A stretch of DNA of 64,000 nucleotides from an uncultured Prevotellaceae bacterium (GTDB lineage: Bacteria; Bacteroidota; Bacteroidia; Bacteroidales; Bacteroidaceae). Every line of letters starts with the position of its first letter. Position 1 is the stretch's first letter. Under the pieces are notes generated by a model. The model saw only the letters and a list, made by a program, of their open reading frames with translations, did not search any database and had not been told where the DNA came from. The translations under genes and the position numbers were made by a program. The stretch is from the NCBI GenBank assembly GCA_947167515.1, contig CAMVIM010000001.1, positions 62,001-126,000 on the forward strand, in the 5' to 3' direction. Shown here piece after piece: positions 1 through 64,000 of the stretch.

Positions 1-22
1 GAGAGAACTTGTCGGATGGAGT

Positions 23-137
23 GGCATAGTGTGTCTCGGTGCAACGTCGTGCAAATTGCAATAGGAGTGGCGTACCAAATGTATGTTGTACGGCATACAA
101 TTTATATATGCAACGGCGTTGCACGTAGGGGAAGAGT
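23..137. repeat. 23-bp-period degenerate repeat array (five units)
   Basis: Five consecutive 23-bp units start at 23, 46, 69, 92 and 115. Most open with GGC or GTC followed by a core like GTACAAAT, and several end in AAC or TAC. The units are too diverged for a classical tandem repeat, but the anchor C recurs at 25, 48, 71, 94 and 117. The fourth unit closely resembles the third unit of the array at 51052-51143. It lies just beyond the pflA stop. I see no gene in 1-174. Confidence 0.7.
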
Positions 138-174
138 GGGGTGGGGAATGAAGGGAGTGTGGAGTGTCGGTCTT

Positions 175-903
175 TCAGACAACGGGAACGTGGAGGTGGC
201 GACGGAAGAGGTCGATGGCATGCAGGTGGCGTTCGGCACTGAGGGCGGGAATGCCTTCAAGGGGGTAGGGGATGCCAAGTTCTTGGTATTTGTAGGTGCC
301 CATGGTGTGATAGGGAAGGAGTTCGACGCGCTCCACATTATTATATATAGAGAGGTGCTGAGCCAAGGCGGTGAGGCGTTGGTCGGTGTCGGTATAGTGG
401 GGCACGAGGACGTGGCGAATCCACGTGGGCTTACCTATCTGGTGAAGGTAGTCGAGAAAGGCTTGGTTGTTTTGCCGTGTGTGGCCTGTGTAGTCTTTGT
501 GCAGGGAGTCATCGAGGGTCTTGATGTCCAGCAGGACGAGGTCGGCGTGTTCCAATGCTTGTCGGGCTTTCTCGCTGAAAATCACGCCGCTGGTGTCGAG
601 TGCGGTGTGGAGTCCTGCCTCATGGCAGAGACGAAGAAACTGAATGAGAAAGTCGGGCTGCATGAGGGGTTCGCCGCCTGAGCAGGTGACACCTCCCTTC
701 TTGAGGAAAGACTTGTAGCGGAGCACTTCGGCAAGGAGTTCCTCGGGTGTCATCTCATACTGCACAGGTGCATCAGGATTCCATGTGTCGGGGTTGTGGC
801 AGAAGGCACAACGCATAGGACAGCCCTGAAAGAAAGCCACAAAGCGAATGCCTGGGCCATCAACCGTCCCAAACGTCTCAAGACTATGAATTCTGCCAGT
901 CAT
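175..903 (-). CDS. pflA: Pyruvate formate-lyase activating enzyme
   Basis: A 242-aa radical SAM enzyme that installs the glycyl radical on pyruvate formate-lyase, in the cytoplasm under anaerobic conditions. The N-terminus carries the activase [4Fe-4S] motif CPMRCAFC (Cys28, Cys32, Cys35; spacing CX3CX2C), followed by HNPDTW and the glycine-rich CSGGEP motif of SAM binding. Its length matches the family (about 245 aa). The start is the ATG directly before TGRIHS, which is where the family begins. It lies downstream of pflB on the same strand, separated by a 124-bp gap holding a long inverted repeat, so it is probably co-transcribed with pflB. Confidence 0.96.
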   Translation of the reverse strand: MTGRIHSLETFGTVDGPGIRFVAFFQGCPMRCAFCHNPDTWNPDAPVQYEMTPEELLAEVLRYKSFLKKGGVTCSGGEPLMQPDFLIQFLRLCHEAGLHTALDTSGVIFSEKARQALEHADLVLLDIKTLDDSLHKDYTGHTRQNNQAFLDYLHQIGKPTWIRHVLVPHYTDTDQRLTALAQHLSIYNNVERVELLPYHTMGTYKYQELGIPYPLEGIPALSAERHLHAIDLFRRHLHVPVV

Positions 904-924
904 GACAACGGATTATTTTTTTTG

Positions 925-1021
925 AAACCACGAATTAAACGAATTAAACGAATTTTTAGCTCGGCGTAGACAATTACACGACAGGCTATCAAATTCGCTT
1001 AATTCGTTTAATTCGTGGTTT
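925..1021. repeat. 31-nt inverted repeat between pflB and pflA
   Basis: Arms 925-955 and 991-1021 are reverse complements with one mismatch, around a 35-nt centre. Each arm is itself built of three iterated cgaatt(aaa) words. It could fold as a long AU-rich hairpin in the pflB-pflA transcript. There is no U-tract, so it is not a canonical terminator. Confidence 0.8.
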
Positions 1022-1027
1022 TCTTAC

Positions 1028-3268
1028 TTATAATGAATGGTTAATCGTGCGTGAAAGCACGTCCAGTTGTTGTTCGCGGGTGAGTTTCACGAAGTTGACA
1101 GCATAGCCGCTGACGCGAATGGTGAGCTGTGGGTACTTCTCGGGGTGCTCCATGGCATCGACGAGGAGTTCGCGGTCGAACACGTTCACGTTGAGGTGGT
1201 GACCACCGTCGGGTGTGAAGTAGCCGTCCATAAGACCCACGAGGTTGTCAATCTGCGTGTCGTTCTGTTTGCCGAGGGTGGCAGGAGAGATGGCGAACGT
1301 GTAGGAGATACCGTCGTGGCTGTGCTGGAAAGGCAGTTTCGCTACAGATGAGAGAGCTGCCACGGCACCCTTCACATCGCGTCCGTTCATGGGGTTGGCA
1401 CCAGGTGCGAATGGCACACCCTTCGGACGACCATCGGGAGTGGCACCTGTGTTCTTGCCATACACCACGTTCGACGTGATGGTGAGCAGCGACTGGGTGG
1501 GGATAGCATGACGATAAGTCTCATGCTGACGGAGGTACTCCATGAACTTCTCCGTCACCATCAATGCCAGTTTGTCGGTGCGCTCGTCGTTGTTGCCGAA
1601 AGGACGTGATGGGGTGCCTTCCTGCTTGAAATCAACAGCGATGCCACGTTCGTCGCGGATGATACGCACCTTGCCGTACTTCACGGCTGCGAGAGAGTCA
1701 GTCACAATGGAGAGGCCTGCAATACCTGTAGCACGGGTGCGAATCACGTCGCCATCGATGAGGGCCATCTGGTAGGCTTCGTAGTCGTACTTGTCGTGCA
1801 TGTAGTGGATGATTTTCAGCGCGTTGACGTAGGTCTTGGCCAGCCAGCGCATCATGTTCTCGAACTTGTACATGAGTTCGTCGTAGTCGAGATACTCGCT
1901 GGTGATGGGGGCGAAGTCGGGGCCGACCTGCTCGCCGGTCATCTCGTCGCGGCCACCGTTGATGGCGTAGAGCAGACACTTGGCCAGGTTGGCACGTGCG
2001 CCGAAGAACTGCATCTGCTTGCCTATCTTCATGGGGCTGACGCAGCAGGCGATGCCGTAGTCGTCGCCGTAGTCGGGACGCATGAGGTCGTCGTTCTCAT
2101 ACTGGATGGCTGAGGTCTTGATGGACATCTTGGCGCAGTAGCGTTTCCAGTTTTCGGGCAGGTTCTGTGCCCACAGCACCGTAAGGTTGGGCTCTGGAGC
2201 AGGGCCAAGGTTTTCGAGCGTGTGGAGGAAACGGTAAGAGGTCTTGGTGACCATCGTACGACCATCCACACCCATGCCACCGATGGATTCTGTCACCCAA
2301 ACAGGGTCGCCAGAGAAAAGGTCGTTGTATTCGGGTGTGCGGAGGAAGCGGACGATGCGGAGCTTGATAATCATCTGGTCAATCAACTCTTGTGCCTCCT
2401 CTTCGGTGAGCTTTCCTTCCTTGATGTCGCGCTCGATGAAGATGTCGAGGAAGGTGCTGACACGTCCGAGGGACATAGCGGCTCCGTCCTGGTCTTTCAC
2501 GGCACCAAGATAGCCGAAGTAAACGTACTGCACGGCCTCGCGAGCATTCTGTGCAGGACGGGTCACGTCGAAGCCATAGTTGGCACACATCTTCTCGAAA
2601 CTTCTGAGGGCGGCAATCTGCTCGGAGGTCTCTTCACGCTGCTGGATGCACTCTTCGGTCATCTCCTGAATGTCGAGACGGTCGAGGAAACGCTTGCGCT
2701 CTTCGATGAGGTTGTCCACACCGTAAAGGGCGATGCGGCGGTAGTCGCCGATGATGCGTCCACGTCCGTAAGCATCAGGCAGACCTGTGATGATGTGGGC
2801 ATGACGTGCGTTGCGGATGTCCTTGTTATAAGCCGAGAACACACCTTCGTTGTGTGTCTTGCGATATTTCGTGTAGATTTCCTTCGTGGAAGGGTCGAGC
2901 TTGTAGCCGTAGGCATTCAGGGCATTCTCCACCATGCGGATGCCACCCTTGGGGAAGATGCCTCGCTTCAGGGGCGCATCGGTCTGGAGACCCACGATGA
3001 CCTCGTTGTCCTTGTCGATGTAGCCAGCTCCGTAGGTGTCGAGCGACTGTGGCAACTTGGTTTCAGCATCATAGACACCTTTCTCACGCTCCACCTTGAA
3101 CATCTCGGTGAGCTTGTTCCACAAAGCTGTGGTCTTCGCCGTAGGCCCTACGAGGAAAGACTCGTCGCCCGTGTAAGGAGTGTAATTGTGCTGAATAAAA
3201 TCACGTACATTGATTTCGCGCTTCCACATGTAGCCTTCATAGCCTTCAATCTGATTAGTCAATTTCAT
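1028..3268 (-). CDS. pflB: Formate C-acetyltransferase (pyruvate formate-lyase)
   Basis: A 746-aa glycyl-radical enzyme converting pyruvate and CoA to acetyl-CoA and formate, central to mixed-acid fermentation. The adjacent catalytic cysteines are Cys408-Cys409 in the motif IACCVSP, and the glycyl-radical motif RVSGYAVNF near the C-terminus places the radical at about Gly721. Length matches the family (about 750-760). I chose the ATG at 3268 ([12 protein letters not shown]) over an upstream in-frame ATG at 3331, because the upstream one precedes the -7 promoter element at 3303-3310 and encodes non-family sequence. pflA follows in the same direction. Confidence 0.97.
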
Positions 3269-3302
3269 AGTGTATCGTTTTTGATGATTTCGAAATTTTC
3301 TG

Positions 3303-3331
3303 CAAAGGTACGAAAAACTAACAACTAACAA
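3303..3331 (-). promoter_or_regulatory. pflB promoter
   Basis: On the minus strand TACCTTTG (3303-3310) matches the Bacteroidetes -7 element TAnnTTTG, with TTG at 3329-3331 as -33. It ends 34 bp before the chosen pflB start codon and fixes that start. Confidence 0.75.
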
Positions 3332-3415
3332 CTAACAACTAAAAGTAAAAGTATGCTTTTGACCACAAAAAAGAAAGCTAACTCTTATACTTTTAATTTT
3401 TAGTTTTTAGTTTTT
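3313..3415. repeat. Imperfect inverted repeat of aactaa words upstream of pflB
   Basis: The left part (3313-3352) repeats aacaacta-type words and ends in aaaagtat. The right part (3387-3415) is its imperfect reverse complement, with repeated tttttag words. It overlaps the -33 region of the pflB promoter. Function unknown. Confidence 0.6.
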
Positions 3416-3430
3416 CACTTGAAAATCTTT

Positions 3431-3522
3431 CTCGCTCGTCATCACCATTCTTTCTCACCCGTCGCCTCTGTACTCTCTCACTCGTTACCTCCTTGTCCTC
3501 TTACTCGCAGCCTCTCACCTAT
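3431..3522. repeat. 23-bp-period pyrimidine-rich array (four units)
   Basis: Four units with a ctc-n-ctcgt core start at 3431, 3454, 3477 and 3500, exactly 23 bp apart. The array runs directly into the tttagc array that follows. The whole 3269-3708 gap contains no recognisable gene, only the pflB promoter and these repeats. Confidence 0.75.
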
Positions 3523-3695
3523 TTAGCCTTGCAATAAAAATCATTTTAGCCTTGTTACAAGAATTAATTTAGCGTTGGGACACAATTCAGTTTAGCGTTG
3601 GAATAACTTTGTGTCCCAACGCTAAATCACTTTCTATTCCAACGCTAAACTGATTCGTATTCTAAGGCTAAATTGATTTTAGTTCCAAATCAAAA
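3522..3695. repeat. 23-bp-period array with inverted second half (4 + 4 units)
   Basis: The core tttagcSttg occurs in direct orientation at 3522, 3545, 3568 and 3591. Its reverse complement occurs at 3617, 3640 and 3663, with a degenerate copy at 3686. All spacings are 23 bp and the layout is symmetric about position 3608. Flanks of unit 3 match inverted unit 1 (GGGACACAA), and flanks of unit 4 match inverted unit 2 (GGAATA). The last inverted units run up to a small open reading frame at 3709. Confidence 0.85.
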
Positions 3696-3708
3696 TCAAT
3701 TGGGAGTT

Positions 3709-3879
3709 ATGGGCAAGACAACTAAGAGCATGCGCCTGTTCGTTCAAAGTGCTAATGAAAGGGAGTTTGAGGTGGCAACGAAAGGACGTGCGGCGAGAAC
3801 ACGAAAGCTTGCCTCTTTTCTTGATTCTTATGTGGTTGCACAAAAAAGTTATGTGAAAAGACTTGAGAATAAAAAATAA
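3709..3879 (+). CDS. Small basic hypothetical protein
   Basis: A 56-aa lysine/arginine-rich reading frame starting MGKTTKSMRLF. An in-frame start at 3673 is possible but would lie inside the repeat array. I recognise no family. It sits just upstream of the toxin-antitoxin promoter at 3884, so it is transcribed separately, if at all. The hydrophilic, helix-favouring composition would suit a small DNA-associated or regulatory protein, but that is only a guess. Confidence 0.35.
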   Translation: MGKTTKSMRLFVQSANEREFEVATKGRAARTRKLASFLDSYVVAQKSYVKRLENKK

Positions 3880-3883
3880 GTGG

Positions 3884-3891
3884 TATCTTTG
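3884..3891 (+). promoter_or_regulatory. -7 element of relB/yafQ-like operon
   Basis: TATCTTTG matches TAnnTTTG and lies 28 bp before the antitoxin ATG at 3920. Confidence 0.65.
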
Positions 3892-3919
3892 CAAACGAAA
3901 AATCAATAACTAAAACGAT

Positions 3920-4126
3920 ATGAATGTAGCAGTACCATGCCAGACCGTAAACTTGACATTGCCTCATGCAGATGTGGGTTTGCTGAAGTCCCTCTCGAAG
4001 AAGATGGGCTGGAGTGTTCGTGTAGAGCGCAAAAGTGGCATAGAAAAGGGATTGGATGACATCCGTAAAGGGAACCTTTATCATGCCAAGAACTCCGAAG
4101 ACTTGTTGAAACAGATATTAGGTTAA
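3920..4126 (+). CDS. Type II antitoxin, RelB/DinJ-like
   Basis: A 68-aa protein with a short N-terminal beta-strand region (VNLTLPHADV), then a helical stretch and a C-terminal tail (LYHAKNSEDLLKQILG), the usual layout of antitoxins that bind DNA with the N-terminus and wrap the toxin with the C-terminus. The assignment rests mainly on position: it ends 2 bp before the ATG of a clear YafQ/RelE-type toxin. It probably autorepresses the promoter at 3884. Confidence 0.7.
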   Translation: MNVAVPCQTVNLTLPHADVGLLKSLSKKMGWSVRVERKSGIEKGLDDIRKGNLYHAKNSEDLLKQILG

Positions 4127-4128
4127 CG

Positions 4129-4401
4129 ATGTACGAGGTCATCTATACTGGTCAATTCAAACGGTCACTGAAACTATGTGTCCGTCGTGGGTTGGACGTC
4201 ACAGCCTTTACAACTGTGCTTGACATCTTGCAAGAAAAGGGCGAGTTGCCCCAAAAATATCGTCCACACAAGCTTCAAGGAAAGTACAAAGGCTGTTGGG
4301 AGTGCCACATCCAACCAGATTGGTTGTTGATATGGCAACAGAATGACCGCCAACTATACTTGGTTTTGGTTGATACTGGCTCCCATTCAGATTTGTTCTA
4401 A
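4129..4401 (+). CDS. YafQ-family mRNA interferase toxin (RelE/ParE fold)
   Basis: A 90-aa protein with YafQ-family landmarks: a start like MYEVIYTGQFKRSLK, the central LPQKYRPHKLQGKYKG-like block, WECHIQPDWLLIW, and a terminal GSHSDLF corresponding to the catalytic C-terminal His-x-x-Leu-Phe of the family. Such toxins cut mRNA on the ribosome. It is the second gene of the antitoxin-toxin operon and is full length. Confidence 0.9.
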   Translation: MYEVIYTGQFKRSLKLCVRRGLDVTAFTTVLDILQEKGELPQKYRPHKLQGKYKGCWECHIQPDWLLIWQQNDRQLYLVLVDTGSHSDLF

Positions 4402-4416
4402 TGGCATAATATGAAT

Positions 4417-4674
4417 TTAACAAACCAGAAACAAAGAAAATATGACTTTCCGTATCACATTTCGCGAACGGGCTATGACCTTCAGAAACAAGTCAGCAGC
4501 AGTAGTCGATGCTTTCTGCCGTAATATTTCCTCATATTCAAACAGGATTTCTGTAGAGAGACAAAGCGTGTAGCGATTCTCCAGGAAAGCAGAAAAAAGG
4601 AAATTAAACTTGCTTTGTGCACCAAGTATAGGCAGCAAGCAGTTTGTGTCTAACACAATTCGCAAATGTTTCAT
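4417..4674 (-). pseudogene. Truncated PIN-domain toxin
   Basis: The 85-aa product starts MKHLRIVLDTNCLL with the first PIN aspartate (Asp9) and keeps EILFEYEEIL. It ends after RKVIFSLFLVC, losing the second half with the remaining acidic residues. The intact paralogue at 21470-21889 (139 aa) shows what is missing: the DDDKFVDCA and GADYIVTEDSHF segments. The break lies near 4430, where the convergent YafQ module begins. Without the C-terminal acidic residues it should be inactive as a nuclease. Confidence 0.75.
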
Positions 4675-4696
4675 ACCCCATATAACCTTTCAGCCC

Positions 4697-4918
4697 TCAT
4701 CTATCATACGGTGTACGGAAATGTTCACCTTTCATTCGGTCAAGAGCAGTTTGATCAAGCGTGCCATTGTCCCACAACCGCTGCATTTCAGCCTTGAGTC
4801 TGTTGGCATAGAAATCACGCAGCACATCCATCAGGGCATTCACCTCCTGTTCGTCCTGTGCTCCTGCAAATGACTCCAATATCATCATTTGCGATTGATT
4901 CATCATATTTACTTGCAT
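4697..4918 (-). CDS. Antitoxin partner of the truncated PIN toxin
   Basis: A 73-aa acidic protein starting MQVNMMNQSQ, with a C-terminal LDRMKGEHFRTPY motif. It is a paralogue of the 72-aa antitoxin at 21251-21469 (LDELRGQHLRTPY). The start at 4918 is preferred because the promoter element at 4940-4947 lies just upstream; a longer frame to 5071 would start before the promoter. It precedes the broken PIN gene by 22 bp in the same direction, so it is effectively an orphan antitoxin. Confidence 0.7.
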   Translation of the reverse strand: MQVNMMNQSQMMILESFAGAQDEQEVNALMDVLRDFYANRLKAEMQRLWDNGTLDQTALDRMKGEHFRTPYDR

Positions 4919-4939
4919 TGTTATATATTTTTGTCGTTG

Positions 4940-4971
4940 CAAATATACAACCTTTCCTACAAACCACCAAA
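4940..4971 (-). promoter_or_regulatory. Promoter of antitoxin/PIN remnant
   Basis: On the minus strand TATATTTG (4940-4947) is the -7 element, with TTTG at 4968-4971 as -33, spacing 20 bp. The remaining gap to 5186 is T/G-rich and I see no gene in it. Confidence 0.75.
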
Positions 4972-5186
4972 CATTTCTGTTGTTTTTCTGTAGGTAAGGA
5001 TGGCTTACTGAACTTTGGGGTGTTTGTTGTGCTCTCCCCATGAACTGCCATTTTATGCATGCTCGTACCAAAGAGAGTGTACTGTAATTACGATGATGAG
5101 TGTAGGGATTTGTGGTGTGTTTTTAAGGTTTTGGGGAATCTTTTGGTGTTTTCTGTTGGTGTTTTGTCTGTTTTTCTCCTACTGAC

Positions 5187-5217
5187 TTGCTCAGGTAGAA
5201 AGAAAGTGCTACCTTTG
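5187..5217 (+). promoter_or_regulatory. rhamnose operon promoter
   Basis: -33 TTG (5187-5189) and -7 TACCTTTG (5210-5217), spacing 20 bp, ending 33 bp before the rhamnulokinase ATG. Confidence 0.8.
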
Positions 5218-5250
5218 TGGCGACTAACTTATACTTAACCTGCACAAGAT

Positions 5251-6717
5251 ATGGCTAATATGAATTTCTTTGCCGTTGACCTTGGGGCGACGAGTGGACG
5301 CACCATCTTGGGTTCGATTGTCAATGGCAAGTTGGAGCAACGGGAGTTGACACGCTTCCCGAACCTCATCATCGAGACGGGAGGGCATTTCTTCTGGGAC
5401 ATTTATGCGTTGTATAACGAAATCATCCGCGGTTTGAAGGTGGTGGCTGATGAGAAGATAGAGATTGCTTCTATCGGCATCGACACGTGGGGCGTGGATT
5501 TCGTGATGATTGGCAAGGATGGCGGCATCTTGCGCAATCCGTATTGCTATCGAGACCCTCATACTGACCATGCGATGGAGGAGTACTTCAAGTTGGTGCC
5601 CAAGGAGAAGGTGTATGAGAAGACGGGCATCCAGTTCATGCAGTTCAACTCGCTCTTCCAGTTGGCGACCTTGAAGCAGAATCACGACTCGGCTTTGGAG
5701 GCTGCGGACAAGATTCTGTTTGTGCCCGATGCCCTGATGTATATGCTGACGGGCGAGGCGGTGTGTGAGTACACCATCCTCTCGACGAGCCAGTTCCTTG
5801 ACCCTCGTACGAAGAAGATTGACCCCGAACTGATTGGGGCGATTGGCTTGAAGGAGAGCCAGTTCGGCCGTTATGTAAACCCCAGCGACAAGGTGGGTGT
5901 GTTGACTCCAGAGGTACAGAAGATGACAGGCTTGGGTGCTGTGCCCGTGGTGGCTGTGGCTGGACACGATACAGGTGCCGCTGTGGCTGCCGTTCCTGCT
6001 GAGAATGAACGGTTTGCCTATCTGAGTTGTGGTACTTGGTCACTCTTGGGCATCGAGACAAAGGATGCCATCATCTCGGAGAAGAGTTTTGAGTATAACT
6101 TCACGAATGAGGGCGGCATCGAAGGCACCACACGCTTCTTGAAGAACATCTGCGGCATGTGGTTGTTGGAGCGTTGCCGCAAGGAATGGACGGATGCTCC
6201 TGCCAACGTGAACGAGATTAACAAGAACAGTATGGAGGCTGAGGCGTTCCAGAGTTTCATCTTCCCCGATGCCCCCGACTTTGCCAATCCTACCAGTATG
6301 GTGGAGGCAATACAGAACTACTGCCAGAAGACGGGACAGCCTGTGCCAAAGGACTACAAGGCGATGGCTCGCTGCATCTTCGAGAGCTTGGCGATGAGGT
6401 ATCGTCAGGTGTTGGACTATCTGAAGGATATGGCTCCGTTCCCCATCGAGAAACTGCACGTGATAGGTGGTGGTTCGCTGAACGGCTACCTGATGCAGAT
6501 GGCCGCCAACAGCATCGGTATGCCTGTGGTGACAGGGCCTGTGGAGGGAACTGCCATCGGCAACATCATGCTGCAAGCCAAGGCGGCAGGATTGGTGGGC
6601 GACATGTTCGAGATGCGTCGCATTATTGCTGACTCCATCGAGACCAAGACCTATCTGCCCCAAGACACGGAGGCATGGGATAAGGCGTATGAGAAGTATT
6701 TGAAAGTGACTCAATGA
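5251..6717 (+). CDS. rhaB: Rhamnulokinase
   Basis: A 488-aa FGGY-family sugar kinase that phosphorylates L-rhamnulose to L-rhamnulose-1-phosphate with ATP. Visible features are the N-terminal phosphate-binding VDLGATSGR, the substrate-domain motif IDTWGVDF, GHDTGAAVAAVP, YLSCGTWSLLG, and the C-terminal HVIGGGSLNGYLMQ of the ATP site. Length matches RhaB (489 in E. coli). It is the first gene of the rhaB-rhaA-permease-rhaD run; in Bacteroides the equivalent gene is rhaK of a RhaR-controlled operon. Confidence 0.95.
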   Translation: MANMNFFAVDLGATSGRTILGSIVNGKLEQRELTRFPNLIIETGGHFFWDIYALYNEIIRGLKVVADEKIEIASIGIDTWGVDFVMIGKDGGILRNPYCYRDPHTDHAMEEYFKLVPKEKVYEKTGIQFMQFNSLFQLATLKQNHDSALEAADKILFVPDALMYMLTGEAVCEYTILSTSQFLDPRTKKIDPELIGAIGLKESQFGRYVNPSDKVGVLTPEVQKMTGLGAVPVVAVAGHDTGAAVAAVPAENERFAYLSCGTWSLLGIETKDAIISEKSFEYNFTNEGGIEGTTRFLKNICGMWLLERCRKEWTDAPANVNEINKNSMEAEAFQSFIFPDAPDFANPTSMVEAIQNYCQKTGQPVPKDYKAMARCIFESLAMRYRQVLDYLKDMAPFPIEKLHVIGGGSLNGYLMQMAANSIGMPVVTGPVEGTAIGNIMLQAKAAGLVGDMFEMRRIIADSIETKTYLPQDTEAWDKAYEKYLKVTQ

Positions 6718-6765
6718 CGTGATAACGAAATAACCTGATAACAAATTAAAAATAACTAACTGACA

Positions 6766-8019
6766 ATGAAAGAAGAATTAGTAAAGAAAGCGTATGAGGT
6801 GGCGAAGGCCCGTTACGCAGAGATTGGTGTGGACACAGAGGCTGTGCTGAAGCAGCTGCAGGATTTCCACTTGTCGTTGCATTGCTGGCAAGCAGACGAT
6901 GTGCATGGTTTTGAGGTGCAGGCAGGTTCCATGAGTGGTGGCATCCAGAGCACGGGTGACTTCCCTGGTGCTGCCCGCAACATCGACGAACTGCGTGCCG
7001 ACATCCTGAAGGCAAAGAGCCTGATTCCTGGTACACATCGCTTGAACCTGCATGAGATTTATGGCGACTTCAAGGGCAAGGTGGTTGACCGCGACGAAGT
7101 GACGGTGGAGTACTTCCAGTCATGGATTGATTGGGCCAAGGAGAACAACACGAAGCTCGACTTCAACTCCTCTTCGTTCTCCCATCCGAAGAGTGGCAGC
7201 CTCTCGCTGGCGAACCCCGACGATGGCATCCGCAACTTCTGGATTGAACACACGAAGCGTTGCCGCGACATTGCCAACGCGATGGGTGAGGCTCAGGGCG
7301 ACCCCTGCATCATGAACCTCTGGGTGCACGACGGTTGCAAGGACGTGAGTGTGAACCACGCCTTGTATCGCAACCTCCTGAAGCAGTCGTTGGACGAAAT
7401 CTTCGAGAAGAAGCAGCCGATGATGAAGGACTGTATCGAGGGCAAGGTGTTCGGCATCGGACTCGAAAGCTTCACGGTGGGTAGCCACGATTTCTATACA
7501 GCATACGCTGCCAAGTACGACAAGATTCTGACCATCGACACAGGTCACTATCACCCCACGGAGATGCCTGGCGACAAGGTGAGTGCCGTGCTGCCCTTCG
7601 TAAAAGAGCTGATGCTGCACGTGAGCCGTCCTGTACGTTGGGACTCCGACCACGTGACCATCATGGACGACCCCACTCAAGACCTCTTCTTCGAGATTGT
7701 GCGTGCCGATGCCCTCGACCGCGTTCACTACGGACTCGACTTCTTCGATGGCTCTATCAACCGCATCGGCGCCTACGTCATCGGTTCCCGTTCGGCTCAG
7801 AAGTGCATGCTCCGCGCCCTGCTCGAACCTCGTGCCGCCATCTCCAAACTCGAACTGGCCGGCGAAGGCTACAAGGTGCTCGCCCTCATCGAGGAGCAGA
7901 AGGCCATGCCTTGGCAGGCTGTGTATGACGAGTTCTGTGTGCGCAACAACGTGCCTGTGGGTCAGGACTTCATCAAGGATATTGACCAATATGTGGCAGA
8001 GGTGACAAGCAAACGGTAA
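6766..8019 (+). CDS. rhaA: L-rhamnose isomerase
   Basis: A 417-aa enzyme interconverting L-rhamnose and L-rhamnulose. The full family length (419 in E. coli) and typical segments are present: LSLHCWQADDVHGFE near the N-terminus, IMNLWVHDGCKD, and TIDTGHYHPTE and RWDSDHV in the metal-binding half. It starts 48 bp after rhaB in the same operon. The 146-bp gap downstream contains an inverted repeat. Confidence 0.97.
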   Translation: MKEELVKKAYEVAKARYAEIGVDTEAVLKQLQDFHLSLHCWQADDVHGFEVQAGSMSGGIQSTGDFPGAARNIDELRADILKAKSLIPGTHRLNLHEIYGDFKGKVVDRDEVTVEYFQSWIDWAKENNTKLDFNSSSFSHPKSGSLSLANPDDGIRNFWIEHTKRCRDIANAMGEAQGDPCIMNLWVHDGCKDVSVNHALYRNLLKQSLDEIFEKKQPMMKDCIEGKVFGIGLESFTVGSHDFYTAYAAKYDKILTIDTGHYHPTEMPGDKVSAVLPFVKELMLHVSRPVRWDSDHVTIMDDPTQDLFFEIVRADALDRVHYGLDFFDGSINRIGAYVIGSRSAQKCMLRALLEPRAAISKLELAGEGYKVLALIEEQKAMPWQAVYDEFCVRNNVPVGQDFIKDIDQYVAEVTSKR

Positions 8020-8031
8020 TGTATAATAGAA

Positions 8032-8150
8032 GAAGTAATAGAAGTTAAAGAAGTTATCGCTTCGCTTAGAAGTTAAAGACGATACCTTCACCTGAAGAAA
8101 CATCAGCATGACATTTGTCTCTAACTTCTTTAACTTCTCTAACTTCTTTA
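8032..8150. repeat. Inverted repeat of gaagttaaa words between rhaA and the permease
   Basis: gaagttaaagaagtta (8041-8056) pairs perfectly with 8122-8137. Further copies of the same words on both sides extend the pairing, from about 8032 and out to 8150. It lies in a gap between co-directional operon genes and has no U-tract. Confidence 0.75.
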
Positions 8151-8165
8151 ATTTCAAAAATAACT

Positions 8166-9491
8166 ATGAAAGGTTCTTTGAAGAGCACCCTCGCGGTGTC
8201 TCTCAACAATTATCTGGATGCAGGTGCCATCGTGGCAGGTGCCAGTGGTTTGACGCTTTGGCAGAACTATCTTGGGCTCTCTGAGGTGCATCTGGGATGG
8301 CTCAATGCCTTGAGTGCGAATGCCTTGGGCGCTGCTATCGGTGCTATCATCGGCGGCTTCCTGGCAGACAAGTTCGGACGTAAGTTCATCTTCACCTACA
8401 ACCTGCTGGTGTATATGCTCGGTATGCTCATTATCATGTTCACGGTCAACTACCCCATGCTGTTGGCAGGTTTCTTGGTGACAGGCATCTCCGTGGGTAT
8501 TGGTGTACCTGCCTCGTGGACTTACATCTCTGAGAGTTCCGAGGTGAACAATCGTGGACGCAACATCTGCATCTCCCAGATGTCGTGGGGCATCGGTCCC
8601 ATGTGCATCCTGTTGTTTGGTATGCTCTTCGCTCCAGGCGGTTACCTTTATGCACCTGTTGAGTCGTTGGCCCACAACATCATTGGAGCCGAAGCCACAC
8701 AGGCAGCGGTCGAAGTGTTCAGTTCGCGTGTGGTGTTCTGCACCCTCTTCATTGTGGCACTTGTCGCATGGAACCTCCAGCGTCAATTACAGGAGAGTGC
8801 CGAGTTCACCGCCAACAAGGCCAAGGACAAGAACGGACTGGTGGATAACATCAAACTCCTCTTCACTAACAAGATAGCCGTGAAGACCGTCGCCTATCTC
8901 GCCGCCATCTATCTGACCTGGAACCTCGTCGCCTCGGTGATGGGCTTCTTCATGCCCCACATCTACGAGACGGCAGGAGGACTCAGCAACGAGACCGCTA
9001 ACATGCTCAGTTGTGTGAGTTGGGTGTTTGTGGTCGTGACCACCTTCATCATCTCCTTCTACGTTGACAAGGTGGCTCACCGCTTCTTCTACGTATTCGG
9101 ACTTGCAGCCGCCCTGACCGCTTGGATTCTCATCATCGGAGGTGGTGTGTCCACCATCATGGGCATCTGGCTCTTCACCATCCTGTGGGGCATCAACAAT
9201 GGAAGTTCCGTGCAGGTGTTTTATGCCTTGTGGGGCTCAGAACTCTTTCCTGCCAAGTTCCGTGCAGGTGCTCAGGGACTCATGTTCTTCATCGTGCGAG
9301 GCCTCTCCGCTGCATGGGGACTCGTCTTCACCTTCATCTATGGCGACAACGGCGAAGGCTTTACCATCGCTGCTTACTGCATGGTGGCTCTGCTGCTCAT
9401 CTCTCTCATCGTGGGACTGATAGGTCTGCCCAACACACGTGGTAAGTCGCTGGAGCAAATTACGAAGGAAAGATATGGAGATGAGGTTTAA
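8166..9491 (+). CDS. MFS sugar permease, probably L-rhamnose uptake
   Basis: A 441-aa major facilitator of the sugar-porter type with about 12 hydrophobic segments. The loop 2-3 signature GGFLADKFGRK is present, along with PASWTYISESS, a sugar-porter-like motif after TM4. The ATG at 8166 is preferred to a start at 8115, which would sit in the inverted repeat. Substrate is inferred from position between rhamnose isomerase and rhamnulose-1-phosphate aldolase. It is not of the RhaT (DMT) family, so transport would be by an unrelated carrier. Confidence 0.88.
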   Translation: MKGSLKSTLAVSLNNYLDAGAIVAGASGLTLWQNYLGLSEVHLGWLNALSANALGAAIGAIIGGFLADKFGRKFIFTYNLLVYMLGMLIIMFTVNYPMLLAGFLVTGISVGIGVPASWTYISESSEVNNRGRNICISQMSWGIGPMCILLFGMLFAPGGYLYAPVESLAHNIIGAEATQAAVEVFSSRVVFCTLFIVALVAWNLQRQLQESAEFTANKAKDKNGLVDNIKLLFTNKIAVKTVAYLAAIYLTWNLVASVMGFFMPHIYETAGGLSNETANMLSCVSWVFVVVTTFIISFYVDKVAHRFFYVFGLAAALTAWILIIGGGVSTIMGIWLFTILWGINNGSSVQVFYALWGSELFPAKFRAGAQGLMFFIVRGLSAAWGLVFTFIYGDNGEGFTIAAYCMVALLLISLIVGLIGLPNTRGKSLEQITKERYGDEV

Positions 9492-9555
9492 GTCGTTACA
9501 CGATATTACGATATAACGTCATAACGGGAAACATAATGTAATAAAGCAAAAGAAA

Positions 9556-10377
9556 ATGAAATCAATATTAGACAACCGCCCTGGCCTTAAAGCCGTCATC
9601 GACCAGATAGCCGAAGTGACTGGCTATCTGTGGCAGAAAGGCTGGGCAGAAAGAAATGGTGGCAACATCACGGTGAATGTCACCGAGTATATGGATGAGG
9701 AATGCAAGGCACTTCCTGCTATCGCCCCTGTGAAGCAGATTGGTATGGTCTTGCCTCAGTTGAAGGGCAAGTACTTCTATTGCAAGGGCACTGGCAAGCG
9801 TATGCGCGACTTGGCTCGCTGGCCTATGCAGAACGGTTCCATCGTGCGCATCTGTGATGATTGTGCCAGCTATGAAATCATTGCTGACGAACCCGTTGTG
9901 CCGACATCGGAACTGCCTACCCACCTTGCACTCCAGAATTATCTTCTGGAGACAGGCTCTTGCTACAAGGCAACGTTGCACACACACCCTATCGAACTGG
10001 TGGCTATGAGCCATATCCAGCGTTTCTTGAAGGGGGACGAAATGACCCGTGTGCTTTGGTCAATGATACCCGAAACCCTCGCATTCGCCCCTCTCGGCAT
10101 CGGCATCGTACCTTACGGTCTGCCATCATCGGTGGAGTTGGCAGAGGCAACGCTTGAGAAAATCAAGAAGCACGACGTGGTGCTGTGGGAAAAGCATGGC
10201 ACGGTGGCTGTGGGACAGGACATCATGGACGCTTTCGACCAGACCGACGTGCTGTGCAAGGCTGCCAACATCTACATGTGCGCCCGCAACATGGGCAGTG
10301 AACCCGACGGCATGACCGATGCCGCCATGAAGGAAGTGCAGGACGTGTTCAATCTGCCGAAAACACGTCCTTGCTGA
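9556..10377 (+). CDS. rhaD: Rhamnulose-1-phosphate aldolase
   Basis: A 273-aa class II zinc aldolase cleaving L-rhamnulose-1-phosphate to dihydroxyacetone phosphate and L-lactaldehyde. The zinc-ligand motif HTHP (in CYKATLHTHPIEL), the distal WEKHGTVAVG region and the N-terminal KGWAERNGGNIT block match RhaD; length is nearly identical to E. coli (274). It is the last gene of the operon. No lactaldehyde reductase follows, so lactaldehyde must be handled elsewhere. Confidence 0.96.
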   Translation: MKSILDNRPGLKAVIDQIAEVTGYLWQKGWAERNGGNITVNVTEYMDEECKALPAIAPVKQIGMVLPQLKGKYFYCKGTGKRMRDLARWPMQNGSIVRICDDCASYEIIADEPVVPTSELPTHLALQNYLLETGSCYKATLHTHPIELVAMSHIQRFLKGDEMTRVLWSMIPETLAFAPLGIGIVPYGLPSSVELAEATLEKIKKHDVVLWEKHGTVAVGQDIMDAFDQTDVLCKAANIYMCARNMGSEPDGMTDAAMKEVQDVFNLPKTRPC

Positions 10378-10460
10378 TAGCAGAAGGGCGGAATGTCCCT
10401 GAAAAAAGACAAAAATACGCTGCTTTCGTTGCTAAATGGCAAAAAAAATGTGGAAAAGTT

Positions 10461-10490
10461 TTGAAGACATTCCGAAAAAGGCTATCTTTG
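10461..10490 (+). promoter_or_regulatory. Promoter of predicted small RNA
   Basis: -33 TTG at 10461-10463 and -7 TATCTTTG at 10483-10490, spacing 19 bp. No start codon with a plausible gene follows; a structured segment and a strong terminator do. Confidence 0.7.
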
Positions 10491-10496
10491 CAACAG

Positions 10497-10656
10497 AAAA
10501 ATGGTTCATACATATTTTTTGGACAGCGTCCTCTGCTCAGCTTTGTATGAGTAGAAGACAATCCCCCGACCGCGAGGTCGATGTCCTTTTTCCCCAATAG
10601 AATTTAAACATTTCATTTATTGAGTCCTGCATCGTGAGATGCGGGACTCTTTTTTT
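10497..10656 (+). ncRNA. Predicted structured small RNA (unknown class)
   Basis: A transcript of about 160 nt is bounded by the promoter at 10461-10490 and a terminator. Predicted folding has an outer stem GGACA (10521-10525) with TGTCC (10582-10586). It encloses an 11-bp hairpin with one mismatch (10528-10539 with 10548-10559) and a GACC-GCGA-GGTC tetraloop hairpin (10568-10579). The terminator stem (10622-10633 with 10638-10649, GTGA loop) is followed by seven Ts. It lacks the SRP, tmRNA and RNase P hallmarks I know; a 6S-like RNA is not excluded. It lies between convergent rhaD and the AraC-type regulator. Confidence 0.6.
10622..10656 (+). terminator. Intrinsic terminator of the small RNA
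   Basis: A 12-bp stem with one G-U pair, closed by a GTGA tetraloop and followed by a run of Ts. Confidence 0.85.
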
Positions 10657-10689
10657 GCGGTGAGGTTATATGGTTGTATGGTTTTGAAG

Positions 10690-13350
10690 TTATGCGGTTG
10701 TGAGGGTGTGTCGCCAGCGTGTGGGTTGGCTTCCGTATTCATCCTTGAAGCACTTGGCGAAATACTGGGGTGAGGTGAAGCCCACGGCATAGGCAATCTC
10801 GGTGATGGATTGATTGGTGGTGCGCAGCAGGAGGGCCGCTTTTTTGAGACGATAACTTTTGATGAACTCGGAAGGGGTGGGTAAGGAGAGCCTTTGGAAC
10901 TTGCGGTAGAGATTCATGCGGCTCATGCCAAGGTCGCGGCATAGTTCATCCACCCCATAGTCGGTGTTGTCCAGGTTCTTTTCAATCCACTCGTTCACCT
11001 CTGTAACAAAGTTCTTCCTTTCCCTTTCTTCGTTATCCTGTGCTTGATCTGCTTCCTTTCCCGACTCAGTCCCTTGTTCCGTCTCCTTCTCCGTTCCCAC
11101 AATCTCGTCTTCGCTCTTCAGTCCATTCTTCCGTTCTTTTTGTTTCCTCTCTCTCCATACGGTGAAGAGCCAGTAGATAAACAGAATGAGGGCTACGTAG
11201 ATGCACCAGGAATACCAGCGTAGGTGCCAAGGCAAGGGGAGGGAGAATCTGAAAACCTCCTGTTCGTGATGCCAAACACCATACTCGTCAGTGGCCTTCA
11301 CATAGAGAATGTTTGTGCCAAAAGAGGCGTTGCTGATGTCGATGCTGTGCTCGCCTGCGGGCATAGTCACCCATTCCCCAGTGTTGATGCGATAGGCAAA
11401 CTGAATGTCGGCCGCATGCAGGTGGTTCATGGTCGAGACGCTGATGCTGCGTAAGGTGTCATAGTGGGTAACCACGATGCGGTCATCGGGATGTGGCAGA
11501 TCCAGTTCCTTGCAGTAGCCAATCATGCAATAGGCTCCGATGCCGCCCACGCAGACGCTGTCACCCACCAGCGTGATGTCTGTGAAGTTGTCCATCTCGA
11601 TGTTACGGTCGGAGGCTTTCAGTATACGGGTGGCTCCTGTGCGTGGACTGTATTCCTGTAAGGTAAGTTCGTTGAGCGTCCACACGTGTCCATGTTTGTC
11701 GGTGATGACTTGCGGTGCTTTCGGGTCGGTGGTGAAGGCCGCTTCATGTCCCTTCGTGATTTGCCAGTTACTTTGAGCCAATCGTTCGGCGTGTGGGCTG
11801 GCTACCTGCTGAACGATGCCCACCGAGTCGGTTAGCGGCTTGAGTGTTTTCTTCCGATAATCAAACAGGAAGACCTGCTTCTCTGTGCCAATCAGCAGAT
11901 GACCGTTGCCTTGGTCGGATAGGGCAGAGATGTAGTTGGGTGTTTGGGCTTCGCCGATTTCCTCCCAGCAAATCTTCATACCCTCATGCCACGCATGGAT
12001 GAGGCGCTTGCCGTTGCACGTCCACACGCCTTTGTCAGCCTTGCATCGCGACAGAGGACGCTGAGTGCTGAGGGGTGAAGGGGTGGTGGAGGCATCTGTA
12101 GCCATGAATGTCAGACGGTTGGTGGCAGGGTCGTATAGCGAGAGGCGTGTGCGGTTCTGATAAATCCAGTAGTAATCCCCTTCACGGGCAATCTGGTGCA
12201 CCATCACCTTATAACCCATCTGCTCCGTCATGGCTTTCACTTCGTTGCGCCGAATGTCACTTCCCGATGAGTGGGGCGATAGGATGAACGTGTGAGGCGA
12301 GGAACCTGGCACCCAGATGTTTCCTCTTCGGTCGGCAATTAACTTGCCAATCAGTTTTTTCCCCATTGGCATAAACGTGTGGGTGCTGTAAGGTTGTAAA
12401 GTGGTAGAGGTTATGCGGTTTTGAGGTTGTACGATTTGGTAAGCATATACGTCATCCATGGTGGAGACCCATACGAGACTGTTGCGTTGGTCAATCCAAA
12501 GGTTATAGACCTCGCTGCCGAAATGCTGATTCTCCGTCGAAACCATCGTGGCTGGCTGAGGCATCATCTGCGGGTATTGCACGATGCCGCCTCCCCACGT
12601 GCCCACCCAGTAGCAGCGCCGCACAGTATCTTCCAGCATGTAGCCTGCGGCAGAAGTGTAGTCCCATGGCTCCCGTTTCAAGCGGTCGGTCTTTGGGTCG
12701 ATGCTCGCGATGCCGCCGCGCAGGATGGTGAGCCACAGTTTTCCACGGCTATCCACCATCATCTCCTTGGTTTCCTCACGAGGATTGTCGCCAATGCTCA
12801 GTGCCTTCACGAATGTCCCTTCTGGCGAGAACTTCACGACATCGCGCTGAACGCCTACCCACACGCATCCGTCGCTTGTTACTCCGATGCAGTTCACCTT
12901 TTTCTGTCCCACATGCTCATTCGCCACGCGGTGAACCGTTCTTTCCACATTATTTATATAATAAAGGCCCGCGCGAGTGCCGAACCATATCCGTCCCGTC
13001 TGGTCTTCGGCTATGCAGGTGATTTCGTCGCTCTCCATGATGCCCTGTCCTGCGGTTTTGCTGCTGTAAGTCACCACTTCGTAGCCATCGTCTCGGCACA
13101 GGCCTCCACCTGCCGTTCCATACCACATATAGCCGTCGTGGTCTTGTACGATGACATTCACGTTGGCCACGGGCAGTTGCTCCTGGGTAGGCAGTGGATG
13201 GTAGGAATATTCTTGTGTGCGGCAGTTCATGCAAGACAAGAATGCAACCGCCCATGCCATCCACCATCTCATGAAGATTTTCTTCCGCCCTGCCTTCGTG
13301 GTTACGATAGTACTTCTGAAGGAATGCATGATAGAGTACTGACTTGCCAT
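10690..13350 (-). CDS. Transmembrane propeller-Y_Y_Y-AraC transcriptional regulator
   Basis: An 886-aa protein. Domain order: N-terminal signal/anchor (around MRWWMAWAVAFLSC); a periplasmic beta-propeller with reg_prop-type repeats (such as DHDGYMWYGTAGGGL, DQTGRIWFGTRAGLYY); a Y_Y_Y-like sandwich around residues 640-720; one membrane helix (WYSWCIYVALILFIYWLF); a charged linker; and a C-terminal AraC helix-turn-helix (GVDELCRDLGMSRMNLYRK, ITEIAYAVGFTSPQYFAKCF). This is the sensor and output of a hybrid two-component regulator with no histidine kinase or receiver between them. Being divergent from the PL11/GH2 genes, it probably senses a rhamnogalacturonan fragment and controls them. The start could be 13350, 13329 or 13272; the last gives the cleanest signal peptide. 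Confidence 0.88.
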   Translation of the reverse strand: MASQYSIMHSFRSTIVTTKAGRKKIFMRWWMAWAVAFLSCMNCRTQEYSYHPLPTQEQLPVANVNVIVQDHDGYMWYGTAGGGLCRDDGYEVVTYSSKTAGQGIMESDEITCIAEDQTGRIWFGTRAGLYYINNVERTVHRVANEHVGQKKVNCIGVTSDGCVWVGVQRDVVKFSPEGTFVKALSIGDNPREETKEMMVDSRGKLWLTILRGGIASIDPKTDRLKREPWDYTSAAGYMLEDTVRRCYWVGTWGGGIVQYPQMMPQPATMVSTENQHFGSEVYNLWIDQRNSLVWVSTMDDVYAYQIVQPQNRITSTTLQPYSTHTFMPMGKKLIGKLIADRRGNIWVPGSSPHTFILSPHSSGSDIRRNEVKAMTEQMGYKVMVHQIAREGDYYWIYQNRTRLSLYDPATNRLTFMATDASTTPSPLSTQRPLSRCKADKGVWTCNGKRLIHAWHEGMKICWEEIGEAQTPNYISALSDQGNGHLLIGTEKQVFLFDYRKKTLKPLTDSVGIVQQVASPHAERLAQSNWQITKGHEAAFTTDPKAPQVITDKHGHVWTLNELTLQEYSPRTGATRILKASDRNIEMDNFTDITLVGDSVCVGGIGAYCMIGYCKELDLPHPDDRIVVTHYDTLRSISVSTMNHLHAADIQFAYRINTGEWVTMPAGEHSIDISNASFGTNILYVKATDEYGVWHHEQEVFRFSLPLPWHLRWYSWCIYVALILFIYWLFTVWRERKQKERKNGLKSEDEIVGTEKETEQGTESGKEADQAQDNEERERKNFVTEVNEWIEKNLDNTDYGVDELCRDLGMSRMNLYRKFQRLSLPTPSEFIKSYRLKKAALLLRTTNQSITEIAYAVGFTSPQYFAKCFKDEYGSQPTRWRHTLTTA

Positions 13351-13390
13351 GATTGTCTTCTTTTCGTGTCAAAAAATACATTCTCGGCCA

Positions 13391-13398
13391 CAAATGTA
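13391..13398 (-). promoter_or_regulatory. -7 element of the AraC-type regulator
   Basis: TACATTTG on the minus strand, 41 bp before the 13350 ATG. A -33 TTG candidate (13415-13417) is slightly too close. Confidence 0.5.
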
Positions 13399-13483
13399 AA
13401 CATTTTTTGCCATTCAAGCACATTTTGGTATGATTTTATACGTCTTTGTAATGGTTTTTACCCGAAAGCGGTGCTAAAACCCA

Positions 13484-13491
13484 TACCTTTG
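13484..13491 (+). promoter_or_regulatory. -7 element of the PL11-GH2 operon
   Basis: TACCTTTG, 32 bp before the PL11 start. No good -33 TTG is visible, which fits a promoter that needs an activator such as the divergent AraC-type protein. Confidence 0.65.
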
Positions 13492-13523
13492 CAGCAGAAA
13501 TTTCTAACTAACAAAACCTTTTT

Positions 13524-16500
13524 ATGATGAAAAAGATTCTCTTCATGATGTTGGCGTTGGCATTGTCCTCGTCGTTCGCAACCGCCCAAAGGCTTCAGCA
13601 GAAGCTTGGACGTGGCGTGGTGGCTGTTTATCGTTCTGGAGGTCGTAGCGTGACCTCGGAGGGCGGTACAAACAGCTCGTTGATTTCGTGGCGCAAACTG
13701 GCTCAGGAGCCAGAAGGCACTACTTATAATATATATAAGCGCGCGGCGGGCACCGAGGCGTGGACCAAGATGAACAGCACCCCGCTGAAGGTGACCAACT
13801 ATACGCCTTCGAGTCTGACCGCCAACACAGAGTATGCCGTGACGGCTATCATCAATGGTGTGGAAGGTGAGATGAGTGAACCGTTCCTCTACAAGACACA
13901 GGCCTATCCCAACGTATGGTTCAATTTCGATTATGACAATACGGTCATCAAGCGCAACGACTACCGCACCAAGTTCGTATGGCCGATGGATTTGGATGGA
14001 AATGGTGAGTATGATGCAGTGGTGGTGGACCGCCTCTTTGCGGGAGCTGCCTCTGGCGAGGAGGATACGGAGAATACGGCTACGACAAGTCATAAGATTC
14101 AGGCCTATAAGTTCGATGGCACCCTGCTGTGGACAGTGGACATGGGTCCCAACATGAACATCTGTGCTGGTCAGAACGACATGGTGGTGGCCTACGACAT
14201 CAACTGCGATGGCAAGTGCGAGGTCATCATCAAGAGCAGCGATGGCACACGCTTTTGGGATAAAGCCAACGAGACGTGGGGCAAGTATGTGGGTGGTAGC
14301 GACAATGCCGATGTCGACGGCGATGGTATTGTGGACTATCGCACCCAGACCTCGCGTAACCGACCTTTCTATGTTTCTGTGATAGATGGTGCCACAGGTG
14401 CCGAAATTGCATGGAACGAACTGAAGTACAGCGAAGTGCACGACGGTAGTGACACCTACACGCGCACTAATCGTTCGAGCTATATGAGTGATGGCTATGC
14501 CGCTATGGATGGCCACTTCTCTATCTGTTATCTCGATGGCATTCATCCCTATCTGGTGATGGAATGTCTGGATCGTGACAATAACAAGACCCATCATAAC
14601 TATGTGTTCACTTGGGGCTATGACTGGAATGCAGGTCAAGCCTCCAACTGGCGACATATCAAGACCTGGAGCCGTAACGATAAGTCTCCTTGGCCAGCAG
14701 AGTTCCACCAGTTGCGTGTGGCCGACGTGGATGGCGATGGTTGCGACGAGATGCTGCAAGGTGGCTATAGCGTCAACCCCCACACGGGTTGGTTCAAGAG
14801 TCCTGGCATCGGTCATGGTGACCGCTTCATCGTGAGCGACATCGACCCCGACCGTCCAGGCTTGGAGGTATATGCCATTCAGCAGTCGGCCTTGTTGGGC
14901 CAACTCATCTATGACGCAGCCACAGCAGAGCGCATCAAGGAATGGTATCTGCCCAGCGTGTACGATGTAGGCCGTGGATCTTGTATGGATATCGACCCTG
15001 ATCACAAAGGTTATGAGATATGGAGCTATGTGGACGAATACATCTACAACTGCAAAGGCGTTTCGACGGGTAAGACACGTTCCGGCTCCATGTTCGAGGG
15101 CGTTTGGTGGGATGGCCGTCTGCAGCGTGAATGGCTCAATTCGCCAGGCGGTTCTGGTGTCGGAACCAATCTGATGGTGACCCGTGTGCATGGTGACCGC
15201 CTCTGTGAATTCTCTCAGGAATCGAACTGGGCCACCCATGCTAATACAGGAACGCGTCCCGCCTTCATGGGCGACATCAAGGGTGACTGGCGTGAAGAGG
15301 TTATTCTGGCCAAGCAGAATGAGAGCAGCAGTACGGGTTTGGTAGGTTACACGACCAACATGCCCACCGACTACAGCATCTACTGCTTGCAGCAAGACCC
15401 TCACTACCATCTCGACTGCACCACACGTGGCTACTATCAGCATCCCAACACAGGTTTCTATCTTGGCGAAGAAATGCCTTTGCCACCCCTGCCTCCTGTG
15501 CTTGAGGCCGATCTCCGTTATCAGTCGGGTGCATGGACTAATGGAGCAGGTGGCTTCACGTCCTACGACCAGACCCAGCCGTTGGCATATACCGATGGAA
15601 AGAGCGTGATGTTTGACATCAGCGCATCCAACACTTCCGTTGACATCACGGGCGAGGTGAAACCCTCAGCCACCTTCCTCATCAACCCTCTGAAGAAGGA
15701 CTTTGTACTCAACGGCTCGATTGCTGGCGAGGGTAATGTCATCAAGTCGCAGCAGGGAACAGTCACCATCAAGGGCGACCTCACCACCACAGGCACAACC
15801 ATCGTGAGTGAAGGTACGCTGGTGCTCGAAGGTTCGATGGCTGGTGCGCTCGAACTGCGTGCCAAAGGTACGCTGGCCGGCAATCCAGTATTGAATGGTG
15901 CAATCACTTTCGAGGGTGGCCTGAACTACGAGGGTTGCCGTCTCGCCCCTGGTACGGCCGATGCTCCATACGGTGTGATGACATTCAACAAAGACCTCAC
16001 GCTCAAGGGAGGTGTGTTTATGGAGATGGATCTCCAGACCGAGGGCGAGGCCAAGTGTGACCGACTGCAAGTGAACGGCAACTTGACGCTGCAGAAAACC
16101 AACACGTTCACCTTTGTGCTGGCCGAGAGTGTGCCTGCTCCCGGTGAGTACGTGCTAGCCGAATGCACAGGCACGCTTACAGCCAATGCCAACAACATTC
16201 AGGTGCGCGGTCTGGTGGGTCTGAAATATGCCATTGACGTGCGTGAGCAGCAGATTGTGCTGGTCGTTGCTGGCACACGCGATCCCGCTTTGGGCGTTAC
16301 GTGGACGGGTGAAGTGAATGGCAAGTGGGACTATCAGACCGATAATTTTGTTCTGCAGGATGAGCCTTCCTCGTTTGTGGCAGGCGATGAGGTGATTTTC
16401 CCCGAAGAAGCCACACGGCGCACGGTGACACTGACCGACATGATGGTCACACAAGGCGTGTATGTCAACAATACTAGTGGTACTTATACGTTTAATGGCT

Positions 16501-18110
16501 CCAATGGCGGTTTCAGTGGTGAGGGTGACCTCGTGAAGAACGGTACAGGTAATCTGATGCTCAACGCACTGGCGAGCGACTATACAGGCAAGACCATCCT
16601 CAACGGTGGCATCACCACGGTGAAGAACTTGGAGATGAAGGGGCAGCCCAGTTGTTTTGGTGCTGGCACGGCCATTCAGATTGGTAAGGCCACTCTGACC
16701 ATCAACCACACCAATGCCGCCACCGACCGTACCATCACATTGACCGACACGGCCACTATCAACATCCCCACAGGTACAGCTACTTTCCAGGGCGTTGTCA
16801 CAGGTACTAAGGGTGTGCTGTTGAAGAAGGGCAGCGGCCAGCTCAACCTCAACTATGGCGGCACCAATGGCTTTTCTGCTGTCATTCTCTCTGCTGGCAC
16901 ATTGTCGCAAGGCGCATGGAACGCCACCATCGGTAAGAGTGGTGCCACTATCGACGTGACAGGCAACAGCACCTTCAAGGTGTTTGAACAAAACTCCACT
17001 ACAACAGTACCCAACATTACGAATACTTTCAATATTCAGCAGGGTAAGAAATTGACGTTCTATGCAGGATCACGCTGTACGCTCAGGGGTAAATTGACGG
17101 GCGAAGGTACTGTCGCGATGAATTTCCCTTATGTGCGTGGCGAGTTCTATACGGATTGTGCAGCCTTCAAAGGAACATTGAGCGTGACGGGCAATCAGTT
17201 CCGCCTGCGTCAGAACACCGACCTTTCGAAAGCTACACTCGAATTGGGTTCAGGACTCTGGACGGCTAGTTTCACTTCCGAGAAGAATGAGGGTTCCTAC
17301 ACCCACAAGATTGGTGCACTCTCTTCTACGGCCACCGATTGCACGCTCTCCACAGGTATCTGGAACGTGGGTTACCTTGGCACCAACACCACCTATGCAG
17401 GTGTGTTCAATGCGAATGCCACGCTCAACAAATATGGCGATGGGGTGCTGGCGCTGACAGGCGCATCAGCTGGTCCCCTCAACATCTACGCTGGTGAGGT
17501 GCAGGCTAACAACACTTCGGCCTCTACCACTACAGGTGCTGTCATCGTGCGCCTCGGTGGCTTGTTGGCTGGTACGGGTCAGGTACAGAACGTGACCGTA
17601 CAGAGTGGTGGCACATTGGGTGCAGGCAAGACTGCTGCAGCTGTGGGAACTCTTACCGTCAATGGGAACTTGACCATGAATGCGGGTTCCACGCTCCGTG
17701 TGCGCACGCACTCTACGGCTACAAAAACCAGTGCTGATGCTTTCAAGGTGAAGGGAAACGTGAAACTGACTTCTCCCGTCATCGACTTGACAGAGCAACT
17801 CAATGAGAACTACACCTTTGTGGAGGATGCTGAACTCCACATCTTCACCGGCGATGGTACCATCACCATCACGGGCGATGTGACGTTGTTGCCTGAAGTA
17901 CCGATGCCTGGCTATCTGTGGGACACCTCCGCTTTAGCTACCGAGGGCATCATCCGCATCGTGGCCGATCCTGTGGGCATCCATAGCATCGCTGCCAGCG
18001 ACCTTACAGACCGCGACCTCGTATTCGACCTTGCAGGCCGTCGCGTCACCACCATCACGCATTCGGGTGCTTATATCGTCAATGGCAAAAAAGTGTATAT
18101 CAAGAAATGA
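13524..18110 (+). CDS. PL11 rhamnogalacturonan lyase with autotransporter-type repeats
   Basis: A 1528-aa secreted protein. A signal peptide (MMKKILFMMLALALSSSFATA) is followed by a full PL11 catalytic region, about residues 22-650. This includes QKLGRGVVAVY, the fibronectin-like N-domain and many calcium-loop segments (DLDGNGEYDAVV, DINCDGKCEV, DVDGDGIVDYR), as in YesW-type enzymes that cleave the rhamnogalacturonan-I backbone by beta-elimination. From about residue 720 to 1430 come repeats of the passenger-associated beta-strand type (KNGTGNLMLN, KKGSGQLNLN, SGGTLGAGKT). The C-terminus (VFDLAGRRV... GAYIVNGKKVYIKK) resembles a type IX secretion sorting tail. A typical PL11 is about 600-650 aa, so more than half is extra beta-helix-like sequence. 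The last four bases overlap the GH2 start. Confidence 0.9.
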   Translation: MMKKILFMMLALALSSSFATAQRLQQKLGRGVVAVYRSGGRSVTSEGGTNSSLISWRKLAQEPEGTTYNIYKRAAGTEAWTKMNSTPLKVTNYTPSSLTANTEYAVTAIINGVEGEMSEPFLYKTQAYPNVWFNFDYDNTVIKRNDYRTKFVWPMDLDGNGEYDAVVVDRLFAGAASGEEDTENTATTSHKIQAYKFDGTLLWTVDMGPNMNICAGQNDMVVAYDINCDGKCEVIIKSSDGTRFWDKANETWGKYVGGSDNADVDGDGIVDYRTQTSRNRPFYVSVIDGATGAEIAWNELKYSEVHDGSDTYTRTNRSSYMSDGYAAMDGHFSICYLDGIHPYLVMECLDRDNNKTHHNYVFTWGYDWNAGQASNWRHIKTWSRNDKSPWPAEFHQLRVADVDGDGCDEMLQGGYSVNPHTGWFKSPGIGHGDRFIVSDIDPDRPGLEVYAIQQSALLGQLIYDAATAERIKEWYLPSVYDVGRGSCMDIDPDHKGYEIWSYVDEYIYNCKGVSTGKTRSGSMFEGVWWDGRLQREWLNSPGGSGVGTNLMVTRVHGDRLCEFSQESNWATHANTGTRPAFMGDIKGDWREEVILAKQNESSSTGLVGYTTNMPTDYSIYCLQQDPHYHLDCTTRGYYQHPNTGFYLGEEMPLPPLPPVLEADLRYQSGAWTNGAGGFTSYDQTQPLAYTDGKSVMFDISASNTSVDITGEVKPSATFLINPLKKDFVLNGSIAGEGNVIKSQQGTVTIKGDLTTTGTTIVSEGTLVLEGSMAGALELRAKGTLAGNPVLNGAITFEGGLNYEGCRLAPGTADAPYGVMTFNKDLTLKGGVFMEMDLQTEGEAKCDRLQVNGNLTLQKTNTFTFVLAESVPAPGEYVLAECTGTLTANANNIQVRGLVGLKYAIDVREQQIVLVVAGTRDPALGVTWTGEVNGKWDYQTDNFVLQDEPSSFVAGDEVIFPEEATRRTVTLTDMMVTQGVYVNNTSGTYTFNGSNGGFSGEGDLVKNGTGNLMLNALASDYTGKTILNGGITTVKNLEMKGQPSCFGAGTAIQIGKATLTINHTNAATDRTITLTDTATINIPTGTATFQGVVTGTKGVLLKKGSGQLNLNYGGTNGFSAVILSAGTLSQGAWNATIGKSGATIDVTGNSTFKVFEQNSTTTVPNITNTFNIQQGKKLTFYAGSRCTLRGKLTGEGTVAMNFPYVRGEFYTDCAAFKGTLSVTGNQFRLRQNTDLSKATLELGSGLWTASFTSEKNEGSYTHKIGALSSTATDCTLSTGIWNVGYLGTNTTYAGVFNANATLNKYGDGVLALTGASAGPLNIYAGEVQANNTSASTTTGAVIVRLGGLLAGTGQVQNVTVQSGGTLGAGKTAAAVGTLTVNGNLTMNAGSTLRVRTHSTATKTSADAFKVKGNVKLTSPVIDLTEQLNENYTFVEDAELHIFTGDGTITITGDVTLLPEVPMPGYLWDTSALATEGIIRIVADPVGIHSIAASDLTDRDLVFDLAGRRVTTITHSGAYIVNGKKVYIKK

Positions 18111-21100
18111 AAAGGCTGCTCTCACTTTTAACGATTAGTTTCTCACTCTTAGTTTCCATCTCAGCACAGCGAGCCATCAACTGGAACGCTGGCTGGCAGA
18201 TGGGTGGAAATGAAAATCGCCCAGAGGCTACGGGTAGGCGAGCTTTGCTCGGGAGTGCGCGTGGGCTGGTGAGTTTGCCCCGTGCATGGAATGAGGAATA
18301 TGCCTTCAAGGTGCGTTGTGCCGCCCTGCCCGACGATACGTGTCGCTACACCAAGACCTTCACGGCCCCCAAATCGTGGAAGAACAAGAAAGTGTTCATC
18401 GAGTTCGAAGGAGCACGTCAGGCAGCTGAGGTGTGGCTCAATGGTCATCGCCTCGGTCTGCACGAGAACGGTGTGATGGCCTTTGGCTTCGACCTCACTC
18501 CTTATATCAATATAGGCAAGGAGAACCGCCTGGAAGTGCTGACCGATAATGATTGGGGATACAAGGAACGGGGAGCCTCCACAGAGGGTGAGGCGGTGGC
18601 AGATGGCAACAGCCTCCCCGACAATACGCTCGAACCTGCCACCTTCCAATGGAATAACAAGAACTTCAACGCCAACTATGGCGGTCTGCCCAAGAATGTG
18701 CGGCTGCATGTGGTGGACAAACTCTACCAGACTTTGCCCCTCTATTCCACCCTCGGCACCACGGGCGTGTATGTCTATGCCACCGACCACGATGTGCAGG
18801 GGCATAGCGCCACCATCCATGCCGAGTCGCAGGTGAGGAACGAGACTGGCAAGGCTCAGACCTTCGTCTATGAAGTGGAAGTCATCGACCGCGATGGCAC
18901 CTCCCTTGCCAAGTTCTCCTCCCCAGCCGTCACCATCGGAAAGGACGAAACCCAAACCGTCTCTGCCCAGCAGCACGTCCAAGGCCTCCACTTCTGGTCC
19001 TGGGGCTATGGCTACCTCTACGATGTGAAGACACGCTTGCTGTCCGTAGCGATGCCATCGCAACTCCTCGATGAGGCCACCACTACCACAGGCTTCCGAA
19101 AGACCGCCTTTGAGCATGGGCAGACCCTTCTCAACGACCGCCCCATCATGATGCACGGCTATGCCCAGCGCACCTCCAACGAGTGGCCGGGCGTGGGCAT
19201 GAGTGTGCCAGCATGGCTCTCTGACTATTCCAACGGACTGATGGTCGAGTCGGGCGGCAACCTCGTCCGCTGGATGCACGTCTGCCCTTGGAAACAGGAC
19301 ATCGAGTCGTGCGACCGTGTGGGACTCATCCAAGCCATGCCTGCAGGCGATGCAGAGAAGGACGTGACGGGTCGCCATTGGGAGCAGCGTGTGGAACTGA
19401 TGCGCGATGCCATCATCTACAACCGCAACAATCCCTCCATCCTCTTTTACGAATGTGGCAACAAGGGCATCACCGAAGAGCACATGCAGGAGATGAAGGC
19501 CATCCGCGATGCGTTCGACCCTCATGGAGGACGTGCCATCGGATGCCGCGAGATGCTCAACCACAACACAGCGGCTGAGTATGGTGGCGAGATGCTCTAC
19601 ATCAACAAGAGTGCCACCAAACCTGTGTGGGCGATGGAGTATTGCCGCGATGAAGCCTTGCGCCGTTATTGGGACGACTGGTCTTACCCTTATCACAAGC
19701 ATGGTGATGGCCCGCTCTATCGGGGTGACGATGCCTCGGCTTACAACCAGAACAACGACCAGTTTGCCATCGAGATGGTGCGCCGTTGGTTCGACTACTG
19801 GCAGGAACGTCCTGGCACAGGCGAACGGGTATCGAATGGAGGCACCAAGATTGTCTTCTCCGACACCAACACCCACAACCGCAGCGAAAGCAACTACCGC
19901 ACCAGCGGTGTGGTGGATGCCATGCGTCTGCCCAAAGATGCTTTCTATGCCCATCAGGCCATGTGGAACGGATGGGTGACTCCCGAAGCCTCACAGACCC
20001 ACATCATCGGACATCTTAATTATGCTGAAGGCACCGTGAAGCCTGTCTATGTCGTGTCGGATGCCCCTACTGTCAAGCTCTTCCTTAACGGCAACGAAGT
20101 GGGCAAGGACTCCGTCGTCTACCACTTCCTCCATGTGTTTGAGAATGTGCAGTATCTCCCAGGCACCCTCAAAGCCATCTCTTACGATGCCGAAGGGCGA
20201 GAACTTTCTTCCCATACTCTTGAAACCATTGACGAGCCCGTGGCGTTGAAACTCACCAACATCCAAGACCACCAGCTTGTGGGCGATGGTGCCGACATGG
20301 CGCTCCTGCAGGTGGAGGCTGTCGATGCACAAGGTCGTCGCCATCCCTTGGCACATCAGCAACTGCACTTCTCCATCGAAGGCCCGATTGAGTGGATTGG
20401 AGGCATCGGTAAGGATAGCCTCGGCACCAACTGCATCCGTTCGATGACGTTACCGCTGGAGTGTGGCGTGAATCGTGTGCTGGTGCGCTCCACTGGAGGT
20501 GAAGGCAAGGCCATCATAAGCGTCTCTGCTGACGGGCTCGGACAGACCTCCCTCGCCCTCGATGTGAAAGGCACCACGCAACCCCGTCCCCAAGGACTCC
20601 TCACACGAGGCGAGACACCCTCCACTCCCTCTTATCGTGACTTGAAGAAGACTCTCCACGTGAAGAACATCGTGGCTGGCTGCAATCAAGAGACCGCCCA
20701 CCACTCGATAGACGACAGCGAGGACACCGAATGGAAGAATGATGGCCGTGCCTCCACTGCATGGATTCGCTACGAACTGGAGGAACCTGCCCGTGTGGAC
20801 GAAGTGGTCATCAAACTCACCGGTTGGCGCAAACGTGAATACCCCCTTCAAATCTTTGCTGACTCCACCCTCGTGTGGGAAGGCAAGACCCCCGTTTCCC
20901 TTGGCTATGTGCACCTGAAGATGTCAAATGTCAAATGTCAGATGGAAACGACTTCTTCGATCACCATCCGTCTCCAAGGCACCGCCTCCGACAACGACCG
21001 GTACGGCAACGTCAAGGAACTTGCCGAACCCGTCGCCAACGAACTCGATCTCTTCAAAGCCAAAGATGGCGACCAAGTGCGCAGCGAACTCCGCATCGTC

Positions 21101-21127
21101 GAAGTCGATTTCCTGCAAGACCTCTGA
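18107..21127 (+). CDS. GH2-family glycoside hydrolase with C-terminal discoidin-like domain
   Basis: A 1006-aa exported enzyme with a signal peptide ending around SISAQ. It has the GH2 sugar-binding domain (VFIEFEGARQAAEVWLNGHRLGLHENG), an immunoglobulin-like domain, and a TIM barrel from about residue 330 (RPIMMHGYAQR, NPSILFYECGNKG). A DUF4982-like domain and an F5/8 type C-like domain at about 840-1006 follow. The usual GH2 acid/base motif reads GNE; here the aligned segment is ECGNKG, so the standard Glu position is Lys and the acid is displaced. Galactosidase or glucuronidase activity on rhamnogalacturonan side chains is an inference from context. ATGA overlap with PL11 implies translational coupling. 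An in-frame microsatellite lies near the 3' end. Confidence 0.85.
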   Translation: MKRLLSLLTISFSLLVSISAQRAINWNAGWQMGGNENRPEATGRRALLGSARGLVSLPRAWNEEYAFKVRCAALPDDTCRYTKTFTAPKSWKNKKVFIEFEGARQAAEVWLNGHRLGLHENGVMAFGFDLTPYINIGKENRLEVLTDNDWGYKERGASTEGEAVADGNSLPDNTLEPATFQWNNKNFNANYGGLPKNVRLHVVDKLYQTLPLYSTLGTTGVYVYATDHDVQGHSATIHAESQVRNETGKAQTFVYEVEVIDRDGTSLAKFSSPAVTIGKDETQTVSAQQHVQGLHFWSWGYGYLYDVKTRLLSVAMPSQLLDEATTTTGFRKTAFEHGQTLLNDRPIMMHGYAQRTSNEWPGVGMSVPAWLSDYSNGLMVESGGNLVRWMHVCPWKQDIESCDRVGLIQAMPAGDAEKDVTGRHWEQRVELMRDAIIYNRNNPSILFYECGNKGITEEHMQEMKAIRDAFDPHGGRAIGCREMLNHNTAAEYGGEMLYINKSATKPVWAMEYCRDEALRRYWDDWSYPYHKHGDGPLYRGDDASAYNQNNDQFAIEMVRRWFDYWQERPGTGERVSNGGTKIVFSDTNTHNRSESNYRTSGVVDAMRLPKDAFYAHQAMWNGWVTPEASQTHIIGHLNYAEGTVKPVYVVSDAPTVKLFLNGNEVGKDSVVYHFLHVFENVQYLPGTLKAISYDAEGRELSSHTLETIDEPVALKLTNIQDHQLVGDGADMALLQVEAVDAQGRRHPLAHQQLHFSIEGPIEWIGGIGKDSLGTNCIRSMTLPLECGVNRVLVRSTGGEGKAIISVSADGLGQTSLALDVKGTTQPRPQGLLTRGETPSTPSYRDLKKTLHVKNIVAGCNQETAHHSIDDSEDTEWKNDGRASTAWIRYELEEPARVDEVVIKLTGWRKREYPLQIFADSTLVWEGKTPVSLGYVHLKMSNVKCQMETTSSITIRLQGTASDNDRYGNVKELAEPVANELDLFKAKDGDQVRSELRIVEVDFLQDL

Positions 21128-21192
21128 TTCGTCCTTCCTCCTGTCAATCACTCACACCTCCCCAATGTTTTTTCAACTTTTTCCTCAAATTG

Positions 21193-21224
21193 TTTTGTTT
21201 GTTCAAAGATAGTACATATCTTTG
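21193..21224 (+). promoter_or_regulatory. Promoter with palindromic -7 element, antitoxin/PIN operon
   Basis: TTTG (21194-21197) and TATCTTTG (21217-21224) are spaced 19 bp. The -7 element is half of a perfect palindrome, CAAAGATA-GTACA-TATCTTTG (21204-21224). That could be the antitoxin operator or a bidirectional promoter. Confidence 0.75.
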
Positions 21225-21250
21225 TACACATAAATATAAAAAGGACGATT

Positions 21251-21469
21251 ATGAGTTATTCAGAAATGGCACAACTGGAGTTGATGAACGCAGCTGCCAA
21301 CGTCACCTCACAGGACGACCTGAACGCATTACGCATGACCCTCTCGCTTTTCTTTGCGGAACGTGCGCAGAAGGCCATTGACAAGATGTGGGACGAAGGG
21401 ACTTTTGACCAGAAGAAACTTGATGAGTTGCGTGGTCAGCACCTTCGTACGCCCTACAAAACTTTCTAA
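21251..21469 (+). CDS. Antitoxin of PIN-domain toxin
   Basis: A 72-aa acidic, helix-rich protein (MSYSEMAQLEL) ending LDELRGQHLRTPYKTF. It is a paralogue of the 73-aa protein at 4697-4918. The family is small and recognised here mainly by its pairing with a PIN toxin; its stop codon abuts the toxin ATG. The conserved C-terminal HLRTPY is a likely toxin-contact segment (inference). Confidence 0.75.
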   Translation: MSYSEMAQLELMNAAANVTSQDDLNALRMTLSLFFAERAQKAIDKMWDEGTFDQKKLDELRGQHLRTPYKTF

Positions 21470-21889
21470 ATGACGATGCGTCACATAGTCCTCGATACAA
21501 ACTGCCTCATTCAGGCATTGCCCACACGCAGCCAGTACCATCGGATATGGACTGATTTCTTGGCGGGCAAATACGTCTTGTGCGTCAGCAACGAGATTCT
21601 GACTGAATACGAAGAGATTCTTGCTCAGCACACTTCCCCAGAAGTGGCTCATAACGTGGTTGAGGCCATCGCCCGCCATCCGCAGACGCTCTATCGTGAG
21701 TCCTTTTTTCGTTTCCATCTACTCAGCAACATAGACAAGGACGATGACAAGTTTGTAGATTGTGCCATTACCTCTGGAGCTGACTACATCGTCACGGAAG
21801 ATAGCCATTTCAACCATCTTAAAGAGATTCCATTTCCTCGGCTCAATGTGTTGACCCTCGACGAATTCAACGAAACGCTTAAACAATAA
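21470..21889 (+). CDS. PIN-domain ribonuclease toxin
   Basis: A 139-aa PIN endoribonuclease with the expected acidic residues: Asp9 in HIVLDTNCL, Glu residues in EILTEYEEIL, Asp in DDDKFVDCA and Asp in ADYIVTEDSHF. It is VapC-like in function, although the subfamily is the 'putative toxin-antitoxin toxin component, PIN family' common in Bacteroidales. The ATG starts immediately after the antitoxin stop; an internal start at 21476 would give MRHIVLDTN. Confidence 0.88.
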   Translation: MTMRHIVLDTNCLIQALPTRSQYHRIWTDFLAGKYVLCVSNEILTEYEEILAQHTSPEVAHNVVEAIARHPQTLYRESFFRFHLLSNIDKDDDKFVDCAITSGADYIVTEDSHFNHLKEIPFPRLNVLTLDEFNETLKQ

Positions 21890-21917
21890 TTCATTTCATA
21901 TTACTTCCATCAACCCC

Positions 21918-22541
21918 TCAACGCTTCACAAACACCTTATGGCTTCCGTTCCCATCAGCCTGGATGCCACTATTGGGGTCAGCACAAAATGCCTTCAGCT
22001 CACGCGTCGCCTTCGAACGGCTCAGTCCAGTCAGCTGTGTGTAATCCCTTATCTGCATATAGCCATTCTTTTCTATATACTCCAATGCCATCCGTAGCCG
22101 TTCCTCCATCGTGGAAGACACCCCGAGACGCTCCTTCATGTTCTGTACTTGATGCAGTGTCGTTGAATTGCGCAAATCATTCAGCCATTCTCTGTCAGGC
22201 GAGAAGTTGATTTTCTTGATGTACACCCCGCTCTGGTTCGCGCCCACCTTCTTTCTCGCCTCCACATCCTCTATGTCTTCTTCACTCAACTGCCCCAAAA
22301 TCAAGTCGAAGGTGCCAAACCCCTCTATCTTCACAGAATGTCCATTCGACAAAAAGGCATTCAAGGCATCGGGTAGTTCACTCATCACTCCCTCAATCGT
22401 GTGACGGCTCATGTTTGTCATCGTCATGAACCAACTCACAATTGTCTTGTGCGGAATGCAGTTGACGTGCTTCACCTTCGGGTAATACTTCTTTTCGCCA
22501 GTCTTTTGTAGGTCTGGCATCTCTTGCATGATGTAATCCAT
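21918..22541 (-). CDS. HU-like DNA-binding protein with C-terminal winged-helix-like region
   Basis: A 207-aa protein. Residues about 15-130 resemble the HU/IHF-like family of Bacteroidetes (VKHVNCIPHKTIVSWFM; GHSVKIEGFGTFDLIL as the beta-arm region). Residues about 150-207 look like a winged helix (YMQIRDYTQLTGLSRSKATRELKAF). It may act as a nucleoid-associated or mobile-element-linked protein. A longer frame to 22616 exists, but the promoter at 22599-22606 lies inside it, so the start is set at 22541 (MDYIMQEMPDL). Confidence 0.82.
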   Translation of the reverse strand: MDYIMQEMPDLQKTGEKKYYPKVKHVNCIPHKTIVSWFMTMTNMSRHTIEGVMSELPDALNAFLSNGHSVKIEGFGTFDLILGQLSEEDIEDVEARKKVGANQSGVYIKKINFSPDREWLNDLRNSTTLHQVQNMKERLGVSSTMEERLRMALEYIEKNGYMQIRDYTQLTGLSRSKATRELKAFCADPNSGIQADGNGSHKVFVKR

Positions 22542-22598
22542 ATCCGTCCTTTCTTTACAATCGTTATCACTTCCCAACCTCTTCCATCTCCACGGCTG

Positions 22599-22629
22599 CA
22601 AAGATAGCGCATCCACTTCACTCTTGCAA
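22599..22629 (-). promoter_or_regulatory. Promoter of HU-like gene
   Basis: TATCTTTG (22599-22606, minus strand) with TTG at 22627-22629, spacing 20 bp. Confidence 0.75.
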
Positions 22630-22633
22630 GCAT

Positions 22634-22733
22634 ATCAACTAAAATTCTAAAGTTTGAGTTGCAAAATGCAAACTTTGAGTTCTAAAACCCAAACCTTGAT
22701 TTCTGCAACTCAAACTTTAGAATTGAAGTTGAT
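22634..22733. repeat. 21-bp-period array (four units) bounded by a 30-nt inverted repeat
   Basis: Units with core AAACyTTGAGTT start at 22649, 22670, 22691 and 22712, spacing 21 bp. The ends pair: 22644-22663 is a perfect 20-nt reverse complement of 22704-22723, extendable to 22634-22663 with 22704-22733 at two mismatches. Confidence 0.8.
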
Positions 22734-22735
22734 AC

Positions 22736-22850
22736 GCCACACACCCATTTGTAAATGTGCCGTGAACGTAATGGTGGTTGTGCCGTACACATAATTGTGG
22801 ATATGTCGTACACTTGGTTGTGGCTGTGTAGTATACAAAAACTCAAACAT
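22736..22850. repeat. 23-bp-period array (five units)
   Basis: Units starting GCC, GTC or GTA with core CGTACAC begin at 22736, 22759, 22782, 22805 and 22828, each 23 bp apart. The family resembles the arrays at 23-137 and 51052-51143. The 22542-22997 gap holds no gene, only divergent promoters and these two arrays. Confidence 0.8.
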
Positions 22851-22863
22851 ATTTGGTTTTTCC

Positions 22864-22965
22864 CTCACTTAATCGTACCGTTGGCTTCGCCGAAGGTGCT
22901 CACGCTCGACAATAAAAGTGAAAAAAGTGTTTTTTCCCTTTGTATTGTGCTCACTTAATCGTACC
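22864..22965 (+). repeat. Duplicated promoter segment
   Basis: ctcacttaatcgtacc occurs at 22864-22879 and again at 22950-22965. The upstream copy continues taccgttg, a damaged -7 element; the downstream copy continues as a perfect TACCTTTG. Confidence 0.7.
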
Positions 22966-22969
22966 TTTG
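22939..22969 (+). promoter_or_regulatory. Promoter of 5'-nucleotidase gene
   Basis: TTTG (22939-22942) and TACCTTTG (22962-22969), spacing 19 bp, 28 bp before the ATG. Confidence 0.8.
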
Positions 22970-22997
22970 TCTCGAATTACTAAAACTAAAACTGAAT

Positions 22998-24554
22998 ATG
23001 AGACGATTTTTGTTATTTGTGGCCTTGGCTTGTTCGGTCATGACGTATGCGAAAAAGAAGCCGACGGTGGTGACACCGAACCAGAAGAGCATTGTCATCC
23101 TATATGAAAATGATGTGCATTGCGCGGTCGATGGGTATGCGAAGCTGGCAGGGTTGCGCGATGCGATTGCTGACACGGCATGGGTGGCGCTGGTGTCGAA
23201 TGGCGACTACGTGCAGGGCATGACGGTGGGCGCCATCTCGAAGGGGCAGTATGTAGTGGACATCATGAAGACGATGGGTTATGATGCCATCACGCTGGGC
23301 AACCATGAGTATGACTACGGCATGGAGCGCATGTTCCAGCTGTTGCGGCAGGTGCCTGCGCCGATTGTGTGTGCCAATCTTTACGATGTTCAGAACGAGC
23401 GACTTGTCTATGCGCCATACGTCATCAAGCGTTTTGGCGATAAGAAGATTGCTTTCGTGGGTGCTTCCACGCCTACTTCGATGGAGACGGAGGCTTATGC
23501 GTTCCGCGATGGCGAGGGCAACATCATCTATGACTTGCAGCCTGAGTCCATCCCGACGATGGTGCAGAAGGCGGTGGATGAGGCTCGCAGGGCTGGCGCT
23601 GACTATGTGATTCTCGATTCTCATTTAGGTGAGGAGGAGACCAATCGCAATTCTGACTCACACCTCGTGGTAGCCAACACCACTGGCATCGACATCGTGC
23701 TGGACGGTCATAGCCATGCGGTCATTGTGGCCGACACCGTGCTGAACAAGGCGGGAAAACCTGTGGTGGTCACTCAGACAGGCACTAAGTTTGCCCACAT
23801 CGGCAAGCTGCTCATCACACCTGATGGAAAGATGACGACGGAGCTGATTCCTGTGGAGAGTGTGACGGAGAAGAATGCTTATGTGGCAGCCGTCACTGAC
23901 AGCATCCATGCCCTGCTCGAAGCCCAAACCTCTCGCGTGATCTGCCAGAGCGAGGTGCCCCTGCGCATTCTCGATGATGAGGGCAACGAGATAGCACGTA
24001 TGGGTGAGACCAATGCTGGTGACATCGTGACGGATGCCTATCGTCTCTTGACTGGTTCTGACATCGCTGTGCTGAACAGCGGCAGCATCCGCAATGAACT
24101 GAAGAAAACGGGTGAACTGACTTACGGCGACCTCCTTTCCCTGCTGCCTTACGACAACTACATCGTGGTGGCTGAAGTGAAGGGCAGCACCATCCAGAAG
24201 ATGTTGGAAAAGCTTGTCAGCTTCCTGCCCAAGCCTGATGGACAGTTCCCTCAGGTGTCAGGCCTGAAGTTCACGACGAAGGTGGCTGACCACAGTGTGA
24301 GCGACGTGCAGGTGCTCAATGGTGCCACGCAGCACTACGAGCCCCTCAACTCCGACCGCACCTACACCATCGCCACCACCAAGTATTGCGTGACCGATGG
24401 CGGTCTGCACAACACCCTGCAAGGTTGCCCCATCGTGCTCGAAACCAAGAAGACCTACAACGAAGTCTTCATTGAGTATGTCACCAAGAATCTCGATGGG
24501 CACATTGGGCAGGAGTACGCCGAGCCACAGGGACGCATCACGGTGATTAAGTAA
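22998..24554 (+). CDS. Secreted 5'-nucleotidase / UDP-sugar hydrolase (UshA family)
   Basis: A 518-aa exported metallophosphoesterase. A signal peptide (MRRFLLFVALACSVMTYA) is followed by the calcineurin-type metal motifs YENDVHC, SNGDYVQG, LGNHEYDYG and LDGHSHA. The C-terminal nucleotide-binding domain (GDIVTDAYRLLTGSDIAVLNSGSIRNELKKTG, YDNYIVVAEVKG, FTTKVADHS) is also present. It would hydrolyse extracytoplasmic nucleotides to nucleosides and phosphate. It is a single-gene unit with its own promoter and terminator. Confidence 0.93.
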   Translation: MRRFLLFVALACSVMTYAKKKPTVVTPNQKSIVILYENDVHCAVDGYAKLAGLRDAIADTAWVALVSNGDYVQGMTVGAISKGQYVVDIMKTMGYDAITLGNHEYDYGMERMFQLLRQVPAPIVCANLYDVQNERLVYAPYVIKRFGDKKIAFVGASTPTSMETEAYAFRDGEGNIIYDLQPESIPTMVQKAVDEARRAGADYVILDSHLGEEETNRNSDSHLVVANTTGIDIVLDGHSHAVIVADTVLNKAGKPVVVTQTGTKFAHIGKLLITPDGKMTTELIPVESVTEKNAYVAAVTDSIHALLEAQTSRVICQSEVPLRILDDEGNEIARMGETNAGDIVTDAYRLLTGSDIAVLNSGSIRNELKKTGELTYGDLLSLLPYDNYIVVAEVKGSTIQKMLEKLVSFLPKPDGQFPQVSGLKFTTKVADHSVSDVQVLNGATQHYEPLNSDRTYTIATTKYCVTDGGLHNTLQGCPIVLETKKTYNEVFIEYVTKNLDGHIGQEYAEPQGRITVIK

Positions 24555-24575
24555 AGTTTGTATTCCCCACTATTG

Positions 24576-24608
24576 AAGCCTCATTCCGGACCGGAATGGG
24601 GCTTTTTT
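24576..24608 (+). terminator. Intrinsic terminator of 5'-nucleotidase gene
   Basis: gcctcattccgg pairs with ccggaatggggc with one G-U pair, followed by six Ts. Confidence 0.85.
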
Positions 24609-24637
24609 GACGAGAAAGCGTTTTTTCTTTCCAAATG

Positions 24638-24669
24638 TTTGGATGGAGTGCTTTTTATCTCTATATTTG
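24638..24669 (+). promoter_or_regulatory. Promoter of zinc-ribbon/giant protein A operon
   Basis: TTTG (24638-24641) and TATATTTG (24662-24669), spacing 20 bp, leaving a 72-nt leader. Confidence 0.75.
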
Positions 24670-24741
24670 TGCCGTTTTCCTAACTTAGGCTGAAGAGCCG
24701 ATACCAAAGCAATCTTAATAACCTGAAAATCGTAGAGACTT

Positions 24742-25722
24742 ATGCCTTATTGTAGTAAATGTGGACACAACATCCCTTCCAATGTACGGTTCTGCACCTC
24801 TTGTGGTGCCCCCGTGAATGGGAGTGATCAGAATAATCTGAATAATCAGAGTGCTCAAAGTACTCTGAATCCTCCTTCACCTGCGTCCCCACCACCACCT
24901 CCTCCTCCTTCTGCAGCTCCACCTCCTCCTCCCACACCGGGTAGTCAGCCAGGGTCGTACCGTGTGCAGATGATGCGCTACAAGGAGGCTTCGCAGCCAC
25001 CTCGGTACAGCACGACTCCACCGCCTTCGTATGTGCAGCAACAGCAGGCGCAAAGGAGACAGAGTGCGCCGAGGCGCAGCGGCAGTTCTTTTGGTGGCTG
25101 TTTCCGACGCGGTTTTCACATTCTCACGGCAGCCATCGCCATGATTGCCTCGCTGTCGTGGGGCATCAGGTCTGCTTTCCCCAATTTCAATCTGAACTTT
25201 TTCCAAGGGGGCATCCCTGGCATCTTCAGCAGTTGCAGTGGCGGCAAGCATGAGGGTGGGGGAGTGTTGAGCAGCAGCAAAAACAGTTTTGAGGGTACGC
25301 TGTTGGGTAAGGAAGGCTATGAGCGTGCCATCGACGATGCGGTGGCACTGGATATTCTGACGGAGATGGGTGTTGCCGACAAGATGACGGGCGTTGACCA
25401 CACGCTGGCTTTCGGCACCTATAAAATTGCTTATTCTGCACAAAAGATGGACATGGAGGGACACACCGTTGCCTTCCGCTTCGACCCACCCACGAGCGAC
25501 GATAAGCGCATTCTGGCTGACTTCGTCATGCTGGGCGACGGCAAGGAGCGGATGACGGGCGTGGTGGGCTATGGTGGAAGCACTCTCTTCATCATTTACA
25601 AGGACTTGGAAGATGTTGGCACGAAGAGAAAACCTGACATAGTGGTGTGTGCCAATGCTGACGGTAAGTCGTTCTCGGTCTATGATAAGGGCGAGGAGAT
25701 GCTGAGAATGGAACTGGAGTAG
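24742..25722 (+). CDS. Zinc-ribbon, proline-rich membrane protein (copy 1)
   Basis: A 326-aa protein starting MPYCSKCGHNIPSNVRFCTSCG, a two-CxxC zinc ribbon. A Pro-rich linker (runs of PPPPPP, about residues 48-75) follows, then a Gln/Arg-rich stretch and a hydrophobic segment (FHILTAAIAMIASLSWGI, about 128-146). A C-terminal domain (about 190-326) has mixed alpha/beta character and no family I recognise. It is the first gene of a two-gene unit with giant protein A, 26 bp upstream of it. Two other proteins here (29747-30241 and 43357-44211) share the zinc ribbon plus Pro-rich plus membrane layout. Function unknown. Confidence 0.85.
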   Translation: MPYCSKCGHNIPSNVRFCTSCGAPVNGSDQNNLNNQSAQSTLNPPSPASPPPPPPPSAAPPPPPTPGSQPGSYRVQMMRYKEASQPPRYSTTPPPSYVQQQQAQRRQSAPRRSGSSFGGCFRRGFHILTAAIAMIASLSWGIRSAFPNFNLNFFQGGIPGIFSSCSGGKHEGGGVLSSSKNSFEGTLLGKEGYERAIDDAVALDILTEMGVADKMTGVDHTLAFGTYKIAYSAQKMDMEGHTVAFRFDPPTSDDKRILADFVMLGDGKERMTGVVGYGGSTLFIIYKDLEDVGTKRKPDIVVCANADGKSFSVYDKGEEMLRMELE

Positions 25723-25748
25723 TGTCTAAGAAATAAAACAGAAGAAGG

Positions 25749-28700
25749 ATGGTTAGGCGTTTATTATATAAGGTTATAGCGATGGCTGTTGCCGTGTTGT
25801 GTGCGTCAGTGTTGCCCATGGCGGCGCAGGAGGCATACGGCAGCACAGGGCCTTTCAGTAAGGAGTTTACGCATCAGTATCTGGATGGAGCAACCTACAG
25901 GAGCAGGTTCACCATCGAAGGAGCGGTAGGCATTCAGCCCGATGCACAGGGCGTGAGTGAAGACCATGCCTATCTGGTGGGCTATGCCGATCCCAATGGC
26001 ACCATCACCGTGACGATGGAGTGGATAGAGTGTACCGACCCTTCGGACGACCTGCAATGGAAGCAGGTGGATGTGTGGATGGGCAACCGCTACACGAATG
26101 GTGACGCCATGCGCGATGATGATAACCAGCAGTTCACCAAGACGATACAGACTCATGACAACGGACTCAATAAGGTGGTCTATACCTTCAAGTGTGCCGA
26201 CTACCTGCAGGCCGACCCCAAGGCTCCGTCACCCATGCTGGTGGTCAATGCCGCCACCACGGTGCAGGTGGGTGGATCGGTGTCAGAAGTCGTGGTCTAT
26301 CTCAAACTGATTCTTGACGAAGATGCCGCAGCGGGTGGCAATGGTCTGCATGTGAAGGAAGACCATGAAGCCTCTGAAGAGAAAGGCTCGAAAAAGTACC
26401 TCATTCCGGGTGTTGTAGGTAGCGTACTCATTGGCGGAGGCGCGGCTGCGGCTGCCTTGGCTGGCAGAAAACCCGAGGACGAGGGTGAAGGCGGTGAGGA
26501 AGGTGAGGAAGGTGAAGAACAGGATGAGGAACCCGATTGGCTGGAGATGGAGATATATAAGGACTTCGGTGACACGCTCATTGTTGGCGATGGTGCCGAG
26601 ATGGTGAGTGCATGCATCATTCGCCACTCAGCCGACGGCAGGTCGGAGTGGGTGGATGAAGCCTTGACGCAGCGCATCCAAATTAGTTCTGTCGATAACT
26701 ACCTCTACGTGGAAGAGCATGGCATGGTGAATGGTTGGAAAACTGCCTACGTGGCTGCTCCAGAGTGTGAAGCAGGGCAACCGCCAGAAGAAGGCATTGT
26801 GCAGTTCATGATAGCATCGGCAGAAGCCAGCTACACCAACCGCCTTCATTTCAAGGTGATGAAGCCCGAAGTGAAGTTCGGTCAAGAGAACCTCACCCTG
26901 CCTGCCTATTATGAGAAGCAGGTGGAATTGCCTTTCGATGTCATTGGCATCAACGACGGCACAGCCATTCTCAAAGCCACGATTCTGGACGACACCAACC
27001 AGGAGACACAGAACTACAGCATCGAGGCAGCATGGAACGAAAAGAAACAACGATACTTCGCCACCATCCGCGACCTGGTGCTCGACCCGAACACGGACAT
27101 AGGCATTGCCGGCAACTACGTCGAATACTCCCTCAGGATAGAGGCGCGCAACAAGACAGGACTAGTCCTCGAGGGCAGTCTGCCGCTCTACCGCTATTAT
27201 ATGGGTCTGGTCATGCGTATGCGGAGCGATGTGCACTGCTATCTGGAAGAGTATAATCCCATGCACCACCAACCGACCTACAAGAAGCAGATGCCTGATG
27301 GCAAGTGGTATGTACCAGCCGAGCAGGACTGCTACCTGAAACTCTATGGCTACGACGAAAAGCAGAACGGACTCTACGTCATCGACCCAGAACCTGTGGA
27401 CGTGAAGTGGAAGGTGGTGAACAGAGACAATGTGCTCAGAGAACTCATCGGCAACGAGACCATGCAGATGGGCTTGGATACGGCCTTGTCGGCTGCAGGA
27501 ATGGGACCCATCGGCTCACTGGTGTCGCAGGCTCACTCGTCAGTGCTCAACGAGCAGAAAGCAGCACAGGAGAGAGTCTTGGAGTTCCAGAAGCAAATAG
27601 ATGGCCTTGGCCTCTCGTTCGAGGCAAGGTGGCAGACGACGGGCGAAGGCCGCATCTACTATGTGCTGAGGAGTGTGAAGAGTGTGCTCAATGCGCCTAA
27701 CCGTTTCGATGCCGAGATGGAAGTCACGGCACGCTATAAGGGAAAACTCTATACTTTCACCCGTGTCGTCCACCTGCTTTCGCAGCCTCGGCGTGATTTT
27801 GCGTCTATGTCGGCGTATAAGGCCGCGCTCGATCGGGATAACGAGATACAGGAGGGCTTGTGGACAATAGAAACAGGCATACAAGCCGCTGGACTCAACG
27901 ACAAACTGGCTCCACTGCTCTACTTCATCCGCTTGCAGGAAGACTTCTACGATGCGGCCTACGGCTACGACGCGCGCAACATCAAGGCCATACAGGACTG
28001 CTATCTGCACGCTATGCAGCGAGAGGCAGACGAGGCTGCTGTGGAGGCGAAGGAAGCAACGGCTGCCGACAACCTGAAGTGGTACACCATGGACTGGTGG
28101 CTGCAGCGGTCATACGAGGGGCACAGCCTCTTGGAGAACATGCACTGGGCGAAACGTATTGGCTTTGCAGTCGCTTCCTTTGGCTTCTCGGAGATTGTGT
28201 TCAATGTACCCGTTGCCATGAAGAATTATGTTGATAAAGGTGGAGAGAGCCGTATGGGTGCCTTCATTGTGGGTGCCCAGGTTGCAGTGGAGGCCTACCT
28301 CGTCGAGGCGGCAGTCACGATTGGCATCGGAGCCATCGGAGCGGTCGGCGCACGTGGTCTCAAGGGACTCGGTGCAGCCAAGGCTGGTGCCAAGTCTGCT
28401 CTGAAGGCAGCAACAAGAGAATCGCTGAAGTCAGGTGGTAAAGTGGCTGGACAGGCCATGAAGAACACCTGCCATGAACTCTTCGACAACTTGCTGACTG
28501 AAAGTTGGACAGGTCTGAAAACATGGGGGAAAAGCCAAATCTCATGGCAGGTGGGAGCCGCCGAGAAAGCCATTGCGAGCAGAGCCAAGGCACTGCTCAA
28601 CAGTGCGAAAGGTGCGGCCAAAGGCAGTAAGTACGCTGCTGTCGAAGCCTACGCCAAACGGCAAGCCATCGAGAACATCGAGAACCTGCAGACCATGATG

Positions 28701-29723
28701 GAACTGTGTCGATGGAATCCTACATCGGAGAACTACATGCTGCGCAACAAGCTCATCCTGCAGTGTCAGGCCGACAAGCAGACCATGATGCTGCTGAAGA
28801 CCCCGCAACTGCTGAAGGGCGAGAGTAAACTGCTCTATGGTGTCGATTTCAATGCCACGAGGCAGGAATTCAACGGTATGCTCCGCATCATCTACGATGC
28901 CACCGACCGACGCGTCATCTCTCGTCTGGCTCAAGAAGAAGGTATCGCTCCCGAACTGATTCAGGTGCTCGGTGCCACTTCGTCGAGTGGTGATGACTTG
29001 GCCAAGGGACTCACCATCACTTTCGACCGCGATGTCACTTACTACTACGTGAAGGGGGACAAGACTTACTATTTCAATCAGGAATATGTGGAGAAACTCT
29101 ATGCCAAGTACTTCCGTGAGTCGGTCAACACCAGCACGATGGGAGGTACAGGAATGAAAGGCTTTGACCCCAGCAAACTCACTCCGGAGGCTCTGAAGAA
29201 ACTGGAGGAACTCGAAGCCAAGCAAGCCTCCATCGCTTCGAGGATGGCAGACCAGACCGTGATTGAGGATGTGCTTCGCCACTTCGAGAGTTATGGCGAT
29301 GATTTGCCACGCATGATCAACAAGGATCTCTATGGCGAAGCACTGAAGAACCCAGCCAAGGTGGCAGAGGCGGTGCTGCATAAGGGCATGAGCCGCTTCA
29401 ACTTTGCCGATGACCTGTGGCGTCAAGGCGAAATGGCAGGTGGCATCGTGAAGAAGCAGTTGCTGCAAGGCCAGGCCGTCAGCGAGATGATGGAGGGATG
29501 CCGACAGATGAAAAAGGTGTTCAAAATCCTCAAGGATCGCGATGCCGTGCGCAACACCATCACCAAGATTCCCGACGACCTGAAGCTGGCCATTGATGTC
29601 ATTGAGAATCTTGATGGAGTCACCACTACGCTGAGCCAAGCCGAAGTGGCTATGTCGAAGGCGGGCTTCACCTTCCAGTTACTTGCTCATAGAGTTAGCG
29701 AACTTGTTTATCTGGTCGGATAG
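25749..29723 (+). CDS. Giant secreted/membrane protein A (uncharacterised)
   Basis: A 1324-aa protein. Signal peptide (about residues 1-26); a unique N-domain (27-200); a glycine-rich hydrophobic helix (about 218-240) followed by an acidic EGEEGEE stretch; then about 300 residues of beta-rich, immunoglobulin-like sequence (FGQENLTLPAYYEK, LPLYRYYMGLV). Next come a helical part with an Ala/Gly-rich segment (about 840-900) and a C-terminal region (about 980-1324) that is best conserved in the paralogue at 31145-34801. It contains GATSSSG followed by FDRDVTYYY, with the DRD motif at 1093-1095. I assign no family; the spaced G-S/S then D-x-D residues faintly recall nucleotidyltransferases, unproven. 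The 3' end converges with the next gene at 23 bp. Confidence 0.8.
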   Translation: MVRRLLYKVIAMAVAVLCASVLPMAAQEAYGSTGPFSKEFTHQYLDGATYRSRFTIEGAVGIQPDAQGVSEDHAYLVGYADPNGTITVTMEWIECTDPSDDLQWKQVDVWMGNRYTNGDAMRDDDNQQFTKTIQTHDNGLNKVVYTFKCADYLQADPKAPSPMLVVNAATTVQVGGSVSEVVVYLKLILDEDAAAGGNGLHVKEDHEASEEKGSKKYLIPGVVGSVLIGGGAAAAALAGRKPEDEGEGGEEGEEGEEQDEEPDWLEMEIYKDFGDTLIVGDGAEMVSACIIRHSADGRSEWVDEALTQRIQISSVDNYLYVEEHGMVNGWKTAYVAAPECEAGQPPEEGIVQFMIASAEASYTNRLHFKVMKPEVKFGQENLTLPAYYEKQVELPFDVIGINDGTAILKATILDDTNQETQNYSIEAAWNEKKQRYFATIRDLVLDPNTDIGIAGNYVEYSLRIEARNKTGLVLEGSLPLYRYYMGLVMRMRSDVHCYLEEYNPMHHQPTYKKQMPDGKWYVPAEQDCYLKLYGYDEKQNGLYVIDPEPVDVKWKVVNRDNVLRELIGNETMQMGLDTALSAAGMGPIGSLVSQAHSSVLNEQKAAQERVLEFQKQIDGLGLSFEARWQTTGEGRIYYVLRSVKSVLNAPNRFDAEMEVTARYKGKLYTFTRVVHLLSQPRRDFASMSAYKAALDRDNEIQEGLWTIETGIQAAGLNDKLAPLLYFIRLQEDFYDAAYGYDARNIKAIQDCYLHAMQREADEAAVEAKEATAADNLKWYTMDWWLQRSYEGHSLLENMHWAKRIGFAVASFGFSEIVFNVPVAMKNYVDKGGESRMGAFIVGAQVAVEAYLVEAAVTIGIGAIGAVGARGLKGLGAAKAGAKSALKAATRESLKSGGKVAGQAMKNTCHELFDNLLTESWTGLKTWGKSQISWQVGAAEKAIASRAKALLNSAKGAAKGSKYAAVEAYAKRQAIENIENLQTMMELCRWNPTSENYMLRNKLILQCQADKQTMMLLKTPQLLKGESKLLYGVDFNATRQEFNGMLRIIYDATDRRVISRLAQEEGIAPELIQVLGATSSSGDDLAKGLTITFDRDVTYYYVKGDKTYYFNQEYVEKLYAKYFRESVNTSTMGGTGMKGFDPSKLTPEALKKLEELEAKQASIASRMADQTVIEDVLRHFESYGDDLPRMINKDLYGEALKNPAKVAEAVLHKGMSRFNFADDLWRQGEMAGGIVKKQLLQGQAVSEMMEGCRQMKKVFKILKDRDAVRNTITKIPDDLKLAIDVIENLDGVTTTLSQAEVAMSKAGFTFQLLAHRVSELVYLVG

Positions 29724-29746
29724 GACGAAGATGCGGAGGGTAACCC

Positions 29747-30241
29747 TTAACTGAAGAGTCTGCTGATGCAGTGGATGATGTAGGAGGCGATGGTGACCAT
29801 GGTGGTGAGCACTGGCAGGAGGAACCATGCGTAGGCAAGCTTGTGCTGTGGTGTGAAGAAGTTCTTCACCTTCGACACCAGTGAGGTGGAAGATGTAGGT
29901 AGGGTGGGTTGCCAAGTTGAGGCGACCCACTCGCCTTTTGTGTTACTTGCCATGATGTCGATGCCTCGTACCATTGACGTGGCTGCACTTGCTGCCTTCG
30001 CAACAGTCTTTGCCACAGGTGGTGGCGGTGGTGCCGTCTTTTGCACAGGTGGTGGCGGAGGCACAACAGCTGCTGGTGGAGCAGGAGGTCTCACTACTGC
30101 TTGAGGTGGTGGCGGAGGTGCCACTTTGGGCATAGGTGGTTGTGGTGGCGTTTCCATCACTACCGACACCTGCTGACCACAATAGGTGCAGAATTTTTGT
30201 CCTGCCGTGAGCGGTTTACCGCATTTTGTACAGAATGCCAT
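29747..30241 (-). CDS. Zinc-ribbon, proline-rich membrane protein (copy 2)
   Basis: A 164-aa protein starting MAFCTKCGKPLTAGQKFCTYCG (two CxxC knuckles). A long Pro/Val/Ala linker with several PPPPP blocks occupies about residues 35-80. One C-terminal membrane helix (FLLPVLTTMVTIASYIIHCI, about 140-160) lies near the end. The ribbon would be cytoplasmic if the tail anchors it. It is the last gene of the unit giant B - FGE-like lipoprotein - zinc ribbon, starting 21 bp after the lipoprotein gene. It lacks the C-terminal domain of copy 1. Confidence 0.82.
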   Translation of the reverse strand: MAFCTKCGKPLTAGQKFCTYCGQQVSVVMETPPQPPMPKVAPPPPPQAVVRPPAPPAAVVPPPPPVQKTAPPPPPVAKTVAKAASAATSMVRGIDIMASNTKGEWVASTWQPTLPTSSTSLVSKVKNFFTPQHKLAYAWFLLPVLTTMVTIASYIIHCISRLFS

Positions 30242-30262
30242 AGTATGTGGAGTTTTTAAGTT

Positions 30263-31087
30263 TTAATGCACTTCAAGGGCGAGGCGGAAACCTACAGTGT
30301 CGAAGCTTGCTTCCTCGTCTTCCCCTTCGCGGTATGACACACGGCATTCTTCCTCTTGGTTCAACCAACTGCCACCACGGACGATGCGCCAGGAAATGGG
30401 TGTGTCGGTGTAGTAGGCATCATCCCACTCGTCGCTCACCCATTCACTCACGTTGCCGCTCATGTCGTACAGACCCAGTTCGTTGGGTGCTTTGGTCTTC
30501 ACGTCACGACTGCCTTTGCCGCCTGTGTTCCCATAGTACCATGCTGCTTCGTCAATGTCGTTGCTGCCACTGTACAGATAACCTTTGGAACTGTTGCCGC
30601 CTCTGGCCGCAAACTCCCACTCCGCTTCGGTGGGCAGGCGGAAGGTGCATCCCGTTGCCTTGTTGAGTCTGTTGGTGAATTGCTGGCAGGCATACCAGTT
30701 CACAAAACACATGGGACGCTGACGGCCGATGTAATCCCTTTTGGCCCCCCCTTCAAATTCGGGCGGGTTCGTCTCAAAGTCCACTTTGCCCATCACAGCC
30801 TTCCATAGTTCCTGTGTTACCTCTGTCTCTCCCATGTAGAAGGTCTCGACACTATCACCTTCCACACGAATCATCGTGAACGGAATGCCGTTGATGGTGA
30901 ATGTCAGCTGAGACTCAGCCATGTCTTCTGGCATCGTCACTTCTGCCGTCGCCGCCCACAAAGAGTCCTGCTCTTCTGTGTTTTCTTCCGTCTCAGGTTT
31001 GTTGGGACCACAACCCATCAGGGCTGTCGCCATCATGATAGTGCCTATAGTCAATAGGTAACTAATGAAGATTCGTTCTGTTTTCAT
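30263..31087 (-). CDS. Formylglycine-generating-enzyme-fold (SUMF1-like) lipoprotein
   Basis: A 274-aa protein with a lipoprotein signal (lipobox ALMGC, Cys26), an acidic linker and an FGE/sulfatase-modifying fold from about residue 65. Typical blocks are ETEVTQELWKAVMG, RPMCFVNWYACQQFTNRL, FRLPTEAEWEFAARGG, LGLYDMSGNVSEWVSDEW, WRIVRGGSWL and VGFRLALE. The paired active-site cysteines of true FGE are not evident, and no sulfatase is nearby. A ligand-binding or structural role, as in many Bacteroidetes SUMF1-domain lipoproteins, is more likely. It lies between giant protein B and zinc-ribbon copy 2. Confidence 0.88.
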   Translation of the reverse strand: MKTERIFISYLLTIGTIMMATALMGCGPNKPETEENTEEQDSLWAATAEVTMPEDMAESQLTFTINGIPFTMIRVEGDSVETFYMGETEVTQELWKAVMGKVDFETNPPEFEGGAKRDYIGRQRPMCFVNWYACQQFTNRLNKATGCTFRLPTEAEWEFAARGGNSSKGYLYSGSNDIDEAAWYYGNTGGKGSRDVKTKAPNELGLYDMSGNVSEWVSDEWDDAYYTDTPISWRIVRGGSWLNQEEECRVSYREGEDEEASFDTVGFRLALEVH

Positions 31088-31144
31088 GTGCTATTGATGA
31101 TTTAATGTGAATTCGATCATGGGGAACTTGTCTGGATTTCCTGA

Positions 31145-34100
31145 CTATCCGATGGCTCTAACCACGTCGCCCATCTCCTCTGCCACCATGTCGCGAGTGT
31201 AGCCGAGGGCGGCGAGGGCGGTGTCGATTTGCCCGAGGGTGGTGGTGCCCTTTTCGGCGGTGCGCATCACCTCGATGGCGGCACGGAGGTTGTCAGAGAT
31301 GCGTGATGCTCCGTTGATGTCGATGCGGGCGATGTCGCGCGAGTCAACGAAGTTGTCGAACACCTTCACTTGCTGGCGGCACCCCTCCAGCATCTCGCCG
31401 ATGGCATCGCTCTGCTTGGCCAGCTTCTCGACGGGGTCAGTGAGCAGTTCTGCCTCCTTCAGCAAAGCCTCGCCACGGGCAAAACGCTCCTTTCCCTTGA
31501 AGGTGACGGCGTCGCCCACCTTGTTGGGATTGACCAATGCCTCCTTGTGCAGCTTCGGGTCGAGGGCGCGTTGCAAGTCCTCCCCATAACTTTCGGAGTG
31601 ATGGAGCACGTCCTGCACGTTTGTCTGGTCCATCTTGGTGCCGTACTTGCTGGCAAGCGTATCTTCCATCTTCTGATATTTGTTGATGTCGACACCTTCC
31701 TTAGAGAGTTTGTTGAGGTCTGAGGTACTTGTCTTCTTGATGCCCGTCGCCTTCTCCTGGAAAGCATCCCTGTACAACTTCTCGATGTGCTCCTGGTCAT
31801 TGATGGCAACCCATTCCCCTTGAGCGTTCTTGCGATAGTAGGTGATGTCACGGTCGTAGGTGATGGTTTGTCCGCTCTTCAGCTTCGCCTTGCTTGAAGA
31901 AGAGGCGTTGCCCACTTTGATTTCACCGCCATATTCAGCTTGCAACCTGCTCAGCACCGCATCGTCCGTGTCTTTGTAGATTTTCTCCATCGTGTTGTTG
32001 AACTCCTTGCGTACAGACGTGAACTCGTCGTCTGCATTCTTGAGCAGATACATCGTCTGCTTGTCACTCTGACATTTCAGAATGAGGTCTTTCTTGAGTT
32101 TGAGGTTTTCGGGCGATGGATTCAGTTCGCAGAGTTCGCACACAGCCTGCAGATCATCCATGTTCTGCTTGGCACGTGCCTTGCCGAAGCTGACGGCATC
32201 GTCGAGGCTTTCGCCCTTGAGTCCCTTGGTGTGTTTGCCCGAACGTGCGAGCACATTATCAGCATTAGCGGCAGCCCGTTTACTTGCATTCTTGCTGTTG
32301 TTGGCAGCCCGTTTCAAGATACCTCCCTTCGAACTGGTGCTGAACGGATTCTTGATGTCATCGACCATCTCACCCATGGCTTTCTTCATGTTCTCAGGGG
32401 TGAGACCAGCCTCCTTCGCTGCCTTGCCCAGTTTCTCCATGCCCTTGTTCATCAATTTCTCGGTGATGTACTCGCGCACAGCCACTTTCGCACCCACGCA
32501 GAAACCGCCCCAAACGCTGTCGCCGCCCTTATCGACATACTCCTTCATGTTGTCCACAATCTCCACAGCCGTGAACACCACGTCGGAACAGCCTAACGTG
32601 CACACGCCCACGAAGAGTCGGGTCAGGAAGCCCATTTCCTCGTTCGTCTTCTTAGCAGTCTCGAACCAAGCCATACAGAACATCTTGAAGTCGTCGGCCA
32701 GCGTGAGCGGTTTGGGTGGTTCGGCATTGGCACCCATCTTTCGTCCAGTCATCACGTCGGTGTAAGTGGTGACGATGGTCTTGATGGTCTTGGGGTCATA
32801 GCCGTAGTCGGGATGATAGCCATCGCGCACCATGTTGATGTACTTGAGCAACGGGAAGAGATTGTTGACTAGATGGTGCCTGTAGATTTCTGACTCAATG
32901 TGGTTCAGTCGCTCAGTGATGCGCTCATCCTCCTTCACGGCAAGGTTCCAGCTGCGGTTGTCGTCGAACTGGCGTACGGGCTGTGAACAGAGCCGCACGG
33001 CTTGTTCGCAGGTTACCTTTTCGCCCTTGTGCATCACACCCACCTTGATGATGGCACCGATACGGTTGGGCGCATCGAGTACAGCACGGCAGCAGCGCAG
33101 CAGGGCGAATGTGCCCTGTGAGTTTTTATCCTCGCTGATAGTGCCGGCACCACCTTTTACATCGAGCTGGATGGCGAGTTTGTCCACCATCTCCTGTTTG
33201 CCCTCGTCTTGTGCCTTGATGCTGAACTCGCAGGGTACGGGGCAGATGACCAGGATCTTGTGCTTCTCCTCGTCGTAGTCGTAGAGTCTCATGTGCGTCT
33301 TCGTCTCGGCTGGCACATACTGTTTGCCATCGTTCTGTGTGGCGACGAAGCGGTCGGAGAAGTGGTTCATAGGTTTGTACTCCTCGATGAAGCACTTCAC
33401 GTCCTTTGCATCGAAGATCAAGCCCATGTAATAGCGGAAAATGGGCAGGTTGCCCTCGATGGGTTTTCCTCCTTTGTGCTGTCCCTTGATGCGGAGCGTG
33501 TAGCTCAGGTACTTGCCTGGCACACCTTTGTCCTTTGTCTCGTCCAGCACACAGTCGTGGATGATGGCGTAGTAGAGTTGCTCCTTCTCGTTCCATTCCA
33601 CCTGTAGGTCGTAGTTCTTAGTCGGGTTGCCGGCCGAGTCGAGGATGCTTGCCTCGATGTCCTTTTGACTGTCATCCATGCCCAACACTACGAAAGGCAG
33701 ACGCACTTCCTTCTCATAGTGGGCGGGCAGGGTGAGGTTATCCTGTCCGAAGAGTACCTCGCCAGCATCCACCTTAAAGTGGAGGCGGTTGGTGTAGGAG
33801 CCTCCTTCGTTGCCCATGCGGAAAACCACAATGCCCTCGTCGGGTGGTGTGTCGGTGTCAGGAGCTTCAATCCACGCTGTGCGCCAGTCGTGATACATGC
33901 CCCCATCCTTCACCTGCATGTACTGGTCGCCTGGCGTGATTTGGATGAGGCTGGTCATGGCAACATCGGTCATTTCGCCTCCTTTTTTGGGTTTTCGTAC
34001 AATCTTGGCAAACACCTGTCTGGGGGCATCGCCAGCCATAAGAGTGTTGCCAAACGCTTTGTAGATGTGCATCTCGCGAGGGTCGGGATGCTTCGGGTCT

Positions 34101-34801
34101 TCACCGCCTTCTTCTTCCTTCGGCTTGCCCTTGGTCAGCGTGTAGCCCAACAGTCCGATAATCACGCTGGCAGGAATGGTGAACGGCCACACGCCGTCGA
34201 AGCCCCATGCGTCGTTCTCCTCTTCGTAATGTGGACCAACATCCTCCTCTCCCTCGTCTTCTTCAAGTGGCTTATAGCTGATGTTTATAAGCTCAAAGTG
34301 GCCTCCGATGTGGGTTCCTTCGTCGTTGTATTTGTTGACGGTGAGAGTGATGTTATAAACAGGCATACGGCCTGAATGTAGTTCAAATCGGTCGTCTTGT
34401 TCTATTTGGAAGGCGTAGTGGATATGGTGATTAGCATCTTCCCCAAATCCGACTGAAGTGAAGAAGTTGGTAGCTAGGTGCAGGCTGCAACCTCTTCCAG
34501 GGCCCTTCCGAAATGGTGTGAAAGTGGCATCCACCACAATCTCGTCTTTGGCTTCCTTGAAGTCATCCCATTTTTCATAGTAGAAAGGGAAAGAAGCGGT
34601 ATAGTAACTGTAGGTTCTATGAAAATCTCCAACGGTAGCGGTGGAGTCTCGATCGTATTTTAGGTTTCTGATTCCGCGAATGGTGTATTCCAGCACGCCA
34701 AAGTCCAGTTCTCTCTTTCCGTGCACCTCCTGTGCTTCGCTATTTGCGGGGCAAAGCATGAGCAGCATGGCCAGTGCCATTATCCAGATTTTTATGTTCA
34801 T
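31145..34801 (-). CDS. Giant secreted/membrane protein B (paralogue of A)
   Basis: A 1218-aa protein. Signal peptide (MNIKIWIMALAMLLMLCPANSEA); a unique N-domain to about residue 195; a hydrophobic helix (about 205-222); an acidic linker; then the region shared with protein A. Paired blocks include FGQDNLTLPAHYEK, LPIFRYYMGLIF, EYVDKGGDSVWGGF, CQSDKQTMYLLK and, at the C-terminus, ASSSS followed by YDRDITYY with DRD at 983-985. HSESYGEDL and MLEGCRQQVKVF are also shared with A. The N-terminal domains of A and B differ, so the conserved part is the post-helix body. It is first in a minus-strand unit with the FGE-like lipoprotein (57-bp gap) and zinc ribbon 2. No known family recognised. Confidence 0.8.
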   Translation of the reverse strand: MNIKIWIMALAMLLMLCPANSEAQEVHGKRELDFGVLEYTIRGIRNLKYDRDSTATVGDFHRTYSYYTASFPFYYEKWDDFKEAKDEIVVDATFTPFRKGPGRGCSLHLATNFFTSVGFGEDANHHIHYAFQIEQDDRFELHSGRMPVYNITLTVNKYNDEGTHIGGHFELINISYKPLEEDEGEEDVGPHYEEENDAWGFDGVWPFTIPASVIIGLLGYTLTKGKPKEEEGGEDPKHPDPREMHIYKAFGNTLMAGDAPRQVFAKIVRKPKKGGEMTDVAMTSLIQITPGDQYMQVKDGGMYHDWRTAWIEAPDTDTPPDEGIVVFRMGNEGGSYTNRLHFKVDAGEVLFGQDNLTLPAHYEKEVRLPFVVLGMDDSQKDIEASILDSAGNPTKNYDLQVEWNEKEQLYYAIIHDCVLDETKDKGVPGKYLSYTLRIKGQHKGGKPIEGNLPIFRYYMGLIFDAKDVKCFIEEYKPMNHFSDRFVATQNDGKQYVPAETKTHMRLYDYDEEKHKILVICPVPCEFSIKAQDEGKQEMVDKLAIQLDVKGGAGTISEDKNSQGTFALLRCCRAVLDAPNRIGAIIKVGVMHKGEKVTCEQAVRLCSQPVRQFDDNRSWNLAVKEDERITERLNHIESEIYRHHLVNNLFPLLKYINMVRDGYHPDYGYDPKTIKTIVTTYTDVMTGRKMGANAEPPKPLTLADDFKMFCMAWFETAKKTNEEMGFLTRLFVGVCTLGCSDVVFTAVEIVDNMKEYVDKGGDSVWGGFCVGAKVAVREYITEKLMNKGMEKLGKAAKEAGLTPENMKKAMGEMVDDIKNPFSTSSKGGILKRAANNSKNASKRAAANADNVLARSGKHTKGLKGESLDDAVSFGKARAKQNMDDLQAVCELCELNPSPENLKLKKDLILKCQSDKQTMYLLKNADDEFTSVRKEFNNTMEKIYKDTDDAVLSRLQAEYGGEIKVGNASSSSKAKLKSGQTITYDRDITYYRKNAQGEWVAINDQEHIEKLYRDAFQEKATGIKKTSTSDLNKLSKEGVDINKYQKMEDTLASKYGTKMDQTNVQDVLHHSESYGEDLQRALDPKLHKEALVNPNKVGDAVTFKGKERFARGEALLKEAELLTDPVEKLAKQSDAIGEMLEGCRQQVKVFDNFVDSRDIARIDINGASRISDNLRAAIEVMRTAEKGTTTLGQIDTALAALGYTRDMVAEEMGDVVRAIG

Positions 34802-34838
34802 AAAGGTCTGTTGTGGTTAAGGTGTAAAAAGATTTTTG

Positions 34839-34846
34839 CAAAAATA
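34839..34846 (-). promoter_or_regulatory. -7 element of giant protein B unit
   Basis: TATTTTTG on the minus strand, 37 bp before the start codon. Confidence 0.6.
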
Positions 34847-34930
34847 GTATATTTTTTGTTGCGAACCCTACAATTCGTGCATAAATCTGTTTTGTGGGGC
34901 ACATTTCTATGGCTCAGGAACAAAAAAGAG

Positions 34931-35356
34931 TCAGATGCTCGTCACGTAGTCATCGCACACGAAGTCTTGGTCGATGCCTGCCGACTTCAGCGCGGCGGCA
35001 ATGTGTTTGTGCCTGTCGGGCGAGATGAGCAGGATGCCGTTCAGGTAGCGCGAATACTGCGAACGGCCGTTGAAGTGGCTGAGCAGGACAGCACGTGCAA
35101 TGCCGTATTGCTTGACGGTGAGTTGTTCGAGAAAGTGGCGGAAACCCTTTCCGAAGGTGGCGGCCTCGGTGCTCTTGAAGAACTGGCAACCATGCTCGTC
35201 TGGCTGGATGGCGTCGGGGTTGATGATGGTGATGCGCTCGAGCTTCGGATTGCAGTTCTGGCGTATAATCTGGCGCAGGCACTCGGCGGCGGCAGGGCAG
35301 TCGCTCAGGACGCATTGGGTCACTTTCGATTGGATTTTCTGGAAGTCAATGTTCAT
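34931..35356 (-). CDS. Conserved cytoplasmic hypothetical protein with Cys motif
   Basis: A 141-aa protein starting MNIDFQKIQSKVTQCVLSDCPAAAEC, with Cys residues in a spaced CVLSDC..C..(Q)IIRQNC pattern that could bind metal. Later it has DEHGCQFFKS and a helical region; it resembles DUF6078-type Bacteroidales proteins, from memory only. No signal peptide. The start at 35356 is preferred over 35449, because the -7 element at 35400-35407 lies between them. It sits between giant protein B and the metallopeptidase lipoprotein on the same strand but has its own promoter. Confidence 0.75.
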   Translation of the reverse strand: MNIDFQKIQSKVTQCVLSDCPAAAECLRQIIRQNCNPKLERITIINPDAIQPDEHGCQFFKSTEAATFGKGFRHFLEQLTVKQYGIARAVLLSHFNGRSQYSRYLNGILLISPDRHKHIAAALKSAGIDQDFVCDDYVTSI

Positions 35357-35399
35357 TGCTACAGAAGGATTTAGGTGAAGGAAATCATGGTTTCTGAGG

Positions 35400-35407
35400 C
35401 AAAGATA
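35400..35407 (-). promoter_or_regulatory. -7 element of the 141-aa protein gene
   Basis: TATCTTTG on the minus strand, 43 bp before the chosen ATG. Confidence 0.65.
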
Positions 35408-35537
35408 CTGCTTTTTTCTGACACATGCAAGCTTCCCACGCAGACGCATGCTGGTACCGCATGTGGCTATTGGTACGTTTGGTTCGGCTGAATTTTGCTA
35501 AGTAACGCATTCTCAGCCGCTTGTGTATTGCGTATTC

Positions 35538-35675
35538 TTTTCGCTCAGTGGCACAAATGTTGCATCGCCGTTGCAACATTTGTGCCATACTTTGTGCAAC
35601 AAATGTCGCACTTCCATTGCACCGTTTGTTGCAGTTTCGCTGTTGCTTTACGCAACACTCGTTGCACGGATGTTA
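35538..35675. repeat. 23-bp-period array of palindromic units (six units)
   Basis: Units of 23 bp start at 35538, 35561, 35584, 35607, 35630 and 35653. A core related to TTGCAACAAATGT recurs, and individual cores are near-palindromic (GCAACATTTGTGC, GCACAAATGTTGC). It fills the 35357-35697 gap, which otherwise holds only the promoter at 35400. No gene seen. Confidence 0.78.
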
Positions 35676-35697
35676 AAATAATGCTTGGCTTTTCGCG

Positions 35698-38600
35698 CTA
35701 CTCAACTGTGGCTGTGATGGTGAACCTACAGTTGGACTCGGTGTCTTCCCTTTCGCTGTGCTTCCCGAGTGAATTGTTGCGGGTTTTGAATATGCTGGCA
35801 TCGATGGGAACAGTGATGCTTAGGTCATCCCAGCTGGTTCTGTATATGTCGAAACTGACGGATTCGTTGTTGGGCGTACAATCATACGTTGTTGTTTCGG
35901 TGTATGTCTCATCTGGATAATAGACTTCCTTCTGGAAGGAGAAGTGCAGCGGAGAGGGCTTCACACTGATTTTAGCATTCTCTACCCTATACAGAACTTT
36001 AAAACCGGAGAGGATTTTCATATCGCCCGTCACGGAATAGGCTGGAATATCAAAGAGGCTGTAAAGTAACATGCCGCCTATTCTCCCCTTGTCTCTATTG
36101 TCTTTCTTCACCTGATGGGCGGGCACATCCAGCTGGAACTTCCCGTCCTTCACCAGGAAACGGGCGCGGACGTTGGATGGCTTCCATTGCTGGTCAATTC
36201 CGTTGCTGCCTTCACTTTTGATGAATTCCTCCATTTTCAGCATGACAGTCTTGTTGAGTTCGCCCTGGTCTTCATCCACCACTTCATTCTCATTCGTCTT
36301 GAATCCCTCTTCCTCGGTGTTCTCTTTCTCCGTGTTCTCTTCTACCGGCTTCACCTCTTTGGGCTTTTCTTTCTCTTCTGTCTGCACTTCCCGCTGCTTT
36401 TCCTTTTTGTAATGCACACGGTCGGTGGCTGGCGAGTGGTAGATTTTGCCGTTGGGGTGCTTGAAGTACCAACGGGTGCGGACGGATATGTCTATGTCGT
36501 CAGGGTCGGTGATGCCCATCTTGGCGAAGTCGAGTTTCACCGTCTTTCCGCACAGATGAAGGGGTACGTTGAAGGTCTTGCTCTTGCCTGTCTTATGGTT
36601 GATGACGGCCATCTGCATCCCTGTGACGTAGCCATGCTCCGTGAGTGTCTCGAAGGGGGTGTCGCGGGTGTCGATGTTCAGACCTGTTCCGTCCTTCGAA
36701 CGCCCTTTCACCTTGGGGAATGAGAAGGGCTGGTAGAGGGCCACGAAGTCGATGTAGTAGTCGCTACCCAACTGGGCATTGACAATGCCTGGCCGGGTGA
36801 TGAACACGGCGTGGGCTTCCAGCGGAGTCTTGCTGGCAGAGGCATTCAGGAAGTAGGGGTCTTCGGTGAAGTGGTGGTCACGGCCTTCCAGCAATGTGAA
36901 CAGCATGTGGCTGTTCTTCACTTGCGGTGAAGGTACGGCCATGATGTTGTAGGGGGTGACTTTGTCCACCAGCGCACGATTCTTGTTTTTATCCTCTGCC
37001 GTAAAACGCACTTCATCATTCCAGAGGGTGATGGACTTGGCGCAGAAGGGATAAGCCTGGTCGGTGCCGTGGTGATAGAAATCCTTATAGTTTCCGCCCA
37101 AACGCATGACACAGGTTGAAGGGCTGTGGAAACGGCTGTTGGGAAGGTCCCAGCCTCCTCTTCCAAATTTGGCTTCGTAATTGTTTGAAACATCTGCTTT
37201 GCCCACTTTACCTTGGTATTCCTTCTGCCTTGTGACGATTTCCTCCATTTTCTCTTTGCAGAAGCCTTCGTAGTATTTCGCGAATTCGTGTTCCGTCTTG
37301 ATGCCGAAGATGTCCATCATGTCCTGCAGGAAGGTCTTGTTGTTGGCATAAGTGTTCATCATGTGGTCGAAGGTCACCTTGTCTCCATCTGGAACGTGCT
37401 CGCACAGATACTGCACCAGCTGCCCCATCATGTAGCCTGCATCGGAAATGTCCACGTCCAGCACTTGATGAGGACCTTGGGGATAGTTAATCTTATTGGG
37501 GTATTTCAGGCCAAGAGGCCAGCAGAGGGCTTCCTTGAACGACTGATTCGCGTAGAGCCCTGTCTTCAGGTTGGTGTGGTAGGCATCTTCAGGATCATAG
37601 TCGATGAGTCCATGCTTCTTGAGCCATGCTGTGAACACATGTTCGGAGTAAGCACCGAGAGCCTCCATGAACTCGTTGTCACGAACGAGCGAGAAATTCA
37701 GGTAGGTGTATTCGTACAGGTGGCTGAGTTCGTGGGTCATCGTCACCATGACATAGTCGCCTCGGCTCTTGTCATAGTAGGGCTTTCCGTCAGCACCTTT
37801 CTTGACGAGCTTGTCGTTGTTGATGGCGATAAAAGGAGTGAACAGAGGGATTTGCAGACTGATGGCGGCACTTCCTCCCGTATAGCCCCCACCGCAGACA
37901 TAGACATTGAAGGCATTGCTCAGTGGTTTGAGACCCAGACCATCTTCGGCCTGAATGAAACGCATGGCGAGACGCACTCCATTGATGACATCCCTGATGC
38001 TTTGAGGAACATACTCTTCGGCATTCTTCAAGTCCTCGTCCTTGGCTGCCAGTTCCTTGTAGAGGCTGTCAACGCTCATGCGATAGCGGGAACACTCCAC
38101 GCCTTCCGTGTCGAAGGTCGGAATCTTGCCCGCATGCTTCTCCTTGTATTGTTGCTCGGCCTGCGCATAGAGCTTCTTGGAGGTTGACATCATGCGGTTC
38201 ATTTTATGCTTCAGTTTCAGGAGCTTGACTTCATCGCCCAGTTCTGTATGGCTGGCACGGAAGATTACATCAAACGTGCCAAAGGGGTCATTGACATGTG
38301 TGGTGAAGCAGTCCAAATCTTTCCACCAACTGGAAGGATAACCAGCCGATTCCCAAGCGGCTTGGGCTCTCATGCCTATGCCTGGATAGGTGGATATGAT
38401 GCCAGCGACAGGGATTCCAAGAGCCGCAAACACCACCACACATTCAAGGAAGGTGTTCTGCGAAGCTGCGTAATGCACCATGCCGTTCTGATCCACGAAG
38501 ATACTCACTTCTTCAAAAAGATCGCTTGCGTCCGTCCGGTAAAAGCGCAGGTCTGGCCACAGGTTCTTGGGAACACCCAGTTTCTTGAGGTCGATTTCGA

Positions 38601-39018
38601 CATTGAACTTGCCTGGGATGATGCTGTCGCTATTCATGCCAGCATTGATGTCCCATGCAAAGAGCAGATGACCATCCTTCACATGCTCATTCGTCAGGTC
38701 ATCCAGCATCTGCATCGTGTTGGGGTCAACCTTGCTGACCTGTATGTCAGGGTCTTCCTCGAATGCACCATCCTTCGCCGTAATGCGCATTTCCTCTAAG
38801 GGTTGCATCTTGAACGCCTTGCTCCGCCCGTTCCTCTCGTAATGCTCTGTGGGCTGAAACTTCGCCAGTTTTTCTTCTGTGATGCGCTCAAAGATGCTGG
38901 TGGAATCTGCTCCATCCTTTTTGAAGCCATCACGGCCAAATCCATTACAACCGTTGCAGCCTGTCAGCCCCAGCAATAGGAAGTACATACAATAGAGAAA
39001 CGAATGTCTTCTTAGCAT
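35698..39018 (-). CDS. Large lipoprotein with HELSH zinc metallopeptidase domain
   Basis: A 1106-aa protein. Lipoprotein signal MLRRHSFLYCMYFLLLGLTGC with the acylated Cys21. Residues about 100-220 form a domain with DLKKLGVPKNLWPDLRFYR. A metallopeptidase-like core has THELSHLYEY (HELSH at 429-433), with a downstream acidic NEFMEALGAYSE segment (Glu449/Glu452) as candidate third ligand, the gluzincin pattern. Beta-rich C-terminal domains follow, with a Glu/Lys-rich linker around 930-980. The start is moved to 39018 because the promoter at 39044-39051 lies between it and 39057. Substrate unknown; the neighbouring giant proteins are candidates. Confidence 0.82.
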   Translation of the reverse strand: MLRRHSFLYCMYFLLLGLTGCNGCNGFGRDGFKKDGADSTSIFERITEEKLAKFQPTEHYERNGRSKAFKMQPLEEMRITAKDGAFEEDPDIQVSKVDPNTMQMLDDLTNEHVKDGHLLFAWDINAGMNSDSIIPGKFNVEIDLKKLGVPKNLWPDLRFYRTDASDLFEEVSIFVDQNGMVHYAASQNTFLECVVVFAALGIPVAGIISTYPGIGMRAQAAWESAGYPSSWWKDLDCFTTHVNDPFGTFDVIFRASHTELGDEVKLLKLKHKMNRMMSTSKKLYAQAEQQYKEKHAGKIPTFDTEGVECSRYRMSVDSLYKELAAKDEDLKNAEEYVPQSIRDVINGVRLAMRFIQAEDGLGLKPLSNAFNVYVCGGGYTGGSAAISLQIPLFTPFIAINNDKLVKKGADGKPYYDKSRGDYVMVTMTHELSHLYEYTYLNFSLVRDNEFMEALGAYSEHVFTAWLKKHGLIDYDPEDAYHTNLKTGLYANQSFKEALCWPLGLKYPNKINYPQGPHQVLDVDISDAGYMMGQLVQYLCEHVPDGDKVTFDHMMNTYANNKTFLQDMMDIFGIKTEHEFAKYYEGFCKEKMEEIVTRQKEYQGKVGKADVSNNYEAKFGRGGWDLPNSRFHSPSTCVMRLGGNYKDFYHHGTDQAYPFCAKSITLWNDEVRFTAEDKNKNRALVDKVTPYNIMAVPSPQVKNSHMLFTLLEGRDHHFTEDPYFLNASASKTPLEAHAVFITRPGIVNAQLGSDYYIDFVALYQPFSFPKVKGRSKDGTGLNIDTRDTPFETLTEHGYVTGMQMAVINHKTGKSKTFNVPLHLCGKTVKLDFAKMGITDPDDIDISVRTRWYFKHPNGKIYHSPATDRVHYKKEKQREVQTEEKEKPKEVKPVEENTEKENTEEEGFKTNENEVVDEDQGELNKTVMLKMEEFIKSEGSNGIDQQWKPSNVRARFLVKDGKFQLDVPAHQVKKDNRDKGRIGGMLLYSLFDIPAYSVTGDMKILSGFKVLYRVENAKISVKPSPLHFSFQKEVYYPDETYTETTTYDCTPNNESVSFDIYRTSWDDLSITVPIDASIFKTRNNSLGKHSEREDTESNCRFTITATVE

Positions 39019-39043
39019 ACGAATAAGTTTTTTAGAGTTTTGG

Positions 39044-39051
39044 CAAATGTA
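39044..39051 (-). promoter_or_regulatory. -7 element of metallopeptidase lipoprotein
   Basis: TACATTTG on the minus strand, 25 bp before the ATG at 39018. Confidence 0.65.
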
Positions 39052-39096
39052 GCACATATATTTATATGGGGCAAACTTTTCTCTCTTTTTTTGACA

Positions 39097-39133
39097 AAAA
39101 AGGCTGACATCGGGTTGCGATGTCAGCCTTTCT
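39097..39133 (-). terminator. Intrinsic terminator of rpsF-rpsR-rplI
   Basis: An aggctgacatc stem with perfect complement around a 7-nt loop, flanked by T-runs on the minus strand. It lies 25 bp after the rplI stop. Confidence 0.9.
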
Positions 39134-39158
39134 GTTCTGTTTTATGTGTGGCAAACGT

Positions 39159-39725
39159 TTATTCTGCTGCTGCTTCTTCAGCCTCTTCCGCTTCGGGTAC
39201 GTCTTCAACGGGGGCTTCCACTGCTGCTGCGGCTTCCTCTTCGGCTGCTTTAGCTACTTCCTTCTTGGAGGGGGTGGGGGTGCCGTCTTCGTTGACGACC
39301 TCGAAGGGGATGGCTACAGTCACCTCGCGGTGGAACTGTGCGGTAGCCTCGTAGTTGCCAAGGGTCTTCACGCCCTTGATGCTGATGAGTTTGCTGTCGA
39401 TTTCGAAGCCCTTCTCAGCAAGAGCTGCTGCAATTTCCTTAGGACCTACAGAACCGTAGATGTTGCGACCTTCAGAAACGCGAGCCTTGATGACGAGTGA
39501 TACGCCTTCAAACTGCTTGGCACGTGCCTCGGCATCTGCCTTAATCTTTGCAATCTTGTGAGCGCGCTGCTTCAATTCCTCGTTGAGCTGCTTCACGGCC
39601 TTCTCGGTGGCAAGCACTGCGAGACCCTGAGGAAGAAGATAGTTGCGACCATAACCGTCCTTCACTGTGAGGACTTCGTCCTTGTAGCCTAAGCCGTGGA
39701 CATCTTTCTTAAGAATGATTTTCAT
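39159..39725 (-). CDS. rplI: 50S ribosomal protein L9
   Basis: A 188-aa protein. The N-domain MKIILKKDVHGLGYKDEVLTVKDGYGRNYLLPQGLA is diagnostic of L9, followed by the long connecting helix and the C-domain. Compared with about 149 aa in E. coli it carries an extra acidic Ala/Glu-rich tail of roughly 40 residues (EEEAAAAVEAPVEDVPEAEE). Third gene of the rpsF-rpsR-rplI operon, 21 bp after rpsR. Confidence 0.97.
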   Translation of the reverse strand: MKIILKKDVHGLGYKDEVLTVKDGYGRNYLLPQGLAVLATEKAVKQLNEELKQRAHKIAKIKADAEARAKQFEGVSLVIKARVSEGRNIYGSVGPKEIAAALAEKGFEIDSKLISIKGVKTLGNYEATAQFHREVTVAIPFEVVNEDGTPTPSKKEVAKAAEEEAAAAVEAPVEDVPEAEEAEEAAAE

Positions 39726-39746
39726 ACTGTCTTACCTCCTATTTTA

Positions 39747-40013
39747 TTATTTCAACAAGTCTGCTACGTATGGGAGGAGTGCAAGGTGACGAGCACGCTT
39801 CACTGCCTGTGCCACACGGCGCTGATACTTCAGAGAAGTGCCTGTGATGCGACGGGGAAGAATCTTGCCCTGCTCGTTGAGGAACTTCTTGAGGAACTCT
39901 GGGTCTTTGTAGTCGATGTACTTGATACCGCTTTTCTTGAAACGGCAATACTTCTTCTTCTTAACGTCAACCGTGGTGGGAGTTAAGTATCTGATTTCTG
40001 ATGGTGCTGCCAT
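39747..40013 (-). CDS. rpsR: 30S ribosomal protein S18
   Basis: An 88-aa basic protein with the S18 core ([31 protein letters not shown] in register as [24 protein letters not shown]). Starts 2 bp after the rpsF stop, implying coupled translation. Binds S6 on the 30S platform. Confidence 0.97.
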
Positions 40014-40015
40014 GA

Positions 40016-40348
40016 TTAAGCCTCCTTCTTGTTACGACGCTTCTCAGCGTATGCTGCAGCGTACTTTTCGTTCTTGACTGTGAGATAGCGGAGCACACGC
40101 TCGTCGCGGCGCATCTGCAACTCGAATTTAGCAATCACTGCGGGGTCGGCCTTGTACTCCACCATCTGGTAGAAACCAGAACCCTTCTTCTGAATGGGAT
40201 AAGCCAGTGTCTTCAGACCCCAGTTCTCGGTGCTGATGATTTCGGCACCTTTCTCCTTGAGGTAGTTGACAAACTTATCAGCCGCTTCCTTCATCTGAAC
40301 ATCAGACAAAACGGGAGTTAAAATGAAAACGGTTTCGTATTGATTCAT
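40016..40348 (-). CDS. rpsF: 30S ribosomal protein S6
   Basis: A 110-aa protein starting [16 protein letters not shown], the S6 N-terminus, with the [23 protein letters not shown] block. The start at 40348 is chosen over 40423, because the -7 element at 40421-40428 overlaps that longer frame. First gene of the S6-S18-L9 operon. Confidence 0.97.
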
Positions 40349-40420
40349 AAAATCAATAATGTAAGTTTTGTTTGTTAATAAAAAATGAACTCTGCTCCTG
40401 CAAATTTTGCAAAAGCGGTG

Positions 40421-40428
40421 CAAAGGTA
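40421..40428 (-). promoter_or_regulatory. -7 element of rpsF operon
   Basis: TACCTTTG on the minus strand, giving a leader of about 70 nt that could hold S6/S18 autoregulation; no clear structure identified. Confidence 0.7.
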
Positions 40429-40573
40429 CGAAGAAAAATGCGAATTGGGAATATGAAAACCATCTTTTTTTGTCTTGAAAGTGATTTTCTTGCTAAAAAG
40501 TTTCGTAGTTTGAAGAAAAAGCTGTTATTTTGTGGCTGATTTTGTCAGAACATCATAAAAATAAATACATACA

Positions 40574-40750
40574 ATGAAAAATCTCGGAATTATACTGATT
40601 GTTGTGGGCGCATTGCTTCTGATTCTTTGTGCCCTCGTGCCCTTCATGGGTGACATGGCTGACCAGAACTGGTACACTTGGGGAAGTTTCTTCCTGATTA
40701 TCGCAGGTCTCCTGACTCATATATTTATGAATAGGAAGGTGGAGGCCTGA
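40574..40750 (+). CDS. Small two-helix membrane protein
   Basis: A 58-aa reading frame starting MKNLGIILIVVGALLLI. It has two hydrophobic helices (about 4-25 and 37-52) separated by a short hydrophilic loop (GDMADQNWYTWG), ending NRKVEA. Similar two-helix proteins are widespread in Bacteroidales without known function. Followed by a strong terminator. The 40349-40573 gap has nothing else I can name. Confidence 0.7.
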   Translation: MKNLGIILIVVGALLLILCALVPFMGDMADQNWYTWGSFFLIIAGLLTHIFMNRKVEA

Positions 40751-40786
40751 CCTTTGTTCGGGTTCCGAAGTTTCGGATTACCGAAG

Positions 40787-40845
40787 TGAAAAATGAGAAG
40801 CGAGAGAATTTTCAACTGAAAACTCTCTCGCTTCTCATTTTTTGT
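40787..40845. terminator. Bidirectional intrinsic terminator
   Basis: aaaatgagaagcgagag (about 40789-40806) pairs with ctctcgcttctcatttt (about 40824-40840), flanked by A and T runs. It serves the small membrane protein gene (plus) and rprY (minus). Confidence 0.85.
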
Positions 40846-40857
40846 ATTTTCACCTTT

Positions 40858-41586
40858 TCATTCTTCGCTTTCACCTTCCTCGTTGGTGATGACCAGCTTG
40901 TAGCCCTTGCCATGTACGTTGATGATTTCCACGTTGGGGTCTAACTTAAGGTGCTTGCGCAGCTTGGTGATATAGACATCCATGGAGCGGGCGTTGAAGT
41001 AGTTGTCGTCAATCCAGATGGTCTTCAGGGCATAGTCGCGCTGCAGAAGCTCGTTCTGGCGGTTGCTCAGCAGGGTGAGCAGTTCGGCTTCCTTGGTGGT
41101 GAGCTTCTCCTGATTGTTGTCGATGCTGAGAATCTGCTTCTGTGTGTCGAAGGTGAAGCGACCAATCTGACGCACGGTCATGTCCTTGTTCTTTTTGCCG
41201 CGCACACGGCGCAGGATGGCCTCGATGCGGAACACCACCTCTTCCATCGAGAAGGGCTTGGTGATGTAGTCGTCGGCTCCCAGTTCGAAGCCTTCGCGCA
41301 CATCGTCCTTGAGGTTCTTGGCAGTGAGGAACATGAAGGGCATTTCGTAGTTGATTTCCTTGATTTTGCTGGCCAGCGTGAAGCCGTCCATGCGGGGCAT
41401 CATCACGTCGAGGATGCAGAGGTCGAAGTTGCCTTGCAGGAAGGTGTCGAACCCTTCCTCACCGTCTTGGCAAAGGGTTGTGTTGTAGCCTTTGGCCTCA
41501 AGATATTCGCGGAGGAGCATGCCGAGGCTCTCGTCGTCTTCGCAAAGAAGGATGTTCACTTCTTCAAGTCTGTCGTCTGTTACCAT
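40858..41586 (-). CDS. rprY: OmpR-family response regulator, RprY-like
   Basis: A 242-aa protein. The receiver domain (LCEDDESLGMLLREYLEAKGY; phospho-acceptor in LDVMMPRMDGF; FLTAKN; DDYITKPFSMEEV) is followed by a winged-helix output (LTTKEAELLTLLSNRQNELLQRDYAL; YFNARSMDVYITKLRKHL). Similar to B. fragilis RprY. It lies 94 bp downstream of its kinase on the same strand. Confidence 0.92.
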   Translation of the reverse strand: MVTDDRLEEVNILLCEDDESLGMLLREYLEAKGYNTTLCQDGEEGFDTFLQGNFDLCILDVMMPRMDGFTLASKIKEINYEMPFMFLTAKNLKDDVREGFELGADDYITKPFSMEEVVFRIEAILRRVRGKKNKDMTVRQIGRFTFDTQKQILSIDNNQEKLTTKEAELLTLLSNRQNELLQRDYALKTIWIDDNYFNARSMDVYITKLRKHLKLDPNVEIINVHGKGYKLVITNEEGESEE

Positions 41587-41680
41587 AGTGTTATTTGTTT
41601 TTAATTATTAATAATGTCGTTCTGTAGTAGTCTTGTTGGTTGCAGTCGTGTCATCTCGTTCATCCTGCCGGTACTTTTCC

Positions 41681-43204
41681 TTACATTTTCAGCTTGATGG
41701 TGAACTTGGTGCCGATGCCCAGTTCGCTGTCTGCCACGATGGTGCCCTTGTGGTCTTTGATGATTTTATAGACGTAGGCAAGGCCGAGTCCGAACCCTTT
41801 CACGTCGTGGAGGTTGCCCGTGTGTACGCGGTAGAACTTCTCGAAGATGCGCTTCAGGTCTTCTTTCTTGATGCCGATGCCATTGTCTTGGATGGAGATG
41901 CAGAGCAGTCCTGGCTCGTTCCATGTTTCGACGTTCAGCTCGAGGTCGGCATCCTTGCGGCGGTACTTCACGGCGTTATCCATCAGGTTGAAGATGACGT
42001 TAGTGAAGTGCATGTCGTCCACGAAGATGACAGGGTTGGTGGCGTTGAGGTTGGTGATGATTTTGCCTCCGTTCTTTTCCACTTTCAAAGCGAAGGTGTG
42101 GGTCACACCGGCGATGAGTTCGTTGATATCGACCTCCTTCATGTGAAGGTTGGCTCGCTGGTTCTCGTACATGGAGAGCTGTAGCACTTTCTCCACCTGG
42201 AAACGGAGGCGTTTGGTCTCGTCGATGATGGTGGTGGTGAGGCGTTGCATCAGGGCGGGCGTCTTCTTCACCGAATCATCGCCCAGCATCTGGGCAGCCA
42301 GCGAGATGGAGGAGATGGGAGTCTTGAACTCGTGGGTCATGTTGTTGATGAAGTCGTTCTTCAGCTCGGTCAGCTTCTTCTGCCTGAATACTAGCACGAG
42401 GGTGACGATAAAGGTGATGAGCATGATGAGGGTGAATGCCAGGGAGGGCATCATGAACCAGAATGAACGCCACATGTATTTGCTCAGGTCGGGGAAGTGG
42501 ACGATGAGCACTCCACTGCGCTGGACAGGGTCGTTCTTGAAGAGGGTTTCCTTGAAGACGCGGTTGTTGCCCGTCTCGTCGTAGTCGGCACACTGATAGA
42601 CTTTCTGCCCGTTGCTCGTAGTCACGGTGAAGTGGTAGGGGATATTGATGCCATTGTTGCTCAGCTGGGTCTTCAGTATCTGGTCAAGTTCGGTGAAGTC
42701 GATGCGCTTGGAGAGAGGGCGATCGCTGGCTGTGTAGAGGATGCTGTAAATGACTTCTTCCACGAGGCTCTTCTCGGTGGCGTAGCGCATGGCCATGATT
42801 TCCTGCAAGGAGCGTTGGCGGTCGTTGATGCCGCCCATCTTGCGGGTGAAATATTTGTCGGAGAGATTAGTGCTGGCGGTTGTCTCGCGTGAGGTGAACA
42901 CGCTACCGTCTTTGGCGATAACTTGGTGGGTGCGCTGCACCACAGACGAGTCGGTGTTGGCAAAGACGGAATCGGTGGCTGTGGCGATGCCGTTGAGTGC
43001 CTCGGTGCCTTGTTCCAGATAGCGTTTGGCTTCCGAAAGCTCCAACTGGTGTGCTGTTTCGTAAAGGCTGCGGCTCACCGACTCATCAAAATGCTCATGC
43101 CGTAGCGAGGTTATTTCCTCGATGTAGCGCATCTGCATGATGAGCAGGCTGGTGAAGGAGATGCCCATTACGATGGCCAGCACTATGATTGTTGACTTCT
43201 TCAT
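41681..43204 (-). CDS. rprX: Sensor histidine kinase, RprX-like
   Basis: A 507-aa membrane kinase. An N-terminal helix (IIVLAIVMGISFTSLLIMQM) and a second helix around 245-270 enclose a periplasmic sensor region of about 220 aa. The H-box is HEFKTPISSISLAAQML; ATP-lid motifs are NVIFNLMDNAVKYRR, DNGIGIKKEDL and GFGLGLAYV. It pairs with the regulator at 40858-41586. Confidence 0.92.
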   Translation of the reverse strand: MKKSTIIVLAIVMGISFTSLLIMQMRYIEEITSLRHEHFDESVSRSLYETAHQLELSEAKRYLEQGTEALNGIATATDSVFANTDSSVVQRTHQVIAKDGSVFTSRETTASTNLSDKYFTRKMGGINDRQRSLQEIMAMRYATEKSLVEEVIYSILYTASDRPLSKRIDFTELDQILKTQLSNNGINIPYHFTVTTSNGQKVYQCADYDETGNNRVFKETLFKNDPVQRSGVLIVHFPDLSKYMWRSFWFMMPSLAFTLIMLITFIVTLVLVFRQKKLTELKNDFINNMTHEFKTPISSISLAAQMLGDDSVKKTPALMQRLTTTIIDETKRLRFQVEKVLQLSMYENQRANLHMKEVDINELIAGVTHTFALKVEKNGGKIITNLNATNPVIFVDDMHFTNVIFNLMDNAVKYRRKDADLELNVETWNEPGLLCISIQDNGIGIKKEDLKRIFEKFYRVHTGNLHDVKGFGLGLAYVYKIIKDHKGTIVADSELGIGTKFTIKLKM

Positions 43205-43230
43205 ACGATGTAGCTTTCTTTTTGGCGTTG

Positions 43231-43238
43231 CAAATGTA
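43231..43238 (-). promoter_or_regulatory. -7 element of rprXY operon
   Basis: TACATTTG on the minus strand, 26 bp before the kinase ATG. Confidence 0.6.
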
Positions 43239-43264
43239 CTGAAATATTAAAAGATTCCGATTCT

Positions 43265-43335
43265 GTTAATAAAAAAAGCGGTTTTTGTTGAACGACTTTT
43301 ACAAGTGTTAACAAAAATGCCCGCTTTTAGTTGAT
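43265..43335 (-). terminator. Terminator of zinc-ribbon copy 3
   Basis: On the minus strand AAAAGCGG...TTTTTGTT pairs with AACAAAAACCGCTTTT, followed by TTTTTTTATT. Confidence 0.65.
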
Positions 43336-43356
43336 GAAATGTTAACTCGTTTGCTA

Positions 43357-44211
43357 CTATTTCTTTACTCTTGGGCAGTGTTCCCTTATGTAGTTATAGA
43401 CAAAGTCGAAGTCCTCGTCGCGCACATAGACTTGGTTGTTGGAGAGGATTTCGCGGATTTTGATGACGTTGCCCCATCTGCCTTTTTTCACGCTGCGCAC
43501 GTTTTTGAAGTCGGAATACATGGAGGTGCGGTTGGCCACCGAGATGCCTAAACCAATCATGGAGAGGTTGCCTCTGCCTGCTCCAACGCCAGCGGTGAGC
43601 ATGCCCAGCTTTCTGGCTTTTTTTGCTTGTTCAGGGATTTGCTCGTGGTTCACGCCATTTTCGTCCATCGTGAAGAGAATGATGTACTTTCCACCATACA
43701 TGCCTGCCACGATGGCGTAGGCGACATAGATGAGGACGGTGAAGAAGGCGATGAAAATGAGGACAGGCCATGTGTCTTCCCACAGCAGCTCCCAGTTGTC
43801 CCAATGGATGTGCTTCCAACTGAGTATCATGATCAGAGTGCCAATACCTGCGAAAATCCAGAAGAAGATTTTATAGACGAGGAACAGGATCGTGGGGTTT
43901 GTCCACATGTTGAAAGGGTAAATCCATCGGTACTTTCCGTCAGCACACAGTTGTACGCCCTGTTTCAGGGTCTCATTGTCAATAGACCTCCGTTGACGGG
44001 TGTTTTTTTTCTTTTTCGGTGCTGGTGGTACGGCGTCATGTGGTGGCACTTCGGTTGCAGTGGGTGCTGGAGGTGGAGTGGGGGGCAACGGAGAAGTGTC
44101 GGCCAGTGGTGCTGGAGGCGGACAGGCTAATGATGAGGCGGCAGTGCCACATTGGTGGCAAAACTTCGCTTCTTCAGGTAGTTGTGTGCCGCATTTGGGA
44201 CAGTATTTCAT
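43357..44211 (-). CDS. Zinc-ribbon, proline-rich membrane protein (copy 3)
   Basis: A 284-aa protein starting MKYCPKCGTQLPEEAKFCHQCG (two CxxC). A Pro/Ala-rich linker (about 30-70) is followed by a basic stretch (KKKKNTRQRR). Two membrane helices (about 115-140 and 158-182) precede a cytoplasmic or periplasmic C-domain (about 185-284). That C-domain resembles PH-like/YcxB-type folds in length only, and I do not assign it. The start at 44211 is preferred to 44325, since the -7 element at 44254-44261 lies between. Same layout as copies 1 and 2, but isolated from the giant-protein locus by 4-5 kb. Confidence 0.8.
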   Translation of the reverse strand: MKYCPKCGTQLPEEAKFCHQCGTAASSLACPPPAPLADTSPLPPTPPPAPTATEVPPHDAVPPAPKKKKNTRQRRSIDNETLKQGVQLCADGKYRWIYPFNMWTNPTILFLVYKIFFWIFAGIGTLIMILSWKHIHWDNWELLWEDTWPVLIFIAFFTVLIYVAYAIVAGMYGGKYIILFTMDENGVNHEQIPEQAKKARKLGMLTAGVGAGRGNLSMIGLGISVANRTSMYSDFKNVRSVKKGRWGNVIKIREILSNNQVYVRDEDFDFVYNYIREHCPRVKK

Positions 44212-44253
44212 AGGTCTTGTATTTGATGAATTGAAAAGTGTGAAGAATAAACG

Positions 44254-44261
44254 CAAAAATA
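44254..44261 (-). promoter_or_regulatory. -7 element of zinc-ribbon copy 3
   Basis: TATTTTTG on the minus strand, 42 bp before the start codon. Confidence 0.55.
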
Positions 44262-44335
44262 GGGGATTTCTTGTTTCAATCCAAATGTTTCTTGAATATT
44301 TTGTCATGTTCGGCCTGTGAATCATTCTTTTTGCT

Positions 44336-44343
44336 TATCTTTG
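44336..44343 (+). promoter_or_regulatory. -7 element of the GtrA/GT2 operon
   Basis: TATCTTTG, 33 bp before the gtrA-like ATG. Confidence 0.65.
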
Positions 44344-44376
44344 CACAAGATTTTGGAATTAGTATTGAAAAATTAG

Positions 44377-44766
44377 ATGGCAGAAGGGACGGGACATGCT
44401 AAGTTGTGGCAGTTCTTGCGGTTTTGTGTAAACGGTGGTGTGTCGGCTGGCATTCATTATGGTGTGTATGTACTGGCGATGCAGTTCATCCAGTTAGATA
44501 TTGCCTATTCGCTGGGATATATCGTTTCGTTCATTTATAACTATTTCATGACGTGTTACTGGACTTTTCATGCTCGTCCCACGTGGATGAGACTTTTGGG
44601 CTTCAGCGGCAGTCATGTAGTGAACTATCTGATTCACGTGGTGCTGTTCCACTTGTTGACGGTGTGGGGCGTACACAGGCTCATCGCTCCCGTGCTGGTG
44701 CTGATGGTGGCTGTTCCGACGAACTTCCTGATTCTGAGATATGTATATAGAAAGAAAGAGAAATGA
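44377..44766 (+). CDS. GtrA-family membrane protein
   Basis: A 129-aa protein with four hydrophobic helices and the GtrA pattern (FLRFCVNGGVSAGIHYGVYVLAM; YIVSFIYNYFMTCYWTFH; PTNFLILRYVYRKKE). GtrA proteins are thought to flip undecaprenyl-phosphate-linked sugars. The stop overlaps the GT2 start (ATGA), so the two are translated together. Confidence 0.9.
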   Translation: MAEGTGHAKLWQFLRFCVNGGVSAGIHYGVYVLAMQFIQLDIAYSLGYIVSFIYNYFMTCYWTFHARPTWMRLLGFSGSHVVNYLIHVVLFHLLTVWGVHRLIAPVLVLMVAVPTNFLILRYVYRKKEK

Positions 44767-45707
44767 AAAAGGTGACGATTTTACTTCCTGCGTATAACGA
44801 GGAAGCCTCTTTCCCCGTCTTGGAGCAGTGCATGAAGCGGGTGCTGGAGGAGAATCCTGGTTATGAGTGGGAGTTTCTGATGGTGAACGATGGTTCCACC
44901 GACCACACATTGCAGCAGATGGTTCGTCTGCATCGGGAGGATTCTTCCCATTGGAACTACATCGACCTTTCGCGCAATTATGGGAAAGAGCTGGCGATGA
45001 TGGCTGGCTTTGACTATGTGAAGGGTGATGCGCTTATTATCATGGATTTTGACATGCAGCACCCGGTGGATGTAATTCCTGAGATGTTGCGTTGGTGGGA
45101 AGAGGGATATGATGATGTGTATGCGACTCGTCAAGGCTCGAAGGAGACGTGGGTGAAACGGAAAACCTCGCAGTGGTATTATCAGTTGCTGCAGATGTTT
45201 ACTCGTGTGCCGATTCAGAAAGATACGGGTGATTTCCGCTTGCTCGACCGCTCGTGTGTGGAGGCTCTGAAGCAGATGCGTGAGGTGGAACGGAACACGA
45301 AAGGGATGTATTCGTGGATTGGATTCCGAAAGAAAGGTATTTTCTATCAGCAACAAGAACGGCAGGCTGGGGAGTCGAAGTGGAGTTACAGGGCTTTGCT
45401 GAATCTGGCGTTGAACGGCATCATGGCCTACACGACGGCACCACTCAGGCTGGCCAGTGTACTGGGGGGGGTAATTTCCCTGTGTGCCTTCCTCTATCTC
45501 ATCTATATCATCATTGTGACCAACGTGTATGGCGAACCCGTGGCGGGCTATCCGACCATCATGGTAACGGTGCTCTTTCTGGGAGGTGCCCAACTGATTT
45601 GCATCGGTGTGATAGGGGAGTACCTGGCCCGGGTGTTCAACGAGTCGAAACGTCGCCCCGGCTATTTTGTGAGCAGTTACAATGGGGAGAGGAGGACATA
45701 TAAGTGA
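44763..45707 (+). CDS. GT2 undecaprenyl-phosphate glycosyltransferase (GtrB/DPM1-like)
   Basis: A 314-aa protein. The catalytic domain has the GT-A features LLPAYNEEASFPVLE, NDGSTDHT, the DxD-like IIMDFDMQHP, FRLLDRSC and QQQERQAGESKWSYR. Two C-terminal membrane helices (about 230-255 and 267-290) follow. It probably transfers a sugar from a nucleotide donor to undecaprenyl phosphate. The last codons are part of the inverted repeat that follows. Confidence 0.92.
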   Translation: MKKVTILLPAYNEEASFPVLEQCMKRVLEENPGYEWEFLMVNDGSTDHTLQQMVRLHREDSSHWNYIDLSRNYGKELAMMAGFDYVKGDALIIMDFDMQHPVDVIPEMLRWWEEGYDDVYATRQGSKETWVKRKTSQWYYQLLQMFTRVPIQKDTGDFRLLDRSCVEALKQMREVERNTKGMYSWIGFRKKGIFYQQQERQAGESKWSYRALLNLALNGIMAYTTAPLRLASVLGGVISLCAFLYLIYIIIVTNVYGEPVAGYPTIMVTVLFLGGAQLICIGVIGEYLARVFNESKRRPGYFVSSYNGERRTYK

Positions 45708-45812
45708 AGAGTGAAAAGTGAAAAATCTAAGTAACCCGCCATTCGGCTTGTTGCCTTTTCATTTGCAAAAGTAACTTAGATTTTTCACTTTTCACTTTTC
45801 ACTCTTCACTTA
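45701..45812. repeat. Long inverted repeat of gtgaaaa words at the GT2 3' end
   Basis: The left arm (45701-45732) includes the GT2 stop codon. The right arm (45774-45812) is its reverse complement with one additional 7-bp ttttcac word. The centre is about 41 nt. Confidence 0.85.
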
Positions 45813-45831
45813 AAACTTTGTATAGTTACTT

Positions 45832-47016
45832 ATGAATACCAAAATTGAGAAGTTTTTCAAGCAGCCTTGGCTGAGCGACTATCGCACACTGGCGGCACTG
45901 TGGGGATTGGTGGCACTGTTTTGTATCTACAAGATAGTGCATAGTGGCAATATGGACGCTGATTATCTGATATTTACCCATTCTTTTGACCATGCTTGGG
46001 CGAATATGCCGCTTTATCCGCTGTATGTGGAAGATACGAACTATTTTCTCTATGGTCCCACGTTTGCCTCGCTGATTGCCCCGTTTTCGCTGATGAATGA
46101 TTGGGTGGGATTCGTGATTTGGGAACTCTTCATCACTTTCTTTCTGTTTTTCACGGTTCGCTTTTCGTGGCTTACGAAATATCAGCAGGTGTTCATCTTC
46201 TGGTTTTGTGTTCAGGAGGTGGTAAACTGTGTGCTGGATGCGGAAATGAACACGCTGGTGGTGTCGGGTATCCTGCTCAGTTTCCTCTTGGTGGAGAGGG
46301 AACAGGATCATTGGGCGACGTGCTTCATCGCCATGGGAACGATGACCAAGCTTTTTGGCATCGTCGGCCTGCTGTTTTTCTTCTTCTCAAAGCACAAAGG
46401 TCGTTTTGTCTGGACATGGGTGGTATGGATGATTTTCTTTGCCGTACTTCCCATGCTGATGTTTGGCTTTGACTATACATGCAACGAATATGTGGAGTGG
46501 ATGAAGGCTTTGGCGGTGAAAAATGACCACAATCTTCTTTTTGAGACCAAACAGAACATCTCTCTCTTGGGGCTGGTGCGTAACTTCAGTGGATGCACCA
46601 CTTATTCGGATCTCTGGGTGTTTACGCCTTGTGCATTGCTTTTCATGACTCCTTTGTTCAGGAAGAGGCAGTATCAGTATATCGCTTTCAGGGAGACGAT
46701 GCTGTCGTCTGCGCTCATTTGTATTTGTATTCTGAGCACCAGCACGGAGGCTTATGGCTACATCATCGCCATGGTGGGTGTGGCGATTTGGTACACCGCT
46801 GCCCCTTGGAAGCGAGGCAAGTGGGAGATTGCCTTGATGGTGTTTGCGTTTGTGCTGACTAGTTTGAGCTCCACAGACCTTTTCCCTCGCGATTTCCGCA
46901 AGGTGACGATGGTGCGCTATGCGTTGAAAGCCTTGCCTGTCACCTTAATTTGGTTTGTGGAGATGTGGGAATTGCTGACACATGATTATAGAAAAATTCC
47001 CCAGAGACACTACTAA
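45832..47016 (+). CDS. Membrane glycosyltransferase, GT87/DUF2029-like
   Basis: A 394-aa polytopic protein with about ten hydrophobic segments. The early loop contains DADYLIFTHSFDHAWANMPLYPLY followed by FLYGPTFASLIAPFSLM, the layout of polyprenol-phosphate-mannose-dependent GT-C transferases (GT87). It would use the lipid-linked sugar made and flipped by the two preceding proteins. The substrate is unknown. Separated from GT2 by 124 bp holding an inverted repeat. Confidence 0.8.
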   Translation: MNTKIEKFFKQPWLSDYRTLAALWGLVALFCIYKIVHSGNMDADYLIFTHSFDHAWANMPLYPLYVEDTNYFLYGPTFASLIAPFSLMNDWVGFVIWELFITFFLFFTVRFSWLTKYQQVFIFWFCVQEVVNCVLDAEMNTLVVSGILLSFLLVEREQDHWATCFIAMGTMTKLFGIVGLLFFFFSKHKGRFVWTWVVWMIFFAVLPMLMFGFDYTCNEYVEWMKALAVKNDHNLLFETKQNISLLGLVRNFSGCTTYSDLWVFTPCALLFMTPLFRKRQYQYIAFRETMLSSALICICILSTSTEAYGYIIAMVGVAIWYTAAPWKRGKWEIALMVFAFVLTSLSSTDLFPRDFRKVTMVRYALKALPVTLIWFVEMWELLTHDYRKIPQRHY

Positions 47017-47056
47017 GGTTCGGCATATTTGATTTTCTAAGTGATAGGAAGAAACG

Positions 47057-47096
47057 GAAAAACAAGGGGATGCACCGGTGAGTGCATCCCCTTGTG
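47057..47096 (-). terminator. Intrinsic terminator of the EF-G-like gene
   Basis: aaggggatgcac (47064-47075) pairs perfectly with 47082-47093, with a 6-nt loop; on the minus strand it is followed by gtttttcc. Confidence 0.85.
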
Positions 47097-47114
47097 TGTT
47101 GAGGAATGAAGCTT

Positions 47115-49274
47115 TTAGTCCTCGTCCTTGTTCTGTTCTTCGAACTCCTTCATGAGCTGCTGCTGGATGTCGGTCGGTACCAACTCGTAGGAAGCAAACT
47201 TCATGATGAAGCTGGCGCGTCCACCAGTGATGGAGCTGAGGGTAGTGGAGTAGCTGGAGAGGCTCTTGAGTGGCACTTTCGCAATCAGTTTCTCGTAGCC
47301 ATTCTCGCTCTCGCTGCCGATAATCATGCCACGACGACCTTGCAGGTCTGACATGACATCGCCCATCTTGTCGCTGGGCACGAATACTTCCACGTCATAG
47401 ATGGGTTCGAGCAGCTTGGGACCTGCGGCCTTGAAGGCATCGGAGAAAGCATGACGACCAGCCAGCATGAACGAGAGTTCGTTAGAGTCAACGGGGTGCA
47501 TCTTACCATCGTAAACCACCACGCGGACATCGCGAGCATACGAACCCGTGAGTGGGCCTTGTTCCATGCGGCTCATGATACCCTTGAGGATGGCGGGCAT
47601 GAAGCGTGTGTCGATTGCACCACCCACCACTGAGTTGATGAACACGAGTTTGCCGCCCCATTCGAGGTCAACTTCCTCCTTGCTCTTTGCGTTAATCTTG
47701 AACTCCTGATTGCCAAATTTGTAGCTTGTGGGATCAGGCATACCGTCGTAGTAAGGCTCCACGATGAGGTGAACTTCGCCGAACTGACCTGCGCCACCTG
47801 ACTGCTTCTTGTGGCGATAGTCGGCACGAGCAGCCTTCGTGATGGTTTCACGATATGGGATTTTGGGCTCTTCGAAGCGAATCTTGATTTTTTCGTTGTT
47901 CTCCATGCGCCACTTCAGGGTGCGTAGATGGAATTCGCCTTGTCCCTTCACGAGGGTCTGCTTCAGTTCCTTCGACTGTTCCAGAATCCATGTTGGGTCT
48001 TCTTGCGACATTTTCTGGATGGCAGCCACCATCTTCTCGGTGTCACTTTCGTTCTCTGCCTTGACAGAACGGATATACTTGGGGTCAGGATATTTGACAA
48101 AGTTGAATCGGTTCTCGCAGTCCTTGCCTGCCAACGTGTTGCCAGTGCGGACATCCTTCAGCTTTACGGTGCAACCGATGTCGCCTGCCACGAGTTCTTC
48201 CACCTTGATGCGGTTGGCACCTGCACAGCAGAACAATTGAGCCATACGCTCTTTCGAGCCACGGTCGGTATTGGTCAGGTCATCGCCTTCGTGTACCTTA
48301 CCTGACATCACCTTGAAGTATTGTACACCGCCGATGTGTGGCTCGTTGGCGGTCTTGAAGAAGTAGAGGGAAGCAGGTGCGTTGGGGTCTGGCTTCACTT
48401 CTTCGCCACGGGTATTGTGTACTTGTGGCATCTCGTCAACGAATGGAACCACGTTGCCGAGGAACTCCATCAGGCGGCGTACGCCCATATCCTTGGTTGC
48501 ACATACACAGAACACGGGGAACATGCTTCGTGTTGCCAATCCTCTACGGATACCCAGACGGAGTTCGTCTTCTGTGAGTGCCTCGGTTTCAAAGAACTTC
48601 TCCATCAGGCCTTCGTCGTTCTCGGCTGCTGCCTCCACGAGGGCGCGGTGCATCTCCATTGCTTTGTCCATCTCTTCTGCAGGAATATCCTCGATGATAG
48701 GTGCGCCACCTTCAGGCTTCCAGGAATATTTCTTCATCAGCAACACGTCGATGAGGGAGTTGAAGTTTGGACCCTCGTTCAGAGGATACTGGATTGGAAC
48801 CACCTTGGGGCCGTAGATGCCGATGAGGCTGTCAAGCACCTGATGGTAGTCGCATTTCTCGGAGTCGAGTTGGTTGACCAAGAAGATGACCGGTTTGCCT
48901 AATTTCTCAGTGTAGCGGAAGTGGTTCTGTGTACCGACTTCTGGCCCGTACTGGCCGTTGATGAGCAGCAGGGCAGTGTCGGTCACATGCAGGGCAGTCA
49001 TGGCGGCACCCACAAAGTCGTCAGCGCCAGGGCAGTCGATGATGTTCAGCTTCTTTCCGTTCCATTCCACGTGGAAAACTGTGGAGAAGACACTGTAACC
49101 ATACTCTTGTTCTACAGGAAAATAGTCGCTCACCGTGTTTTTGGCAGTGATGCGACCACGACGGCTGATGATGCCAGCTTCATACAGGAGTGCTTCGGTA
49201 AGTGTAGTCTTACCGGCACCGTCATTGCCAAGCAAGGCAATGTTCTTGATTTCATTAGTTTGGTAAACTTTCAT
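47115..49274 (-). CDS. EF-G paralogue (EF-G2-like) with altered GTPase motifs
   Basis: A 719-aa protein with all five EF-G domains. The P-loop reads GNDGAGKTT. The switch II motif is DCPGADDF where canonical EF-G has DTPGHVDF, so the catalytic His is Ala. The switch I RGIT is replaced by YGYS, and G4 is NQLDSEK rather than NKMD. This is the pattern of the Bacteroides EF-G2 paralogue reported to act in translation without GTP hydrolysis. Domain IV (TYRHKKQSGGAGQFGEVHL) and domain V (GRRGMIIGSE) are well preserved. Single-gene unit with its own terminator. Confidence 0.9.
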   Translation of the reverse strand: MKVYQTNEIKNIALLGNDGAGKTTLTEALLYEAGIISRRGRITAKNTVSDYFPVEQEYGYSVFSTVFHVEWNGKKLNIIDCPGADDFVGAAMTALHVTDTALLLINGQYGPEVGTQNHFRYTEKLGKPVIFLVNQLDSEKCDYHQVLDSLIGIYGPKVVPIQYPLNEGPNFNSLIDVLLMKKYSWKPEGGAPIIEDIPAEEMDKAMEMHRALVEAAAENDEGLMEKFFETEALTEDELRLGIRRGLATRSMFPVFCVCATKDMGVRRLMEFLGNVVPFVDEMPQVHNTRGEEVKPDPNAPASLYFFKTANEPHIGGVQYFKVMSGKVHEGDDLTNTDRGSKERMAQLFCCAGANRIKVEELVAGDIGCTVKLKDVRTGNTLAGKDCENRFNFVKYPDPKYIRSVKAENESDTEKMVAAIQKMSQEDPTWILEQSKELKQTLVKGQGEFHLRTLKWRMENNEKIKIRFEEPKIPYRETITKAARADYRHKKQSGGAGQFGEVHLIVEPYYDGMPDPTSYKFGNQEFKINAKSKEEVDLEWGGKLVFINSVVGGAIDTRFMPAILKGIMSRMEQGPLTGSYARDVRVVVYDGKMHPVDSNELSFMLAGRHAFSDAFKAAGPKLLEPIYDVEVFVPSDKMGDVMSDLQGRRGMIIGSESENGYEKLIAKVPLKSLSSYSTTLSSITGGRASFIMKFASYELVPTDIQQQLMKEFEEQNKDED

Positions 49275-49403
49275 AGGTAGGTTAGTTTTATGTTTGTATA
49301 GACTGTTTCAAAAAACGGCATAAAATTACAGCTTTTTCTTCTTATGGAGCGAAAAAATCTTATGTTATTAAACACTTTTCATCATTATTAAGTAGATATT
49401 GAG

Positions 49404-49411
49404 TACTTTTG
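49404..49411 (+). promoter_or_regulatory. -7 element immediately before hemW
   Basis: TACTTTTG ends only 7 bp before the ATG at 49419, so the mRNA should begin at or next to the start codon. Confidence 0.65.
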
Positions 49412-49418
49412 CAACATG

Positions 49419-50534
49419 ATGGCAGGTATTTACGTGCATATTCCCTTCTGCAAGTCTCGTTGTGTCTATTGTGGATTCTTCTCGACAACGTTGTTAGAGA
49501 AGCGTTCGGAGTATGTCGATGCCGTGGTGGATGAACTGAAACGGCGACGGCATTATTTGGCTGGGGAACCTGTCGGCACCATCTACTTTGGCGGAGGAAC
49601 CCCATCCTTGCTCTCGGTGACGGACACGGAACGTATTCTGGATGCTATTTATAATATATATAATGTACGCGAGGGAGCAGAGGTGACCATGGAAGGCAAT
49701 CCTGATGATCTGACCCCAGCCTTGCTGCATGGTCTGAAGGGGCTTGGAGTGAATCGTTTGAGTATGGGAGTGCAGACCTTCGACGATGCCCGTTTGGCTT
49801 TTCTCCGTCGCCGTCATTCAGCCCAACAAGCTGTGGATGCTGTTCGGACGGCTGTTCAGGCTGGCTTTCAGAACATCAGCATCGATTTGATGTTCGGCTT
49901 TCCGGCGCAAACGATGGAGGCGTGGAAAAGCGATGTACAGAAGGCTCTCACGCTGCCTGTTCAGCATATTTCGGCTTATTCGCTGATGTATGAAGAGGGT
50001 ACGCGCTTGCGAAAGATGCTCGATGCAGGCGATATTGCGGAACTGGACGAAGAGATTTCCTTGCAGATGTATGAATATCTGATGGATGCACTTTCTGTAG
50101 CAGGGTATCGTCACTATGAAATCAGTAATTTTGCGCTTCCAGGCATGGAGTCGCGGCATAATTCGGGATATTGGCAGGGTGTCCCCTATCTGGGAGTCGG
50201 AGCGGGTGCTCACTCTTATGATGGGAAAAACCGTCACTACAACGTAGATTCTTTGGTCTCTTATTTATCCCAAGAACCCCCGATGAGAGAACAACTGACT
50301 GAAAATGAACGATATGATGAGTTTATCTTCACGGGATTGCGCACGGCAGAAGGGCTTCAACTCGCTGAACTTGAAAAGCGTTTCGGCACAGAATTCGTGC
50401 AGTATTGCCTGCAAAATGCACAGCCTCATATAGATGGCGGACGTTTGGTGCATGAAGGGCGAGTGTTGCGTCTCACTCGTAGTGGGCTTTTTGTTTCCAA
50501 CGATGTCATGTCTGACTTGATGTGGGTGGAATAG
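49419..50534 (+). CDS. hemW: HemW-like radical SAM heme chaperone
   Basis: A 371-aa radical SAM protein starting MAGIYVHIPFCKSRCVYCGFF (CX3CX2C cluster motif, with Cys as in HemW). It also has YFGGGTPSLL, NRLSMGVQTF, the ISIDLMFGFP segment and the HemW C-domain (YDEFIFTGLRTAEGL). HemW is related to coproporphyrinogen III dehydrogenase HemN but acts in heme delivery. An upstream ATG at 49416 is adjacent; 49419 matches the family start. Confidence 0.92.
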   Translation: MAGIYVHIPFCKSRCVYCGFFSTTLLEKRSEYVDAVVDELKRRRHYLAGEPVGTIYFGGGTPSLLSVTDTERILDAIYNIYNVREGAEVTMEGNPDDLTPALLHGLKGLGVNRLSMGVQTFDDARLAFLRRRHSAQQAVDAVRTAVQAGFQNISIDLMFGFPAQTMEAWKSDVQKALTLPVQHISAYSLMYEEGTRLRKMLDAGDIAELDEEISLQMYEYLMDALSVAGYRHYEISNFALPGMESRHNSGYWQGVPYLGVGAGAHSYDGKNRHYNVDSLVSYLSQEPPMREQLTENERYDEFIFTGLRTAEGLQLAELEKRFGTEFVQYCLQNAQPHIDGGRLVHEGRVLRLTRSGLFVSNDVMSDLMWVE

Positions 50535-50667
50535 TTTCTCATTTTTGTGCACGTGCACAAAATGCATAATTACCTATAAAATGTCCTTTATTAACTTTAA
50601 AAGGGAAAATCTTTTCCAAAAAATGAAAATAAACGACTTTTTAATGATAACGTATCTTAAAAGTCCG

Positions 50668-50675
50668 TAACTTTG
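50668..50675 (+). promoter_or_regulatory. -7 element of small lipoprotein gene
   Basis: TAACTTTG, 55 bp before the ATG. Confidence 0.6.
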
Positions 50676-50730
50676 CATCGGTTTTGAAAGCAAATTGATT
50701 GTTTAACAAATTTAAAAGTAAAAGAAAATT

Positions 50731-50925
50731 ATGAAGAAGTTGGTTTTCGCAGCTGTTGCTGCAATCGCTCTCACTGCATCTGTATCATTCGTATCTTGCG
50801 ACAAGAAGGCTGCTCCTGCTGTTGACACTACTGCTGTTGACACTACTGCTGCTGTTGTTGAAGACACTACAGCTGACACTGTTACTGCTGATACTACTGC
50901 TGCTGACACTACTGTTGCTCAGTAA
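50731..50925 (+). CDS. Small low-complexity lipoprotein
   Basis: A 64-aa protein. Signal peptide MKKLVFAAVAAIALTASVSFVSC with a lipobox (FVSC, Cys23), then a mature part of only about 41 residues made of Val-Asp-Thr-Thr-Ala repeats. Alanine is nearly always GCT and Thr mostly ACT, a bias typical of highly expressed genes. Unstructured, acidic and membrane-anchored. Followed by a clear terminator. Function unknown. Confidence 0.8.
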   Translation: MKKLVFAAVAAIALTASVSFVSCDKKAAPAVDTTAVDTTAAVVEDTTADTVTADTTAADTTVAQ

Positions 50926-50946
50926 TCAAAAGCGATTGAAAACTTT

Positions 50947-51008
50947 CTGGATTCTCAGAATCCAAAAGGGAATTGGACCTGCAAGACAATAGTCTCGCAG
51001 GTTTTTTT
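50947..51008 (+). terminator. Hairpin pair and terminator of small lipoprotein gene
   Basis: A first hairpin tggattc-tca-gaatcca is followed by acctgc (50977-50982) pairing with gcaggt (50997-51002) and seven Ts. Confidence 0.8.
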
Positions 51009-51051
51009 ATGCTCTCCTGTTTGTATGCAGAATTGAAGCACAACATAGTCT

Positions 51052-51143
51052 CCCGTTCCATTTACATGTTTAACGCCGTTTCATATATAAATGGTACGGC
51101 GTACAATTTGAATATGCAACGACGTTGTGTGTAGGGTGGTAAC
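51052..51143. repeat. 23-bp-period array (four units)
   Basis: Units start at 51052, 51075, 51098 and 51121, with core CGTwyCAATTT and ends in AAC/TAC. Unit 3 matches unit 4 of the array at 23-137 at nearly every position. It lies between two convergent terminators. The 50926-51233 gap holds no gene. Confidence 0.8.
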
Positions 51144-51149
51144 TGAAAC

Positions 51150-51203
51150 AAAAAAAGCAGGGGAATGGCGAAGCGGATTGTGCTTCACCATTCCCCTGCT
51201 TTG
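51150..51203 (-). terminator. Intrinsic terminator of ECF sigma gene
   Basis: gcaggggaatgg (51157-51168) and gaagc pair with gcttc and ccattcccctgc (51188-51199); on the minus strand it is followed by TTTTTTTG. Confidence 0.9.
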
Positions 51204-51233
51204 CGATGGGATGCTATGTTGGTCGTAATGTCT

Positions 51234-51827
51234 TTACGATGCCATGCTAATGCCGTGCTCGGCTGCCATGTGGCGGAGGTTGAGAATGGCGTAGCGCATA
51301 CGTCCCAGTGCCGTGTTGATGCTGCAGTTGGTCTTCTCTGCAATTTCCTTGAACGAGAGTTCGTCATACACACGCATCAGGAGCACTTCGCGCTGGGCGT
51401 CTGGCAGTTTCGCAATGAGTTCCCTCACCTCGGAAAGGGTCTGCTGGTCAATCATCTCCTGCTCACGGTTCTCGTTGACGGCAATGTCAGCGTTGTTGAA
51501 CAAATCCACCTCTGACTCATCGTTGGAGATGATGCGATCAGATGGTGTGGTGCGGTAATAGTCGATAAGGTGATTGTGGACTATGCGCATCATCCACGAG
51601 GAGAACTTTCCGTTCTCGGCATATTGGCCGTTCTTGATGCGCACAACCATCTTGATGAAGACATCTTGAAAGAGGTCTTCAGCGAGTTCTTGGTTTTTGA
51701 CTGAATAGAGGAGGTATGAAAAAACCTTACTCTCGTAACGCTTCAACAATGCATCGAATGCGCTATTATTGCCTTCCTGATACAGGCTGACCAGTGTCTC
51801 GTCAGCGAGTTCCTGTAGCTTCTTCAT
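51234..51827 (-). CDS. ECF-type RNA polymerase sigma factor
   Basis: A 197-aa sigma-70-family protein. Region 2 contains YLLYSVKNQELAEDLFQDVFIKM and SWMMRIVHNHLIDYYR. An insert of about 40 acidic residues separates it from region 4 (LPDAQREVLLMRVYDELSFKEIAEKTNCSINTALGRMRYAI). No anti-sigma gene is adjacent, unlike polysaccharide-locus ECF/anti-sigma pairs. A general or stress role is possible; target promoters unknown. Confidence 0.92.
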   Translation of the reverse strand: MKKLQELADETLVSLYQEGNNSAFDALLKRYESKVFSYLLYSVKNQELAEDLFQDVFIKMVVRIKNGQYAENGKFSSWMMRIVHNHLIDYYRTTPSDRIISNDESEVDLFNNADIAVNENREQEMIDQQTLSEVRELIAKLPDAQREVLLMRVYDELSFKEIAEKTNCSINTALGRMRYAILNLRHMAAEHGISMAS

Positions 51828-51955
51828 TATGCTTAGTGTTTGATTTAGCGTAATGTTTCTTCGATAGGCAGAGAGTATTTTAAAATGTTAATATTTAGGT
51901 TTTTTAATGTTTGACGTTGCAAAGTAACGGCATTTATTTGAAAAATGCAAATTTT

Positions 51956-52909
51956 TTACACAAAAAATGCGTCTTTTTCAATCTTCAGCCCTCTCAGCAG
52001 GTCTGTGACAGCCATTTTTTTCTTCCCTTCCAGTTGTAGAACCTTGATGTAGAGCCATCCGTCAGTGGTCGCTACTTTGAGGAAGTCTTTGCCGTCGGTG
52101 AATATTTTTCCTGCCTCTTCGGGGGAGGTGGAGGGGCACTTCTCCGTCTCGTAAATCTTGACAGACTTGCCGTTGAGGGTAGTCCATGCGGCAGGGTAGG
52201 GGCTGAGGCCACGAATGAAGTTATAGACCTGTTGAGTCGGCTGCTTCCAATCGATGCGGCAGGTTTCTCGGAAGATTTTGGGCGCTGGCGTGAGTGGCAC
52301 ATCCTTGAATTGATCTTGGGGTATAGAGGTGACTGTGCCAGCTATGATGTTATCGACGGTTTCTGTGACAAGTTTGCCACTGAGCACCATGAGCTTGTCA
52401 TGTACGACTTCCACGTTGTCCGTCTCACCAATGGGTATCTTGACTTGCTGGATGATGTCGCCTGTGTCAATCTCGTGTTTCAGGAAGAAAGTGGTGATGC
52501 CTGTCTCGGTTTCACCATTGATGACTGCCCAGTTGATGGGAGCGGCACCGCGATACTTCGGCAGAAGGCTGGCATGGGCATTGAAGGTGCCAAGAGGCGG
52601 CATGCTCCACACGACTTCTGGCAACATGCGGAATGCCACGACGATTTGGAGGTCGGCCTTCAATGCGCGCAGTTCCTCCACAAAGTCCGGGTCTTTGAGC
52701 TTGACGGGTTGGAGCACTTTCAGACCGTGTTCCACGGCATACTGTTTCACAGGACTGGGTTGGAGCACGCTGCCGTGTCGTCCCATAGGCTTATCTGGCA
52801 TGGTGACAACAGCCACTACGTTGTAGCCGCCTTCCACAAGGGCACGGAGGCTCTCCACGGCAAAGTCGGGAGTGCCCATATAGATGATTCGCAGGTTTTC
52901 TTTGGTCAT
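51956..52909 (-). CDS. fmt: Methionyl-tRNA formyltransferase
   Basis: A 317-aa enzyme formylating initiator Met-tRNA with 10-formyl-THF. Family motifs: RIIYMGTPDFAVESL at the N-terminus, catalytic FNAHASLLPKYRGAAPINWA and the hinge ITTFFLKHEIDTGDI; the C-terminal oligonucleotide-binding domain is present. The ATG at 52909 is used; the frame extends to a TTG at 52918. It is the last gene of a tsaC-clc-fmt run. Confidence 0.96.
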   Translation of the reverse strand: MTKENLRIIYMGTPDFAVESLRALVEGGYNVVAVVTMPDKPMGRHGSVLQPSPVKQYAVEHGLKVLQPVKLKDPDFVEELRALKADLQIVVAFRMLPEVVWSMPPLGTFNAHASLLPKYRGAAPINWAVINGETETGITTFFLKHEIDTGDIIQQVKIPIGETDNVEVVHDKLMVLSGKLVTETVDNIIAGTVTSIPQDQFKDVPLTPAPKIFRETCRIDWKQPTQQVYNFIRGLSPYPAAWTTLNGKSVKIYETEKCPSTSPEEAGKIFTDGKDFLKVATTDGWLYIKVLQLEGKKKMAVTDLLRGLKIEKDAFFV

Positions 52910-53001
52910 GGTCTTCAATGTTTCAATTGCTAAATTTTAATAGTCCTTTGATTCTTTACTCCTTGGATGCTTCAATCTTTCGATTTCTCCTTCCTCTCTT
53001 C

Positions 53002-54813
53002 TCATTCTTGGCTGAACTTGAGCAACGTTTCCCGGTAGCTGGTGAAAAGACCTGAACGCGAGATAAAGCCTAAGTAGAGATTGTTCTCGTCCACCACAGG
53101 AAGGTTCCATGCTTTGGTTTCCTTGAACTTCTGGAGTGCCACTTTGGGTGAATCGTTAGCCATGAGCACAGCTGGAGGGTCTTTCATGAAGGTGCCGGCA
53201 GTGTATTGGCGATACAGCTCTGGGCGGAACATGTAGAGACGGACGGAGTCGAGAGAGATGACACCCAAGAGTTTGCCGTTGGCGCCCACCACGGGGAAAA
53301 TGTTGCGGTGTGATTTGGCAATGACGGCAATGAACTTACTGAAAGGCAAATCGGGGGTGACGGACTTGTAGTCTTTCTCGATGAGCGATTCCAGGTTTAG
53401 CACCGTGAGGATAGCACTGTCCTTATCGTGGGTGAGCAGCTGGCCTCGACGTGCCAGACGCATGGCATAGATACTATGTGGTTCGAAAATGTTGATGGTG
53501 AGGTAGGAAACGGCCGAGACTATCATGAGAGGAACGAAGAGGTCGTAGCCTCCAGTAAGCTCGGCGATAAGGAAGATGCCCGTGAGAGGGGCATGCATCA
53601 CACCCGACATGAGTCCAGCCATGCCATAGAGTCCGCAGTTTTTGGGCGAAAGGTAACAGGAATCCCCCATGACAAGCCCCAACCCCATGTCCCAGAGGTT
53701 GGCGAAAATGAATCCGGCGATGCAACCGAGGAAAAGGCTGGGGGCAAACACGCCACCGCAGCCACCGCCACCATTGGTTGCCGTGGTGGCAAACACCTTG
53801 AAAATGAGCACTAACCCTAAGTAGATGAGCAGATTGCCATCATCGTTGTAGAAAAGGGTGTTGTGCATGATGTCCCGTTCTGGAGCCTCGTTGATGAGTT
53901 GGTTGATGACATCGTAACCTTCTCCGTACATGACGGGGAAGAAGTAAATTAAAATACCCAGTACGATGGCTCCAAGCAGGAACTTATAGCGTTTCTTCGT
54001 GATTTTGCCAAACACGCCCTCAAACCAGTTCATGGCGCGGGTGAAGTAGAGGCTGACCAGTCCGCAAGCTATGCCCAGGAGGATGCAGCCTGGGATGATG
54101 TCGATGGTGAACGCTTTGTTGAGGCTGAAGTCAAACAGGGGAGCTGTGCCGTAAAAGGCATAGGACACGCACACCGACGTGATGCTGGTGACCAGCAGAG
54201 GAAGGAGTGACGAGAAGCTTAGGTCGAGCATCAGCACCTCGAGCACGAAGACCAAACCGGCTATAGGTGCCTTGAACACGCCAGACACGGCTCCGGCAGC
54301 ACCACAGCCCACCAGAAGCATCAAGGTTTTGGGTGGCAGGTGAAAGCGTTTGCCGAAGTCAGACCCCCAGGCCGCACCCGTCAGGACAATAGGCGCCTCG
54401 GCTCCAACTGAACCACCGAAACCAATGGTGATGGCGCTGGCAATGACGCTTGACCAGCGGTTGTGCGACTTGATGCGGCTTCTGCCTCGCGACATGGCAT
54501 AGAGAATCTTGGTCACGCCATGACTGATGTCGCCTCTGACAATATACTTGACGAACAATAGGGAAAGGAGGATGCCGACAGCAGGAAAAATGAGGTAAAG
54601 CAGATTGGTGTGTTCGACGGCAAAGCCTGAGGTGAGCAGATGCTTGATTTCCTCAATCAGCGTCTTCAGCACAAAGGCTGTCAGTCCAGTGAATACACCA
54701 ACCATCAGGCTGAGCATCAGAACGATTTGCCGCTCTGTATGGTCGCCTTTCAGCCATTCGGTGATGGCATTGATGAGTCTGATTTCTTTACGTCTAATTC
54801 CTGTGAAGTTCAT
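53002..54813 (-). CDS. ClC-family chloride channel/antiporter with CBS pair
   Basis: A 603-aa protein with about 10-12 membrane helices and ClC signatures: GSVGAEAPIV (gating glutamate retained), GAAGAVSGVFKAPIAG and GGGGCGGVFAPSLFLG. Two CBS domains lie at about 455-600 (LPFSKFIAVIAKSHRNIFPVV; KAWNLPVVDENNLYLGFISR). Its start lies one base past the tsaC stop, suggesting coupled translation. Channel versus H+/Cl- exchange cannot be decided here. Confidence 0.92.
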   Translation of the reverse strand: MNFTGIRRKEIRLINAITEWLKGDHTERQIVLMLSLMVGVFTGLTAFVLKTLIEEIKHLLTSGFAVEHTNLLYLIFPAVGILLSLLFVKYIVRGDISHGVTKILYAMSRGRSRIKSHNRWSSVIASAITIGFGGSVGAEAPIVLTGAAWGSDFGKRFHLPPKTLMLLVGCGAAGAVSGVFKAPIAGLVFVLEVLMLDLSFSSLLPLLVTSITSVCVSYAFYGTAPLFDFSLNKAFTIDIIPGCILLGIACGLVSLYFTRAMNWFEGVFGKITKKRYKFLLGAIVLGILIYFFPVMYGEGYDVINQLINEAPERDIMHNTLFYNDDGNLLIYLGLVLIFKVFATTATNGGGGCGGVFAPSLFLGCIAGFIFANLWDMGLGLVMGDSCYLSPKNCGLYGMAGLMSGVMHAPLTGIFLIAELTGGYDLFVPLMIVSAVSYLTINIFEPHSIYAMRLARRGQLLTHDKDSAILTVLNLESLIEKDYKSVTPDLPFSKFIAVIAKSHRNIFPVVGANGKLLGVISLDSVRLYMFRPELYRQYTAGTFMKDPPAVLMANDSPKVALQKFKETKAWNLPVVDENNLYLGFISRSGLFTSYRETLLKFSQE

Positions 54814-54814
54814 A

Positions 54815-55381
54815 TTATTCCCGAATGATGGTGAATTGCCCGTTTGCGTTCATCTTGATGATGCTGCTGGGCTTATGTTTTTCGCGGCTCTGACGGCTGT
54901 ATTTCACCACATAATCAACGGCATTCTTGATTTCATCGCTGATTTCGTCGAAGGTTCGTGGTGTCGGTTCACCGCTGATGTTGGCACTGGTGCTGACAAT
55001 GGGCTTTTGGAAGCGGAAACAGAGTTCCTTGCTGAATTCCTCCCTCGTGATGCGGATGCCGGCACTTCCGTCTTCGGCTATCACGTTGGGAGCCAGTCCT
55101 GTCACATTGTCAAAAATGACAGTGAGAGGCTTGTCGCTCAGCTCAATCATGTCCCAAGTCACGTCTGCCACATTCCTGACATAACGTTGCAGACGCACAT
55201 CGCTATCGACCAGGCAGATGAGTGCCTTGCTGTCTTCGCGCTTTTTGATTTCATACACCTTTTTCACCGCTTCGGGGTTGGTGGCATCGCAGCCGATGCC
55301 CCACACCGTGTCCGTCGGGTAGAGGATGACACCTCCAGCCTTCATCACCTCAATGGCCTTCTTTACTTCGTCCTGTAACAT
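54815..55381 (-). CDS. tsaC: Threonylcarbamoyl-AMP synthase (Sua5/YrdC/TsaC)
   Basis: A 188-aa protein making L-threonylcarbamoyladenylate for tRNA t6A37. Motifs: GGVILYPTDTVWGIGCDA, KKREDSKAL (the KxR..SK signature), AGIRIT and PIVSTSANISGEPTP. The ATG at 55381 is used; a TTG at 55390 is also in frame. First gene of the tsaC-clc-fmt run. Confidence 0.95.
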   Translation of the reverse strand: MLQDEVKKAIEVMKAGGVILYPTDTVWGIGCDATNPEAVKKVYEIKKREDSKALICLVDSDVRLQRYVRNVADVTWDMIELSDKPLTVIFDNVTGLAPNVIAEDGSAGIRITREEFSKELCFRFQKPIVSTSANISGEPTPRTFDEISDEIKNAVDYVVKYSRQSREKHKPSSIIKMNANGQFTIIRE

Positions 55382-55420
55382 ATCTGTCAAGTAATAAATG
55401 TCGCCCTGAGCATGGGCGGG

Positions 55421-56986
55421 TTAAAATTCTGATGTGAAATGGAACTTGATGTGCTTAAAATCCTGCTGTGCCATCTGCAACACATAGTTGCTGTCTGCAA
55501 GGAACACGTCCCTTCCCTCCTTGTCCTTTGCCATATACTGGTACTTTCTCTTCTTGAAAGCCTCCAGTTCGGCATCGTCGTCACTCTCTATCCAGCAAGC
55601 TTTGTACAGACTGATTGGCTCCCATTTGCACTTGGCATTGTATTCGTTCTCAAGGCGATACTGAATAACCTCAAACTGCAACTGACCTACAGTGCCAATA
55701 ATCTTACGGTTGTTGAATTGGTTTACGAACAACTGTGCCACACCTTCGTCCATCAGCTGGTTGATACCTTTCTCCAGCTGTTTTGTCTTCATCGGGTCTG
55801 CATTTTCGATATACTTGAACATTTCGGGCGAGAAGCTGGGCAATCCCTTGAAGTGCAGCTGTTCTCCTTCGGTCAGCGTGTCGCCAATCTTGAAGATGCC
55901 GTTGTCTGGCAGACCGACAATGTCGCCAGGAAAAGCCTCGTCAATCGTGCTTTTGCGTTGGGCCATGAACTGCGTTGGGCTGGAGAAACGAACCGTCTTT
56001 CCATTGCGCACATGCAGATAAGGTGCGTTCCTCACGAACTTGCCAGAGCATACCTTGCAGAAGGCTGTGCAGGAGCGGTGGTTCGGGTCGATGTTGGCGG
56101 TAATCTTGAAGATGAATCCCGTGAACTTCGGTTCTTCTGGTTGCACCATACGCTCCTCTGCCGTGGTCGGGCGTGGGTTGGGGGCAATCTCCACGAAACA
56201 GTCCAGCAGTTCCTGCACACCGAAGTTGTTCAGGGCTGAACCAAAGAATACGGGAGCCACTTCTGCTTCCAGATATGTGTTCACGTCGAAGGGGTCATAC
56301 ACACCGTCAATCATCTCCAAGTCTTCACGCAGTTTCTCTGCATCCTGCTCGCCCACACGCTCTTCCAACTCGCTCGAATGGATATCAACGTTCACCTTCT
56401 CCGTCACCATCTGCTTGTTAGGCGTGAAAAGGTTGAGGTTTTCCTCATAGATGTTATAGACACCCTTAAATCGTGCTCCTTGGTTAATGGGCCAAGACAA
56501 TGGACGCACCTTGATTTGCAGTTCGCTTTCCACTTCGTCCAGCAGGTCGAAGGGATCCTTGCCTTCGCGGTCCATCTTGTTGATGAACACGATGACGGGG
56601 GTCTTCCTCATGCGGCAGACAGTCATTAACTTGCGTGTCTGCGCCTCCACACCTTTGGCTCCATCAATCACGATGATGGCGGAATCTACCGCGGTCAAAG
56701 TGCGGAACGTGTCTTCCGCAAAGTCTTGGTGACCAGGTGTGTCAAGGATGTTTACCTTATAATCCTTATAGTCAAACTCCATCACAGATGTGCTCACCGA
56801 GATACCACGCTGTTTCTCTATCTCCATCCAGTCGGAGGTGGCAGTCTTCTTAATTTTATTACTCTTTACAGCACCAGCCACCTGAATCTGGCCACCAAAC
56901 AGCAGCAGTTTCTCCGTCAGCGTTGTCTTACCGGCATCGGGGTGCGAGATAATCGCAAATGTACGTCTTCTTTCTATTTCGTTCAT
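55421..56986 (-). CDS. prfC: Peptide chain release factor 3
   Basis: A 521-aa translational GTPase recycling RF1/RF2. G motifs: [33 protein letters not shown]. The RF3-specific tail has [25 protein letters not shown] and [14 protein letters not shown]. It starts 3 bp from the rfbD stop on the same strand. Confidence 0.96.
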
Positions 56987-56989
56987 TCT

Positions 56990-57862
56990 CTATAGTTTGC
57001 TGATACATTCGCGCAACGAATCCTCCCAATAGGGAATCTCGATGCCGTATGTATTCTTGATTTTTGTCTTATCCAGCACAGAATAGTGGGGACGTGCAGC
57101 AGGGGTAGGGTACTCTGCCGTATGCAGTGGCTTCACATGACAGGTGGTGATGCCTGCAATGCGGTGTATTGCCTTCGTGAAGTCATACCATGAAATGACT
57201 CCTTCGTTGCTGAAATGGTAGATGCCCGGCACGATACCCTTGTTGATGGCTACGAAGATGGCTGCTGCCAGGTCGCGTGCATAAGTAGGTGTGCCCACTT
57301 GGTCAAAGATGACACCCAGCTCAGGCTTCTCCTTGCCCAGGCGGATCATGGTCTTCACAAAGTTGTTGCCGAAGGTGGAGTAGAGCCAGGCCGTGCGGAT
57401 GATGAGGTAGTTTTGGCAGTTCGCCATCACACTTTCCTCGCCTGCCAGTTTCGTGCTGCCATACACCGAGTTGGGGCAGGTGGGCTGGTCTTCAGTCACA
57501 GGCTTATAGCTTGTGCCGTCAAACACATAGTCCGTGCTCACCTGTACCATGCTGCCACCGCGCTTGCCTACAGCTTTGGCCAGATAGCCTGGTGCGATGT
57601 TGTTGAGCAGGTTGCAAAACTCCTCGCTGCTTTCCGCCTTATCCACAGCCGTGAAGGCAGCACAGTTCACGATACAGTCGATGCCATTCTTTTCCACGAA
57701 AGCCTCCACATCGGCCTCATTGGTGATGTCAAGTTTTTGAGCTACCGAACCCTCTGGAATGACCACATCCGTGAAGAAGTACTCATGCTGCGGGTTTTCC
57801 TTTGCCAGCAACTGCATCTCGTTGCCGAGTTGCCCGTTGCATCCAGTCACTAAAATTCTCAT
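56990..57862 (-). CDS. rfbD: dTDP-4-dehydrorhamnose reductase
   Basis: A 290-aa short-chain dehydrogenase completing dTDP-L-rhamnose synthesis. Visible: the Rossmann motif VTGCNGQLGNEM, STDYVFDGTSYKPVTEDQPTCP, the catalytic YGSTKLAGE, and RTAWLYSTFGNNFVKTM. The other rfb genes are not next to it. Part of the LysE-DUF4924-rfbD-prfC run. Confidence 0.95.
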   Translation of the reverse strand: MRILVTGCNGQLGNEMQLLAKENPQHEYFFTDVVIPEGSVAQKLDITNEADVEAFVEKNGIDCIVNCAAFTAVDKAESSEEFCNLLNNIAPGYLAKAVGKRGGSMVQVSTDYVFDGTSYKPVTEDQPTCPNSVYGSTKLAGEESVMANCQNYLIIRTAWLYSTFGNNFVKTMIRLGKEKPELGVIFDQVGTPTYARDLAAAIFVAINKGIVPGIYHFSNEGVISWYDFTKAIHRIAGITTCHVKPLHTAEYPTPAARPHYSVLDKTKIKNTYGIEIPYWEDSLRECISKL

Positions 57863-57880
57863 ATATAACTATTCCTTTGG

Positions 57881-58426
57881 TTAAAATTCCACTTCGCCCG
57901 CCTTGTCCTTCTTGTAGTAGTCGCTCAGCATGCCAATGAACTTGGCGAGATTGTCGATGGCGGTGGCTGTTTCTGCTGAGATGTCCTTCTTCTGAGCCCG
58001 CAACAGCATGGTGCCATAGAGGGCGTCGAAGCAATTCTCAATCTCGTTCTTCTCTTGACTTTCAGCACTTTTAGCCCTCAGTTCCACAATGAAAGGCAAA
58101 GCCTTGTAGTAAGCAGCCGAATAGAAGGGATGTTTGGTCGACTTGAGCAACTGGGCATGCAGGTCGGTCAGCAGGATGAGAATGTTCTTGTTCACTTGCA
58201 GGTGCCCTTTCTCTTCCACTCCCTCTTCATGCATCATCTGGATGAGGCTCTCATACCAGCCCTTCATCGCCTCGCTTTTTTCTGCATCCAGACCAAACTG
58301 GGGAATATACTCCGCAGCCATTCGGTCTGCATCCAGTCCAAAAGCACGTATCGTGTCCTCCACCTGCCACATGTACAGCAGGTACTCTGCCACACTCTTC
58401 TTTTTCAGTTGCTCAGCTATATACAT
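57881..58426 (-). CDS. DUF4924 family protein
   Basis: A 181-aa all-helical cytoplasmic protein with no signal peptide, starting MYIAEQLKKKSVAEYLLYMWQVED. The family is restricted to Bacteroidetes and is regularly found beside rfbD. Function unknown. It lies 18 bp upstream of rfbD. Confidence 0.8.
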   Translation of the reverse strand: MYIAEQLKKKSVAEYLLYMWQVEDTIRAFGLDADRMAAEYIPQFGLDAEKSEAMKGWYESLIQMMHEEGVEEKGHLQVNKNILILLTDLHAQLLKSTKHPFYSAAYYKALPFIVELRAKSAESQEKNEIENCFDALYGTMLLRAQKKDISAETATAIDNLAKFIGMLSDYYKKDKAGEVEF

Positions 58427-58468
58427 TCTATCATTGATGAATTGTGATTTATCATTTAGCGCAGCGTC

Positions 58469-59227
58469 TTACTCAAACAGTTCAAATCCAGGGTCTTTCC
58501 CGAATGGAAGGTAATGGAACGTGTGTCCTGTCAGGGCATATACAATCATCAATGCGCTGACAATCATCACCGTAATGCCGATGATGCGGTTGATGCGCCA
58601 GATGACCTGGTTGCTGAACCGTGCCCTCACTTTATCGACGAGCCACGTCAGAGCATACCACCATGCCAGTGCACCCACCACGATGAACAGGTAGCCCATC
58701 GTCTGTGCCAGCCAGTTGCCCGCCAAGATGAAGGTGAACTGGCCGTAAAGTGCCACAAAAAGCAGGATAATCAGCGGGTTAGAAACCGTGATGACAAATC
58801 CGCTGATGGCGAAACCAGTCAATTTGTTCTTCGTTTCCACAGGCGAGTCCCTATCCACCACTTTCTGCTTCGGAATGCTCTTGAACGTATAGATACCGAA
58901 GGCGAACAGCAGTATGGAACCAATCACCTTAATCCACAGTGCGATGATGGGGTCTTCGATGATGTCCACCACCAGATACATGAAGTAACCCGTGATAATG
59001 GCATAGAGAATGTCACTGACGCTGGCACCGATGCCTGTGGCAAACCCTTCCCAACGTCCTTTGTTCAGTGTACGTTGCACGGTCAGAATGCCCACTGGCC
59101 CCATCGGTGCCGATGCCAGCACACCAATCAGAAAACCCTTCATCATTTCCTCAAACACACCCACGTTCTGCATCCAGTCCTGGAAGTTCAGTTGAGGCAT
59201 CTGAGGTATCGTTTGTAATATCATCAT
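58469..59227 (-). CDS. LysE-family amino-acid exporter
   Basis: A 252-aa membrane protein with about six helices and the LysE family start KGFLIGVLASAPMGPVGILTVQRTLNKGRWEG, then GASVSDILYAIITGY and NPLIILLFVALYG. Substrate unknown. First gene of the DUF4924-rfbD-prfC run. Alternative starts at 59224 and at internal Met28 are possible. Confidence 0.88.
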   Translation of the reverse strand: MMILQTIPQMPQLNFQDWMQNVGVFEEMMKGFLIGVLASAPMGPVGILTVQRTLNKGRWEGFATGIGASVSDILYAIITGYFMYLVVDIIEDPIIALWIKVIGSILLFAFGIYTFKSIPKQKVVDRDSPVETKNKLTGFAISGFVITVSNPLIILLFVALYGQFTFILAGNWLAQTMGYLFIVVGALAWWYALTWLVDKVRARFSNQVIWRINRIIGITVMIVSALMIVYALTGHTFHYLPFGKDPGFELFE

Positions 59228-59257
59228 ATTCTATTGTTTAAAGGTAAACTTTAAACT

Positions 59258-60112
59258 TTATTTAAAACTTTCCAGCCATGCACTTAGGTCACTCATCATT
59301 TCCTTGTGATACTTGAAATTCTCGCGGCAGCCCCAACCGTGACCGCCCGAAGGATAGATGTGCATCGTGGTCTTAATGCCGTGTTGCTTCAGAGCCAGAT
59401 AGTAGTTCACGCTGTTCTGCGAGGGCACCACGCGGTCATCGTCGCTCAGCAGCATGATAGCTGGCGGAGTCTGTGAAGTCACCTGCATCTCGTTGCTGTA
59501 CAGGTCCACCATCTCCTGCGTCGCTTTCTCACCGATCAGTCCATGACGGCTGCCCTTGTGCGTGTACTTATAGTCGAAAGTCACCACGGGGTAGAAGAGA
59601 ATCTGGAAGGCTGGCACGATCGTTGAGTCGCTGTGGGTTGCCACCGTCGAGGCCAGATGTCCACCAGCCGACGAACCCATCAAGCCCACCTTCTTGGGGT
59701 TGATGTTCCACTGCTGCGCATTCTCTCTCACCACCCGCAGCGCCTCCTTTGCGTCGCTGATGGGCACATCAGGATTAGCGTGCGGCATGCGATACTTCAG
59801 CACGATGAGCGCAATGCCGCGCTCGTTGAAAAAAGGTGCCCAGTCATAGCCCTCGTGCCCAGTGGCCAGATGACTGTAGCCGCCGCCTGGGCAGCACACC
59901 ACCGCCCTGCCAGTCGCCTTCCCAGCTTCGGGCAGAAACACGCGGATGGACGGCTTGAAATTCTGTTTCGAATCATCGAAAGGCAGCGTCTTGTCTATGC
60001 CGTTGCTGTTGGGCAGCCCATTAGGCCACAAGTCAATGTCGAACGCTGGCTTTTGTGCTCTCATGGCCAGCACACTTAGAATGCCAATCATGACAAATGT
60101 GAGTTTTTTCAT
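59258..60112 (-). CDS. Secreted alpha/beta-hydrolase, carbohydrate-esterase-like
   Basis: A 284-aa exported protein with a signal peptide MKKLTFVMIGILSVLAMRAQ. The esterase/lipase fold has an oxyanion segment CCPGGGYSHLA, nucleophile elbow GLMGSSAGGHLAS, a charge-relay Asp in LLSDDDRVVP and His in PSGGHGWG. Related to acetyl-xylan and BD-FAE-type esterases that deacetylate plant polysaccharides. The start is set at 60112, downstream of the promoter. Confidence 0.88.
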   Translation of the reverse strand: MKKLTFVMIGILSVLAMRAQKPAFDIDLWPNGLPNSNGIDKTLPFDDSKQNFKPSIRVFLPEAGKATGRAVVCCPGGGYSHLATGHEGYDWAPFFNERGIALIVLKYRMPHANPDVPISDAKEALRVVRENAQQWNINPKKVGLMGSSAGGHLASTVATHSDSTIVPAFQILFYPVVTFDYKYTHKGSRHGLIGEKATQEMVDLYSNEMQVTSQTPPAIMLLSDDDRVVPSQNSVNYYLALKQHGIKTTMHIYPSGGHGWGCRENFKYHKEMMSDLSAWLESFK

Positions 60113-60144
60113 TGTTTCGTGGATAAGTTGATATTTTATGGCTG

Positions 60145-60152
60145 CAAAGGTA
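60145..60152 (-). promoter_or_regulatory. -7 element of the esterase gene
   Basis: TACCTTTG on the minus strand, 32 bp before the ATG. The 60113-60452 gap otherwise holds AT-rich sequence and the opposite promoter. Confidence 0.65.
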
Positions 60153-60333
60153 GTGACTTTTGGGCAATTATGCAAATTCGTAAGAGTAAAATGCCGCTAC
60201 CCGAACTCTGCATTTCATTCACAGAGTACGGTCTTGTTACTTAAGGTGAAATCTAATAAAGATCTTTTAGGATGATCGAAGGACGTGAAAATAAGAAAAT
60301 AAAAAAATAAAAAACCTTTTTCAGGGCAAGAAG

Positions 60334-60364
60334 TTGGAGAGGTGGAGAAAATAGTGTATCTTTG
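60334..60364 (+). promoter_or_regulatory. Promoter of TlpA-like lipoprotein gene
   Basis: TTG (60334-60336) and TATCTTTG (60357-60364), spacing 20 bp. The leader of about 85 nt contains five iterated aagaactta-like words that may form a hairpin. Confidence 0.72.
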
Positions 60365-60452
60365 CCCACCGAATTCTGCCAAGAATCACATTAAACTATA
60401 AGAACTTAATCACTTAAGAACTTCGTAAGTTAGGAACTTAAGAACTTAGAAA

Positions 60453-61025
60453 GTGTTGAAACTACTTAAGGTATCATATTTCCTGCGACTGCCTCTCCTG
60501 CTGGGGCTCGTTCTGGTGACGGCCTGTGTGAACGACTCCGAAGAGGACGTCACGGTGAGGGTGAATGTGGGGGACGCTGTCCCCACCTTCGTGCTTGACG
60601 ATGCGGCGGGGAATGAACTCTTGTCTTCATCGCTCAACGGACGGGTCTTCATCCTGAACTTCATCGACACAACCTGTCCCGACTGCCGTAATGAATTGCA
60701 GGTGCTGCAACGTATCTACGACCAGTATCACGATGAGGTGCCTATCCTCAATGTGCCTCGCAGTCAGACTAAGGAGGAACTGCAGGATTATTGGGAGAAG
60801 ACGGGACTCACCCTGCCATATTACATCCCTCGCAATCCGCAACTGTACTACCTGTTTGCATCGAAAATCATTCCACGTACCTACGTGGTTGACAGCGAGG
60901 ACAGGGTGTATGCTGCTTTTGATGACTCGCCCATAGCAGACTTTGACACGCTCGATGGCATCCTGCAGCAGTTGCTCGGCCTGGAGGGTGAGGTCAATCT
61001 TTCCATGAGTGTTGAAGGGAATTGA
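60453..61025 (+). CDS. TlpA/AhpC-type thioredoxin-fold lipoprotein
   Basis: A 190-aa protein with a lipoprotein signal (LLLGLVLVTAC, Cys25) and a thioredoxin-like fold. The active site is CPDC (Cys75, Cys78) in FIDTTCPDCRNEL, and the cis-Pro loop is IPRTYVVD. It probably acts as a periplasmic thiol-disulfide reductase or peroxide-linked protein. No ATG precedes the signal peptide: an in-frame TAG lies at 60447-60449, so translation must start at GTG 60453 or TTG 60456. Confidence 0.88.
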   Translation: MLKLLKVSYFLRLPLLLGLVLVTACVNDSEEDVTVRVNVGDAVPTFVLDDAAGNELLSSSLNGRVFILNFIDTTCPDCRNELQVLQRIYDQYHDEVPILNVPRSQTKEELQDYWEKTGLTLPYYIPRNPQLYYLFASKIIPRTYVVDSEDRVYAAFDDSPIADFDTLDGILQQLLGLEGEVNLSMSVEGN

Positions 61026-61095
61026 CAGGGTTAATATCTACGAAATCAATTTGGGGAGTTTTTTGCACTTTTTCAGAAAAAACTCCCCACTCTTG
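61025..61095. repeat. Inverted repeat / terminator-like hairpin after the TlpA-like gene
   Basis: ggggagtttttt pairs with aaaaaactcccc around a 12-nt centre. A third partial copy, taactcccaactttt, follows. Confidence 0.7.
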
Positions 61096-61118
61096 ATGCC
61101 TAACTCCCAACTTTTCCT

Positions 61119-61126
61119 TATCTTTG
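61119..61126 (+). promoter_or_regulatory. -7 element of the ROK kinase gene
   Basis: TATCTTTG, 46 bp before the ATG at 61173. Confidence 0.65.
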
Positions 61127-61172
61127 CCCACATCTTTCTAAAGCATGCAATCATTAAACTATAAACTTACCA

Positions 61173-62147
61173 ATGAATACTCAGAAACCTTATGTGATTG
61201 GTGTTGACCTCGGAGGAACCAACACCGTATTCGGAATCGTAGATGCACAAGGCAACATCGTGGCACAGGATTCCATCAAGACCCAAGACTACAAGACAGC
61301 AGTAGCCTTCGTTGAGGCTGGCGTGGCATGTCTCAAGCCCCTCTTGGAGAAAGTAGGCGGCATTGAGCAGATTGCAGGCATGGGCATAGGAGCCCCCAAC
61401 GCTAACTTCTATTCGGGTGCCATCGAGTATGCGCCTAACCTCTCGTGGGCACATGACGGGGTGGTGCCTTTGGCGCAAATGTTCTCTGGCCGACTCGGAG
61501 GCTTGGCGGTTCGTCTCACCAACGACGCCAATGCTGCCGCAATGGGCGAGATGACCTACGGAGTGGCTCGTGGTATGAAAAATTTCATCGTCATCACCCT
61601 TGGCACAGGCGTGGGGTCTGGTATCGTCATCAATGGTCAGTTGGTCTATGGTCATGACGGTTTTGCTGGCGAATTGGGGCATGTAAAGGTGGATCATAGC
61701 GCTAATGCCCGATTGTGTGGCTGCGGACGGCATGGCTGTCTTGAGGCATATTGCTCTGCCACGGGTGTGGCTCGCACGGCCCGTGAGATGCTGCAACTGA
61801 GCGAACGGCCTTCTTTGTTGCGTGAGAAGAACCCTGACGACATCGAGTCGCTTGATGTCTTTCTGGCAGCACAGAAGGGCGATGATATGGCGAAAGAAAT
61901 CTTTAACTATACGGGTCTCACTTTGGGCGAGGCATGTGCTGACTTTGCCGCCTTTTCTTCGCCCGAAGCATTCATCTTTTTCGGAGGTCTTTGCAAGGCG
62001 GGTGGCCTCATCATGAAACCTATAGAAGAGGCTTACAACCGTGCTGTCATGCCCATCTTCCGTGGCAAGGCCAAGTTTCTTGTCAGTGGTCTGATGAACG
62101 CCAACGCTGCTGTGTTGGGTGCTTCGGCATTGGGTTGGGGAGAGTGA
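61173..62147 (+). CDS. ROK-family glucokinase
   Basis: A 324-aa sugar kinase: phosphate-binding VIGVDLGGTNTVFGIVD; sugar-site motifs LTNDANAAAMGE and GFAGELGHVKVD; zinc-binding CGCGRHGCLE; ATP motif LGTGVGSGIVI. It likely phosphorylates glucose at C6. Single gene, converging on the GH27 gene with an 8-bp gap. Confidence 0.93.
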   Translation: MNTQKPYVIGVDLGGTNTVFGIVDAQGNIVAQDSIKTQDYKTAVAFVEAGVACLKPLLEKVGGIEQIAGMGIGAPNANFYSGAIEYAPNLSWAHDGVVPLAQMFSGRLGGLAVRLTNDANAAAMGEMTYGVARGMKNFIVITLGTGVGSGIVINGQLVYGHDGFAGELGHVKVDHSANARLCGCGRHGCLEAYCSATGVARTAREMLQLSERPSLLREKNPDDIESLDVFLAAQKGDDMAKEIFNYTGLTLGEACADFAAFSSPEAFIFFGGLCKAGGLIMKPIEEAYNRAVMPIFRGKAKFLVSGLMNANAAVLGASALGWGE

Positions 62148-62155
62148 AAAGTGAA

Positions 62156-63895
62156 TCACTTCATCATCTTCTTTCCTTTTTGGATGATGATGCCATGTGC
62201 TTGCTGTGGATTGACTGGCTGTCCTTGCAGGTTGTAGGTGGCTTCACGAGCATCAGACTTGGAAGACTGAATGCTGTTGATGGCGGTAGGGGTGGTGCAT
62301 TCTAATTCAATGTAGTCGATGTCGGGCATCCAACCGCTGGTGTTGTAAAGGCGAATCTGGTTGTCTCCCTGTTCCAGTTGGATGGTTGTGGTCTTCTTGC
62401 CTACGGTGCCCCAGCCACCAGAGTTGCAGGAGAGAGTCTTCACTTTCCTTCCGTTCACGTCAATGCTGATGTTGCGGTTTTCACCACTGATAAAGGCAAT
62501 GGTGAGTTTGTAGTCGCCACCTTGGGCGTGAACTTCGCGCCATTGGAGGTCGTTCTTTGCGCTGTAGCCTAAGTAGCCGGCCTTGTAACCTCCTGAGCAG
62601 TTGGCTGCGGCTTCATAAACACCCGTCTTCTCGGCTACATTGTTCTTGATTTCCTGATAGTCGCTGATGTAGCCCGTCTCTGCCTCGTAGCGAGTGCGTT
62701 CTAAGCGTGTTTCAGCTTCTGCCACATAGATGCGGGTGCCATGAGCAGGCACACTCACCTCATATTGCTCCGTCAATTCACCTTCCACATCGGCCTTCTG
62801 GAACACGTCTCTCAACTTGACCTTTCCTCCAAGGTCTATGTCCTTGAATTTCACGGTGACAGTCTTCTTTTCTTCGTTGGGGTTATAGACGGCGAAGGCT
62901 CTTTTGTTGCCATATTTCGTCTCAATATCCTTTACCAAAATGTGGCATCCGTTGATCAGCCCTGCCACATAGGCTTGCTGAAAGAGCGGGTCTTGATTGA
63001 GGGCGATGAGTTCCTTGTTGCGAAGCAGGAGAAGCGTTTTGGTGTTCATGCTGGAGAGGTCGCATCCAATCAGCAGGGGTGAGTTCATGATGCACCACAT
63101 GCCGAAGTGCGTCTTGTCCTCTTCGTATGTCAACGAACGGCCCACTTCAAGCATGTCCATGTCATTGTAATGCCCTTCGCTGCAGTAGGCAGACAGGTAG
63201 AGGTTTTCAGCCAGAATGCCTTTCACAGATTCCCAACTACAGTTGATGTCGCCTGTGGTGCGCCAAGAGAAGGCTGCATCGTCCACCCATGTACCAGGAT
63301 AGGCCCATCGGCAGGCGTTCATGCGCACATCCGTTCGTCCCGTGTTCTTGATAGCCTGTGCGATGGCGGTGTAGCGTTCCTTTTCGTCCAGCACCAAGTG
63401 GTCCTCGTTGTGGAAATATGAGCCGCCACAGAAATCCACCTTGATGAAGTCGAAACCCAACTCCTTGAAGAAGAAGTCGGCATCCTGCTGGTCGTGCTCA
63501 TAAAGGCCGACTCCCTTGCCGATGACATCGCCATTGAACATGCTGCCGCAGGTGTTTCTGCCCGCATCGCTGTAGATGCCGGCTTTCAGTCCCTTGCCAT
63601 GGATGTAATCCACCAGCCCTTTCAGTCCGTTGGGGAAGCGGGTGGGGTGGATGAGCAGTTGTCCTGTTTCGGGATCGCGTCCGCCAAAGTAGCCATCGTC
63701 GATGTTGATGTGGTTGTAGCCTGCATTGAGCAAACCTTTCGACACCATCGCGTTGGCCTGAGCACGAATGGTGTTTTCGTTGATGTTGACACCATAGGTG
63801 TTCCACGAACTCCAGCCCATCGTGGGGCCGTTTTGTGCGTATGCACTTCCTGAAGTTGTGGCAACTAACGCCACTGTTATGAGAAAATGTTTCAT
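62156..63895 (-). CDS. GH27 alpha-galactosidase with CBM35-like domain
   Basis: A 579-aa secreted enzyme: signal peptide MKHFLITVALVATTSGSAYA, then a GH27 barrel (PTMGWSSWNTYG, NIDDGYFGGRD, nucleophile in IKVDFCGG, acid/base in SWRTTGDI) to about residue 300. The GH27 C-terminal sandwich and a CBM35-like domain (about 400-530, YEAETG... YLGYSAKND... PDIDYIEL) follow. The C-terminal tail ATYNLQGQPV... KGKKMMK resembles the sorting tail of Prevotella secreted enzymes. It would release alpha-galactose from galactomannan or raffinose-type sugars. Confidence 0.93.
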   Translation of the reverse strand: MKHFLITVALVATTSGSAYAQNGPTMGWSSWNTYGVNINENTIRAQANAMVSKGLLNAGYNHINIDDGYFGGRDPETGQLLIHPTRFPNGLKGLVDYIHGKGLKAGIYSDAGRNTCGSMFNGDVIGKGVGLYEHDQQDADFFFKELGFDFIKVDFCGGSYFHNEDHLVLDEKERYTAIAQAIKNTGRTDVRMNACRWAYPGTWVDDAAFSWRTTGDINCSWESVKGILAENLYLSAYCSEGHYNDMDMLEVGRSLTYEEDKTHFGMWCIMNSPLLIGCDLSSMNTKTLLLLRNKELIALNQDPLFQQAYVAGLINGCHILVKDIETKYGNKRAFAVYNPNEEKKTVTVKFKDIDLGGKVKLRDVFQKADVEGELTEQYEVSVPAHGTRIYVAEAETRLERTRYEAETGYISDYQEIKNNVAEKTGVYEAAANCSGGYKAGYLGYSAKNDLQWREVHAQGGDYKLTIAFISGENRNISIDVNGRKVKTLSCNSGGWGTVGKKTTTIQLEQGDNQIRLYNTSGWMPDIDYIELECTTPTAINSIQSSKSDAREATYNLQGQPVNPQQAHGIIIQKGKKMMK

Positions 63896-63914
63896 CTATC
63901 TGTTTTTGTTGCTA

Positions 63915-63922
63915 CAAAGGTA
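63915..63922 (-). promoter_or_regulatory. -7 element of the GH27 gene
   Basis: TACCTTTG on the minus strand, 19 bp before the ATG. The bases beyond it to 64000 show no gene. Confidence 0.65.
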
Positions 63923-64000
63923 CGGAGAAAAGTTTCCACTTGCCCCTCTTCTTGTTGCATTTTCTTTTCTTCATGTAACATATACTGCTCTTATGCTGAA

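What the first reader, a model, noticed from the sequence alone, without database searches (positions are those of the whole stretch)
3431..3695. Intergenic arrays of degenerate units with a strict 23-bp period
Two arrays join here. Four ctc-n-ctcgt units (3431, 3454, 3477, 3500) run into four direct tttagcSttg units (3522, 3545, 3568, 3591) and then four inverted ones (3617, 3640, 3663, 3686), every step 23 bp. Five more arrays of four to six units occur elsewhere in the window (23, 22649, 22736, 35538, 51052), six of the seven at 23 bp and one at 21 bp. Unit sequences differ between loci while period and copy number are kept. The units have no spacers as in CRISPR and no coding capacity. I know of no named element with this architecture. 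The strict phase suggests a templated amplification process or a protein that binds every two helical turns or so.
Basis: seen in the sequence. Interest (0 to 1): 0.85.

Follow-up and report, generated by a model that had tools for sequence, protein, structure and literature searches.

The report
Phased arrays beside HU-like genes
This Bacteroidales genome is strewn with short non-coding DNA arrays built from a few units repeated every 21 to 24 bases, and about half of the examined genes for a poorly understood histone-like (HU-related) protein family carry such an array at their promoter, so the arrays may be DNA landing strips of these proteins.

Summary
The arrays are real. In 864 kb of this genome, 45 of 53 non-coding tandem arrays (periods 12-60 scanned) have 20-24 bp periods, 25 of them 23 bp; loci from outside the order give 6 of 47. 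They are dispersed whole elements: the 8-unit array at 3522 has four further copies, and unit order is kept in the three full ones. The closest named thing is P. gingivalis BrickBuilt, a MITE around a 23-nt minisatellite. No Y1 (REP) transposase, consistent target duplication or insertion sequence with the same ends was found.

New link: of 17 intact HU-HIG (PF18291) genes examined, 8 have a 20-24 bp array upstream, against 39 of 612 other genes (p 8e-6). The arrays differ from gene to gene; the 3522 element is a relative of the one at HU-HIG gene C4:163297. The 21-bp array before the window's own HU-HIG gene recurs in 8 of 8 relatives examined, ending 33-43 bp before a -7 promoter box.

Best reading: phased multi-site operators for HU-HIG paralogues, also scattered genome-wide. 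Binding is inferred; most arrays are not beside an HU-HIG gene.

The parts
3426..3514 (.). array of four CTC-n-CTCGT units, 23-bp period, non-palindromic; abuts the next element
   Evidence: lag score 24; no RNA fold, z +1.0; window 3453-3541 matches C5:37393-37480 at 80%; similar-looking units in L056, L060 and L166, judged by eye
3522..3696 (.). A element: 4 direct + 4 inverted TTTAGCSTTG units, steps 23,23,23,26,23,23,23
   Evidence: four further copies in this genome (C41, C6, C24, C4), the C4 one at the promoter of HU-HIG gene C4:163297
39..131 (.). E element: about 4 units of 23 bp (ACGGCGTAC...), downstream of the pflA-like gene
   Evidence: 38 matches in the genome to window 30-140, some of them both strands of one place; consensus from 28 placements, 27 distinct
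51054..51136 (.). second E element in the window
22642..22718 (.). 21-bp array, 4 units, dyad-symmetric; its promoter-side end lies 35 bp before the -7 box of the HU-HIG gene
   Evidence: a 21-bp array at the same place in 8 of 8 relatives examined
22756..22836 (.). 23-bp array, about 4 units, further upstream of the same HU-HIG gene
22599..22606 (-). TAnnTTTG (-7 box type) between array and HU-HIG gene; that this is the Bacteroidetes promoter motif is recalled
21918..22541 (-). HU-HIG / HU_rel gene; start re-set from the listed GTG at 22616 to the ATG at 22541, because the promoter-like box lies just inside the longer frame's leader (inference)
   Evidence: Pfam PF18291 E 2.9e-15; NCBIfam TIGR01201 E 5.9e-14, below its cut-off

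Best explanation
The arrays are dispersed non-coding elements made of about 3-8 repeats of a short, often palindromic, protein-binding site at a 20-24 bp pitch. They work as multi-site operators for paralogous HU-HIG proteins (HU-type domain, in the window's protein followed by a probable winged helix). Each paralogue concerned has its own array type at its own promoter, where it would regulate itself, and related arrays are scattered elsewhere as further binding places. SHOWN: the period bias, dispersal as whole elements for families A and E, enrichment at HU-HIG promoters, recurrence of one operator in relatives with a similar distance to the promoter box. INFERRED: that HU-HIG proteins bind the arrays, roughly one dimer per unit, bending or wrapping the DNA, which would set the pitch near two helical turns. 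UNKNOWN: how the elements are copied to new places.
For: Period: 45/53 own, 25/36 congeners (sister species included, so partly the same arrays twice), 11/17 other Bacteroidales loci, against 6/47 outside the order. Whole-element dispersal: A units at the same position agree 0.80, 0.80 and 0.75 between the window copy and three others, against 0.67 within a copy; E 0.70 against 0.55 (28 placements). HU-HIG link: arrays upstream of C1:84164, C6, C18, C31, C3:178659, C23, C42 and C4:163297; 8 of 17 against 39 of 612, p 7.8e-6; 8 of 19 p 2.1e-5; 8 of all 22 matches p 7.3e-5; in stretches drawn without regard to arrays 3 of 6, p 0.005. The arrays at HU-HIG genes have relatives elsewhere: C31's (F24) at 12 places in the 864 kb sample, C23's at 3, C6's at 3 besides itself, C1's 21-bp array at 2 besides itself, C4's at 4 besides itself in the genome. 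C18 and C31 share a protein start (MLIVRKAKKKIVRP) and have related units (GGTGAGA, GGTGTGA) (by eye). Geometry: in all 11 21-bp arrays found before HU-HIG genes (3 own paralogues, 8 relatives) a TAnnTTTG box begins 33-43 bp after the array end. Arrays lie upstream of the box there but between box and gene in C18 and C31, which favours DNA binding over a signal in the transcript. F24 units show no compensatory pairing.
Against: 9 of the 17 genes have no array by the test (C8 has a 20-bp one that the microsatellite filter drops; C7 had only 260 bp upstream). 0 of 1 HU-HIG-like gene in congener stretches and 0 of 2 in other-genus stretches have one. The HU-HIG gene in L070 (G036) is about 2 kb from the A array there. 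Only 3 HU-HIG genes of the sampled stretches have arrays upstream; 72 proteins neighbouring the 45 sampled arrays included only 2 HU-HIG. The array beside C3 had no relative in the sample and that of C42 one. The 8 relatives are not independent. Families D and E have no HU-HIG partner identified. No binding data exist.
Confidence: 0.55

Rival explanations
1. Selfish MITE- or REP-like elements with a minisatellite core, moved by an unknown transposase; their place beside HU-HIG genes is incidental or reflects insertion into such promoters.
For: Many dispersed copies, mostly with unrelated flanks; D and F24 share outer arms CTTYCRYAGCCTCWAAA and are about 99-101 bp long although their units differ, as BrickBuilt and MITEPgRS share ends; presence/absence between sister species (G012 D array absent in G010).
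Against: No consistent flanking direct repeat in 26 F24 and 9 D copies; the 22 places with the arms at 1 mismatch or fewer are all D or F24 arrays, so no autonomous element with these ends was seen; no Y1 transposase. Does not explain the similar distance to the promoter box and the recurrence in 8 of 8 relatives.
Confidence: 0.25
2. RNA or single-stranded DNA hairpin elements (bidirectional terminators, attenuators or fold-back elements).
For: Several fold strongly: 150 nt of A z -10.6, one D -10.8, one F24 -6.1, window 21-bp array -10.6.
Against: The 3426 array does not fold (z +1.0) and one E folds weakly (-2.95) yet both keep 23 bp; F24 pairing is at or below shuffles in all tests but one, unit 2 with unit 3, which is within chance; no clear preference for convergent gaps in F24 or E; no Rfam match.
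Confidence: 0.08
3. Neutral minisatellites from replication slippage and template switching, with the period set by the replication machinery.
For: Identical adjacent units; arrays over-represented in intergenic sequence unaligned between sisters, 9 of 16 against 4.1 expected.
Against: Unit order is kept across dispersed copies and HU-HIG promoters are enriched; slippage gives neither.
Confidence: 0.08

Closest known systems
BrickBuilt MITE of Porphyromonas gingivalis (PMC4596501)
   Same: Bacteroidales, intergenic, dispersed, 23-nt imperfect repeats without spacers, unit number varies between strains, ends shared with another MITE whose internal repeat is unrelated; one of 19 (BrickBuilt_14) lies beside a PF00216 DNA-binding gene (that PF00216 is the HU/IHF family is recalled).
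   Different: BrickBuilt repeats are direct and reach 22.8 copies with long leader and tail; here arrays are mostly 3-8 units, often palindromic or dyad-symmetric, in many families per genome with periods 21, 23 and 24.
REP/BIME elements with RAYT transposases (PMC2817692 and PMC3733652: search listings and abstract starts only)
   Same: Short dispersed palindromic units in clusters; that RAYT genes carry copies of their own element is recalled.
   Different: No Y1 transposase in this genome; the candidate partner is an HU-type DNA-binding protein.
Lrp/AsnC multi-site operators (passages of PMC10201364 and PMC2995911)
   Same: 13-17 bp imperfect inverted repeats spaced two (or three) helical turns, 3-5 sites, about 100 bp wrapped by interacting dimers or an octamer.
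   Different: A working analogy only; no Lrp gene was sought here and the genes linked are HU-HIG.
IHF/HU family
   Same: Partner proteins belong to it by Pfam and, below cut-off, by NCBIfam TIGR01201.
   Different: HU is described as not sequence-specific (passages of PMC5683647); these units look sequence-specific and are stacked in phase.

Membership tests
BrickBuilt MITE | 23-nt tandem repeats without spacers, dispersed, intergenic | tested here: met
   (some own arrays are 21 or 24 bp, and 4 of 16 lag-23 arrays fall in ORFs of the simple map)
BrickBuilt MITE | leader/tail with terminal inverted repeats of the GAGACCTTTGCA type and homologous repeat sequence | not tested
   the ends were read in the paper but not searched for here; the arms found are CTTYCRYAGCCTCWAAA
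MITE in general | terminal inverted repeats | tested here: inconclusive
   shared arms in D and F24; arms of the other families not established
MITE in general | target site duplication | tested here: inconclusive
   no consistent direct repeat of 7 or more bases beside 26 F24 and 9 D copies; the true ends are unknown and shorter duplications were not tested
MITE in general | autonomous partner with the same ends | tested here: not met
   all 22 places at 1 mismatch or fewer are D or F24 arrays; draft of 74 contigs, 98.85% complete
REP/BIME | RAYT (Y1_Tnp) gene in the genome | tested here: not met
   PF01797: 0 matches
CRISPR | identical repeats separated by unique spacers of regular length | tested here: not met
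   units degenerate, no such spacers, by inspection
Structured RNA families (Rfam 15) | match at gathering score | tested here: not met
   0 matches in window and 8 loci
Operator of HU-HIG proteins (proposed) | array at the promoter of the cognate gene | tested here: met
   8 of 17 genes; 8 of 8 relatives for one gene
Operator of HU-HIG proteins (proposed) | binding by the protein | not testable with these tools
   needs gel shift or ChIP

The most novel reading that the evidence does not exclude
Bacteroidales carry sets of mutually orthogonal HU-HIG/array pairs: each HU-HIG paralogue reads its own phased array code, regulates itself through it, and its array spreads through the genome as a self-dispersing landing strip that wires new genes or folds the nucleoid. 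It would be a REP-RAYT-like partnership in which the partner is a histone-like protein and not a transposase, with the lineage-specific pitch (21, 22, 23 or 24 bp) set by the protein.
Probability: 0.25. Interest if true: 0.92.

Novelty: new variant of a known kind. Interest (0 to 1): 0.76.

Why it matters
HU-HIG proteins are numerous here (22 matches in this genome) and I know of no DNA target for them (recall; the searches I made are listed under Tried and rejected). If the link holds, it gives paralogues a readable target, offers a reason why non-coding repeats in Bacteroidales cluster at 20-24 bp, and turns a class of overlooked repeats (BrickBuilt perhaps included) into a genome-wide regulatory or architectural system that gel shift and ChIP can test directly.

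Tried and rejected
REP mobilised by RAYT: rejected, no Y1 transposase. Terminators: not supported by gene orientation (F24 11 tandem, 8 divergent, 7 convergent, 1 undetermined of 27; E 10, 13, 6, 1 of 30; baseline gaps 128, 59, 43). Among the 30 E rows, L214 and L221 had wrong end coordinates in my script because they lie at contig ends, and L222 and L237 are one locus. Hairpin selection: not supported for F24. Islands: one 7.5-kb insertion with restriction-type genes lies between two arrays in G030 and is absent in G027, where the arrays are adjacent (gene types judged by eye); a single case, not pursued. Neighbour families: 72 of 73 array neighbours scanned (one 1533-aa protein left out); the only families matched by more than one protein were LRR_5, HU-HIG and two carboxypeptidase-regulatory domains, 2 each; the random control set was drawn but not scanned. 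One search was a failed test: my pattern had the wrong spacing (0 hits even in the own genome), so it only supplied handles. A first jackhmmer from one seed was too narrow. A single-sequence AlphaFold model of the window HU-HIG protein was poor (mean pLDDT 47.7); only its C-terminal part (about residues 170-230) is modelled at pLDDT around 60-79 and looks winged-helix-like. In one search the rule for the five genes outside the stretches had been applied by eye; one search applied it by script to 20 of the 22 matches and gave the same 8 (not examined: C2:1812, second of a pair, and C24:27681, below cut-off). Literature searches were made, in the open PMC library only; of the listed papers I saw titles and abstract starts, and none of these mentions arrays linked to HU-HIG genes. 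The 2017 paper that I recall as defining the HU-HIG clade was not among the papers listed and was not read.

Full report
WHAT WAS CHECKED. A lag scan (match +1, mismatch -1, threshold 18) over 464 kb of the own genome found 16 arrays at lag 23, 12 at 24, 10 at 21, 1 at 22 and none at 25-27; one dinucleotide shuffle of the same sequence gave none at any lag from 12 to 60. Split by a simple ORF map (9.7% non-coding), the lag-23 arrays are 12 non-coding and 4 coding. Of the seven arrays in the window, four are strong, one moderate, and two weak on their own; one of the weak ones is a member of a confirmed family, the other (35538) stays unproven.

HOW GENERAL IT IS. Keeping non-coding arrays, removing microsatellite-like ones and taking periods 12-60, 45 of 53 in 864 kb of the own genome fall at 20-24 bp (20: 2, 21: 9, 23: 25, 24: 9, 22: 0); 25 of 36 in 514 kb of congeners (23: 18; this set holds sister species, so some arrays count twice); 11 of 17 in other Bacteroidales loci (22: 6; close relatives of the window species may be among them); 6 of 47 in 936 kb of loci from outside the order, largely Clostridia. 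In stretches of other genera of the family 6 of 12, all 22 bp; other families of the order 3 of 7; other orders of the class 3 of 6. The pitch looks like a lineage trait, 22 bp in the samples of other genera and 23, 21 or 24 bp in this genus. Units are significantly palindromic in 14 of 45 own arrays (p <= 0.05), so palindromy is common but not universal; the period is the common feature.

DISPERSED ELEMENTS. The 3522 element (family A) has four further copies in the genome (C41, C6, C24, C4), and its exact unit pair occurs in 2 of the other 44 genomes of the genus (3 of 45 with the own). Its form, 4 units, a 26-bp centre step, 4 inverted units, recurs across species, with variants 6+4, 3+4 and 2+6. 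Outside the array the copies are mostly unrelated, except that the C41 and C6 copies share about 420 bp including flanks at 85% and so are not independent. Taking the four full copies, units at the same position agree better across copies (0.80) than different units within a copy (0.67); for the window copy against the other three the values are 0.80, 0.80 and 0.75 (orientation was chosen to maximise the match, and L005 was nearly ambiguous, 0.75 against 0.73). The element therefore spread as a whole. Family E (two copies in this window) has 38 matches and 0.70 against 0.55 in the same test. Family F24 gives 99 forward and 92 reverse matches to its 17-base core at up to 2 mismatches, with 0 for the reversed pattern; 26 distinct three-unit copies were in the DNA held. 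F24 and family D share outer arms and a total length of about 99-101 bp although their units are unrelated. An exact F24 core occurs in 16 of 45 genus genomes (in some only once), and D unit pairs in 9 of 301 family genomes, all of this genus.

TURNOVER. Between sister species some arrays are kept (G010/G012 at 25064/24551; G030/G027 at 53387/49115), some are present in only one, and one unit is doubled in one sister. Arrays lie in unaligned intergenic sequence more than random intergenic windows do (9 of 16 against 4.1 expected, simulated P 0.004; the arrays are not all independent, and array X of G030/G027 counts as unaligned although it is plainly homologous by eye). In the window the gap between the pyruvate formate-lyase gene and the FGGY kinase gene is about 2 kb and holds the arrays and small toxin-antitoxin-like genes, where the close relative L079 has a short gap, judged by eye.

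THE HU-HIG LINK. The genome has 22 PF18291 matches. I took as 17 genes those without stops, over the cut-off and not second of a tandem pair. By the same rule as the control (period 20-24, score >= 16, within 420 bp, microsatellite-like dropped) 8 of the 17 have an array upstream of the HU domain; a ninth (C8) has a 20-bp CCTAGG array that the filter drops; the one second-of-pair gene and the two broken genes examined have none. Among other genes of the own stretches 39 of 612 do (there measured from the first start codon). Fisher p is 7.8e-6 for 8 of 17, 2.1e-5 for 8 of 19 with second genes of tandem pairs, 7.3e-5 for 8 of all 22. In stretches not chosen for arrays it is 3 of 6 (p 0.005). Negative rows: 0 of 1 in congener stretches and 0 of 2 in other-genus stretches; the HU-HIG gene near the A array of G036 is about 2 kb away.

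The eight arrays differ: 21-bp AAAGTTTGAGTT plus a 23-bp array (C1, this window), 21-bp ATTCATAGAATGAAT plus a 23-bp array (C6), 24-bp GGTGAGAGTCTCACC (C18), the F24 family itself (C31), 21-bp ATAAGTTACA (C3), 23-bp CGTACCCCTCGGGGTACG type (C23), 23-bp ACCGCGTTCG type (C42) and the A element (C4). Most have relatives in the 864 kb sample: C31 12 places, C23 3, and besides their own place C6 3, C1 21-bp 2 and C18 2 (both of them F24 arrays); that of C42 has one and that of C3 none. C18 and C31 share the protein start and have related units, as expected if protein and site evolved together.

GEOMETRY AND RECURRENCE. I examined the upstream regions of eight relatives with a DNA match to the window's HU-HIG gene (all that one search listed; its list was cut). 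All eight have a 21-bp, about 4-unit array before the gene. In these eight and in three own paralogues, a TAnnTTTG box starts 33-43 bp after the array end, so the array stops just outside the presumed promoter. In C18 and C31 the array follows such a box by 20 and 27 bp. In C23 the box is 109 bp after the array, in C4 it overlaps the array's end, and for C42 none was found in the range scanned. A DNA-binding regulator fits these positions; a transcript-borne signal fits only those downstream of the box.

MECHANISM. HU-type proteins are dimers that bend DNA (established knowledge, recalled). A palindromic unit of about 15 bp repeated every 21-24 bp could hold one dimer per unit, and 3-4 of them would bend about 70-100 bp into a compact structure, as described for Lrp-type proteins on sites two helical turns apart (passages of PMC10201364 and PMC2995911). 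This step is inference. F24 units show no significant compensatory pairing between half-sites, units or arms, which argues against selection for a hairpin although some arrays fold strongly.

COMPARISON. BrickBuilt (PMC4596501) is the nearest named element and may be the P. gingivalis version: it shares period, dispersal and shared ends with different internal repeats, and one of its 19 copies is beside a PF00216 DNA-binding gene; one case proves nothing. Membership in MITEs or REPs is not claimed: no consistent target duplication, no partner with the same ends and no Y1 enzyme were found.

LIMITS. Gene calls are simple ORF maps; the genome is a 74-contig draft; relatives are unnamed and related to one another; the HU-HIG test came after seeing two cases in the sample, though the gene list itself was drawn by Pfam from the whole genome independently of arrays. 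Most arrays lack an HU-HIG neighbour, and their role as targets is conjecture.

Noticed in passing
window 22837-22969: Very common repeat of the genus with a promoter-like end (CTTAATCGTACCTTTG) and CTTCGCCGAAGGTGCTCACGCTCG, matched many times in many congeners, sometimes in tandem.
   Followed up: no
G030 C12 37962-45073 against G027 C5 40794-41058: A 7.5-kb insertion with restriction-type and Fic-like genes (by eye) sits between two arrays in one species; in its sister the two arrays lie next to each other.
   Followed up: partly
upstream of HU-HIG genes C13:21170, C7:125717 and C26:15787: These HU-HIG genes lack 20-24 bp arrays but have another inverted repeat of the type ACCACAGATTAAGCGGATT...AATCCGCTAAATCCGTGGTT just upstream.
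   Followed up: no
window 3316-3342 and 45782-45811; L059 7977-8076: 7-bp microsatellites (AACTAAC, TTTTCAC, CAACTGT) near and within genes; they also cause some 14-, 21- and 28-bp lag hits.
   Followed up: no
L080 13151-13215 and L084 13016-13081: In two other Bacteroidales the sequence after the pflA-like gene, where this window has an E element, carries 22-bp arrays with unrelated units close to a contig end.
   Followed up: no
window 3880-4420: Small toxin-antitoxin-like gene pair (by eye) beside the arrays in the gap between the formate-lyase and kinase genes; not present in the short gap of L079.
   Followed up: no
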